Assembly (NCBI RefSeq): GCF_954871325.1
Contig: NC_088777.1
Span: forward strand, 45,857,366-45,921,365
Reading direction: 5' to 3'
From: Gordionus sp. m RMFG-2023
Taxonomy: Eukaryota > Nematomorpha > Gordioida > Chordodea > Parachordodidae
DNA length: 64,000 nt
Positions 1 through 64,000 of the stretch are shown here, one piece after another; position 1 is the first letter of the stretch, and every line of letters starts with the position of its first letter. The notes under the pieces are model-generated. The model was not told where the DNA came from, made no database searches, and was given only the letters and a program-made list of their open reading frames with translations. The translations under genes and the position numbers were made by a program.

Positions 1-2290
1 ATTAGTAATAAAAAATAAAAAAAAATTAGGTTCAATTGATATATTTTAAAACATCTTTTTACTTTTTCTATTTTATATTATCCCAAGAAATATAACATAC
101 AAGGTATGGAAATTCTTAGATTTTACACCCAAAATTGGTTCTTCGTTTCATTATATTTTATCAAATTTTCACTTATTCATTCAATTTTAATTATTTAACG
201 TTAAGATTTTAACTGTTTTACCTCTCTAAACGATAGCTGTAATCGTTAATTTTTTTAAAGTTACGTGCCCAGCTCCGATTTATAATCTGGATAAATAGAC
301 TAATCTATATTTTACATTTTGGTAGGATGCCAATTGTTATTTCGCTAATAATTTTTTCCTTCCTCTTTATACTTTCCAAATGGAATGAAAGGACACACAG
401 TTTTAAGCCCTAACATTGATAAAATTTCAGAATAAATGCCTGGCATCCAATTTTTAATCGCTAGGCTGGCTAAAATGTAGGTGCTAATAAATTATTTATT
501 TGTATACACTGGTTAAAGCTTTCATTTGTACTAATAAAGTATAATATCCGAATTTTTCATAGTCCGGAAATTTTAATACTTCACGCCTAGAAAGAATTCT
601 GGCTGTACCTTGGAGTGGAATAACACCAGATTTGTCCTTTTTATGTTATATTTATAATAGCATAAATTGATTTTGATTAAATGGAATCTCATTTGACAGG
701 CTTGCAAATTTTCCCATAAATTCAGAATTAGATATAAGCTCCAGAGAGAAGAAATGCTTAGATCTAGCCCGCTTCTTCATATTTTTTCCATCTTTTTAAT
801 ATATTTATTATGCTAAACAATATCGCTGACAATATGCAATCTTGTTTTTTTAAAAACCTTTCTCTATATATATTGTTTAGGGTTTTAATCTCCTGCAATG
901 GAATATTTTCAAGTAGTTTTTATAAATTTAAATAGAATTAGAGATGCAACGAAAGTTTAAAGGCTAAAGCTGAAAGCCCTTAAAATTTCATCGAAAATTA
1001 ATAGCTGTTTTCTTCGTATTACCCCCTTTTTAGTATTATTATGAAGTTGGATTTTTAGGGTATTGTATACGCATACATTCCGATAGAAAAGAGAGTTTAC
1101 GATTTTAATAATTTATGCCTGGCAGAATATAAAGAGACTTAATTTACAGTCCTTTGGGTTTTTTAAAATAATTTTAGGAAATTTATTAGTGTTTGAGTTT
1201 TGTTATGGAAATAAATTCATTTTTCTTTAAAGATAGATAATAAGTTTTGAAGCTTTTCGGGTCATGTTTTGTTAGAAATATCGCGACTTGGCCTGCGTCT
1301 TTCTTTAAGTTATTTTTGAATATTTATTATTTGAATTATATTTGCTCATATTTGATAATGAAGCTTGAATTAATATAACATCATAATTAAAACCAATGTA
1401 TGCTCTATTACAAAATAATTCAAGAAGTCTTATGAAACTTTATAATGATTCAGATAAGAGGTGAAGCTTAAATATATCAAATAATATTTTGGACAAACTC
1501 AGAAACTTTCATGTAATTCCTTTGTTTCAGTTGCGCTTGCCAATCCATATATTTAATTTAAGGACTTGCATACCAGAGATTATAAGAGTAGAAACAATCA
1601 CAATGTCAAAAACATATGAACTAGTTAATATGTTTATTAGTTTTTGTTTCTCTCTTAAAATTTTACCAAAGAATCTTGTATATAGTAATTTAAATGCTGT
1701 AAGATATAAAAGCTTTAAAATTAAAATAAATATCATTAAAATAAAACTAAAACTTAAAATAAAGATCTACAACAATAGATATACGAATATAATCTGTCAG
1801 ATGTCCTAGGATTGATAGAATATATATATATTTGCAAACATGATTTAATAAAGTTATAGTTATATATTTAAAATCTGCCATGATGTCAATTATAGAATGT
1901 GTTATATACCTTATTCTCCACACACCAATTTTCTCTTTTTATAACATGGTGGCAACTTTGCAGTTCCGAGGATAAGATGGCATGACTTATCTTTTACTAT
2001 GGATATTTTATTTTGGTCATTTTATTATGGATATTTTACCATGGATATAATGACACAATTATATATACACATAAAAAGCAAAAGAATTTATCTAATAAAT
2101 CATAATTTAAAATATCGCTTAAAAATAAAAGTTTATCTATAAGTTAATATTAATACGTGCAAAACATAAATATATAGAAAATCTCGATAAAGAAACTAAT
2201 TTGAATAATAAAATATATATTATAGTAAATTTTTTATATAAATATCGTAAAAATTTTTTATAAAAAGAAAATCAATTAAAATTTTTTTAT
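1..2290. other. AT-rich non-coding flank of unit A, with about 1.8 kb absent from unit D
   Basis: No supported gene. Positions 1-110 match the start of unit D near 55985-56090, and similarity resumes around 1925-2290 against 56110-56400. The intervening stretch (about 115-1925) has no counterpart in D. It is therefore either an insertion in A or a deletion in D. I found no terminal repeats, poly(A) tail or TSD that would identify it. Overlapping short ORFs on both strands at 1489-1809 are low-complexity and AT-driven. Confidence 0.5.
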
Positions 2291-2299
2291 AAAATAATT

Positions 2300-3117
2300 A
2301 TGGCTAAGTCCACCAAAGACACAGAGATAACTATCAGCTTACCTAAGGATGAGACAGAGGGCTTTTTATCTTTCCCAAAATATATAGATGATATGCACTC
2401 ATATATTTTAAAAATTAACGATCATTTCGAGATGAGTAAGTTGAGCGATCACAATAAGGCTATAACTTATCCGAAAATATCCACCAAAAATTTAGGGCAA
2501 TTTTGACAGATGAGGAGTTTAAAAGCTCAAGCTTTTATTTTCATCTAAAATTAAAAATAAAAAAAATTATTGAATTTTTAAATACTACACAACCCAAGGG
2601 GGAAAAGTTCGAGAACTGGGTGTCAAGGATTTGTCATTTAGAAAAAGAATGTATTCTAATTTTATAGAGCGATCGAAAAGATTAAAGTCTCTTCTTATTC
2701 ATAAACCATTAGATATAAATAAGGTGAAATAAACATTTATACAATAGATGAGTTAATGTATATAAGTAATAAGGACACGTTAGAAACAGATGACAAATGC
2801 AAAGCTGAGGAAAAACAAGTTACGAGTACTATAAATAAATTTCATGTAGATCGTATAGTATGGCAATAACCGCGTTCAACAGTGGCTTTCACGACCTGGT
2901 TTTGAAAAATCAAAGGTTTAACAATAATTACGTCCCACTTCACCAATATTACAGTAGATACAATTATCAAGACAGGTTTCAAACTTATGTAAGACCTCAC
3001 GATCATGATTACCGAACATATAACACAAATAATATTAAACTTCATAAAATATTTTTTATAATTTACTTTCACAATCACCCTCTTAATTATTCTTTTGTCA
3101 TTAAAAAGACTCAATAA
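2300..3117 (+). pseudogene. Gag-like remnant, copy A
   Basis: A 68-codon ORF (2300-2506) starts with a clean ATG. Reading on through several stops and frame changes gives residues such as KGEKFENWVSRICHLEKEC near 2600-2650, then a Tyr/Asn/His-rich segment (2860-3117). The KGE..E.W..R...L.KEC pattern resembles the capsid region of gypsy-type retrotransposon gag proteins, but that is inference only. A diverged copy lies about 54 kb away at 56400-57275, also upstream of a phosphatase pseudogene, so it was duplicated as part of the same unit. No reverse transcriptase or LTR is visible nearby. It could equally be a decayed host gene. Confidence 0.35.
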
Positions 3118-3174
3118 ATTTTATCAGAAAAGTTAAAATACATAATTGCATAAACATTGTCAAAATATTATAAT

Positions 3175-3720
3175 TATTATCCGCATAGTGTATCAAGTGT
3201 ATGAGTATTAGTGATAGGTTTCGGCAATATAAGTATCAGGTATTCGTATAGATATTGGGCATCAGTAATATTTATATTAGTAACGATGGTATTGATATCG
3301 GATATCAGTGATATTGGATAGCAAAAGTATTATTATGGATAAAGGTAGTATATCGGTATCGAATATAAAATATCGGGCATCAGCGTCATAGGTATTGTGT
3401 ATCCCTGGTATCATGTATTAGGGGGTTGGCATCTTGTGTTTTAGTAATGTCGTGTTTCAGTGGTGTCTAGTATGAGTAGTGTAGAGTATCAATGGTGTTG
3501 TATCGCATATCAGTGGTATTATTTATAGTAGTGACGTGTATCAGTGGAGTCGGGCATCAATAGTGTCATGTATTAGTGCTGTAGTGTATCTATGGTGTAG
3601 TGTATCTATGGTGTAATGTATCTATGGTGTAGTGTATCAATGGTGTAGTGTATCATTGGGATTGGTGTCAATGGTGCCATATATCAGTGGTGTCGGGTAT
3701 AAGTGGTATCGGTGAATTTT
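3175..3720. repeat. Degenerate minisatellite, copy A
   Basis: A run of imperfect units of about 13-18 bp around the core 'gtatcagtggtgt' and 'gtgtatctatggtgta'. The cleanest part is 3588-3660, where the 15-bp unit 'gtgtatctatggtgt(a)' repeats almost perfectly. The same array type lies at the matching place in units B (10240-10470) and D (57865-58245), always directly 5' of a conserved flank starting 'gattaaacaaggtatacgcaaaattt' or a variant. It is a stable landmark of the duplicated unit. Confidence 0.85.
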
Positions 3721-5184
3721 TGATTAAACAAGGTATACGCAAAATTTAATTATTTGGCCATATAATTCATTCTTATAAAAATCGAATTTATCAACAATTA
3801 ATTACTAAACTACTCTATGTAATAGGATAGTTACGCTAAAGTTAGGAAATAATAACGTTAAAGGCTTAAATTTGGAAACCTCCATGTGAATGGTAATTTA
3901 ATATATGAAAAGATGTACAAATGAATAAATAATCATCAATTGTCTAATATTTAAGAATAACAAATTATTTTTGCCATAATTCTATTTTTTTTACTTCCTT
4001 GCTCTAAGACGATTCTAGGGAGAGAATAAAATAAAATAAATATTATTGGTGGGATGAGTTCTCGAGCCATTTGTAATAACTTAAACAAATATTTCTTATC
4101 TTGGTAATAACTACAAGTTGTTTGTATCCTTGTCATAAAAAAACATAATTATGCGTGGAAGAGCCCTCACGTTAGCCCCTTATGATGCTAAACTTTGACC
4201 AACGTTCTATATAAATTTCAAATAAACTTTAAAAATGTGTGTATATTTTAAAAAAAAAATTACTATTATTATTTTTTTCAAAGTTATTTAACTCTTATTA
4301 AACTCTTCAGGGTTCAATAAATTTCTCCAAAATATTATTTCCAATAATCATTAAATTATTATTTTATAATACTATTAAAATTAAAGATACTATTAAAATC
4401 AGTTGGGTTCAATAAAATTTTGTATAATATTATCTACAATAATTTGTATAATTATTATTTCATCATACAATCAAAATTAAAGTTAATTTAGTTCATTGAG
4501 TTGAGTTTATTTATTTGCAAAAAATTCTGTACTCATATCTGAGTTAGTTTTATTCAAATTTGTATTATCTTAAAAATGATATTTGAAAGTCAGACTATAA
4601 CTTTTTCTGCTAATAATTTTTGGAAACAAAATATATTGCACTATAACAATTTTAATTTATTTAACATTTATAGTATATTTATGGTATGATATTTTTAATG
4701 ATGTATTTTTAAAAATATTTTAAAATATCATGATATGATACATTAAAAGAGCAGTGTTTAAATCGAGAAATTAAAATATTCACATTTCAATAAAATTTTC
4801 TCACAAATATAATAAATTGAGCTAATCGAATCTGCATTTTAAAACTTGACCTATTACTTTATAAATAAAAGCATATACATTTCTTATTGTAATTAAATTG
4901 GGGTTTGATGCAAGCCATTCCATTAAATCCGAATATACTAAGATTTTATATCCTTTGTAATACAAAAAGTTTATGGCAAGTAAATAAACTTAATAAACTT
5001 ATTTCGAAACTTATATTTTTATTGTAAAATAATAATTATATTTTATTTTGGTAGTATGATGAAATAATAATTAATCAAATAATAATAATATTATTCGTAA
5101 ACTTATTGAAAAATTTTAGTAATCATTTAATATAATTTATAGAAAAAAAATAATTTACCAGTTAATTTTTCATTAAAAAAAATC
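3720..5184. repeat. Conserved 5' flank of the phosphatase unit, copy A
   Basis: No coding sequence is seen. This flank aligns in the same order with 10470-11560 (unit B) and 58250-60190 (unit D). Shared landmarks are 'cttggccacattattc', 'gacgattctag', 'ggtgggat(g)agt', 'cttgaccaacgtt' and several 'ttcaataaaattctgtataatatta' blocks. Unit A lacks the LINE tail that interrupts D at about 59311-59869. Confidence 0.8.
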
Positions 5185-6795
5185 ATGCATGAGCAACTGT
5201 GTATGTTAACTTTTCTAATAAAATTGAACTTGGTCTTTCCATTTTCATCTCAGGAATATAATTTAGTTACAGATTCTGAAAGTAAATTATAAAAAAAATT
5301 TATATTCAAAATAGTTAAATATTGACTAAATATATATTTTATAAGACTAATAATTTAATAATTTAAAAAAAATAACGTTATTGCAGAATTACTTTCTGTT
5401 GTGATCATAGCAAGACATGGAGCTAAATACGAAAAGTCAGAATTGAGTCCACCAAATTTTCGCAATTACACGTCGCACATCGGCGAGTATGGTAAAATAT
5501 CGCGCAAAGGTTATAAAGACAGTTTCGACTTGTGAAAGTTTATTATGAATAGATACTACAAAGGAGCAGATTTGTTAAATGATTTATTGCAGTTTAGTTT
5601 TTATTCCGATAACACAGATGAAACGAAACTAAGTTTAGAAGCGTCTTTGTTAGGTCTGCCATCGGATCATCTAAATAGCATGGGATTAGGAGAATTAAAC
5701 GCATCCTATTTTAAAGGCAGAAATATTTTGCTAAACCATCTGAAGCAATCAAATGGAATGCTGGGTAAAAAAATAGATAATAATAATAACTCAAGAGAGA
5801 ATGTTTTCGGAGAGAAGAATTTTCATGTTGAAATGAACATTTCACATGTGTTTAAACTTATGATAGGTTTAAATAGGATTATCGTTAATAATAGTTGTTA
5901 TATAACGAACATTTATGCAAAGATAATAACCCGACCCTTTTTCTTCAGACAAAAAAAGCTAGAACAATAAAACAAAGTCAATCACAAAAAAGAACACTAG
6001 GGTTATTCGGTTATGAATCATAATAATTCAAAATATATTTTGGATCTGACATCATTAAGACTTGCCCTTGAGCAATCAGGATTTAAAAGTGATGCATTGA
6101 ATAATTCGCTTCAATTTTTAAGAATTTTACCTAATATATTGGATTCTATTGTAGCTATAATGGAAAATGGATATCATTTGCCAACCTGGGCCAGTGATCA
6201 AATAATGGTCATGTTAGATGCATATGAGAAAATAATGCATATTGCAATCATCAACGGGAACACTTTCTTGCAGGAGAAGATGGGCGGAGAGCTGCTTAAC
6301 CACATTAAAAAACATTTCGCGGATGTTTTATTAGAAGATTCTTTATATTTTAAAAACCATTTTTTAAACGAGTATTTTAGTGAAAAGGCAGAGCGAACGA
6401 CCTTAAAAATGTACATAGGACATGAATACAATTTGGTGGCCCTGATAAATTTATTGGGTGGAAGTTGTATGGCTAAAGCTAAGGAATCATCAGCCATAAT
6501 AGTAGAATTATATCGTGCTTCCGTTTTGAACAATATTTCATATAATATTTTTTTGAATGACGATATCTTCACTTCCATTTTGTTAATGAACAATTCGTTA
6601 TTATCAACTACGGTAAATCTTTTCAAATTTTATAAGTTAATCGACCAAGAGAATAGAGAATATATTTACAAATTAAAATTTTTTTACAAAGCTGGACCTA
6701 ATAGTAATTTAACCCCATTGAGAGGAGATGCAAAATTTGAAGAGTTATTATCTTTAGATACGAATTATTTTAAATACTATAATTGTCTAGATTAG
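5185..6795 (+). pseudogene. Histidine acid phosphatase pseudogene, copy A (secreted, insect venom-type-like)
   Basis: Exon 1 (5185-5281) encodes a signal-peptide-like start and ends in phase 1 at GAAA|GTAAAT. A 105-bp GT-AG intron follows. Exon 2 starts at 5387 after TTGCAG. It carries the catalytic RHG (5413-5421, ARHGA), a segment resembling the family's G-x-F-x-x-x-R-Y helix, the N-G-Y-H-L-P-T-W-A motif (about 6170), and the second catalytic site as H-E-Y-N (6421). It ends with SSAIIVELYR and a C-terminal FFYKAGP block. Lesions: TGA at 5533-5535 where C and D have GGT; a 1-nt loss near 5895; and another frame change near 6010. After that the frame stays open for 260 codons (6013-6795). Members of the family remove phosphate from phosphomonoesters through a phospho-histidine. 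This copy cannot encode the whole enzyme as written. Confidence 0.85.
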
Positions 6796-6799
6796 TTAT

Positions 6800-8975
6800 T
6801 TACTTAATACCTATTTATTTTATATATAATTTAAAAATATATTTCTTCGAAAAAATTGAATTATGGTCTGTTATGATATATTTAGTGGGAATATAAATTT
6901 AACCTATTTAAAATAAAAATATTATAGGATTTTAGTTATATGTTATTATAATGTATGATCAATTTTTGGATTTTAATTTAATAGTTTTTTTAGCGGATGG
7001 CAGAACATTTATCAATTATTATTATTAGCTATTACATTTTATATAGTTTATTTAAACTATAAAAACATGGTCTAATATATAGTTTTTAAGGATATTTTAA
7101 AATAGATATTTAGAAAATATACTATAAAATATTTCATATTAATGAGAATTGAATACCTATGGTTTATATAAAATACAAATTAAAGTAAAATTTTATTTGA
7201 AAAATTATTTTAAATATGTAAACTACTTTTTTTCTATAGAATTTTTAAAAAATTGAGCTTCACTTATATTTATTTATAAACTGTAATATATTAAAAATTA
7301 TCAAAAAAATATTCAGTATTTATTTTATAATCTTGTCAGAAACGAGTTGTATAACATATTTAAAATATGAGAATTTTAAATCTTATTGAAAAATGTAGAT
7401 TTAGGGTTCCCTTAGTCTTTATTGGTTTGATCCATTTTCTATATTAATTACTCTTTTTGAAAAATTTAAAAAAATTGAGATTATAAATTTTGAAAGTATT
7501 AACTTTTGAATTATATTATACTTAATTTCTAAAAATTATTAATACAAATTATCTATATTATAATAATTTTAATTTATAAAAAACGCTAATAAAAGGGATA
7601 AAAAAATTTAAAAATCTGTTTTTTTGGAGATGAATCTTTAAATAAGAAAGGAGCAAAATTGAGAAATTTCTTAAATATTTTATATTGCTATTCTCGCCGA
7701 AGAGAATCCTTCCCTTCCGATCAAAATATTAAAACTTTGATGGTTTTTTTTATGTATTTGCAAAACTGGAAAAATTTGGATAAAATAGAGATATAAATTT
7801 GATTCAAAGACAATGAGCTTAACTATCTTTTAAAACTAAATATAAACAAATTATATGAGCGTTGCTTTTTATAGGAAATAAAAATGTCATAAAAACGGAA
7901 CTAAATAAATTAAAATAGACTCTTTCCTCTTTAGGAGAAGTGGATGTAAAATTTTAGTAAGCAAATCTCCATTAAAATCCTTTTTCTGAAATAAATCTCT
8001 ACCTTGAATGGCAGAATATGATGTTATCCTCGTCTCTCATAATATAAAAACAACTTATACTTATCTCCTAACATAGGCTAGGCAAAGAGAAGGGGGAGTG
8101 AATACGTTTCCCTCCATACTAAATTTGTCAGCTCTCATAATTCTTATTCCCAACTTGTTCTCCTTCGAGCAACTAATAATTATTAGATAATATTTTGGAT
8201 TTCCTACCAAACTAAAATTCCTGGAAACTCCGATCCGCTAGTCCGCACTTCATAAAAGGCACACCCACCCTTGTCTATCGTTTGTGGAGCCATGTATTCG
8301 GCTTCAACTACAACACATAGTTTTTTTTTCAAATAAATTTTGATCAGATACTTTAATTTGTTAGTTGTAATGCTCTGTTTTTTATTGTTTAAAGCGGAGA
8401 GAATAGTGGCTCGCACCCAAAAGGGTTAAATTGTATATATTACTGTACTATATTATGGCTAAAATATAGCTTGAGTTGTTCACCATCCAGATTTGCTTCT
8501 AGGTTGGGTTTGATATTTTTTATATTTAATCGAGCCCATTATTTTAACTTTGAAAATGATGTTATGGTTGATCTAAAATTGGCCTATCAAAAGTTGTACG
8601 AAACTTGTTTAAAGATAGTCATTCAATTTTTTTTTATTAGAGATAGGTCGAATATGTGAAGACAGCAGCTTTTGCTACAGATGATGAGGGCTAATTAAGT
8701 CATTTTATCGGAGAGGTAAGAAGGTTGAATATTTCACGAAGGAAAGGTTATATCAAGTAATTTAGTAGCTATCCCATCCTTGAAAGAAAATAATTTAACA
8801 GTAAAATAAATACTTCTCTAGTTCTCGAGATACCATTTATGATTGGTCTCAATGGAATAAAAAAAATTGTATCCCTCGTGATCAGATTTACAAATAAATA
8901 ACAAGTATTATACGACCACCCTATCTATATAACACTAAATTTAAAATAACTTAGACCAATTATATCCTTCCATTT
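6800..8975. repeat. 3' flank of unit A, duplicated in unit B
   Basis: No gene is supported. The stretch aligns in order with 12975-15240. Landmarks include the 3' end 'taatacctatt', 'gcggatggcaga', the GC-richer block at 8050-8300 ('ctagtccgcac', 'tgtggagcc'), and 'caaagcggag...gactcgcacccaaaagggtta' near 8390 and 14700. The ORFs here (8204-8416 minus, 8471-8659 plus) are not conserved as protein between the two copies, so I treat them as chance. Confidence 0.75.
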
Positions 8976-8979
8976 AATG

Positions 8980-8984
8980 AAAAA

Positions 8985-9056
<72 letters not shown>
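8980..9056. repeat. (GAAA)n microsatellite
   Basis: About 17 nearly perfect GAAA units run without interruption. They lie between the end of unit A's 3' flank and the next duplicated block. Confidence 0.97.
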
Positions 9057-9057
<1 letters not shown>

Positions 9058-9164
9058 GGTTAATAATATAATGAGAGTAATCAATCTAAGAATTAAATCA
9101 TATCTTTTTTTAAAATAACTTATCCCTCTAAATATGCGTGTGTCGGGTATTAGATTTTAATTGA

Positions 9165-10240
9165 GTAATATTTTTTTAATATTTTAATTTTTTTTTGATA
9201 CAATAGATAAGTTCATATAATATAAATTGTTGAAAATTTACACAAAAAATTAAAGTAGGGGTCATGTAATAAAGTACTAAAAGGTATTATATACAGTAAA
9301 ATATAAAATAATGTTATAATGTAAGCTTTCATTTGAAAGGTTAAGATATTTTTATATTAAAAATGTATTTCTACTTATAAAATATTTGAACTCTTTTTTT
9401 TTAAATATTAAAAAAAAATATATAAAAAGAATAACATGGGCATAAAATGTATAAAATTTAGTAGCTTTTATAGGGAGGCATAGTCTTAATTCTTCATATA
9501 TATTTAAGACAGAAATAGTTAAGGCAAGATATGTAAGGCATGGAGCGTTTAATTCAACGAAGGTCTAAATACCAAACAGCAAAGAGCCCTAATTTATCCA
9601 AAGAAGATAGCGTGGGCCAGTAGGTATAAATTAAGTACCTTGGTCTTTAGGTAAATCCTTAATTTAGGACAATACATGCGTATCTTCCTTTAAAAAAATG
9701 TTAGAAACCGGCTGATATTTCTGAGACATAAAAAATATAAAATAATTATGTTTTTATACCAATCAATATATCTTAACTTATAAATTTTAAGTTATTTTTA
9801 TATAAATATATAAATATATTCATTTTTTATTTGAAATTAGGAAAAATAAAATAATAATTCTAATTAGAAAAAAAAATAAACTTATAAAAAGTGCCGAAAC
9901 AATTGACAGGAGAGTATAGCTAGGAAAGGTAATTAACATAGAGCATAAAATCTCCCATCGTTAAAAAAGAGGTTGAATGCGTCGAAGCATGCACGTTAAC
10001 TATTTGATTAGTGGATTACCAGAGAATAGACAAATCTGAATGCAGATGAGGCCTTGTATACAATTAAGATTATTCAGGGCGGAAGAAGTTATCCATTCTT
10101 CTTTCTTTTAATATATATTAATATGTTTTTCAAAAGTGAAACACAAAATAACTTCGTTTTTTTGAATATTCAAAACCAAAAATGAAACTGTTTTTTGTAT
10201 TGATTTTTCAGTCTTATATAATAAGAGTAGACTAATCAAT
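9165..10240. repeat. Duplicated non-coding block, also present at 48335-49430
   Basis: Direct-orientation, diverged duplicate. Shared landmarks in order: 'gataagttcat', 'ggggtcatgtaa(t/a)aaagtactaaaag', 'aggcatagtc', 'ggtctttaggtaaat', 'acatgcgta', 'ggctgatattt', 'gcgtcgaagcatgc', 'agttatccattc' and 'agtcttatataat'. It sits 5' of the minisatellite of unit B, and its partner sits 5' of phosphatase copy C. It is therefore probably the 5' part of the ancestral unit. Confidence 0.82.
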
Positions 10241-10475
10241 TTTATCATATATCAGTTGTATTAATTTATTAGTAGTGTCGTATATTCATAGTGTAATGGT
10301 GTAGTGTAAATAATGTATCAATGTGGTCAGTAACAGTAATGTTGTTGTGTATAAGTGATCAGTGTGGTCAGTATAGTGGTGTCTTATATCAATGATGCCG
10401 TATATCAGTGGTGTCATGCATTAGAGGTGTGTGTATCAGTGGAGTCGGGTATCAGTGGCATCGGTGCATCTTTAA
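10240..10475. repeat. Degenerate minisatellite, copy B
   Basis: Imperfect repeats of 'tatcagtggtgt' type, shorter than in copy A. It ends at the same flank junction ('cggtgcatctttaattaaacag'). Confidence 0.8.
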
Positions 10476-11721
10476 TTAAACAGCTATAAGCAAAATTTAA
10501 TCACTTGGCCACATTATTCATTCTTAAAAAAAATCGAATTTTACTAGACTACTCTATGGAATAGGATATTTACGCTAAAGTTAAGAATCAATAATTACGT
10601 TAGACCCTTAAATTTAGAAACCTTCATGTGAATGGTAGGTTAATATATGAAAAGATTTACAAATGGATAAATAATTATCAACTGCCAACTATTTAAGAAT
10701 AATAAATTATTCTTGCCATACTTCTATTTATTTTTTACTTCCTTGCATTAAGACGATTCTAGGGAATAGGAAAATAAAAAAAAAATATTATTGGTGGGAT
10801 AAGTCTCGAGCCATTCATAATAACTCAAACAAATATTTTTCATTGGTAATAACTATAAAATCGTTGGAATCCTTGTCATAAATAATTGGAAGAGCCTTCA
10901 CGTAGGCCCACTATGATGCGAAACCTTGACCAACGTTCTATATAAAATAAATTTAAATGAACTTTAAAAATATTTGTATATTAAAAAAAAATAATTAAAC
11001 TATCAAAAAATTGTTTTTTTTAAAGTTATCCAACTCTTTAGGTTCAATAAATTTCTGTAAAAAATAATAAATTATTATTTTATCATACTATTAAAATTAA
11101 AGATACTATTAAAATCAGATGGGTTCAATAAAATTCTGTATAATATTATTTATAATAATTAGTATAATTATTATTCATAATACAATCAAAATTAAAGGTA
11201 ATTTAGTTCAATAAGTTTATTTATTCGCAAAAAATTATGTTGTATATCTAAAAAATAATATTTGAATATAGGACTAAGGACTATAGTTTTTCCTGTTAAT
11301 AATTTTTGGAAACAAAATTTATCACACTAAAACAACTTTAATTTATTTAACCTTTATTGTAAACTTGTGATATGCTAAACTATTTTCACTGATATAAATT
11401 TAAAAGGTATTTAAGAAAAATCATGTTATGATATATTAAAAAGGCAATGTTTAAGTAGAAATCAAAATAGTCATCCGTTAAGCTGAAATACTTGATTCCT
11501 TTAACTCTAAGAAGGGTTTAATTCTTTTAAACGAATTCAAATCATTCACATCTTTCCTTTTGAAGATTTTCCCATAAATACCATTAGCAAATCGAATTAT
11601 TCTGAAAAAAAAAATATTTTATTCAAAATTGTTAAATATTTACAAAATTTATATTTTATAAGGCTAACAGAAAAACGCATTCCTCCTTATAATTTATTTA
11701 TTTAAAAAAACATTGTTGCAG
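10475..11721. repeat. 5' flank of unit B, with exon 1 deleted
   Basis: Aligns with 3720-5386 of unit A. Near 11588-11600 the sequence jumps from 'agcaaatcgaatt' to 'attctgaaa', removing the signal-peptide exon and its surroundings but keeping the last bases before the donor. The donor GTAAAT itself is lost. Confidence 0.75.
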
Positions 11722-12970
11722 AATTACTTACTGTAGTTTTCATAGCAAGACATGGAGCTCAATACGAAAAGTCAAAATTGAGTCCACCAAATTTTCGCAA
11801 ATACACGTCTCACTGAAGAATATGGTAAAATATCGCGCAATGGTTGAGAAGACAGTTACGACTTGAGCAAGTTTATTATGAATATATACTTCAAATATGC
11901 AGATTTGTTAAATGATTTGTTGTAGTTTAGTTTTTATACCGATAACACAGAAGAAACGAAACTAAGTTTAGAAGCGTCTTTGTGAGGTCTACTATCGGAT
12001 CATCTAAATAGCATGGAATTAGGAGAATTAAACGCTTCCTATTTTAAAGGCAGAAATATTTTGCTAATATGATAAGTTTAAAAAGAATTGTCGCTGATAT
12101 AGTTTGCTATATAACCAACAGTTATGTAAGGATAATAACCCGACCCATTCCCATCAGACAAACAAAGCTAAAACAATTCAACGTCATTCACAAAATCAAT
12201 CACTAGGGCTATTCGATAAGATTATAAAAAAAAATAATACAAAAGATATTATAGATCTGACATCATTAAGATTTGCCTTTGAGCAATCAGGAGTTAAAAG
12301 TAACTCATTAAAAAATTCGCGCCAATTTTTTAGAATTTTACCTAATATATCGGATTATATTGTGGCTATAATGGAAAATGGGTATCATTGGCCATTTGCC
12401 AACCTGGTAAAATGATCAATTAATGGTCATGTTAGAAGCATATGAGAAAATGATGTACGTTGCATTATCGACGGTAACACATTTTTGCAAAAGAAGATGG
12501 GCAAAGAGCTGATTAAAACGTTTGGTGGATGTTCTATTTGAAGAATCCATATATTTTAACAACCATTTTTAAACAAGTTTTTTAATGAAAATGCACTGCG
12601 AACGGCCCTGAAAATCTACATAGGACATGAATACCATTTCGTAGATCTGATATTGGGTGGAAGTTGTATAACTAAACCTAAGGATTCATAAATAGTAGAA
12701 CTGTATCGTGCTCCTGTTAAGAACAATATTTTATATAGTATTAAGTTAGATTATACTATCTTCACTTCTATCTTGCTAATCAACAATTAGGTAATAAATA
12801 TCATCTGTGGGGTAGTTTGAAATATTCTAAGTTATAGCTCGATAAAGAGAATAGAGATAACATTTATAAATTAAAATAAGGATGGTCCTAATAGTGATTT
12901 AACCCCATTGAGAGGAGACGCAGATTTTGATGAATTATTATATTTAGACGAAAGACTATAATAGTTCAGA
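11722..12970 (+). pseudogene. Histidine acid phosphatase pseudogene, copy B (most decayed)
   Basis: Exon 2 starts after TTGCAG and keeps ARHGA, GYHWP (about 12370) and the H-E-Y motif (12626). The frame is destroyed early: the segment after TSH has lost 2 nt and runs into TGA near 11815. TGA also interrupts at about 11985. Roughly 110 bp are missing near 12068 relative to A. Further stops and indels follow after 12420. The longest clean piece is 12104-12415 (KAKTIQ...IIDLTSLRFAFEQSG). With exon 1 deleted, this copy has no signal peptide. It lies about 6.3 kb downstream of copy A in the same orientation, so A and B are a tandem duplication. Confidence 0.85.
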
Positions 12971-12974
12971 TTAT

Positions 12975-15240
12975 TATTTACTTAATACCTATTAACTTTT
13001 ATGTATAATTTAAAAATATATTTCTTAGTAAAAATTGAATTATGGTAACTCTTAAGATTTATTTAGTGGGAATATAAATTTAACTTATTAAATAAAGAAA
13101 ATTATGGGATTTTAGTTTTATTATAAGATGTATTAGATAGAAAATTTTCAGATTTCGATTTAATTTTTTTTTTTGCTGGATGGCAGATCACATATCCAAT
13201 ATTATTATTATTAGCTATTACATATTATATAGATTATATATATTATAAAAATATGATCTATTATATATAAAGTTTTAACTTTAAGAATATTTTAGTAGGT
13301 ATCTTAAAAAAATATACTGTGATATATTTCATATGAATACCTAAGGTTTATATTACACATAGTAAAATTATATTTGAAAAAATCATTTAATATGTCTATC
13401 ATAACCACATTTTTCTAGAGAATTTCAAAAAATTGAGGTTCACCTATATTATTTATTTTTATACACCGTAATATATTTAAAATAATCGAAAATTCATTCA
13501 GTATTTATTTTAAAATCTTGGCAGAAACAAGTTATATAATTTATTTGAAATTTTAAATATTATTGAATAATGGAGATTTAAGGTTTCCCTTAATCTTTAT
13601 TCGTTTGAACCGTTATTTGTGAATTTTAGAAATATTATCTTTTGGGTTATATAATACTTAATTTCTACAAATTTTTAATTCAAATTATCCATATTATTAT
13701 TATAATTTTAAAATATAAAAAAGCACTAATAATAGGGTATATAAAAATTTAAAAATCTGATTTTTATTATTTTTTGGAAGGGGGGGGGGGAAGGTTGATG
13801 AACCTTTAAATAGTAAATGCAAAAACTGAGATAATTCTTATTATATTCCTATTCTCACCTAAGAAATAGAACCCTATTTTCGATCAAAATATTAAAACTT
13901 TGATATGGGAAAATTTTTGGGATGAAATACAGGTATAGATTTGATTGAAAGACAATGAGTTTAACTATCTTTTAAAACTAAATATAAATAAATCATATGA
14001 TCGATGCTATTTAAAGGAAATAAAAATGAGCACAAAAACTGAACTAAATAAATTTAAATAAACTATTTTCCCCTTTAGGAAAAGTGGATTCAAAATTTTA
14101 GGAAGCAAATAAGAAGATCCTTTTTCTGAAATAAATCTCCCTACCTGGATTGCCAGAATATATTGTTAACCTTTCTCCCAGAGTCTCAAAACAAAAATTT
14201 GAATGCCTTACGAACATAGATTAAGCGAATAGGGGGAGGCTTGAACACAATTCCCTCCTTGTGAAAATTGCCAGTTCTCGTAACTATTATTCTAAGCAAA
14301 TAATCCCCCCCCCCCACACACATTTCCCAAATTCTTCTCCTTTGATCAACTAACAATTATTTGGTAGCATTTTGAATTCCCTAACGAACTAAAATTCTTA
14401 GAAATCCGGGTCTGCTAGTCCACACTCCAGAAATTCTAGGACACCCCCTCCCCTTCTTCCCCGTTTATGGAGCCCGTGTACTCGGCCTCGACTATAACAC
14501 ATATTTTTTTAAAAATGTTCAGAAGCTTATGTAACTATCATATTTAATAATTCAAAATATTTTCTTGGCAACAATCTTTCCTAGCACCATAAGTTTTACT
14601 ATAAATAATTAAATATTATCTGAGGCAGTTATAATCTCATGGCAGAATATTAGGATTATATTCTCTCAAAATTGAATTTGCTCTGTTTTTTTTATTGTTC
14701 AAAGCGGAGGAAATAGTGACTCGCACCCAAAAGGGTTAGATGGTCCGTGCTATATTATGGCCAACTTATATTTTGAGCTGTTCACAATTCAAATTTGCTT
14801 CTGGGTTGGATTTAGAACTGTTTTCTATTGAATCGTAGCCCGTTATAACTTTGAAAATGTTATTATGGTTGATCAAATTGGCATATCAAAAGTTAAACGA
14901 GACTGGTTTCAAGTATGTGAAGACAGCTTTGCCACAGATAATGAGGGCTAATAAAGTCATTTTAACGGAGAGGTAAAAGGAGGTTAAATATATCACGAAA
15001 TAAATGTTATATCAAATAATTTTTATAGTAATCCCATACTTGAAGGAAAATAATTTAGGTCAACCAAATACTTCTCCAATTCTCGAGTTACCCTTTAAGA
15101 CATGGTCTCAATGTAATAAAAAATGCGTCCCTCCAATAGTGATCATACAAATAAATAACAAGTATTACACGATTCCCTTATCGATGTACCACTAAATTTA
15201 AAATAACCTAGACCAATTATATCCTCACACGATTACTATA
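12975..15240. repeat. 3' flank of unit B, duplicate of 6800-8960
   Basis: Non-coding, with the same ordered landmarks as unit A's 3' flank. It contains runs of G (about 13782) and C (about 14308). The ORF at 15004-15195 has no conserved counterpart in A. Confidence 0.72.
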
Positions 15241-18200
15241 TATTGCCTTAAGTTGTAGTCATTATTTTTCAAATAAAACCTATTTCTGGATAATTTTCTG
15301 CTATCTTTCTAAATGCTATTTAAAGATACAGACATCCTATCAGCAAACTTATATTCATGCCAAACAATATACTATAATAATGCATTCATTGCAAATGAGG
15401 GGATTTTAAATTTAATTCATGCTTTGTAAAAACAACACTTTTACATTCATAATTTTTTGATAGTTGGTAGTAGTATATTAACTTAAGTTATTCTTTTTAA
15501 AATATATGAAGGGTGTAATTAAGAATGTGGGAATATTGCTACCCTAGGTAGTAAAATTAGGAGGGTGGATATGGGTTTTTAACGGAGGTTTCCAGTTAAT
15601 ATCCTGTCATGTCGACACTAAGGAAGACTAAATAAAATATTGATTACAACATTGGAGAAGAATACAATGGATTTAAAAAAACATCAAGCTTGTAATTGAA
15701 ATTTGGCAATAATATCTGGACAAGTAATACAACATTGTGTTATATTTTAATATGATAATCTTTTTTATATTATATTTGAATTGTGTTTTATCTACGTTTT
15801 ATTATTGTACATACGCATTACAATATGCATATATGTTGTTTAAGAATTTCATTATTGCACACACGTCTTATAATTTGAATAGTTGGTCCTGGATAAATTT
15901 TGTAGATATATATATCATAAAAATTACAATAAAGCAGGTACACATCAATTTTAGATTTTAAATCGCAACACAACCCATTGGATTGGAGAGTATAATATAT
16001 CTGTTTAATCAATATAATCAATTCATATACCCGATAGATCTGACTTTGATTTTTAATTTGTTGAGATATAAGGGAATTTATAATTACACTAATTTCAACC
16101 GGAAGTTAATTTCTTGTTAAGACCTTGTCTTAATAGAATATTTTTTTACAATTAATTACATTTATAATAGGAGGATAAGAAGTCATAGGTCTGTCTAGAA
16201 ATCTAATAAATAGAAAGCGAGGAATTTTTGAAGAATTACACAAGTTCACCTTTAGTCAGTCAAATATTATTTGTCAATAATAATATATACTCAAGCGTTT
16301 TTTAATGTTGGCTCATTGATTTCCGTGATTTTTGGTCTTGATATTATAATTTACAGTGATTTGGGGTTTTTAACTTTTACCGCTTATATAAAATTTTTAT
16401 ATTCAATTGAGGAGCGTTCTAAACCAATTATACTCTATTGTTAATAAACTTTGATTTATTTTTGTCAAACCCCTGTTTTTTTTAGTAAAGAAATGATGGA
16501 AAGTTGAAAAATTCTATTAAAATTCCCTAAGTTTGAAGTAACATTTATGCATTTTAAATTGTTTGTGGTAAAGTGCTATTTTTACAAAATAAAAACATAT
16601 TATCCAAAAATATATATCAAATCAAATTTAAAAAGATCAGTTGCATAATGCTAAAATAAAGATTTATTATTGTGAATTTTTGGGCTATTATAATAATTAT
16701 TATATTAAATTAAAAAAATAGTTGTTTTTAATTGTTGGAGTGAATTATATTTTTTAATACTTTTTTTGTCAAAAATATGCCCTAAAAACTTATTTTGTTC
16801 AAATTATTTTCCCTCAAAATCGATCACAATAAGATTACAATATCTTCACAAAGATAAACATTATAATATAAGTAAATAATGTAATAAATATAGGATTTAT
16901 ACGAGTGAAAATTAATCAAACAATTATAATAATTACAACACGTCTAAAGTTGCTTACCCTCTCAAGGGAATTGGATCCCTGCTCAACTCAGCTTTGTAAA
17001 AAATTAATTTTTTAAGTATTTTATCACAATTTTTGGGTTGTGTCACAACATAACATAATTTTTTGATAATGTATTATGTTTGATAAAGTATAGAGGTGAT
17101 GAAATATCTAAAATAAAGTAACTCATAACATAAGTGGTAAAAGGCACGATTAAGATTTTAGCCAAAATAATATATCATTGCAAATTGTCCCATTGAATTT
17201 TAGAAGATGTGTAATACTTCCAAATCCTATAATGCAGGATGTTTTTACTATTTTATACCCAGACTAATCATATGATCCATGAGAAAACCTATCAAATAAG
17301 CATCTAAGTGTATCTTTGTTTTGTATCTGTCATCGGTCCAAAACTATAATATTGCAAAAATTTGTTTAATATATCTTTTACCTTGATATATCTGTTTCAA
17401 TAAATTTACCCAAGTCGTAACTATCTATTTAACATTTAGGTAATATTTTACTATACTTCTCACTCTATGACGTGTAATTGGAAAAACTTAATGTTTCAAT
17501 TGTGTCTTTTTGTATTAAACTCTATGTCTTGCACTGAAGTTAATTTTTTAAGAATGTTTTTTGAAATTATCTAAAATAAAGGGTTTTATTAAATATTATA
17601 TTTTACTTAGATATAAATTAAAAAAATGTTTGGATGGCACCGTGGTAAGAAATGGGGCAGAGGGTAAACTCCTATGACTTTTAATATTTATAGCTAAAAT
17701 CTCAGGAGTCAGGTAACTAAAAAATTTCATCAAATTTTAGCTGAGAAAATAATTCAATTTAAAGATGCTCGTATTAACTTCCTTTTTTTTCGTAAGATTT
17801 ATATATGAAATTATTCATATGAAAAGGCCACAATAAGCATTTCAAAATTGATTTTATTTTACCTCAATATATCAAAAAAAATTTGCACCATTGAAAATTT
17901 GATGGCGCCTACAATACTACCCAGGAGTTCAGAGTTTTTCATTTTATAGTCCAATGATGACGATGAAACTATCAAACGGTATTATTATAAACTCATAAAT
18001 AAAAATAAATTATGTGTCGTAAAGATAAAATATCTGCCACCTAGTTCGTGGGATTCATTAATTTATTTATTTTCGATTATATAAAATATGTTAATAATTT
18101 ACCTTCATAGTTTCCATAATGATTTTTCTTTAGAGACGACACTCAAAAATGGGCTTGATTGAATTTTGTTAATAAAACTTACAAATTTATCCTTATACTT

Positions 18201-18580
18201 GTTATCATATTATATTATACAATTAACTTTATATATTTATTTTTTAAAGTATTTTATTAAATTAAACTTTTTTAAAAATCATACTTAGGCGTGTTTAAAA
18301 TAAATAAATATATATGGTTATATTTAGTAAACTGGTATGTAAATTTATGCATACAAAGCATTATAAGCATCAAAGATATTAAATTAAACTTATGGAAGAG
18401 TTTAAAGTACATAGTACATTATAATAACTATAAATAATATTAAAAATTAGTTATGTTGTAAATCATTAACTTAAATCTATAATCTTCCCCCAATTTATAA
18501 AATATAAGGCAATTATTTAATAAAAAAATAGAACGTTGAGAAATATAGCAGATTTTAAAAACCTGAAATATAACGAACAC
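15240..18580. other. AT-rich non-coding stretch
   Basis: I see no gene, RNA or clear repeat structure. Short ORFs at 15737-16021 are AT-driven and overlap on both strands. Confidence 0.5.
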
Positions 18581-18582
18581 TG

Positions 18583-18786
18583 AAATGTTGTTAAACGGCT
18601 CGATTTAAGCCGATACGGCTAAATCATTTAAAAATATTACGCCAGCACAAAGATCTTAGTCATAGATAGCACAAAGATTAGGTCATCTATTAGCGAATAT
18701 TGAGGTTCAGGCAACATATTTCCTGCTACAATAATGAGTTAACTATTTTTAAAAATCGGTTTAAATCGAGCCGTTTAACATCACTA
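18583..18786. mobile_element. Small inverted-terminal-repeat element (hAT MITE-like)
   Basis: About 204 bp. Both ends carry the same inverted sequence: GTTAAACGGCTCGATTTAA near 18590 and its reverse complement near 18765. The right end reads TAGTGATG when reversed, as in many hAT termini. The interior has no ORF. The 8 bp on each side do not match, so the TSD has decayed or the exact ends are slightly misplaced. Confidence 0.7.
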
Positions 18787-19339
18787 ACGGATTCATAGTA
18801 TAATTTAAATTTTATTATCCTCTTTTATAAAGAATTTAGTCGATTGTTAAAAATATTAAAATATTGATCAAATGAACGATGCAATCGAACAGGCAGGGAT
18901 ATGAAGTATACATTTTATGATCTTGGTTGTTTATTTTTTTAAAAAGTATTCTTTAATTATATCTTGAGGGAGCTATTCCAATAATAAAATCATGATAAGA
19001 TTGATCTAGTAAAGACTAGTGTATTAGTGATAATCAAATTGCCTAATGGTGATGAGATTTCAATATTTATATCTGGACTTTAAAAGCCCCATACTGAACC
19101 CTCGAAAAGAGAAAATTTTCACAGTAATCCTGAGAACTAAAGTTTAATAAGTAAAGGTTAATAATAAAAAAATTTTAATATAGCTGGATCCCCTAAATTT
19201 TAGAAAACGGGTTGAGTTTGGGTTCAAGGTTTGAGTTCATGTTTTCAGCCTTGATTATTTTATCTCTTCCCTGAATCTAAATTAAGGGTTCGTTTTAAGC
19301 TAAAAGTTAAATTTATTAAAAATAATATAATGCACGGAA

Positions 19340-19725
19340 ATCTAATTCTAGCCCAAACCCTAATAACCCTAATCTTAACATAGCCATAACCCTAGCTTTA
19401 ACTCTATAATACTAACCCCCTAATTTAACCCTAACGGTAACCTTAACCGTAACTACTAACCATACCCTAACTCTAACCCTAACTATACTCTAAACCAGAC
19501 CCTCACCCAACCCTGATCCTGACCCTAATCTTAATCCTAACCATAACACTAACTAACTCTAACCCTAACGCTAACTCTAGCCCTAAGCTAAACCCTACCC
19601 TAAACTTAGCCCTAATCCTAAAGCTAACGTTAACCCTAACCGTAACTCCTAACCCTGATCTTAACATTAACCCTAATTCTAATCCTAAAGCTAGCTCTAA
19701 CTCCAACCCTAATCCTAACATAGTA
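19340..19725. repeat. Degenerate CCCTAA (telomere-like) interstitial repeat
   Basis: About 380 bp of imperfect CCCTAA and CCTAA-type units, strongly strand-biased (C-rich on plus). Variants such as 'accctaac', 'atcctaac' and 'gctctaac' occur throughout. The reverse-strand ORF at 19503-19721 is only the translation of this repeat. It may be a relic of telomeric sequence or an unrelated satellite. The 6-bp register is TTAGGG-like rather than the common insect TTAGG. Confidence 0.85.
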
Positions 19726-20279
19726 CATTAAATTACCCCAAATGATTATTCCCTCTCTCCACCCTATGACATCAACAGAACAATATTTATTTTACCTACA
19801 ATACCATTCAATTAATCCTATCCCTTCTTCTATAACGTTTAAATGTAAATTAAACTAGCTAGTTATAAAAGAACTTATTAATAAAATTTATGGTTTGTTA
19901 ACTACGAGGCAAATTATAAAATTAGGAGTTCCGTAGCACGAACAGTAGTGATACCAGTTGGCTAAACAAATATTTATAACTTGAAAATGGATCAATTGTT
20001 TTTTTGGTGATTTTTAGATTTTACTATAAGAATATATTAAAATCCTAATTTTTTTCATAGAATTTAATTGAGTCATTTTTATAGGACATCGAAGAAGAAA
20101 ATGTTCAAATATATTAAAAACTAACTCAAGACTCTATAATATTTTTTAAAAGCTGGGTGAATTACTTTTAATGTTAGACTATAGCCGATAAGCTTATTAG
20201 GCACGGAGATTCGATTCAACATATATGTCCTTCATTTATTATTGTATTTTGATAATTCTTATTTAAATGTAAATTTTAG

Positions 20280-21200
20280 AGTAAATATTTGTGTTTTGCA
20301 TTATAATTTATGATTAGGAAAATAGTTTAGGGTATTTAGATATTTGTCAAACTTTTTAATATTCTTTTATCCAATTATTCTAAAAAAAACGACTCAATTA
20401 AATTTTAAATTAAGTTGAATATATTTATTTAATAAAATTTAAAGCTTCGTAAAATATGTGTGACATGTTTTAGATTTATACAGATTTCAATTACCAATTT
20501 TTTTCTTCTTGCAACCCAGTTCACTGAATTGTTCAGGAACGAAATTAATTAAATATGCCTTACACATTATACCTTTGACAGTATATTAAGTTTAATCTTA
20601 TATAAATATTTATCCTTATTTTATATAGATGTGAATGCCTCTTTGTAAATTAGAACCGGCATTAAAGAATAAATCCGATTCAACAGAACTCGGGTAAATT
20701 GAACACGGATAGAAATTTTCTGGATTATTATAAAAAAATTTTGGACTAGACTCGAAAATTTGAAAAGATTTTAAAGTATTTCGTTTTCCAAATGTTTCTA
20801 TAAATACTATTTAAGAATAATAATAAATATAGGTTTATAATATCTTTCAAAGCTCATAATTTTTTCGATTTCAATGGGTCGGACGAGGAAATATAGATAT
20901 CTAATAGAAATAAAGATTATAAACCATCAACATTTATTCTAAATATATGAGCAAGTCTCAGAGATAGATACATTTGAATCATTTGGAGAATATTATTATA
21001 CTTCATATAGATAGAATGTTCTTGGTTAATGGAATATGAAAATCGGAAAAGTATATATCTGGCTGATGAAATATTAGAGATAAGGCTGTTCCATTAAACA
21101 CAAATGTAGAGGATAGTAGATTATGTTTAGATTTATGTCTGAGTTAGAGGTTAATATTATAAAATTTCTTACTATAAAGAGATTCATACTTATAAATGTT
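20280..21200 (+). repeat. Left arm of a diverged inverted duplication (partner 26325-27085)
   Basis: Reverse-complement similarity to 26325-27085 runs through many landmarks: 'tgcattataatttatgatta', 'aaacgactcaat', 'agttgaatata', 'gttttagattta', 'ggtcggac', 'gctgttccat', 'gagttagaggttaatatt' and 'agagattcatac'. Over about 45 codons (20735-20870) both arms hold one frame without indels (for example FKNNNKYR...FKA.N). The ancestor may therefore have been coding. This arm has about 150 bp extra near 20910-21070. Confidence 0.75.
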
Positions 21201-21414
21201 AAAAGCTTATTTAGCAATTAGAATATTTGAGAGAAATAAAAGTCTAATTATCTAGCAAAACATATTAATGTTAGTTAACCATTCTAGTTTTATAATCAAA
21301 GATTGAAAATGTTAGCACATGTTCCTACAGGTTACTAACTGTTAATGCTGGAATAATTTTATGCAATATTTATTCAAAGCATGTGTAAACATACATTAAT
21401 AATTATTAGGCACG

Positions 21415-21930
21415 AGAATTTATTTTTTAGAAGCCGGTCTGATCCGGTCTATTTAATATTATAATCTTAAATTTTGGTTCTATATAGTTATATTCGCTTT
21501 TGAAAGAAAAACCGAAAATATAAACGGCAAAGTGAATCTTTTATTTAATTGGCATTACTTTCGAAAGGAAAGTTGTCGGGCTTAATGAAATCCAATTGAC
21601 CAATAGTCTTCCTCCAGCCATAATAAATTTTTTGAAAATAGATCCGATCCTGACTTATGTCTATCGATTCTTAAAAAATGGATCGAATTGGGAAATTTAT
21701 TTGTTTATACTCTAAATACAATTCAATATAAAAGATTTGTGGATGCTGATGATTCCACACGTCCATGATTTTATATTTGCCTAAGGATTGCAAAGGCGAC
21801 CTAACTATGGACGATTGTGAAATCTGCTATATGAATTAAATAAACTGCATTTAATTCTTGAACATTTGTAAAATATAGAAGTAAAAAAACATATTAGGAT
21901 ACTTTTTTAAAAATATGATTATACTTATTT
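21415..21930 (+). pseudogene. Partial duplicate of the SIBD-like gene (intron 1 end, exon 2, intron 2)
   Basis: Direct repeat of 23515-24060, about 2.1 kb upstream. It carries the same intron block ('aaatataaacggcaaagtgaatctt', 'cttaatgaaatccaattga', 'gatccgatcctgactta') and a decayed exon 2. The exon keeps DADDS and PKDCKGDLTMDDC but has a TGA, a frame shift and a loss of the CGCC motif (21743-21838). No exon 3 follows. It is a dead fragment produced by a local duplication. Confidence 0.75.
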
Positions 21931-22433
21931 AATTGTTAAATATAATTAGAGAGTTATAACTTTATATAATTCCTTAATTGCTATATAAAAATATTTCCAT
22001 TTTTACCTCAAGGACATATTTTTTTTTCCATAATTTAAATAAAGATACAGATACAGATACAATAGAATTTTATTCGAAAATAAAATTTGAAGATAAAAAC
22101 GTTTACAAAAATAAAATAAACTGTAGCTCAATGCACCAACTAACCCCGGTCTTTTCTATTTTGCAGGAATTTTACCCATTTTGACCTTTCTCGTTTTTTA
22201 TTAAAAAATTGATTTATCTAATCCTATATTAAATATCCTCGTCACAATAACATTTATATTTCAAACATTGTTATCAAACTCGAATTATATAGGCATTGTC
22301 ATCTTCAGAATTTTAAAAGAAAGGAACAAAATACTCAAAACATTTATAATACTAGCAATGGTTAAAAACGTCCTTGGAAAGTTTTTTAAATTTTATTTTA
22401 ATTTCATTAAAAAAAAATTTTTCTTAAAAAAAT

Positions 22434-24220
22434 ATGGAATTAGCTGTAAAATTGTGTTTTGGAGTTGTATTGGTTTTATTCAATTCTAATAGGTAAGTTT
22501 GATAATGCGATATAAATTTTCTTGCATATTTTAAAGCATTTTCAGTCAAGTTTTTTTTAAAAATATTTTAATTAATTAAATAGAGAAATATTCATCGTCA
22601 AAATCAACTAAGTTAAATTTATAAAACTTTTTAATATTTTCATTCATTTGTGATTGTGACAAAATTACCAAAATCATATTTTCATAACTCCTTATATATC
22701 TATTATTTTTGTATATGTGAAAAATAGTTAAATATAAAGATAAATATATCCATATTTTCTTTTGAATAAAATATAAGAATCCCAAGAAAATTTTATACAA
22801 AAAAATATTTCATGGAATGTGTACGAACAAATTAAAGCTCATTCTCACATTTCACTAGGGTTCTTTTTTTAGTTTAATATTAATAGACATATAATTTTTG
22901 ACAATTATGAAAGAATCTATCTTCCATAGGTTAGAAAACTCTTCATTTTGAACAAAAAGTTCAAAAGACGCTATCCAATAAAAGAAACGGTTATAGGATT
23001 AAGTCCAATAAAATAATCATTCAGCCTTCTCTCTGTTCCAATATCTATTTAAATCTTCTTTTTATTCTCGAAAAATATAAAAATTAAGCGAGATTCAAAA
23101 ATAAATTCATTCATTATAAATAATTACAATAATATTTGAATTAATTATTTACATTTTAAAAAATCAACCTCTCTATTCTCAGATCTTTTGTTGTTCTTCT
23201 TGCAAAATGAAGAAATTCCTCCTTCATGATTGGTGTTATCGAGGAACTTAATTTAGCCGATTTAAGAAAAACGGGGAAATCTAGATTTTATTCAAAAATA
23301 ATATTTTAATCAAGGCCTCGATAATACATCATATTTATGGCACGGGGAAGAAAGGTTTGGCCTCCTCTCTTGATCAAATTTCGAGGCTTATGTAATAATT
23401 TTTTGGCTAAAATATTGTTCATTTGTGAATAATTTGTAGAAACCCGTTCCGATATTATTAATATTCTGCTTTTGTAATCAATATTATTTCAGAAACTTGC
23501 AAAAAAATTGTTAGGTCCAGCTTAGTGCCGATTTTTCAGAATGTTGCCCATCCGGCCCGGTCCTATTTTTTATAATATTATCAGCTTAAATTTTGGTTCT
23601 ATAACAGTTATATTCGTTTTTGAAAATGAAAATCGAAAATATAAACGGCAAAGTGAATCTTTAATAATTCATCAAATTTTAAAATTAAGCGGGCTTAATG
23701 AAATCCAATTGATCAACTGTCTTTCTCCATCTAAAATACATTTTTCGAAAATAGATCCGATCCTGACTTATATCAATAATTAAAAAATTGATCGAATAGA
23801 AAAAAAAATTTTTATACTTTAAAAACAAAATTTAATATAAAAGATTGGTGAATGCTGATGATTCCTATTGTCTTTGTAGCAAGCCCAAGGATTGCAAAGG
23901 CGACCTAATTTTGGACGAATGTGGATGCTGCCATGTTTGCTCGAAAGTATCTTGAATTAAATAAACTACATTTAATTCTTGAGCATATGTAGAATGTAAA
24001 AGTATAAGAAAATATTTGGTTGATTATTTTTTTATATGATTATACTTATTTATTCTTTGAATATACTTAGGTGAAAGGCGAAGTGTGTTGGGGGCCATAT
24101 GGTATTTTGAGTAAATGTTCTAGTGGCTTAATATGTATACTAGATAACTACGAGAACCATCTTCTAGCAAAAGGGATATGCACACCGGATTACCCAAGAG
24201 TTATTTTCAATCGTTTTTAA
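22434..24220 (+). CDS. Small secreted cysteine-rich protein with a single IGFBP-type domain (SIBD-like), three exons
   Basis: Exon 1 is 22434-22492: ATG, signal-peptide core LCFGVVLVLF, donor AG|GTAAGT, phase 2. Exon 2 is 23844-23946, after AAAAG, ending TCGAAA|GTATCT in phase 0. Exon 3 is 24071-24220, after ATACTTAG, ending TAA. All three junctions keep one frame, giving 103 residues. The likely signal cleavage is after LVNA. The mature part begins DDSYCLC and carries C-x-C, K-D-C-K-G-D-L and the diagnostic D-E-C-G-C-C-x-x-C at the end of exon 2. Exon 3 adds GEVCWGPYGILSKCSSGLIC and GICTPD. This is the layout of the N-terminal IGF-binding-protein domain and of arthropod single-domain SIBD proteins, which are secreted and linked to growth signalling or immunity. 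The function here is not shown. Intron 1 (about 1.35 kb) contains part of a repeat. No poly(A) site or promoter was assigned. Confidence 0.75.
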
Positions 24221-24239
24221 CTATGCCAACTTATCATAT

Positions 24240-26320
24240 TTGTTAGAAAGGCCTGAATTTAGTGAAGCAAGAAAAAAAAATTATATCCTCCCATACACAA
24301 TAAGCAGCGGCGTGACTGGCAAGGGCTAGTTCCCTCTACTCCCATTACAATGTCCAAATTATAAGAGTTATCAATGCAAGCGTGCATTAGCGTAACCTGA
24401 AAGAGGTGAATTCCCTTATTCGTAAATTTGTCTGTTTTTGTTAAAATCATTTTAAAAGCTTATGAAAAAATATATATTTTAGTGTAATCCTGCGAAAGGA
24501 TTTGGAATAGGAGATCTAAAACGATTCTGTAATTTATAGTGAAAATTCCCACTCAATTAACCCCCCCCCCCTCCTATGAAATCATTAAAATCAATAGTGA
24601 ATGGATATTAAAAGGAATTATAAAAGCAAAAAAGCAAAAAAACAAAAAAATTAATCTTGAAATTATATTTCAAAGGGAATATATTTTATGATTAAAATCT
24701 CTTCTTGTATTTTTGTTTTAATGTTTATTAGAAAAATAATGATAATTTTGATTCATTAATTTTTTAAACATCATCATCAGTTAAATTGAAACCTTCTCGA
24801 AAGTAATAATAATTTTATTTTCCCTTATAAAATATTTAATTAGTATTGAATGTTTAACTTTAAAAACGATTTTAAAAGATTTTTAATGAACAATATTTAA
24901 TGTTTCGGTTATAAAAAAATAACAGAAATATTATATATATCAAACAGCTTTATTTTTTAAAAATAAACCTTGGCATACCCATAATGATCCGAATATTTTG
25001 TAACCAAATATTTTAAATCACCATTATTATTTATAAAAATTGAAAATATAATATATTCTAAATAATATAAAGATTTTAAGGCCCGGCCAGAAAATATAAA
25101 ACCCGAACCGGGCCGGTCCGAAGATAAGGATGATCCGTAGATTCGAGCCGGGCTATGCAATTGGCACTTTTTGCAGATCTCTGATATTATATTTACTAAG
25201 ATTTTTTTAATGAAGTAGTCACTAAAAAGATGTGTACAAAAAAAAGTAATATAATAAAAGTCAATTACTAAATAACTTCTATTAAAAATGTATCATTATA
25301 AAAGGGGAGTGGATACCACCATTTCTTTAAACAGATTTTCTGTCTTAGATGGAAACCCTCAAAGTTATTTTTTTTAGAGGCTTTTAATTTATTGAAAAGC
25401 GCCATCCACAAAGATTCCTAATGTAATAACTTATGCCGTAAAAATTACATTTTTAAGGTCAAAAATTTGCCTTTTTTTAACTTGGTGAAGGAAATTTATT
25501 AGGGTGGAGAAAGAAAGGGAAAATATTTGTCCAAAACTTAAGTATGTTAGCGAAAAGATGATAAAATTAATATATAGCAGGAGATTATTTTCCTTATTCT
25601 AGTGTATATTATAAATTTTGAACCTTGAGTTTGAAAGCTTTTTTTATACATGGATTGCTGGTCAAAAAAAATTGATTTTGCAGTTATAATCTGTACACTC
25701 AAAATTTTCAAAAATTAAATTAAAGTACAAGTCAAATAAATTTTTCTTTTAATGATATTTAAAAAAATAAATTATCATTACTAGGAGGAAGGAGATCCAT
25801 GTGGTGAAGGTTATATGCAAGTGCTTAATATTATTAATGTATGTATATCCACAAGCTTTGAATAAATATTGTATAAAACTATTCCAGCAGTTTTATTCAG
25901 TTTTTTCAGTTGTAGGATTTTCAATCTTTGGTTATAAATAATTTTAACTATAATGGTTTTTTTTTATTTTAAATATTTTAGAAGTTTTATTTAAGTAACA
26001 AATTTTCACAAATTTTTCATTTACGAATTATAATTAAAAATATATATATAAAAAATCTAATGATATATAAAAAATGAATTAAAAAATATGTATGCATAAA
26101 TGAGAAATGGGATAAAAAAAATTATAAAATGGTTAACTATAATTAATATGTTTTGCCAGATAATTAGACGTTTGTTCCACTCAAATATTCTTAATCTCTA
26201 AGTGAGCTTATAACTTTTCGTGCAGATATATTAATATCGATTTTAACCTAGACATCAATGAACCAACCATAAATGCTTGTAAGGAAGATATCATTGGGAT
26301 TTATAATTTAGTTCCATGGG
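24240..26320. other. Non-coding stretch downstream of the SIBD-like gene
   Basis: No gene is supported. A reverse-strand ORF at 24259-24450 (LMHACIDNSYNLDIVMG..) is GC-richer than its surroundings and could be a transposon scrap, but I cannot assign it. A GC-rich patch at 25075-25155 ('aggcccggcc', 'accgggccggtcc', 'gagccgggc') looks like one end of a hAT MITE related in style to that at 60354-60698. No second terminus or TSD is visible. Confidence 0.45.
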
Positions 26321-26324
26321 AAAC

Positions 26325-27085
26325 GTATGAATCTCATTAGTGTAAGAAATTTTAAAATATTAACCTCTAACTTAGGTATAAATATAAACATAATATAGGC
26401 CTCTACATTGTGTATGATGGAACAGCGTTACCAATAATATTTTATCTACCAAAGATATATAGATATCTATATTACCTAGTCCGACCCATTGAAATCTAAT
26501 AATATTATAAGCTTTGAAAGCGATTATAGACCTATATTTATTATTATTCTTAAAAGTATTCATAGAAAGATATGGAAAAACGAAATAATTTAAAATTTCG
26601 TCCAGTTTTTGAGTCTGATCCAAATTTTTTTATGATAATTCGAGAAAATAATCCGTGTTTGACTTACCCGAGTTAGATTGAATCCGATTTAGACCGGTCA
26701 ATGTGGGTTCTAATTTGTAAAGATTTGTAAAAATGCCCTTATATCTCTATAAAATATGGCCAATATTTATATAATATTAAACTTATTACTGTCTAAGGTA
26801 TACTGTGCCAGGCATATTTAATTAATATCGTTCCGGAGTAATTCAGTAAACTGGGTTGCAAGAAAAAAAAAATCTATATAAATCTAAAACGTGTCATGGT
26901 ATTTTATGAAGCTTTATATTTTAAATAATATATTCAACTTAATACCCTCAGAATTTTAGTTTGATTGAGTCGTTTTTTTATAATAATGTCCAAAGACCCT
27001 CAACTATTTGACTATTTGCCGAATTCTCCCCATTTCTCGATAAAAATTTTTAATCATAAATTATAATGCAAAAGACAAATAATAG
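26325..27085 (-). repeat. Right arm of the inverted duplication (partner 20280-21200)
   Basis: Reverse-complement partner of 20280-21200. The reverse-strand ORF at 26372-26623 (83 codons, KLDEILNYFVFPYL.., NNNKYRSIIAFKAYN) lies inside it. A second reverse ORF (27061-27243, LTGFKISDMLTIESHSVSYR..) abuts it upstream and looks compositionally like coding sequence. I do not recognise either protein, and both may be fragments of one decayed gene. Confidence 0.7.
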
Positions 27086-27259
27086 CAATAATTGAATTTA
27101 TGATATTTTGGATCGGTTATTAATATTGAATATTTTTGTATAGACTTTATTACACCATCGGATGTTATTCTATATGAAACAGAATGGGATTCAATAGTTA
27201 ACATATCTGAAATTTTGAAACCAGTTAAGGTTACGTGAGACAAGAATCGGAGCTAATGT

Positions 27260-29092
27260 GCCTCTCCGATTTTTATGACATTTGATAAAATGCTGTTTAG
27301 AATTGGAAAAAAAAGACAATAATATTTCCAATGTGATATTAGGGCATATGAGATTTAGAGAGAATATATTTATTTAAATAATAATATTTTTATGCATCAC
27401 TATATTTAGACCCCAGATATCAAATCTTATTAACTATTGATCAGGAATAGGTTGCTAGAGCTCCTTTAACGGAATTTTGGGGAAAACATAAATCATAAAT
27501 GATTCAAATTAGCTCATCATTAGAAATAAAAACGACACAAAGGTTACGTAAAATTGCCTACAATCCACAAGATAGCTTTTCCAAACATGATAGAATATAT
27601 TTCCTAGAAAAATACGATTTTTAAATTTTTAAAAACGCGCTCAAAAAATTATTTAAAATTGTATAAAAAATAACACATTGGTTATATATTATAATTATAA
27701 TAAATTATTTTTATGGCAGTACTAATTATAATAAAAAAAATTTAAAAAAATAATGTTTTTGTTATTTTATCTAAATTTTATAAGTCATTATTTTACTGGT
27801 CTCCAAAGCTTGAACACACCTGAACCCAACCGGGTTCAGAGATTTTTTTACTAAACTCTGACCCATGCCCGAACCTATTTTTTTTAGAAGAAGAACTCAC
27901 AGCCATGAAAATAATGCAATCATAATTTATAGATACGAAAGATTTAAGAATAATCATCTTGATATTAAACTGGATTATTATTGTAATAATGGTATAAAAG
28001 TATTTTTTTCTTCTTCAATTTTAAAATCGGTTCAAATTTGTTACCATTGTCTGACAGTAATATTATTTTATAACTATAAAAATCTTTAACTTCAATCGAA
28101 ATTTTGGAAGCCTTGAAATATAAAACTTTTTTTTATATTCAAGATGTCTTATTTTCATGATTGATAAATTGATTTTTTTAAATAATATTTATTTAATATA
28201 TTTTACCGTCAATGTCATTATCATCATGGAATACATTTAATACCTTATTAACATCCTATACAATCAAGAGTAAGAAGTTAAAAATAACGGTGTAACTAAA
28301 TCAATTTAAATTATAGAGAAGCCAAAGGATTACTTAAAGATTTATAAGAAGAAAGGATTTGATTATAATATACACCTCGACATTTCAGAAAAACTCAATA
28401 TAAGACATTTCATATAATTAATTTTAACCAATAAGGGAGAACAGAGCTAGTCGGCCTAAGGGGCTTATCGGCTCAACCGATTTTAATGATACACAAAGAT
28501 ATACGCAAAATTCCAACTAAGAAAATTCATGATTATGAAAATAAATAAAATTGTGTGATAATGATATGTCATCAAGAAAAATAACATGGTTAGAATATAA
28601 TATTTTATAAATTTAATACATAAAATTATAATTATTATATAAATTTATTAATGTAATTTTTCATATATATTTCAATTTTAATAAATAAATATCTTGCAAT
28701 TTGTTGCGATATAGATATTGTGATATCATATTGGCATATTATATGATTAATTTCAAATTATAATTATATTTAATCAATCAATCAATCAGATATGAACATA
28801 TAAAACATTTATTAGTTTGATACTAAGATCAACAATTATTTAAAATGAATTATATTTAATGAACAAAGATTTTCTATCTATAATATCTATTGTAATTGAA
28901 AATATAATACGATTCAAATTATTACCTTTTAATAGATATGAACATTTTAGTTATCAGGATATTATTTTGGCTTGATAATAAGAATCCTACTACAAATTTT
29001 TTAAGACATTATAAAAATATAGATGTGTCAAGATAATAAACAAGTATTTGATAATGAGAAGGAAAATAAAATGTTTGAATATCTAATTTCAT
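27260..29092. other. AT-rich stretch without recognisable genes
   Basis: Nothing supported. The ORF at 27865-28089 follows a small GC-rich patch ('ccaaccgggttcagag') but has no recognisable motif. Confidence 0.45.
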
Positions 29093-29100
29093 GTAGTAAC
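29093..29100. repeat. 8-bp target-site duplication, left (GTAGTAAC)
   Basis: Identical to 34524-34531, immediately outside the inverted termini of the hAT element. Confidence 0.95.
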
Positions 29101-29284
29101 CAGGGTTGCCAGGTCAAAATTTTCAAATTGTGGGAGAAATTAGGTATTTTGTGGGAGAAATATAAAAATTGTGGGAGAAATTGCTAAAAAAAATTTTTTT
29201 GCGGCCCGCAAAGGTTCGGCCTGCGGCCGGGATTTAGAATTGACTTAGTTATCCGCTTATTATTTTTTATAAATATAAAATCTA

Positions 29285-29640
29285 ATCGATTTTCCAAAAT
29301 AAAATAGGTAATTATTTTTCAAAATAAAATAGCTAACTTCAAAATAAAATAGCTAACTTTTTTTCAAAATAAAATAGCCAACTATTTTTCAAAATAAAAT
29401 AGCCAACTATTTTTCAAAATAAAATAGCCAACTATTTTTCAAAATAAAATAGCCAACTATTTTTCAAAATAAAATAGCCAACTATTTTTCAAGATAAAAT
29501 ATCCAACTATAAATAGGTAACTCTTTAAAATAAAATAGCCAACTATTTTTCAAAATAAAATAGGTAACTCTTTAAAATAAAATAGGTAACTATTTTCCAA
29601 AATAAAATACGCAACTATTTTTCAAAATAGGTAATTACTG
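29285..29640. repeat. 25-bp tandem subterminal repeat in the hAT element
   Basis: About twelve units of 'caaaataaaatagccaactatttt' with small variants (gccaac, ggtaac, gcaac). It lies just inside the left terminus. Variation is concentrated at one trinucleotide. Confidence 0.92.
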
Positions 29641-29889
29641 TACGACACAAAATTTCTTAGAGTACTATCTTTATTATTAAAATAACATATTGATTTATTA
29701 TAATATATTAATTTTGTTTAAAAATAATAACCAACGATCTTTTTTAAATACAAAAGAATGTAAACAAGATAAAATTTTATAAAAAAATTGTAATTTTACA
29801 ATGTAAAAAAATAAATGTATAAATAAGATTTTATAAAAAAACAAACAATTTTAAATTTACAATGTAAAAAATAATTATAATCAGTGCGG

Positions 29890-30780
29890 GGAAGTTGTTC
29901 TACAGTATTTAGTTAATACAATGGGGGAAGGGAATATAATATTTTGAGGTATCAAAAATCTTCAATGCATAAATCAGTACAGGGCATTCTATCAACATCT
30001 ATTGCAAAACAAAAATAAATATTCTTCAAAAATAAGAAATAATATAGATGCAACTACAGTTGCGGAAATGGTAAATACCTACATGCAGTACAACATTCAG
30101 AGAGTTACTCAACATCTCAATGTTGGTTGAATCTTTCCCCATAATATTTAACGACTAATATAAATGAAAAGTATACTTTGTAGAACACAAAATGAGAAAG
30201 GCTATAAACAATGATTTAGGATATATATCCAGAAGGTCAATTCTTGACGATTTGAAAGATGTGCAAACATATGCAATTCTAACAGATGCATCTAATAAGG
30301 AGATATCAAAACATTTCCCTTAATCCTCCCCTATTTCAACAAAATAAATGTCATTTCAATAAAACTATTAAAAAAAATTTCTCCAGATATGAAATATCCA
30401 AAGACATAGCTAACCATATATAATGGTAAATATGGCAGATTTGGCATTACCAATGAATTGCATGGCAGCTTTCTGATCTGATAATTCCTCAGTGAATTTG
30501 GCAAAACCCAGAGTGTATTTACAGAATTGAGTCAGCATAATGTTGGTTGACAGGTTCCTCCTAATACGCGCCATCGTAGAATTTTAAAATTTTACAAACC
30601 TTTAAAAAATAAATAGATTATAAAAGCTGTCCTAATATTTTGAAAAAAATTTAAATAAATGGCAGAAGTATATTGAGGAATTTTACATATAGGAAATCTA
30701 CTATATGCTGTTAATATGCAGTTGCAATCAGAAGAATATAATTTAATAAAGGTTCACTAAATTATGCTGCAGAAATACCA
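29890..30780 (+). pseudogene. Second hAT transposase remnant, inverted relative to the main one
   Basis: Nucleotide similarity to the reverse complement of 32690-32050 is clear: 'tatcaaaaatcttcaatgcataaatcagtacagggc', 'gatgcaactacagttgcggaaatggta', 'ttcttgacgatttgaaaga' and 'gcaattctaacagatgcatctaataag'. It covers the region from just after the zinc finger to the DASNK motif and the start of the RNase H-like core. Stops and indels are frequent. It lacks the BED-like finger and the C-terminal dimerisation domain. Confidence 0.8.
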
Positions 30781-30985
30781 AAGTAAGAATATTATTACTA
30801 TTATCGTAATTATTAATAAGATTTAATATGATGTCATGTTTATGGAGATTGTAATGCTACTTTATTTTTATGATTTGCCAAAATATTCAAAATATTAATT
30901 TTACAATGTAAAAAATAAATTTATTTGATTTTATGCAAATGTATAAATAAGATTTTATAAAATATAGAAAGTCAAATATTTTTAG

Positions 30986-33900
30986 TTAATTATATTTTAT
31001 TTGAGATTTAAATAATGGAACTAAACGTTTACCGTCGTTATTAAGATATTTATAAAATTCCTGGCATGACATTTTATAATTTTGTTTAACCATTAACTCG
31101 GCCTCTAATGTTGTTAAAGCAATTCGATTTCTCTCCTTTCTCCAGGCAGTCCTCATCAGGCTAAAAATGCGCTCCGATGAGGCATTAGAATGAGGTAAGG
31201 AGAAAACATACTCGCAAATTTTTTCCAAGCATGGGGATTTATCGTTATTACGAAAAAATTCCACCCATTTCTCCTCTGCTTTTAGACTATCTAACTTTAA
31301 GTATTCTGGCGAATCATAAAAAATGGAAAAAATACAATCTCTTCAAACAAGGCTTCAATGTCTATCGGTAATTTTAATATATTTATTAAATTACAGAAAC
31401 CATCAAATGATGGTTTCTGTTCCAAGGTCATAATATTTATACACTTGTAAATAGAGTTATTAAAATCAAATTTTGATTGTAAATATTCCAAAATTGTCTT
31501 AATAAAAATATTTGCTTCATTTAAAAATACGTTAATTATAGTTATATTTGAACATTTTAATATGATATTTTTAGCAATAGCGCTATAAAATTTATTATCT
31601 ATTTTTAACTGTAGAGATGAACAGAGCTGTAGCATAATTTTGTGAATCTTTATCAATAAAGAATCTTCTGATTGCAACTGTAACTACATGAAGTAGATTT
31701 CCTACATGTGAAACTAATCCTAAATATGCTTCTGACATTTCATCTTCGAAAAAATTTAAATTTTTCAAAATTTTTGGACAGCTTTTAAAATCTTTATTTA
31801 AGAAGTATTTCTTTAAGGGTTCATAAAATTTTTCTCTCGATGGCAGGTATTAATGATAACCACCTGATAGGTACATATCGCAACAACTCACACCATTCCA
31901 AATCAGACCACTCCACTAATTCTTTTAATTCAGTGACTCTTTTAGTTGATGAACTAAATTCGTTAAAACATTTCATCACAATTATTTCGACATCTACAGA
32001 TAGTGCATTCATTGCCTTCTTGCAAGAATTATGCAGTATATGGCATATACAGCCAATTGGTATTAATTCACTATTGTGCTGCCTCAATTCGGTAAATACA
32101 CTTTGATTTTTGCCAAAATTAACAGAGGCATTAAGCGCAGAAAGCTGACATGCAACTCATTGATAACCCTGAATCAGCTATATTTAGCATTATGTGGTTA
32201 GCTATATCGTTGGATTTTTCACTATCGGATGAAAAAAATTTCAATAGTTTTATAGAAATGCCCTTATTCTTGTTGAAATAGCAAAGAATCAGGGAAAAGT
32301 TTTAATATTTCACTTATTTGATGCATCTGTTAAAATAGCATATGGATGCCCTTCTTTCAAATCGTCTAGAATTGACCTCTTGGATTCAGGTCCTAACACA
32401 TTTGTGATAGCCTTGCTCATTTTTGTCCTACCACAAGTAAAGTTAGCACTTATTTTGGAGTCGTTAAATATTATGGGGAAGAGATTCGACCCACATTGTG
32501 ATGACAGATAGCTCTGTGAATGTTGAACTACATGATATGAATATACAGTTTCCGCAATTGTAGTTGCATCTGTATTATTTTTTGGAGAATATTTTTGTAT
32601 TGCAATAGACGTTGATAGACTCCCCTGTACTGACTTATGCTTTGACGATTTTTGGTGTCGCAAAATATCATATTCCCCCCCCCCATTGTAGTAACTAAAT
32701 ACTGTAAGACATATTCTACATTTAGCATGGCTACCTGTAAGCCTCATCAACCAAACATATTTTTGCTCCCTTATCTTGTTATATTTACATATATATTTTC
32801 TTCTTTTATTGACTTTCTCGGATTATATAGTATATAAAATATAAAAAGATAATCAATTTTGTTAGGATATTTAAAGCAAAATTAATTATCAAAGTGCTAT
32901 TTTATTAAAAAAATGATTTATATGAACTAAAAACATATCCTAATTTTATATGCTTATTTTTAAAAATTATAAGAAATAAATACTATTTTCAGAAAGATCT
33001 CCAGTTTCATCCGAATCGGATATAGACGGCGAATATTTTGGAGACATACGTTTTAAAGCTTTTATTCCTATATAATTATTTTCAAATGTAAATTAAGAAT
33101 ATTTGTCATTAATTTTAATACGATAGTTAAAAATATAGAATGCGCATAATTTTAAAAATTATTTCCTTACTAAATAAATTATTAATATTTGAATGCAAGT
33201 GGAACTTATCTAAGAAAATAAAAATAAAAAAAAATTTCCTAAATATTATACATATTTTATATTTTTATTTATATATACCATGATAGTTATCTTCTAGGTG
33301 AGATTTAGATTGTTTTGAGGTTAAAGCACTAGTTTCCAATACTGATGTTGTTTTTTGGACAATAAAATGTTATAATTAAATATATAAAAAGAAAAATTAT
33401 TTTCAATATAAATTACTTATGTACTATTATATTTTAAAAAATATATTATTAATATTAGAAGTAATATTTTTAAAAATTAGCAATGAAAGTGGAACTTAGA
33501 AAATATTATTATCCTAATCATCTTTAATCTAAGCTTAAGAAATCCTAAATATTATACATATTTTATATTTTTATTTATATATACCATGATAGTCATCTTC
33601 TAGGTGAGATTTAGATTGTTTTGAGGTTAAAACACTAGTTTCCAATACTGATGTTGTTTTTTGGACAATAAAATGTTATAATTAAATATATAAAAAGAAA
33701 AATTATTTTCAATATAAATTACTTATGTACTATTATATTTTAAAAAATTAGCAATGAAAGTGGAACTCATCTTAGAAACTATTATTATCCTAATCATCTT
33801 TAATCTAAGCCTAAGAAATCCTAAATATTATACATATTTTATATTTTTATTTATATATACCATGATAATTATCCTCTAGGTGAGATTTAGATTGCTTTGA

Positions 33901-34181
33901 GGTTAAAGCACTAGTTTCCAATACTGATGTTGTTTTTTGGACAATAAAATGTTATAATTAAATATATAAAAAGAAAAATTATTTTCAATATAAACTGTTT
34001 ATGTACTATTATATATTTATAATTATACATACTATATACATTAATTATACATACCACGAACACGATCACGAAGATGCTTAAGTTCCACCACCTCAGGAAT
34101 CACTGGCACTGATTTCTTGAAGAAATTCTTAATTGATTTTTGTTTCATACCAGTTGAGGTTGTTGAGGTGCCAATATACAT
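30986..34181 (-). pseudogene. hAT transposase gene, multi-exon, decayed
   Basis: Exon 1 is 34181-34055 (MYIGTSTTS..., phase 1 end at G|GTATGT). Three alternative copies of a 63-nt exon follow, then an 84-nt exon (33067-32984, ...SISDSDETGDLSEN, phase 1). The long exon starts at 32812 after GAGAAAG. Every junction is phase 1, so the reading frame is continuous to 32310. The long exon encodes a BED-like zinc finger (C-x2-C...H-x5-H around CRICLTVF and LRHQKSSKHK), then the TDASNK part of the catalytic core. A frame change follows near 32310, and blocks remain open at 32087-31821, 31677-31297 and 31264-30986. The last is the hATC dimerisation domain (SNASSERIFSLMR). The core is broken, so no active enzyme is expected. 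Confidence 0.88.
33279..33923 (-). repeat. Tandem triplication carrying a 63-nt symmetric exon
   Basis: Three direct repeats of about 276-306 bp. Each includes a 63-nt exon flanked by an AG acceptor and GT donor on the minus strand: 33923-33861, 33647-33585 and 33341-33279. The encoded segment begins VLETSALTSKQSKSHLED. Each copy is phase 1 at both ends and a multiple of three, so one, two or three copies can be included without changing the frame. The outer two copies differ at three positions, all synonymous. The middle copy has two amino-acid changes. Confidence 0.85.
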
Positions 34182-34523
34182 ACTTTTCTAACTTCAAATT
34201 TTGAAAATGTCGAATGGATTGGATTGGTTGGATGGAGATTAGCGTAAAAATAAAATAAAAGAACTAGACATATTTTTCGAATAAATATTTAAAATTTATT
34301 TTAAAAATAATCAAATACTGTCTCTCAAAATTATTATTTATATATAAAAAACATTTAAATGCTAAAAAAAAAATTGTGGGAGAAATTAAAAAATTGTGGG
34401 AGATTTTTGTGGGAGATTGTGGGAGATTTCTAATTGTGGGAGTTTTGTGGGAGTGAGATGTATGTGGGTAAACTAAAAAATTGTGGGAGACTCCCACTGA
34501 TGGGGGGAGGCATGGCAACCCTG

Positions 34524-34531
34524 GTAGTAAC
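34524..34531. repeat. 8-bp target-site duplication, right (GTAGTAAC)
   Basis: Matches 29093-29100 exactly. Confidence 0.95.
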
Positions 34532-37188
34532 ACTACTTTTTATGGTTTGTCTGTTAAAAAGGTATTAAAAAAGTTATTTTATTATTAATTACATATTAAT
34601 CACATTGTTAAATAAATTAATAAAAGATTTTTGTATTATATGTAAAGACTTAATTTTCATATTTTGAAGATCGGTTTCAATGCAGAATATTTAAAAGTTG
34701 AACGCATGGGTCCTGTGCCCAAAATATTTTATTTGTTATAATTGTAAATAGAATATTATATAAAATCATTATAGTTATACATGAACTGAAGAATTTTTTT
34801 GTCACATAGGAGGCCTAATAAACCATTTGATTAGACTAGCCCCATCGATGATCCGACTAAACACGGATTGGGGGCTACTGGGTTCAAAAAATCACTTTAA
34901 ACCTATTACAAGTTACCTTAAATATAATAAAAATGCCCTTTACTCTCAATTATATAACTTAACAACCCAAAATAATTCTTTCTAATAATATTAAATAAAT
35001 ACCATTGACCATTAACGACGATCCATATTTAACATAATTATCTTTATTTCCAATAAAACCACACAATCTAACATAAAATATGTAGAAAAATATAACATAA
35101 TATAATTATCCAATTCTTCATTTCTCAAAGGTCCACAGCTGACATCCAAAGGTCCACAGCTGACATCTAATCCAATATCTCTTAATCTCCAACTACGGGT
35201 TTTTCCGAACAATGAAACACACCCCGTGATCCCTATCTCCTCTCCTTCCCCCAAGGAAAACTTAATTCCCCTGTCAGAAAATAACTGACATTTGATGTAT
35301 TATATTAAATTTATTTCTTCTTTTTTTCAACAGCTACAACAAAACCTTTATTAGAAAATAAATTATTAAATATTTAAAGAATATTACAGTGTACATTTAT
35401 AGGTAAGTGTTGAAGGTATCGATCGTTATTTTGCAAGATCTTATTTATATTCGGAGCTATGATTATTGACAAAGATTACGCCGACTAACCCCATTCTCCT
35501 TTATATTCTTTTTTTTTTTTGAATCATAACATTAGAAAACTAATTCATTTATTTTTAATACAAATTTTCCCTGTATATCTAGAGAGTAAAATATTTGTCA
35601 GTCTTAATATATCGTAAAAAAATTTGCTGTATTTTTTTACACGTTTGTTAGTTTAATATTTCTTAAAATATCAATAAAAATTTGACAAAAATCTTTATAA
35701 ATCTCCTTAAGAAAAAATTATGAATATAAAACGTTTTAAAAAAATGTAAGACATTTATAATTTAAGCAATGTTATATAATGATTGATATAGATTAGATAT
35801 CAAAAAAATTTTGATTTTATGATAATTTCAGAAAATATATATTTTAAAAAAAACATTATAGATTAGTTTTTAAAAATTTGCTATGAGAGATGAATCTTCC
35901 AATTCTTATATTTTCATTCAATTTATTTAATTATTTCTAAACATAAAATGATTGATATAAAACTCAATTTCTATTTATACGACCAAGAGGGTTTATAAGA
36001 CATTTATAAAATAAACAGAAATTTAACTCTTTTATTTACAAATAATTTTTTTAAAAAAAAATAGATTTAAGGATATATATATAGAGTAAAATACATATTT
36101 TATAAAATATTATCCTAAAAATTAAAAAAAAAATTTAATTATGTTTATCACCAAAACCTTGATATATACAGGAATTCTCTTTGGTCTATTTAACACGTGA
36201 GCAGTCTAAATAAACAAAGAATATTTTATTTTAACAAAGTTTAGCATGTTAAAAGAATTTAGTATTTAATCTATAGATCATAATTAATTTAGATTATGAG
36301 TATAAGCCGGTGGAATTTATTATACACCAATATTTTTAACCACCTTTTATCTATATATTATAATATCCTAATTTAAGCTTAAATTTTATTCGTATTTTAA
36401 TTTAAAAAAAATGATTTTATTCACTAATTAAAAAAAAATTGATTGACAATAATTTTTTTTCTTTCAAAAAATATCAGATTCGTATTGGCGTTGGATTGCT
36501 CTTGCCAACAACTTAAGATAAAATGTAAAACGCCTCCCCCTACTAATTGCAAGGCAGAGATCATCAAAGATGCCTTTCGTAAAGACGATCCGACACTTTT
36601 AAACTAATTAAGCTAAGGATCGAGTTGGAATTTCTAAACACCCTCCAATCCATTTGTTTCCTCTCAGCAGAATAGCAATGATTTGCGATTAGAAAATTGT
36701 TTTGTCTTACCAATGCAAATATTGAGCAAGAGCAGGTCAATTGACAATTTTACCATGGCCGTTTTCCACGATCTCTTCTAGACTAGAACTAACCCTCAAT
36801 TTTAGGATGGATTGGAAACATATTTCATTTGCATCGATCCTAATGCTCCATCCAACTAAAACACCGATGTTCTCTCACTGGCAGAATCTAATAAAATAAC
36901 CGAATACTGACCCTTACACATTAATACCTATCGCCTGCTCTATTGTAACGTCTATTAATAGCAAAGCTCAATTTTTTTCTAGAAAATTTAGAAGACGGAT
37001 TCACTAAAAGACCGATCCAGCCAATGAATCTCTCTTCCTACGACAAAGGTTTGCTAATAATCTCCCTCCAACTATCTAAGCTTTATTTTTTCCATCGAAT
37101 AATATCCCATACCTCTTCCAACATTCCCCTTCGCCAAATTTTTACAATACAACACTGTTGTACATCTATAAAGAATTTTTTTATCAAG
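34532..37188. other. Intergenic stretch with a GC-richer unclassified segment at 36520-37190
   Basis: 34532-36500 shows no gene. A short tandem 'aaggtccacagctgacatc' is repeated twice at 35129-35167. From about 36520 to 37190 the base composition is more balanced. One plus frame reads through several stops as protein-like sequence (NCKAEIIKDAFRKDDPTLLN, then MAVFHDLF and IDPNAPSN). It could be a decayed transposon or host exon, but I recognise no family. Confidence 0.4.
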
Positions 37189-37193
37189 GAAAT

Positions 37194-38407
37194 TAGTATT
37201 TACATTTTGGCTAAAAAATAACTGTAACTAGTTATATTTTTAAAATTGTAACTAGTAACTGTAACTAGTTAAAATTTTTAAAATGTAACTGCCAAAAGTA
37301 ACTAGTTACTTTTAAAATATATCCAAATAATTAATTTTATTTTTAATATGTTGTGATAAATTAATTTTAAATTAAATTTATTTTTTAAATAAAATTTATT
37401 AATTTAAAATTTTGTGAAAATGTCTGATTGTTCCCAACAATAACACAAATACTTATATGTATGGCAGATGTGCAGGGATTATAATATTGTCAACCTCTAA
37501 AGGATACTATATTAGCTAGTATTAAAAAAAGGTAACTAAAATCAAATAATTATTTATAAATTAATAATATCATGTTATAGGTTTAATAATCTTTATGATA
37601 ATGACAACATCATTGCTGCAATTCTTCACCCTTTATTTAAAACTGACTGGCCTTGGATTAGGCAAGAAAGGAATAAAGCAAAAAAGGAGGAAATTTTAAA
37701 TTTAATAAATACCTAATACCTCAAAGTGAATCCCAGACGAATGAATCATGCTCAAAACCAACATCACTTGATGTAGTTGGATTTTTTGACCTAAAGCGCC
37801 AAAATATTCTGGATAATGAACTTATAGAAAACTTTATCAAATCTAATAACAACACTTTTTTTTATATAACGATTTCCCAAAGTTAGAATTACTCTTTATT
37901 AAATATAATGTTGTTCTAACATCAAGTGCTCCCGTAGAGCGCTTATTCAGTCTAGGTAAGCTCATTTTTGGAGATAAACGAGCACGTCTCCTAGATAATA
38001 ACTTAGAAATTAATTTGTTGTTAAAAGCAAATAAACATTTATTAGATTCTAATTTTTATGAAAAATAAATATTTTTTTTTCAATGCAAATATATATTTTT
38101 ATATTCGATGTAAATATTCAATTTTGCGATATTTTTTTATATAAATAAATTATATATTATTTTAAATAACTGATTATACTTTGTTTATCCTAATTTTTTT
38201 TATATTAAATAAATGCAGTCAATAAATAAATAATGCGCATATGAAGGATGTATAAAGTAAGTAACTAGTTACTTTTGAAAATAACTGTAACTAATAACTA
38301 GTTACTTTTGTAAAAATGTAACTAGTAACTGTAACTAGTTATGTTTTTGCCAATTTAACTAGTAACTGTAACTAGTTATGTTTCAAAAGTAACTTTTAAC
38401 ATCACTA
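37194..38407 (+). mobile_element. Internally deleted hAT-like element with palindromic subterminal repeats
   Basis: Both ends carry clusters of the 12-bp palindrome GTAACTAGTTAC and variants (37218-37315 and 38258-38385). The outermost bases are TAGT... and ...ACTA. GAAAT lies outside both ends; read slightly differently, GAAATTAG and GAAATTAC could be an imperfect 8-bp TSD. The interior keeps the 3' end of a plus-strand transposase: SSAPVERLFSLGKLIFGDKR, the hATC dimerisation signature, ending in TAA at 38066-38068. Most of the catalytic domain is missing. Confidence 0.8.
37620..38068 (+). pseudogene. hAT transposase C-terminal fragment (hATC domain)
   Basis: Reading frames broken by several stops and indels (37620-37870) lead into a clean final segment from about 37870. 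It encodes LLFIKYNVVLTSSAPVERLF, then GKLIFGDKRARLLDNNLEIN and LLLKANKHLL. The SSAPVERLFS core is the dimerisation/insertion domain of hAT transposases. It differs clearly from the SNASSERIFS version at 31.2 kb, so two hAT lineages are present. Confidence 0.82.
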
Positions 38408-38415
38408 GAAATTAC

Positions 38416-40590
38416 TTTGTCGATATAATCTGTGACAAAATTATCTTAAATATTAATCTCAATCGTCAACATTTTAAATTATGCAACTTTATAAATATAG
38501 ATTTCAAAATTAATTTTAAAAAAAAATTGTGATTTTAGAATTAATTATAAATATTTAAACAATTTCTATGCTTATACACTACTTTCTATATTTTTTTAAA
38601 AAGTAGCGCGCTAAAGCTATCGCAACTAAAAAACGCACTCCACTACTTTAGCAACACTGATTATCATCAATAAAAAAATGAACTGTTTTTAGCCTAAATA
38701 GCTCTAAAAAATTGTAAATAAAATTTTGTTGTGAGATAATAAGTTTATTATAAGATTCTTTTTATTAATATCACTATAGCATTGTGGTTTGATAATATCG
38801 GGGCCGAAAGCTGCAATTTTTTTTAGGGGGTAGGGGTTGATTTTTTTTTGCGAAGGGGGTTTGCCTTCACCAAATTTTCTGCCATGTAGACCCTGCCAAT
38901 TTATTTTCAAATCTCTATATATTTGGATTTCCTTATATCATGTGAAAATGAAATATGTGAATTCGCTACTTTTGCGGGATTGCCATTATTGGCCAAAGGA
39001 ATATCAATGTGCTAATCGATATCGAGTAATTTCTCGTATTTCAGATGAGGCGCTAAATGCATCATTTTTAAAGTATTTCAAAAGACCCTTTTTGAGAATA
39101 TATAAATGTAGCTTCTTACTTCTCTTTTTCGCTTCTCAGCCCATGAATCAAATTTTTTCCTTTTGAGATTTTGCAAATTCTTCATTTCTTATTAAATAAA
39201 AGACTTTATAGTGCTTCTAACCATTTTACTAAATTTTTTATTAGTCAAGTTAATCATTATTTATGAACCTAGTATACAATATATTTAAAATTAATCTTCT
39301 AATGGTCGAATCGAAATCATAATTAAAATATTGGATGAGGGTTATTTATAGTATACCCATGCAGAAGTTCTATGTATTAAATGAAAACTCTTTAGTGTAA
39401 ACATTTTTGTTTCATCTTTAAGGTAAACTAATCATAATATCCAATAAGTATATGTCTTTTACTGCAGGAGGGGTTTGCACTTTTAACCTAAAGGTTAGTC
39501 CCAATGTATGTTTTCAAATATATTTTTTTGAAAGAAATGACATATGCCCTTTTTTCCAGTTCATTTTCTCTTTTGGTAGTATCACTTTATAAAATTTATT
39601 TGAACTTGAAAAAAATATAATATATGCATATCTATAATCATTTGCTTGAATGAGGCATCTTGATTGCCGTTAGTAATAAACTTCCACATTCGTTAAAGCC
39701 GGTTTAGGAACCGATTCTTTGTCTTTCCAGTTTTATATAAACAATGGGGTAGAGAGATTTCGTTTCCGGTTGATAGAGAGTTTTAAAAAGACTATTTCTA
39801 CGTATTCGGAAATTTTGATTGAGCTAAATTAATATCTATATTTTGTTTTATTTGACAACTACAATTTCATATGGGATAATAATTTATAGAATATTATTAT
39901 ATATATATATTAATCTTATCTTATCCCAACATGTTGCTCTATTATCTGCCCAGGGAAACCTGAATTATAGAGAGAGACCCATTCTCTGTATATTTATGCT
40001 AATATTTTTTGCAAACAAAACTAAATCAGTTATAATAAGTGAGGGTAAAACTACACCAACCATGAAAAAAAATATTCTAGACGCCGTGTTATTCTTACTA
40101 GTAAAGAATACGTGCTGATTATTGCGATGTATATATTTGGCAAGCAAATGAAAAGAGTTTCTTGATAAAAATCAATTACGTAAATCATTTAACGTTTATG
40201 AAATTAACAATACATTATCTTTAAAAAATTATTGTCGAAATTAATATGTTTTGTAAAAGAATGACCAAAGATGAAGGCACAATTACTAGCAAAGAATGTG
40301 CTTCGCCGAAATGAGGTGAAAATTGATATATTAGTTTTTTAATTAAAAATAATTTTAAAAAAATATATAGATAAATTTAAGATTCCTTGAAAGGCTTTAT
40401 ATAATCGATTGGGTAGTCTAGCACACTATTAAAAAGATGGAAGATACAGAGGAAGAAAGTGAAAGATATTCGGAGGGTGGAGAGAAAAAATATCAGGCTA
40501 GGCTTCTTGTGAGATGATTCGCAAAAAGGCTGCAGCAAGAATTTTTGCTGATTTATTTAATTTATAGTAAGAAGTAGAGGTCGGCGAATT
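38416..40590. other. Stretch with one half of a dispersed duplication (38930-39440)
   Basis: No firm gene. 38930-39440 is duplicated at 45640-46090 (shared 'ggaatatcaatgtg(c/t)taatcgat', 'atttcagat', 'gcgcta', 'cgcttctcag', 'aaaagacttt', 'tcgaatcgaaatcataattaaaat'). In the plus frame both copies read (H/Y)WP.EYQC.NRYR.IS.ISD.AL, a hint of former coding. The reverse and forward ORFs at 39843-40147 overlap and are not convincing. Confidence 0.45.
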
Positions 40591-40594
40591 CGAC

Positions 40595-41570
40595 AAAACT
40601 GTTTAGGCTCAAGCTTCACTCTCAACCAAGTTCGGTGGACTTGGCATTAGATCTCCCTACGACTTAGCAATAACCTATTTCAGATTGAGTAGCCTCTTGT
40701 CAAAGCAAATTACCAACGCCCATCATTCTAAAGAAGACTCTTCCTAAATTGAGGCTTAAATATTTGGAAAACACGGATCAATATTGATGCTCATTCCCCC
40801 ACAACCCTTAGACAGAAGAACTGGGATACGCCGGTAATGCTCACTGCGTTGAAACACTCTTATCTAGCATGCAATCTACTGACCCACCCTATTCCCTTTC
40901 CTGTTCAATGGATACTGGGCATGAGTTTCCCGAGGCAATTCTTTCTGTCAATCTTAGATTTCAATTTTAACAACGAACTTATCCAAGCTATCGTATTCGT
41001 CTAAACTGTTCCATCACTCATCCTTACATGTGTTCAGGTTGTAACTCGCACGTTGATATGAATGGAAATTATAGTTTACATTGCAGCTCCTACAATCGTA
41101 TATTCATCATACATACGCAATGTACTTCATTGACCAAACTTGCCTGGAAATCAGCTCAAATACCATTCATACTCGAACCCCAGGTTCTTTTTAGATCAGA
41201 CGGTAAACATCCTGACGGGATTACTCAAATTTGATGGGAGAGAGGCTAATTATTGGTATGGGACTATTCATGTATTGACCCCTTGACCCCATCTAACCAA
41301 GCTCTTAACATCATTGAAGGAAGAACTTAAAATCTCCAAATACACAGATTTCAAATGTCATTGTTTCATTCCTATCATCTCAACCACACTTACCATCTTG
41401 GGCAAATTTGCCCTAGCATTCTTCAAAAATTTAGGGTCACAAATCAGCAAACTCTCAGAAGAACCTCTAGAGGGGTTTTTTCTTCGACAAAAGTTGGCCA
41501 TAGCTATATAGCAAATTACATCAGCTTCAATGGTAGTCTACTATACAATGAGCTATGCTCCCTTTCTACT
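40595..41570 (+). pseudogene. C-terminal region of a retrotransposon polyprotein, decayed
   Basis: Across several frames the order of motifs is kept. FGGLGIRSPYDLA (40631) comes first, then a Cys-containing HPYMCSGCNSHVDMNG...LHCSS block (41020-41075), and LEPQVLFRSDGKHPDGITQI (41173-41231). A W...LVWDYS..DPL block follows (41240-41285), then a final segment near 41460-41520. I recognise this motif string as the part after the reverse transcriptase in a widespread animal retroelement, but the clade is uncertain. At least four frame changes or stops break it. The reverse transcriptase itself is not present, so this is probably a 5'-truncated insertion. Confidence 0.65.
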
Positions 41571-41599
41571 TCTTATCCCCCCCTCGCTTCATACCATCC

Positions 41600-43313
41600 T
41601 CGGTTTTTATTGTTATTTTTTTTTAATTTTTTGTGAATTCCGGAAAAAAACCACCAGGAAAATATACCCACGAAAAAAACCCCCAGAAAATAAACAACTC
41701 GATTTTTATTTTCATATTTATAGAATTTACTTAAGGCCTAATAATAGGGTTGTTAAAGGGTTCGTTTTGAGAATCTTACAAAACGGGTAACTCAATATTT
41801 TATATTGATTTAGCCTCGAGATTTTGATAATGTGTCTAAGCCTTTGTTCCTTCAGTTGTTTATCCACACTACCTAATAACATAGGTATATTTTTATTTGG
41901 ATTTTAATGGATATACTCATATTTATAATGTATAGATAAATTATTATTTTAGAAATGTTTTTTATAAAAATATAATATATTTATCAGCTAAATTTCTTTG
42001 GGCCCTAATGCCTTATTTAAAAATTACTCATATAGGTACCCTTCCATAAAAAATACTTAAACAAGATAAAATGCTGAAGTTCAAATTGGTACTGGGAAAA
42101 AATACCCCAGTAAAATAACCTATGTATTTCTTATTTTCGTAAAGATTATTTACTATAGTAATAAATATAATATCCATCCTTAATTATTAAGTAAACTAAA
42201 TTTGACAAAATTTTATAATAAAATATATTTATTTTATTGATAAATCATGATTATGTATATACAAATTTAATAATTTATGATAATAATTATATTGATTGAC
42301 ATCGAATATTGAAGGAAATCGCTCTTATAAAATCTGGATGGCTTCGCACCCCATCACGGTATTTCTCGCAAAGTTTCTTTAACCTAATCTGGGTATTATA
42401 ATTAGTTTTATCGATACACACCTCGCATTCCATTTTTAAAAAAAAAACCCAGATTGATGGGTGTTTATTTCCAAGTAGATTAGAAAATCGATAATTCCAT
42501 GCATTGATTATTTGTGCGTTCTTCGTTGGATAGTGTGCTCTAATTCACGTTCCAAGTTTCTGGAGGAAATCGAGGCTCAATTAGACGTGTTTGGAATTGA
42601 AATTGCTTCTTGTGACAAATTCTAATATGAAAGAAATAATCTGGAGGGTTTTTTTCCTAGTTTTTTTTTCTTATTACCATTTTTCTATATTTTTTGTCCC
42701 ATATTATATAGATTAAAATTATGCGCCTATAAGAGATACATATAAAAAAACAAAAAAATTAAATATAAAATATAATTAATATCTAATTAATGTATTTCGC
42801 ATATTGTAAATATATATATGTTTTATGGCAAATTTTTTTGAATATAAAAAATTATAAAATAGCAATACAAATTTCCCATTTCCAAGATTTGAAAAAGATA
42901 TCCAAATCAATGTTAAAATGTAATAACCTAGTTGTTTTAAAATTTATTATAATTTAAGAATAAATTAAAATCTCCAATCTATTTATTTAAAAAAATATGT
43001 TAATTAAACTAACATTACATATATATACTTGTAAAATATTTATAGATATTTTATAAAGTTGTTAAATGTACATATATGCAACTTAAAAACGATCATTTTG
43101 CGTTTTTCTTTAAAATCTATATAAATAAATATTCGAAAGATGGCGTATTTACGATATTAATTTTTTAAGGTTATTTTTGTTAAATTTGATTTCCCAATTA
43201 TTAATACGCATAATTATCTTTTAAATGATTTATAAAAAAAAAATTGTTTATTAGATGGTTTTTAATATTGAATTTAAAAGGGATTCAAAATTTAATTTAT
43301 TAATCAATATACT
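41600..43313. other. AT-rich stretch with two possible exon remnants near 42.3-42.6 kb
   Basis: On the minus strand about 42435-42292 reads MECEVCIDKTNYNTQIRLKK and on to KYRDGVRSHPDF, 48 codons from ATG to stop. On the plus strand about 42474-42627 reads through CSNSRSKFLEEIEAQLDVFG before a stop, loosely like a thioredoxin-fold segment of insect proteins. Both have better codon texture than their surroundings, but neither has convincing splice sites. A hAT-terminus-like 'tagggttgttaaagggttcg' at about 41747 has no partner end. Confidence 0.35.
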
Positions 43314-43321
43314 ATAATGAG
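43314..43321. repeat. 8-bp target-site duplication, left (ATAATGAG)
   Basis: Identical to 45184-45191 and directly outside the fold-back element. Confidence 0.93.
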
Positions 43322-45183
43322 TAGTGTTGTTAAATTGCTTGGTTGGGTCGAATTAGCATGATTTTTGGTTGGGTTTTTGGTCGAAAAAATGAACCAAAAC
43401 CAAAGCAACCAAATTGGTCGACCAGGTCGACCAAATTCATAGACCCGAGCACCGACCCGAGCACAGACCCGAGCATCGACCCAAGCACAGACCCGAGCAC
43501 CGACCCGAGCATAGACCCGAGCACCGACCCAAGCACAGACCTGAGCATCGACCCGAGCACCGACCCGAGCACAGACCCGAGCATCGACCCGAGCACAGAC
43601 CCGAGCACAGACCCAATCACAGACCCGAGCACCGACCCGAGCACAGACCCGAGCATCGACCCGAGCACCGACTCCAAGCACAGACCCGAGCACCGACCCG
43701 AGCACAGACTCGAGCACCGACCCGAGCACAGACCTGAGCACCGACCCAAGCACAGACCCGAGCATCGACCCGAGCACCGACCCGAGCACAGACCCGAGCA
43801 TCGACCCGAGCACCGACCCAAGCACAGACCCGAGCATCGACCCGAGCACAGACTCAAGCACAGACCCGAGCATCGACCCGAGCACAGACCCGAGCACAGA
43901 CCCGAGCACAGACCCGAGCATCGACCCGAGCACCGACCCAAGCACCGACCCGAGCACAGACCCGAGCATCGACCAGAGCACAGATCCGAGCACCAAACCA
44001 AATCAACTTATTTCGTAATGTGGTTACTTCTTAGTGCACTGAAGGATCTTTCTATCGATATATGTGAGCAAAGATCAGCTAGAACTACTCGCTAGAGGGA
44101 TATTTTGGATAAATGTAAAAATATTTTGATGGGAAGGCAATTTTAGGCTATACAATACATTAATTTGTAATATCCATTATCGAATTAGAGTTAAACAACA
44201 AATAAATGCATTTCAGCTTAAAATTAAAGTAGAGTCAACTCCTGAGGTGACTAAAGTCAACTCCTGAGGTGACTTATGTCAACTCCTGAGCCAGCATATC
44301 TAATCTGTTTGAGGCTTAGCCATTTTTTACAACTTTAGGGTAAGAATTAAATCAACATAAATTATCCTCATTTTTCGATGATATATGAATTATAAATATC
44401 TAAAAATCGATAAATTCCTATAATAAATTTTTCACGGTCTTAGAAGGTAATTATTTTGAATTCCATATCAATTATTTAATTAATATGAAATTGAATTACT
44501 CGTCCTCTAATTTTTTTTCAGAATATAAATATACAATTTTTTTAAAAAGACTATTATTGAAATATTCGTCCTCTATGCATAAAATTGAGCAAAACATTAA
44601 CAATAAATTATTATAAGTTGATTTGGTTTGGTGCTCGGATCTGTGCTCTGGTCGATGCTCGGGTCGGTGCTCGGGTCTGTTCTCGGGTCGATGCTCGGGT
44701 CTGTGCTCGGGTCGGTGCTCGGGTCTGTGCTCGGATCGATGCTCGGATCGATGCTCGGGTCTGTACTCGGGTCGGTGCTCGGGTCTGTGCTTGGGTCGGT
44801 GCTCGGGTCAATGCTCGGGTCTGTGCTCGGGTCTGTGCTCGGGTCGGTGCTCGGGTCTGTGCTCGGGTCGGTGCTCGGGTCTGTGCTCGGGTCGATGCTC
44901 GGGTCGGTGCTCGGGTCTGTGCTTAGGTCGATGCTCGGGTCGATGCTCGGGTCTGTGCTCGGGTCGGTGCTCGGGTCGATGCTCGGGTCTGTGCTTGGGT
45001 CGGTGCTTGGGTCGATGCTCGGGTCGGTGCTCGGGTCTGTGCTCGGGTCGATGCTTGGGTCGGTGCTCGGGTCTATAGATTTGGTCGACCAGGTCGACCA
45101 ATTTGGTTGCTTTGGTTTTGGTTCATTTTTTCAACCAAAAACCAGAGTCGTGGTTGTGTAAAACCAGCTAATTAACCACACTA
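43322..45183. mobile_element. Fold-back hAT-like element with inverted minisatellite arms
   Basis: 1862 bp bounded by a perfect ATAATGAG duplication and by TAGTGTTG / TAGTGTGG inverted ends. Each arm begins with a mirrored block ('gaaccaaaaccaaagcaacc', then the tandem 'ggtcgaccaggtcgacc'). It continues as hundreds of bases of a 12-bp GC-rich unit, 'gacccgagcacc' or 'gacccgagcaca'. Left arm: about 43382-44015. Right arm: about 44612-45125, in reverse. The roughly 600-bp loop carries three copies of 'gtcaactcctgag' (44236-44290) and no intact gene. A single strand could fold into a hairpin of about 500-600 bp. The long ORFs seen in several frames on both strands are by-products of a 12-bp unit without stops. 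Confidence 0.92.
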
Positions 45184-45191
45184 ATAATGAG
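45184..45191. repeat. 8-bp target-site duplication, right (ATAATGAG)
   Basis: Matches 43314-43321 exactly. Confidence 0.93.
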
Positions 45192-48100
45192 GATAAATAA
45201 AAATATTTTAATTCTACAATTATAATAAAAGTTAATTTAAAAAATAAAACTATAACTTCAAAATAAAATAGAAATATGACTTTAGGGAATAATAAAATAA
45301 AATAGAAACAAATAATACATAGAAAATAACAAATTTTCAACAAAATGCAACCTGGAAAATGTTCCCAATCATTGCAGCCTTCGATAAAAATTTATTTTTC
45401 AAATTTGCATGAAGTTGAGTACATCAAACAACGATAAACTGATGCTTATTTGAAATTTTTTGCATAAGGAGGAAAAAAAATGTCTACCTAATGGAAAATT
45501 AAAATTGTCAATTTGTTGAGAATTCTACTTAAAACATTCTGAGAATATCAGTTATTCACAATCTTTATCATATCGTCCCAGTTTATGCTCAAATCATTAT
45601 AGGAAATATTGTTAACTATTCTGTATTCTGCTTTAGATCCCCTATATCATGTGAATGCAAAATCGTCATCATTGGCCATTGGAATATCAATGTGTTAATC
45701 GATACCGATTTATTTCTCTCATTTCAGATAAAGCGCTAGATATATATATAATATTTAAAGTATTTTAAAAGAGCCCCTTTTCGAGAATAAATAAATTTAG
45801 CTTCTTGCTACTTTTTTTCGCTTCTCAGCAACTGAATCAAATTAGTTTCCCTTTTCACACTCAGCAATATAGCTTATGAAATAAAAGACTTTTTGGTGCT
45901 TCAATCTATAATATATACTAAATTAAATTTCTAATACTCGAATCGAAATCATAATTAAAATAATAACCCCATTTGGAGTGGGTAATTTAAAATATATTCA
46001 TCCAAATGGTTTATCAAATGAAGACTCTGTGTGGTGTGAAATTTTTGTTTAATCTTAAAGGCAAACTAATCATTATATCCAAATAGCACCTCTTCTTTTT
46101 CAAAACCCAGACTTCTAAGAGTAAATAAGCCTATTTGAAATATAAATTATAATTCTAAAAAATAATAAAATATATTACTAAAAAAATAATAAGATAAAAG
46201 AATACGTTATAAATATAATATATTTTTACTTATAATTTACCATGTATCTATGAGAACAAATAGTTTTTAATTAAATTTTTTTTAAAGAGATTTTTTATAA
46301 TAAAAAAAAATGAAAATTTCAATAGCTAAATAATAAATTAAATTTATGGGCTAGGGTCTAATCTTATTTTTTCAAAATTGCGGCCATTAAAATCTTCTAA
46401 GCTGCCCTAAATAGATGTCAACCTGATCCCTCATTTATGCAAACCTGTCTCTGTGGGCAGTCTAATAGCAGAAGAATACTCGATTCAGGCAAAAAAAGAT
46501 AAATATAATCATTTTATTATATACTAAAACTAAAACAACGTAAATTCTTCGTATTTATGCGAGGATCTAGAATATTAGGTATCATCAACTAATATTATGA
46601 ATATTTTATCTTGAAATTAACGAATATAATAAAATGGCATAGCAAAAAACTTAAAATGGATAATAAATATATACTCACTTTAATTCAATTTATTAAGGTT
46701 AAAATATAAATAAAGACCGAAATAATTGTGTTTAAGATATCAAAGGTCATCCAAATTGCCAAGATCATTTGATATAATATTTTTTTCAGTAAGATCGCCT
46801 ATTTAAACTATTCTTCTCCTTAGAGTTTTAGTTAATCCGATGGAATTTTCTCTATTTATATTTTCCAAAGAACCATGTTTAAATTTAGATGTACCTACTT
46901 ATATATAAATTATGTTAAAAATAGAATTTAGTTGTATAATTATCAAGGGTAACTGGCGGTGCCCCTTCTTTGGAATAAAGGGTTGGGGGAGGGGGGGTAC
47001 GAAGCTAATATTTTATTATTTTTATAAGGAGGTACATAAATTTGATGTATAATTATCCAAAATATAGATGATCGCATATCTAATTTTAGCGTATTAGATG
47101 ACCTCTAATATTATATACACAATTACTTAGCCATTATTTTTATTTTAACCTTCATTATTATATTAAAATCATTAGTATTCATTTTGGATTATACTTATCT
47201 TTCATTTTCTGTTTCGCCGTTTTTATTGTCGTTTCTTTCAAGATAATATGTTCATAATATTAATATTTTGATAGTACCAATTATTTGAGTGCCAGACAGG
47301 AAAATAATTTTCAGTTGTTTTAGATTTAATATATTAAGATAATTAACTCAAAAAAATTATTACAAATTTATAAAATTTAATGATACATGAAAATAACAAG
47401 AAGTATTGGGCCAATTTGAACATTACTGATAATAAACTTCAATGTTTCAAATATTTATATCTTTATTTTGTAATTATACATATTCGATTATATATTTATT
47501 AATATTAAAATCACTGATGTCACGTGGGAGGAGTCATTGGAGGCTCCAGTCTCTTCATTGGAGAGCCCTCTCAATAATTTTCTGATTACTATAATAACAA
47601 AATTATTGACAAGTCGGGAAGGTCTTACCCTGAGAATTGTTAAGTCACTCTATTAGTCGGTATTTGGGATGATAATGCTTCTAAAGTGTCGATATTAGGG
47701 GGAATTAGCCTGTAGAATTAGTCTGTGTAGAATATTGACTTATAATATTTCTTTTTACTAAAATGTGTAACTTTTTTTATTAAGATATTAAAATTCTATG
47801 ATAAATATATGAGTTTTTCTCTCAAATAATATATATATATATATATATCATATAAATAACGTTTAATATATACAATTTACATAATATCAAAGTAATATAT
47901 CCAATTTACATAATATTAAAGTTTAATTTAATATATCACACGATCGCCTTAAACCGTCATTATTTAAAATGGAAAAGTATATTAACGCTTAACACAATAA
48001 AAAATAAATCGTTACTAATATGTAACAAAAATAATTAAAAAATAATGGTTTTTATTAAAGATTTTGACTTTGAATTGAATGAGCCCTGGCAAACTGAAAA

Positions 48101-48334
48101 GTCAATTGATGTGTTTGACTTAAATATATAATTTAAATTTAAAAAAAATTCTACAAGAGCCCTCCCTTTATCAAATCTTTTTTCAAATATGATTTAAGGT
48201 CGGGTTTATAGGAAGTTTAAAAATGAGTTCGGGTTTTGTTGATTCGTGAAAAATGGGCTATGAACCCGTTTCATTACACCGTTTTCAGGTTCGGTTTGAA
48301 GCCCTTAAATTTAAGGCATGCATCTGGTATTCAT
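45192..48334. other. AT-rich stretch, includes the 45640-46090 duplicate
   Basis: No gene is supported. 45640-46090 is the diverged copy of 38930-39440. A TA microsatellite lies at about 47829-47848. The more balanced segment at 47515-47740 has no recognisable product. A GC-rich patch at 48190-48300 ('ggtcgggttt', 'gaacccg') may be a MITE scrap. Confidence 0.45.
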
Positions 48335-49430
48335 CATTATTTTTTTAAGTATAATTTTTTTTTAGAATTATTATTTTAAAATTTTATTTTATAATCGATA
48401 AGTTCATTTAGTATAAATTGTTGATAGTTTATAAAATTAAATAAGGGGTCATGTAAATAAGTACTAAAAGGGCTTATAAAATATATTATGATAATAGTAA
48501 AACGTAAGCATTTTTGAAGGGTTAAGTAAATATTTTTATATAAAAAATGTATTTCTACTTATAAAATGTCGTGAACTCCTTTTTTGAATGACCCTTTTAA
48601 CAAAATTACGAAATTTTAAAAGTAACATATAAAATAAAATAATACTTACATAAAATTATAAAATTCGGTTGATTCCAAGGGGAGGCATAGTCACTATTCT
48701 ATATATGTTTATATTCAAGGTAGAAATATAGTTAAGGCAGGATATGCAAGACATGGGTGTCTAATTTAACGAAGGCCAAAATTCTAGATAGAATAGAGCT
48801 TTCTAATTAATCCTCAAAAGATGGCGCGAGGCCAGGTAGTAATTAAGCACTTTGGTCTTTAGGTAAATTCTTAATTTAGGACAACACATGCGTATTTTCC
48901 TTTCCAAAAAATATTATCCGGCTGATATTTCCAAGACAAAAAATATTATAATTATGTGTATATAACAATCAATATATCTTACCTTGGAAGCTTTAAGTGA
49001 TTTTAAAAAAAATATTTATTTTATATTTGAAATTGTGAAAAATAAAATAGTAATTCTAATTGGAAAAAAAAATAAACTTGTAAAAATAGCCGAACCAATA
49101 GAGAGGAACGTATAGCTGGCAAGGTAACATATGTATAGCATGAAATCTCCTATCGCTAAAAAAGAAATTGAGTGCGTCGAAGCATGCGTGATAGAAGACC
49201 ACCAGCCAATAGAACAATCAGAACACAGTCTTGTATACAATTGACCCCATTCAGGGAGGAAAAAGTTATCCATTCCTCTTTCTTTTAATATATATAATGT
49301 TTATTTCACAAAAAAAGACAAAAAATAAAACTTCATATTTTTGAATATTCAAAACAAAAAATAAAACTGTTCTCAGTCTTATATAATATGAGTATAGTAC
49401 CTAATCAACCAATTCTATAATTTATTTCAA
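48335..49430. repeat. Duplicate of 9165-10240, 5' of phosphatase copy C
   Basis: Same orientation and order of landmarks as 9165-10240. The ORF at 49016-49273 on the minus strand is not preserved in the partner and is taken as chance. Confidence 0.82.
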
Positions 49431-50250
49431 TATATCAAATAACTAGTTTCAAAATAGACTAAATAAAAAAATCTGATAAAAATCTTAGAAAGTGATGTAT
49501 TCAGCTAAAAACTAGATTTCTTCGTTTTTTTAAAAATTGGATTAAAACCGGTGAAAATTAGCCGCCTTTGGATTACAAGTGACTATACCTAATACAACCA
49601 AAAAAGAGAGAAGATATCATTATAATATCAGAAACTGTTTTATTTATTTTAAAAATTGAAACTTGATAATTTGAGATCGCCTGATCGTATTCGGAAATTT
49701 TGAACCATTCCACTGCGTGGTATTAAATGGCTTCGAAATTGAAAAACGTTTTGGTAGCCTTGGATTAAATGATTATCTAAGCGATTCATTTCTCATTTGT
49801 GACTACTTCTCCACTTCTTAGGTGGATACTTGAGTAACAAATAAGTATATTTTTTTAAAAACATGAATAAATAAAATATCGTTGAAAAAAATGATTAGTT
49901 ATAAATTTAGGGAGAAGTGACTAGATGAAACAAAGGAGATTAAGTGGAGAACATTTTAAAAAAATTAAGCGCTGTTTTAGAATTTTTACTAGAAACAAAT
50001 TAATTGTGTTAAACTTTATCTAATATTTGGGATTATATAGTGAATATTCAGAGCTGTTTCAAAATAATTGATGTATCACTATTTATATACATTTGTAAAG
50101 AATCTTTTAACAACTCTGGTTATATAGCTTTTTACATTTTATATTATTGTTTCTAATTTGGGGCGTATTATTTCAAATATGTAAAACATTAATTTAAATT
50201 TTACGTGTATCTAAAAACTTGTTTAGTTACAAGTGAAATACTATACTTTG
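49430..50250. other. Non-coding stretch between the duplicated block and the LINE
   Basis: Nothing recognisable. No minisatellite is present here, unlike in units A, B and D. Confidence 0.5.
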
Positions 50251-50254
50251 AAAT

Positions 50255-51560
50255 AATTTCTCTTCCAAAATCCTACCTTCAGCCTCAGGCGGGGGAGTGG
50301 CAACGTCTTTTGGTGGCTAATAGATAAAAGGTTTCCTTTGATCTGGGTCAAGAATAGAATCACCGTCTTCCCGACGGAGGGTAAAAACTCTTGAAGGGGT
50401 TGGCGTCAGGAAGGGCTTCCGATTATAAAAACCTTGCTTCAAAATTTCCTAATAATTACAACTAGTTATATGCGGGGTTCAGCCCAATGCCCCATGGCCT
50501 CCTCACCGACAAGAATAATGATAAACCTGGTGGAATCACGATTCGTGAAAATGAAACATATGATTGCCATAAACGACCTGCAAATAAGGGGATAGTTTAC
50601 GGGGAATAGAGTAAGAGGTGCAACATGGAATATTGAGCATGGCGGAACGCGGGAGAAGTGGTTGATGCACTGCATAGAAAGCATGTAGATGTGTGTTGCA
50701 TTCAAGAAATAAGATAAAAAGATAATAGCGCATGACGGGAAAATTGAAAGTATAAATTTTTCTGTTAAGGAAGTAATGATGGTAAGGCTGGCGTTGGCGC
50801 ATTGGTTGCAAAGAAATGGGTGAACAAAGTATTCGAAATAAGAAGACTATAAAACCAGATAATGATTATCAAGATGATTTTTGATAGAAAGCTAAAGATG
50901 CTGGTGATTTGCAAATCGGGTAGAGCTAAAGATGAGATGGATTATTTTTCAGTAAGGAGATGTGATAGAAGCATAGTAAAAAATTGTGAAAGTAATAATC
51001 TGAGAGGAATGTATTGATCAGAACCGACTAGATTTATGCGATTTCATTTTTAAAGGCCATATGCCATTGGCGATAAGAGAGGCAGAGATGGCATAAATAT
51101 CTGGGGTTAATGACAATTGGGAAACTACGAAAAATGCTTGGGTAAAGTCTGAGGGGGTATTTGGATGGACGAAAGGGCTACCTAGACATAAGGAGACATG
51201 GTGGTAGAATCCGGAGGTAACGAAAGCTGTGGACGGGTAACGCAGGTGTTTCAAAGAATGGTATAATAGTAAAGGGTATATTAATAACGATATTAACAAA
51301 GTGGCAATGAGAAATTCCAAGAAATTAATGGCGAAATCGCAAGAAGGACAACGGCACGTTGCTAAAGACATGGAATGCGCAGAAGGAATTGGAAATGTGG
51401 TCCGGATGGCAAAGCAGATGGTAAAAAAGGCAGGATATGATAGGTGTTAAATGTATGAAAAATATGGTAGAAAAAATGGTGATTGATAATAGTGGCATTA
51501 AGAACATCTGGAAGATATACATGGAAGGACTTTTTAAAGAAAAAAAAATGAATGGTTAAT
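50255..51560 (+). mobile_element. RTE-like LINE fragment: 5' region and endonuclease domain, truncated before the RT
   Basis: After a GC-richer leader (50280-50600), the plus strand encodes an apurinic-type endonuclease through many stops and frame changes: RGATWNIEHGG, then EVVDALHRKHVDVCCIQEIR, with the catalytic Glu at 50706-50708. Further on come KDEMDYF.VRRCDR (about 50925-50970), the ETWWWNPEVTKAV block (about 51202), and the linker KNMVEKMVIDNSGIKNIWK with a GRTF/EEN-WL end near 51550. Similarity stops before the reverse transcriptase. The family matches the LINE at 62093-64000. It lies between the 5' block and phosphatase copy C. The reverse-strand ORFs over this region are shadows. 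Confidence 0.8.
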
Positions 51561-51569
51561 GATGTTATG

Positions 51570-52245
51570 TGCACCAGAATAAAACTTTATAAAAATTTCG
51601 GAAAAATTTCTAGGAAAATCTCTTGAAAAATAACGAAGGAAAATGTTGTAGAATTGAATAAAACCTCTATACACTTTTAGATTAAATATTTTGCATCATT
51701 GAAAATTCTAAAAAATATATAATAATTTTATATATTTCCTTGGAAAAATTAGTTTGCAAATCTAGTCATCACCAATACATAAATGTTGACTACCATCTAT
51801 ATTTTATATAACACTTATTAACAATAGTAAATAATCAAAACTAAAGTGTATTATCTTTAATTTATTGTCAACAATCTCTTGGTTTTTAACTATATTATTT
51901 ATAATGAATCATAAAATCTGCCTAAGCATCACCATTCGATACATTATGATATTCGTTTCAGAAACATCAAAGGAATGTTTAGACTGATAATCCCTAACTT
52001 AAATAAATAAAAAGTTAACGAACTAATTTATTTAATAAAATTCAATTATTAATCAACAATTTATCGATAGTGATAGCATGATGAAATAATAATTATATAA
52101 ATAATATTGTTATTTTTCATAAATATTTTGAAACAATTTTTATTTTAGATAATATATTTTTTTCCTTATTAAAATTTAAAATTCGAAAAATATAATATTT
52201 AGATTATTTAGAGATAAAATATATATAATAATAATATTTTAACAA
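51570..52245. repeat. 5' flank of phosphatase copy C
   Basis: Non-coding. The part from about 52070 ('gcatgatgaaataataatta') aligns with 5055-5180 of unit A, confirming that copy C belongs to the same duplicated unit. Confidence 0.6.
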
Positions 52246-54258
52246 ATGTTTGTGCAATTATGTATTTTAACTTCTCTGATAAAATTTAACGAGCCTTTTT
52301 CAATGTCATCCCAAAATAATAATCAAGAGGGTGATTCTGAAAGTAAATTATAGAAAATATTTTATGGAGTTTATTATTTTAAAAAAATAAATAACCAACG
52401 TAGATAGAAAAAAGTAAATTTTAAGAAAATAAATGGTAGATTCTTTTTTCAGAAATATATTGCATTAATTTAATCATGTTTCTAAAAAACACATAAAACA
52501 CAGAATTAATTTCAGTAGCGATCATGGCAAGGCATGGAGCTCAATACGAAACGATAGAATTGAATCCACCTAATTTTCTCAATTATACGTCTCACAGCGG
52601 CGAATATGGTAAAATAACACCCAAAGGTTATGAAGACAGTTTCAACTTTGGTAAGTTTATTATGATTAGATACTTCAAGAGAAAGGATTCATTAAAAGAC
52701 TTGTTCCAGTAGGGTTTTATGCCGATGAAACGGAAGAAACTAAGCTAAGTTTAGAAGCTACTCTGTTAGGTTTGCTATCGGAGCATCTCTTCAGCTTGGA
52801 ATTCGGAAAATTAAACGCCTATAATTTTAGAGGATTGAGAAATGTTTTATTACATTATCTCAATATATCTAATGAAATACATAGCCATAATAATAATAAT
52901 AATACTAATTTAAGGTGGGAAGATTTACAAGAGGACACTATACACGTAGAAACGTACCTTATAAATGTGCTTAAACTTATGGTGAGTTTAAAAATAATCG
53001 TCGTTAATAATAGTTTGCTGTATAACAAACAATATTGTCGGGATATTTACCAAAATGTGTTCAATCTGAAAGTAAATTTTGAGACGACAACTATTAGTCA
53101 ACAATTGAAGAAGGATTCAGTCGTGACATTTGATAAAATGGTAAAACCATATTATCCGCAAGAGATAAACCAAACATTATTAAAATATCTAGAATTTGTA
53201 AGTGAAACATTGAATGATTCAAAGAAATTTATAAAAATATAACCGAATATATCTGATTCTATAGTGATCATAAATGAAACTAGACACATGTTCGATTCGA
53301 ATTTTATTTTTGAGACAATAATGGATAATCAACAATTGAAAAATCTTTCGCGGAAGTCATTCGATGAAATAGTAAGACTGTATAAACCAAAAGATATTTT
53401 GAATCTGACATTATTAAGACTCACTCTTGAGCATTTAGGATTTGTAAGTAATTCATTGAAGGATCCAGAGAAATTTATACAGGTATTACCGAATATATCA
53501 GATTCTATATCTGCCATAAAAGAAAATGGGTACCATTTGCCGCCCTGGGCTAATAATCTTGTGATGGTTAATTTAGAGAAGTATAAATATTGGACCACCA
53601 CTGAAATCATCAACGGCGACATTTTTTTGCAAAATAAGATGGGAGGAGAGGTGTTTAATCATATAAAACAACATTTCACAGATGTTATAGCTTCACTAGA
53701 AACATCCGAATATTACAATAGCTATTCATTTTACAAGGATTTTGATGAAATTTATCTGAAAAAGTCTTTGAGAATGTACCAAGTACATGAATACAATCTG
53801 GTGGCTCTAATAAATATATTGGGTGGGAATTGTATAGCTAGACCCAAGGAGTCGTCGGCTATAATAGTAGAGCTATATCGTATTCCTTCATCAAATAAAA
53901 TTGCATATGACACTTTGCTAATAAACAAACTTCAGAAAACTTAGTTTCTAAAATTTTGTCTAACCACAACAATTTATCAACCTTACCTATGATTCATTTT
54001 AAGCCAAAGAGAAATGAAATTATTTATAAATTAAAATTTTTTTACAAAGCAGGGCCTAATAGTGATTTAATCCCTCTGAGAGGTGACGCATATTTTGATG
54101 AGTTGCCATTTTTGGATTGGAATTACATCAAATTTTTACTGTTCAAATTGATATTTTTAAATAAAAATAACCAGCACATGACAGAAATTATACTTATAAA
54201 ATTAAATATATCTAATCATTCTTGTAAATATTTACATGGGATATTAAAAAAATTGTGA
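52246..54258 (+). pseudogene. Histidine acid phosphatase pseudogene, copy C (most diverged, longest open stretch)
   Basis: Exon 1 (52246-52342, 97 nt, phase 1) begins MFVQLCILTSLI. Exon 2 starts at 52504 after ACACAG with ARHGAQYE (RHG at 52530). Relative to the other copies there is a 2-nt deletion just after 52710. The frame from about 52712 to 53944 is then interrupted only once, by TAA at 53240-53242 where the parallel repeat has TTA. An internal 231-bp (77-codon) tandem duplication covers 53078-53530. The motif NGYHLPPWA lies near 53525 and H-E-Y-N at 53786. A second frame change near 53945 precedes the C-terminal block FFYKAGPNSDL (about 54040). A 59-nt GTAAGT...CCAG segment (52651-52709) would restore the first frame if removed. 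Confidence 0.83.
53078..53530 (+). repeat. 231-bp in-frame tandem duplication inside copy C
   Basis: GAGACGACA at 53081 and GAGACAATA at 53312, and SQQLKK at 53096 and NQQLKN at 53327, are each exactly 231 bp apart. The two halves read FDKMVKPYYPQE... and FDEIVRLYKPKD..., both leading to PNISDSI. The copies have diverged strongly, so the duplication is not recent. It is absent from A, B and D. Confidence 0.88.
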
Positions 54259-55984
54259 TTCACTTTGTGGGGGAATATAAATCAAACATTAAAATAAAAT
54301 TTTTAATATCTTATGATCGAGATATTAAATCTCTTGAGCAAATTGATTTTAATATTAAACTGATTGGCGAGGTATGTTCATATTTGAAGGCTTTGTTGAA
54401 AGGATGGTTAGCGTCCACCTCTTCGTATGAACATTTATGAATAAACGTCAAATGACCTAAAATGGCCACAAATATATTTGAAGCGTAAATTTGTATAATT
54501 TTGAAACGTTGTAACAGATTTAACAAATAAATTAAAAAATGCTTTTTATTTTAAATTAAATTTAAATAAATAAATGGTAATTAATATTTATATTAATACA
54601 AGAACAGTATATACTAAAAAATAAATTGCAGATAATTTACAATATTTTAGCAAACTCTTAATACTCAAGATCTATTAATATATAATAGACAACACAATTT
54701 TATTATAAATATATTTTTGATATAATATTAATAAAATTTATATCAAATATCTCATAATAAAAATTTTAATTAATATATAAAAATGCAATCTTCTTTTTTT
54801 TTGCATGATGATGTATAAATTGAATTAAATATTTGTTAGAATAGATAATATTTTTGTTGTATTTTGATTTATTCAAACTATATTGAACCATTTGATTGTT
54901 AGAATTGTTTTGAATAATAGCTTTGTTTAAAAATGATATAAATATCTAAAAGATACTATTTACTTGGACTAATAATATTTCTGTTATGGGCATCTATTTC
55001 CTCCAAGACCTCTCTTTATAATTAAAAATTTACTTAGACTATTTGTGTTATCCAAAACTGGACCTTGTAGATTAATAGCTTTGAAAAATTATTGTAAATA
55101 TTAATTTGACATTTTACTTTGGAATTCTGCAGTACATACATTTGATACTATAATATAAATACACAAACATTAATTCAGTAATTATAGGATATAATTTAAG
55201 ATTAAAAATTAATCAAAATTATTTACTTTGGATTGGTTTGCAAGTTTCTAAATGTTTTATGGTGATGCTAAATTGAGTAACAGTAAGTTTAGCATACAAT
55301 CTTTATTATGTTTAGTTTTCTTAAAAATATATATTATTAATTTCTAATTTTCTTAGTGTTGATAATTGTTGCGATATATCTTTAACCTCTTTAATTTTCA
55401 TAATTATTTCAAATACAATTTTGGGAATCTTCGAGATTTTTTTGGGAATCTTGGCAATACGACAAAACGCCTCAATTCATAATCTTCATACGAATTGGAG
55501 GGACGATACCGAAAGGATGAGTTCTTATCAAAAATAATTTGATAAAAACATGTTTTTGTTCAATGACAAGATATATAAAAAAAATATGAAATAATGTTTA
55601 CTTACAACTCTCCAACATAATACCTTTACTGATATTTGTATAATATTAACAATTTGCAATAATAGATTTTTATTATTTTTAATATGAATATATTTATTTA
55701 TAACAGAGCCAATGACTATAATTTTTACCTATGCTAAATAGCATCGGACAGATCAATATTTTTTCTCTCTCTTCTATATGTCTACTTTTTTTCCAAAAAT
55801 ATTTTATCAATTTAATTTTTTTTCCAAAACTATTTTGTGCATAATTAAATTTAAAAAAATATTGTTTAAATTTAAAATAAAATTTTGAAATATCGATTTT
55901 TACATTTCTCTGAAACCGTTAAATTTTTTGAAAAATAACGCCCGAGATTATGATTATACCTTTTTTAGAGTATTTCCTCTAAAA
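54259..55984. other. AT-rich non-coding stretch after copy C
   Basis: No gene is supported. The ORF at 54255-54440 lies past the end of the conserved phosphatase and has no counterpart in A, B or D. It may be former 3' UTR. Confidence 0.5.
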
Positions 55985-56400
55985 ATATAATAAAAAAAAT
56001 TAGGTTCGATTTGATATTTTTTTACTTTTATCTATTTTCTATTTCCTCAAAAAATATAACATTACAAGGGGAATAAATTAAACTTATATTTGGATTTGTT
56101 TTCTTTTAAAGTGCTGCATGGCAAGCTTGATTTTTTTACTATGGATATTTTATTATGGAGATCCTACCATGTATATTAGTTAAAATTAGACAATTCTGAA
56201 TACACGTAAGTAACAAAGTAATTCATCGAATTAAATATAATTTAAAATATCGTTTCAAAATATTATTTATAAGTTAATATTAATCAAAAAAGACAAAAAA
56301 TAAATTTATAGAAAATATTTGATAAAGAAACTAATTTGAATAATAATAAAATATATTATAGTAGATTTTTTATATAAATATAGTAAAAAAAAGATTAAAA
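55985..56400. repeat. 5' start of unit D, matching 1-110 and 1925-2290
   Basis: Non-coding. 'attaggttc(g/a)att', 'tatttcctc(a)aaaaatataacat', 'actatggatattttattatgga' and 'ctaatttgaataataa' are shared with unit A in the same order. Confidence 0.75.
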
Positions 56401-57275
56401 TTTTTTATAAAATAATTTTGGAAAGTCCACCAGAGATGCACATAGGTGATATGCACTAATATATTTTAAAAATTAACGATCTTTTCGAGACGAGTAAGTC
56501 GAGCGATTGCAATAAGGCTATTCTATTAACTAATAACTTAGCCGAAAGCATCTATCAAAATGTAAGCCCATTTCGATAGATGTGGAGCTTAAGTCCTAGA
56601 CATTGTTATAAATAACTCAAGCTTTTCTTTGCATCTAAAATTAGAAATAAAAAATATTATTATTTTTAAATACTATACAACCTAAGGGGAGAATTTTGCC
56701 GACTGAGTGGCACAGATTTGGCAGTTAGGAAAAGAATGTACTTTTAATTTTATTAGGTGATCGAAAAGATTAAAGCCTCCTCTTATTTTAAAACCATTAG
56801 ATATAAACTAAGTGAAGTAGACGTTTACACAATAGTTGAGTTAATGAACATAGATAATAAATTAGAAGATGTCTAAACAGATACTGAGAATATTATTACT
56901 AAGGAAACGTTAAAAACAGATGACAAATGCATAGCTGCGGAACAAGTTAAGAAGGTTACGATTACTATAAATAAATTTCATGTAGATAAACAAGTCGTAC
57001 AGTATGACAATATCCACGTTCAAAGTGGTTTTCAAGATCTGGTTTTGAAAATGAAAGATTTAACAATCATTAAAACAATTACGTCACACGTCACCAATAT
57101 TACAATAGATATAATTATCAAGACAGGTTTCAAACTTATGTATAACCTCACGATCTTGATCACCGAAGATATAACACAAATAATATTAAACTTCATAAAA
57201 TATTTTTTATAACTTACTTTCGAATCACCCTCCTTGATTATTCTTTTGCGGTAGCATTGAAAAAGACTCATTAAA
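56400..57275 (+). pseudogene. Gag-like remnant, copy D
   Basis: Diverged copy of 2300-3117. The ATG present in copy A is TTG here. Compared with A it keeps residues A has lost, such as NNLAESIYQNVSPF, and a segment ETLKTDDKC...VTITINKFHVD (about 56903-56985). Stops and frame changes occur throughout. The reverse ORF at 57032-57271 mirrors a similar reverse ORF in copy A (2842-3114). That shared reverse frame reflects the duplication and is not evidence of a gene. Confidence 0.4.
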
Positions 57276-57864
57276 TTTTATCAGAAAAAAGTTAAAATAC
57301 ATAATTGCATAAACATTGTCAAAATATTATAATTATTTATATTTTTCCTTTAAATACACTAAATCATATAATTTTACGAATTTTGAATTTAATGGGGGAA
57401 AAATTATATAATCTAAGATAAAAATTGTTTAGGAAATCTATGCAAAATAACATTATTATTTTTAATATTATTAATTTAGTAATAATTATTATTTCTTCAT
57501 ATTATCTCTACCGATTATATATTAATAATTAAGTTTTATTAAATTACTTCGTTTACTTTATTCATTTACTTATTTGCAAGAAAAAAAAATACTCTAAGAT
57601 GGTTTGCTAGTCACTCTTCTGAACTAATTGAATTCAGCATTCAATATTTTGGTATTCCGTTATTGGTAGTCAATAATTTTGATGTTCCGATTCTTGCAAA
57701 GATAGTGTTTAACAAAGTTGGCTCAAACCAAGCTCAACTGACTAAAAATTTAAAAAATGGGTGGGGCTTAAGCTTACCTAAAAAATTGATATTAAAAAAA
57801 TTTCTAAAATCTACCTCTTTTCTTTTTTTCCGAATTTTGTATATAAAATTGTATTGATGTCGAA

Positions 57865-58248
57865 TATCAGAGTCATCGATATAGGATATTAGTATTATAA
57901 TTATTCGTATCGTGTATTTAGTGTATGGGTATTAGTGGCAGGTTTCGGCAATATATGTATCGGGTATTCATATAGATGTCGGGTATCAGTAGTATTACTA
58001 TTAGTTAACGAGGGGTATTGGTATCGGTATCGGATATTAGTTATATAGGTAGTAAAAGTATTAATGTGGATATAGGTAGCATGGGTACAAATATCAGGCA
58101 TTAGCTAGAAATCGGATATCACTGTTGTCATGAATCAATGGTGTCATGTATTAGTGGGTCGGTATTTTGTGTTAGTGGTGTTGTGTATCAATGATGTAGT
58201 GTGTGTCATGTATCAGTGGTGTTGTGAATCAGTGGTATCGGTGAATTT
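57865..58248. repeat. Degenerate minisatellite, copy D
   Basis: Imperfect 'tatcagtggtgt' and 'ggtatcggtatcgg' type units, ending at the same conserved junction ('ggtatcggtgaatttttgatta') as in unit A. Confidence 0.82.
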
Positions 58249-58249
58249 T

Positions 58250-60192
58250 TGATTAGAAGTTATAAACAAAATTTAATTACTTGGCCACATTATTCCTTCT
58301 TATAAAAATCGAATTTATCGAAAATTAATTACCTTACTACTCTATGGAATAGTATAGTTACGCTAAAGTTAAGAATCAATGAAACCTTCATGTGAATGGT
58401 AAATTAATTTATGAAGAGATATACAAATGAGTAAATAATTATTAACTGCCAAATATTTAAGAATAATAATTTTTCTTGCCATACTTCTATTTTTTTTTTA
58501 TTTCCTTGCTCTAAGACGATTCTAGAAAAGAGGAAATAGAAATATAATTAAATATTATTGGTGGGATGAGTTCTCAAGCCATTCGTAATAACTTAAATAA
58601 ATATTTATTATCTTGGTAATAACTACAGGCTTGTTGATATCCTTGTCATAGAAAGATATAATCATGCTTGGAAGAGCCTTCACGTGTGGCCCCGATGCTC
58701 CGAAACTTTGACCAACGTTTTATATAAAATAAATTCAAAAAAACTTTAAAAAAATATTTTTAAAAAAATTAAACTATGAAATATTATTTTTTTTAAAGTT
58801 GTTTAACTTAAACACTTTAGGGTTCAAAATTTCTGAAAAATATTATTTCCAATAATTAATAAATTATTATTTTATCATACTATTAAAATGAAAGATACTA
58901 TTAAAATCAGTTGGGTTTGATAACATTCTGTATAATATTATCTACAATAATATTATAATTTCATCATACAATCAAAATTAAAGCTAAAGTCTATTTTCAA
59001 AAAATTCTATACTCAATGATATCTGAATCAGTTTTATTATAATTTGTATTATCTTAAAAATGATCTTTGAATGTCGGACTATAGCTATACCTGCTAATAA
59101 TTTTTGGAAAAAAAATATATCACACTAAAACAATTTTAATTTATTCAACATTTACAGTTTATATATGGTATGATAAACTATTTTCAATGATGTTTCTTTG
59201 AAAATATTTTAAAATATCATGATTTTATGATACAGTAAAAGAGCAGTGTTTAAATCCAGAAATTAAAATAGTTACATTTCAAATAAAATTTTCTAACAAA
59301 TACCATAATAAATTTTTTTTTTTTTTATAACAAAATTAATATATTTATATTCAAAATATCAAATATAAAATAAAAGAAAATAAAATAAAACAATATTATA
59401 TAAAAACGGAGGTGGGACTACAAGTTCCCAAAAACAGAGTAATTATATTTTAAATTGTGATTTGAAGGTTTTGTTTTTAAAAAAATAAAATTCTTTAGGT
59501 TCTGATGTAAGGGCTCTTGTCTTATCCCCTATATTTTTTAAAAACTTTAAAATTCCGCTTGGCATATGTCCAAGGGAAGAGATAACGATCGGTGTAAAAA
59601 TATAATTTATGAATTTGGAATATTTCATTGTTTTTTTTTCTCGGCTATATCAACCGGATTAGAATTTAAATTTTTTGGGAAAGAAAATAAGCATGTAAAG
59701 TCCCAAATTAAGGATTTCCCCTAAAAACCAAGGCACGGAAGTTAAGCCATCTGTCTTAAGCCATCATCTAACGATAAATTTGTAGGCTCCAGGATGTTTG
59801 GTATTCGGGCCCTGAAGAGAACGGCTAATAGCTAATTAATTGCTGCATGCCTTGCATGCCTGCCTTGAACAAATCGAATTTGCATTTTAAAACTTGACTA
59901 CTTACTTTTTAAATAAAAGCATATACATTTATTATTGTAATTAAATTGGGCAAAGCCAAATTTCCTCTGGTTTTATCAATTACCCTTTATAATTCAAAGT
60001 TACTTGTAAGGAAATAAAGTTAATAAAATATTTACGAAATATTTTTAATGTACAATAATAATTATATCTTCCATTTTGATAGTATGATGAAATAATAATT
60101 AATAACTTAATAATGATATTTTACATAATATTGAAAGTACACATTAAATATAATTTATTTAAAAAAACTATTAATTTTATATAAAAAAAATC
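58250..60192. repeat. 5' flank of unit D (interrupted by a LINE tail)
   Basis: Aligns with 3720-5184 of unit A, with one large interruption at about 59311-59869. No gene is present apart from the inserted element. Confidence 0.8.
59311..59869 (-). mobile_element. 3' end of a non-LTR retrotransposon, 5'-truncated
   Basis: On the minus strand the element ends in a run of about 16 A (the T-run at 59312-59327). It encodes decayed C-terminal LINE sequence: AYKFIV..WLKTDGL near 59785, and PIVISSLGHMPSGILKFLKN (about 59600-59540), which resembles the V-P-I-V-x-x-L-G-T-x-P-x-x-L motif at the end of several LINE polyproteins. The ORF at 59628-59443 is this segment. Unit A (around 4815) and unit B (around 11585) have continuous sequence at the same point, so they act as empty sites and set the boundaries. 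Confidence 0.78.
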
Positions 60193-62082
60193 ATGTTTGA
60201 GCAACTGTGCATGTTAACTTTTCTGATAATTTTAAACGTAGCTTTTTCATTGTCACCTCAAGAATATAATTTAGTTAAAGATTCTGAAAGTAAATTATAA
60301 TAGAAATATTTTATTCAAAATTGTTATATATTTATTTAATTTATATTTTATATTAGAGATCTGAAAAGTTAGGCCCAACCGGGCTTCAGCGGGCCTAATT
60401 TATTTAAAATAATCGGGTTCGGGCCGGCCTAATATTTGAAAAAATACGGGCCGGGTCGGGTTGGACCGAAAATTTTATTAGATATATCAAAATTTATCAA
60501 TTTTATATTGAATTTTTTATGTAAATAAAAATGTTTAATTTAATTTATTGAAACTGATAGCTATATAATATATGTTTATTTTAAGTAATTATAAAAATTA
60601 ATTTCTATATTTAAATAAATTGAGCCTGGCCGGGCCGGATAATTTTTTAAAAAATTTTCGGGCCGGCTTGAAAAAATTAGGCCCGATTCAGATCATTATT
60701 TTATATACCTTAATATAATTTAATAATTCTTAAAAAACATTATTGCGAATTACTTTCTGTTGTGGTCATAGCAAGACATGGAGCTAAATATGAAAAGTCA
60801 GAATTGAGTCCAATTAAATTTTCGCAATTATACATCGCGCAGTGACGAGTTTGGTAAAATATCGCGTGGTTATGAAGACAGTTTCGACTTGGGTAAGTTT
60901 ATTATTAATAGATACTTCAAAGGACCAGATTTGTTAAATGATTTGTTGCAGTTTAGTTTTTATTCCGATAACACAGAAGAAACGAAACTAAGTTTAGAAG
61001 CGTCTTGTTAGGTCTGCTATCGGATCAACTAAATGGCATAGGATTAGGATAATTAAAGGCATCCTATTTTAGAGACATGAGAAACATTTTACTAAATCAA
61101 CTAAACCAATCCAAGGGAATATTGAGTAAAAAAATAGTTAATAATAATCACTCAAGAAATGATGTTGGAGAGAATAATATACATGTTGAATTGAACATTT
61201 CACAGATGTTTAAACTTATGATAGGTTTAAACAGAATTGTCGTTGATAATAGGTTGCTATATAACAAACAGCTATGCAAGGATAATAACCCGACCCTTTT
61301 CAGTCCTACGAAAAAAGCTAAAACAATAAACCAACGTCAATCACTATTCGAAGAGAATATAGAACAAAATAATACAAATGATTTTTGGATCTGACATCAT
61401 TACGACATGCCCTTGAGGAATCAGGATTTATAAGTGACGCATTGAATAATTGGCGTCAATTTTTTAGAATGTTACCTAATATATCGGATTCAATTGTGGC
61501 TATAATGGAAAATGGATATCATTTGCTAACCTGGGCCAATGATCACGTAATGGCCATGTTAGAAGTATACGAGAGAATGATGGACTGCAATCATCAATGG
61601 CAACACTTTTCTGCAAACGAAGATGGGCGAAGAGTTTATTAACCATATCAAAAAACATTTCGCGGATGCTTCTAAAAACCATTTTTTAAATGAGGATTTC
61701 AGTAAAGATGCACTGCGAACGACCTTGAAAATGTACATAGGACATGAATACAATTTGGTGGCTTTGATAAATTTATTGAGTGGAAGTTGTATGGCAAAAC
61801 CTAAGGAATCATCAGCCATAATAGTAGAACTATATCGTGCTCCCATTTTAAACAATATTTCATATATAGAGGACGTTATCTTCACTTCCATTTTGCTAAT
61901 GAACAATTCGTTAATATCAACTATGCTAAATATTTTCTTAATTTCTAAATTAATCGACCAAAAGAAGAGAGATAATATTTTCAAATTAAAATTTTTTTAC
62001 AAAGCTGGACCTAATAGTGATTTAACCCCGTTGAGAGGAGACGCAAATTTTGATGAGTTAATATCTATAGATACGAATTATT
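60193..62082 (+). pseudogene. Histidine acid phosphatase pseudogene, copy D
   Basis: Exon 1 (60193-60289, 97 nt, phase 1) keeps a good signal peptide: MFEQLCMLTFLIILNVAFSL. The intron (60290-60747) is enlarged by a 345-bp MITE. The acceptor is damaged: other copies have TTGCAG|AATTAC, this one TTGC-G|AATTAC, losing the AG. In exon 2 an extra base after LSP (about 60810), a lost T in the SLEAS region (about 61005), a stop near 61050 and frame changes at 61382 and near 61615 break the frame. 61623-62082 is open and has H-E-Y-N at 61743, SSAIIVELYR and FFYKAGPNSDL. Its 3' end runs into the assembly gap. Confidence 0.85.
60346..60706. mobile_element. 345-bp hAT MITE (60354-60698) with perfect 8-bp TSD, in the intron of copy D
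   Basis: The duplication TTTTATAT flanks the element at 60346-60353 and 60699-60706. The ends are inverted: TAGAGATCTGAA at the left, and TAATGATCTGAA when the right end is read in reverse. GC-rich subterminal blocks follow (gggccggcc, cgggccgggtcggg / gggccggata, cgggccggc) in an otherwise AT-rich interior. There is no ORF. Units A (5320-5386) and B (11640-11720) lack it, so it inserted after the duplications. Confidence 0.92.
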
Positions 62083-62092
62083 NNNNNNNNNN
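62083..62092. other. Assembly gap (10 N)
   Basis: Ten unresolved bases separate the 3' end of phosphatase copy D from the LINE. The true distance and even the adjacency are unknown. The ORF reading across the gap (61623-62177) is not one protein. Confidence 0.99.
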
Positions 62093-64000
62093 TTTGGTAA
62101 AACTTCTGTATTTAGGCTGGCTTACCATGGCTGAACCTATTATAGATAGCCTTCCATGGCTTCTTAAACTCTTCTAACTGTTAGAACAGACGACATATCT
62201 CTGAACTTCTTCCATGCTTGTCTGACCCTTGCAACAAGAGTTCCACTTTTCCGAAGGTTAACCCATTTCCAATATTCAAACTACCATTTTCTACGTTATC
62301 GGTATATGTACTCCTTTTATGCACGTTCTATAAATAATGGTCATTCTTGCTAACATCAAACCTCCTTTTTCCTGCTACATCTATTATGCACCCATTTCTG
62401 GCATCTGGTGCATTGGATTAAATTTTTTGCAACTCCTTTCCCACATATTCCACATGGCTAGTAGCCAGATTCTACCATCTTCAGATTATCCCCACCAATC
62501 ATAACCTTTGTCTTTGCTGCATTTATTTTCAAGCCCTTTGCTTCCATTTACTAATGTTATCCCACAATTTGTCCTCACTGTTTGCCATTAATACAAGGTC
62601 ATCTGCATATAATAGCTACTAGGAAAGTCCTTCACGCATTTCTCTAGCCATCATCCATTACTAAAAATAATAATGAGCACAGCATATATCCTTGTAATGA
62701 ACTCAGCATGGATCTTTGATGAAGTTCTACCTTCACTTCAAAGCTTACACTATCCTTCATCCGTCTGTACCGCAGTTTGTGCTCCCACATACATTTCTAT
62801 CACTACCATAACAATATAAGGTTATCTGCATAAAGTAGCTCCCATGGAAGTCCTTCACGCATAACCACCACATCCATTAATAAGATAAATAAAAATGGGC
62901 TCAGCATGGATCCTTGATGAAGTCCTACCTTCAATTCAAAGCTTTCATTATCTCCATCAGATGCTTTCTCCAAATAAACAAACGCATAATATAGTTCTTT
63001 TTATTTGCAAGATATCTGTAATTGTCTCACCGCAAAAATTGTATCTGTTGTTCCTTTCCCCGATGTAAAACCAAACTGAATTTCAACAATTATAATTTGT
63101 TCCCTTATCCGGTTCTCTAACACCCTCTCAAATACTTTCATTGCATATGAGTTTAATAGCTCTGTATGACCCTCAATTTAAAAGATAACCTTTCCCCTTG
63201 TATACTGGAATAATTATACACCAATTTTCGGGAATAATTCCTTCTGTCACAATTTGATTAGCTAAATTCATTAACCATTCAATCCCTAAATCATCAGAAC
63301 CTTTAAATATCTCAGTTACCTCCTCGTTAAACCCGCTGCCTTTCCTCTTTTCACTGCTCTCTTAATTTCGACCTTCCCAAATTTACACCTGGACCTTCTA
63401 CCTTTGCACAACTAACATCATTATCATATTTACCTCAGGATAACCACCATGTTTCCTTATGTTTAGGCGGCCCAGTTGTCCATCCACATACCTCCTCAGC
63501 TGTCCTCACACATGCTTTCTTCATGTCCCCCCACTTGTCATTTACCCCAGATGTTTGTGCCACCTCACTCTCTCAACGCCAATAGCATTTTGAATTGACG
63601 CTCCTCCTTCAAATTTCAAACTTTCAGCCTTGGTACAAACTTTCTTGTAGTGATCCTGACACCTTTAAAAGTGAGATCTTCTATAAGTAGTCGATGATGG
63701 TCAATACACTCCTCTCCTGGTATCACTCTCACATTTTTCTGTGCTTCTATCACATCTTCTTACTATCAATACACTCCTCTCCTGGTATCACTTTCACATT
63801 TTTTACTATGTTTCTATCACATCTCTTTACTAACAAATAATCCATTGCACATTTCGCACTACCCGACTTGTAAGTCACCAGGTTCTCCGATTTTTTCTTT
63901 AACATTATATTACAAACAATCATATCCATAGCATCACTAAAATCCTCTTCCCTTCCGGATTTCTCCTGCCGTAACTGAATCCTCCATGTACTCCTTCATA
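62093..64000 (-). mobile_element. RTE-like LINE, reverse strand: endonuclease C-terminus, linker, reverse transcriptase and tail
   Basis: Reading the minus strand from 64000 downward, the decayed frames give the endonuclease end (LLVKRCDRN near 63825), then a linker with CVRTAEEVCGWTTGPPKHKE (63510-63450). The palm domain follows, with YNFCGETITDILQ and the catalytic YADD (62609-62598). A second palm copy at 62832-62821 reads YADN. C-terminal segments resembling CKKFNPMHQMPEMGA (about 62435-62390) and the SDKHGRSSEIC region (about 62225-62185) follow. The palm is partly duplicated in tandem: 62590-62760 and 62815-62960 share 'gaagtcctaccttca', 'ccttcacgcat' and 'ctcagcatggatc'. Stops are frequent and the element continues beyond the window. 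Confidence 0.8.

Follow-up and report, generated by a model that had tools for sequence, protein, structure and literature searches.

A worn copy of a hairworm single-IGFBP-domain gene, probably on its way to becoming a pseudogene

The locus lies on a 54.6 Mb chromosome (C3, 54,603,052 bases) of the hairworm Gordionus sp. m RMFG-2023 (phylum Nematomorpha), which, judging by the name, appears to be the Gordionus montsenyensis of the European Reference Genome Atlas paper (PMC11408602). The window, i.e. the whole stretch of 64,000 nt that was analysed, corresponds to C3:45857366-45921365, and its features are collected in Table 1. An earlier note had proposed an uncatalogued gene of three exons for a secreted, SIBD-like protein with an IGFBP domain and had regarded it as the best candidate for a working gene in the window. 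As it described, the segments 22434-22492, 23844-23946 and 24071-24220, joined across two GT...AG introns of phases 2 and 0, give 312 nt, or 103 codons and a stop. Moreover, the product has an N-terminus that is hydrophobic when read by eye and contains the motifs GEVCWGPYG, CSSGLIC and ECGCCHVC, the last of which represents the GCGCCxxC core of IGFBP in exon 2. Rfam and tRNA scans of the window gave no matches.

Table 1. Features of the locus and its surroundings in window positions
Feature	Positions	Strand	Remarks
Inverted copy of the family's 3' flank	20286..21413	-	matches 25821-27081
Degenerate copy of the stretch from intron 1 to intron 2	21454..21949	+	76% identity to 23573-24070
Broken exon 2 (PKDCKGDLTMDDCEICYM)	21780-21833	+	within the copy at 21454-21949
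Exon 1	22434..22492	+	start codon, hydrophobic signal-peptide-like N-terminus, phase 2 end, GTAAGT donor
Exon 2	23844..23946	+	first part of the IGFBP domain, to CGCCHVCSK
Exon 3	24071..24199	+	second part of the IGFBP domain (VKGEVCWGPY...ICTPDYPR), length of 129 nt shared with relatives
Tail VIFNRF plus stop of the earlier note	24200..24220	+	in relatives intron 3 starts here (donor GTTATTTTCAAT)
Exon 4 remnant, first 12 codons (EEGDPCGEGYMQ)	25785..25820	+	behind a conserved acceptor
Deletion junction	25820..25821	+	about 130-150 bp missing compared with relatives (rest of exon 4, stop, some 3' flank)
Last exon of the listed prediction P0001 (TPDIKSY plus stop)	27410..27433	+	unlike any relative's exon 4
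Exon 2 fragment of another family member	36443..36574	+	cut off before the CGCC motif

A Pfam search with the window product bore out the proposed domain, since IGFBP (PF00219) was matched with 30 bits against a cut-off of 28 (E 7.9e-7); no domain besides PF00219 was found in the product in Pfam. The SIBD-like reading agrees with a PDB sequence match (E 3.5e-4) to SIBD-1 of the spider Cupiennius salei (PDB 3zxb, 3zxc), a protein with a single IGFBP domain that was aligned over residues 30-77. The aligned 78-residue chain of SIBD-1 has no fourth-exon tail, and the window copy lacks one of the cysteines. Weak sequence matches were obtained to the N-domains of IGFBP7 and HTRA1 (E 0.045 and 0.039), which, unlike the window copy, are parts of larger proteins. 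That unrelated open stretches had been joined by chance is practically out of the question: the domain score speaks against it, and it is refuted by relatives at other places in the genome, which have identical exon borders.

These relatives form a family within Gordionus. At E <= 0.001 the first protein search gave three proteins, each of them from Gordionus sp. m RMFG-2023, and the matches listed include 11 Gordionus proteins of this kind, one of them called CCN family member 3-like and several venom protein 302-like. The latter name reflects database naming by similarity and indicates no venom role here. Outside Gordionus, matches came, where named, from amphioxus, a fish, a limpet and a hydroid. 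P0002 and P0003, which are 66% and 54% identical to the window product over about 95% of the query, share with the other Gordionus venom protein 302-like proteins and the window copy the genome, the chromosome and the borders of exons 1-3. The genome was searched with P0002 (52 matches) and P0005 (59 matches), matching exon by exon and leaving weakly scoring exon matches out of the relatives' exon tables. At least 30 exon-2-like places were found, fragments included (27 on C3, two on C5 and one on C1); the count comprises merged rows picked as exon 2 among the best-scoring candidates only and is therefore a lower bound. The broken exon 2 at 21780-21833 of the window comes in addition to these places. 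A whole-genome scan with PF00219 by itself gives no support to the count of 30, as it returned a single place, C3:627151-627351 (34.1 bits); it probably misses the family because an intron splits the domain. At this place, distant from the family, an IGFBP domain lies within a single exon and scores above the Pfam cut-off.

Complete relatives have four exons, and introns 1, 2 and 3 of the window copy lie at the positions common to this Gordionus four-exon SIBD family. In modelled relatives exon 1 has 59 nt, exon 3 has 129 nt and exon 4 has 108 nt plus stop or nearly so; the 59 nt of exon 1 are the same in the window gene and in five modelled relatives. In one copy, at C3:49487916, the stop is missing from its usual place in exon 4. 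The nine aligned relatives all match Pfam IGFBP, and each of them has the 12 cysteines of the domain and the four of the tail. Exon 4 looks as if it repeated the pattern of exon 3 (9/22 identical, E 0.001 in a single comparison), and a similar second unit is present in P0016, a protein outside Gordionus. The predicted model of P0002 (mean pLDDT 80.1, pTM 0.61) best matches IGFBP7, IGFBP-complex and SIBD-1 chains, none of them at E <= 0.001. It superimposes on SIBD-1 (3zxc_B) with a TM of 0.67 by target length and also resembles the IGFBP7 chain of the CD93-IGFBP7 complex.

The relatives change the reading of the 3' end. At 24199/24200 a GT starts intron 3 in 17 of the 17 relatives with an exon 3 match reaching that point; five partial exon 3 matches that end short and two that are probably due to chance were set aside. 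Therefore, the last codons of the frame proposed in the earlier note are read from intron 3, and its stop codon is intron sequence in relatives. The relatives' donors are mostly GTTATT or GTAATC; the window has GTTATTTTCAATCG, which is near the GTTATTTTCAATTG of several relatives. The gene is not a three-exon gene, as relatives have a fourth exon, of which the first 12 of the 36 codons survive downstream. The other 24 codons are gone, and with them three of the four tail cysteines, so that the complete four-cysteine exon 4 is absent. A tblastn search of the window with two tails did not find the rest of exon 4 downstream. At the junction 128 nt are absent compared with the P0002 gene and 152 nt compared with the copy at C3:48411-48412 kb, and beyond it the match resumes in the relatives' 3' flank. 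The change is therefore a deletion, because the downstream sequence is the relatives' own 3' flank, and for the same reason a transposon inserted into exon 4 at 25821 is ruled out. The genome also carries part of this flank (about 163-316 of the 1261-base query) as a dispersed repeat. As it stands, the four-exon frame runs past the remnant into the former 3' flank, ends after VLNIINVCISTSFE with a stop at 25863-25865 and encodes 123 residues in total.

Contrary to the description as uncatalogued, NCBI lists a prediction, P0001, from the same locus with a different splice model. Its exons 1 and 2 and most of its exon 3 are identical to the window, but it cuts 42 nt (GT...AG) out of exon 3 and takes TPDIKSY, which occurs once in the window (27410-27430), as the last exon. 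We consider it very unlikely that this model, with its 42-nt intron and its distant end, is the right one. P0001 is a listed prediction and its pieces stand in order in the window, but it drops 14 residues including two cysteines that are exonic in aligned relatives, and its last exon resembles none of the relatives' fourth exons.

The domain is damaged as well. Exon 2 of the window copy is shorter by 27 nt, in frame, than in all six intact-looking aligned relatives, and this deletion removes one of the first three cysteines. The twelve domain cysteines are invariant in 9/9 aligned relatives, and the window copy is left with 11. In a disulfide-rich domain an odd number of cysteines leaves at least one of them unpaired. 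Because of its 11 instead of 12 cysteines, we class the window copy as a damaged family member and not as a complete SIBD protein. P0002, P0003 and their group have the whole exon 4 and 16 mature cysteines, in contrast to the window copy without 24 of the 36 exon 4 codons and without one domain cysteine.

Decay is seen in other copies of the family, too. Internal stops interrupt exon 3 of the copies at C3:48411, 53442, 53429 and 53451 kb, and the exon 3 frame is broken in the copy at C3:48452 kb. Besides, L034, L035 and L039 (C3:53423175-53426048 and C3:53470252-53472968) represent two recent copies that lie on opposite strands at a distance of about 45 kb; the protein encoded by exon 3 is identical in both, and exon 2 differs. 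Further repeats were observed in the window around the gene. An imperfect TAACCC hexamer array at 19426-19719 (about 50 copies, 66% matches) is telomere-like and chromosome-internal, and a 276-bp unit stands in two tandem copies with 94% matches at 33464-34019. At 43442-45073 a 12-bp unit (GACCCGAGCACC and its complement) is arrayed twice, and the two arrays make up inverted arms of about 300 nt with roughly 600-750 nt between them. Three plus-strand ORFs (5545-6795, 52772-53944 and 61623-62177) are alike by eye (HEYNLVALINLLGG, ESSAIIVELYR); the ORF at 6013 weakly matches His_Phos_2 (PF00328, E 0.032, below the cut-off) and the other two have no match.

The description as a working gene is weakened by the loss of one of the twelve domain cysteines and of most of exon 4. 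Exons 1-3 contain no stop and no frameshifting indel, and as far as the exon 4 acceptor each of the five splice sites is intact. In a neutral simulation the chance of no stop was 0.13-0.30, so that open frames alone are weak evidence of coding. In intron 2, comparison with four near relatives revealed 2-3 non-triplet indels each, i.e. 0.10-0.15 per base difference; by arithmetic, about 23 neutral changes on the branch lead to 2-3 expected frameshifts in exons 1-3. Taken together, the open frames and the intron 2 indels favour coding for much of the branch of the window copy. The codon analysis, which covered nine copies, three of them without a found exon 1, gave a branch omega of 0.46-0.49 against 0.57-0.59 for the family and no sign of relaxation; this branch value was separable neither from 1 (2 delta lnL 2.6 and 2.2) nor from the rest of the family. 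Pairwise omega between the window copy and relatives was 0.47-0.69. Compared with the P0002 gene, identity is 0.88, 0.86 and 0.81 in the three exons and 0.83 in intron 2, i.e. the exons are hardly more conserved than this intron.

It is possible, though rather unlikely, that the window copy is a functional gene whose 3' end is new and shorter and which would encode a truncated SIBD protein with a changed cysteine pattern. Such a gene would either use the exon 4 remnant with the former 3' flank (123 residues) or retain intron 3 (103 residues). The open frames, the intact splice sites and the low point estimate of the branch omega are in line with it, as is the upstream sequence, which is 79% identical to that of the P0002 gene over 173 aligned sites. 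However, an odd number of domain cysteines, a last four-cysteine unit reduced to a single cysteine, an exon conservation barely above that of intron 2 and an omega not separable from 1 speak against it. By its anatomy, family membership and damage, the window copy looks like a worn member of the family and not like a new kind of gene. We prefer to see in it a damaged hairworm gene copy of the small, presumably secreted single-IGFBP-domain (SIBD) type that is probably becoming a pseudogene. The copy was probably coding until recently, since exons 1-3 and the splice sites are intact, and is now losing its function, as the damage in exon 4 and the loss of a cysteine suggest.

By duplication the family has multiplied, mostly along a single chromosome, and copies are being lost through stops, frameshifts and deletions. 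Complete members consist of a probable signal peptide, an IGFBP domain with 12 cysteines that is interrupted by an intron behind CGCCxxCAK, and a four-cysteine tail from exon 4. From the family to which they belong we infer that they are most likely secreted and bind insulin- or IGF-like peptides outside the cell. The window copy would at best yield a shortened, partly misfolded product, with a presumed loss of function. A search of the open-access literature for Nematomorpha together with insulin-like growth factor binding found nothing. There is a slim chance that the hairworm SIBD expansion binds host insulin-like peptides and restrains host growth or reproduction, comparable to the SIBD or IMP-L2-like proteins carried by venomous arthropods; in that case the window copy would be a cast-off member of a fast-changing family involved in host interaction.

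The locus illustrates that a frame readable by eye can overrun a conserved splice donor and that a damaged copy can pass a domain search. The window copy alone matters little. The family, however, clearly exemplifies how a gene for a presumably secreted growth-factor-binding domain duplicates and decays in a parasitic phylum with few genomes.
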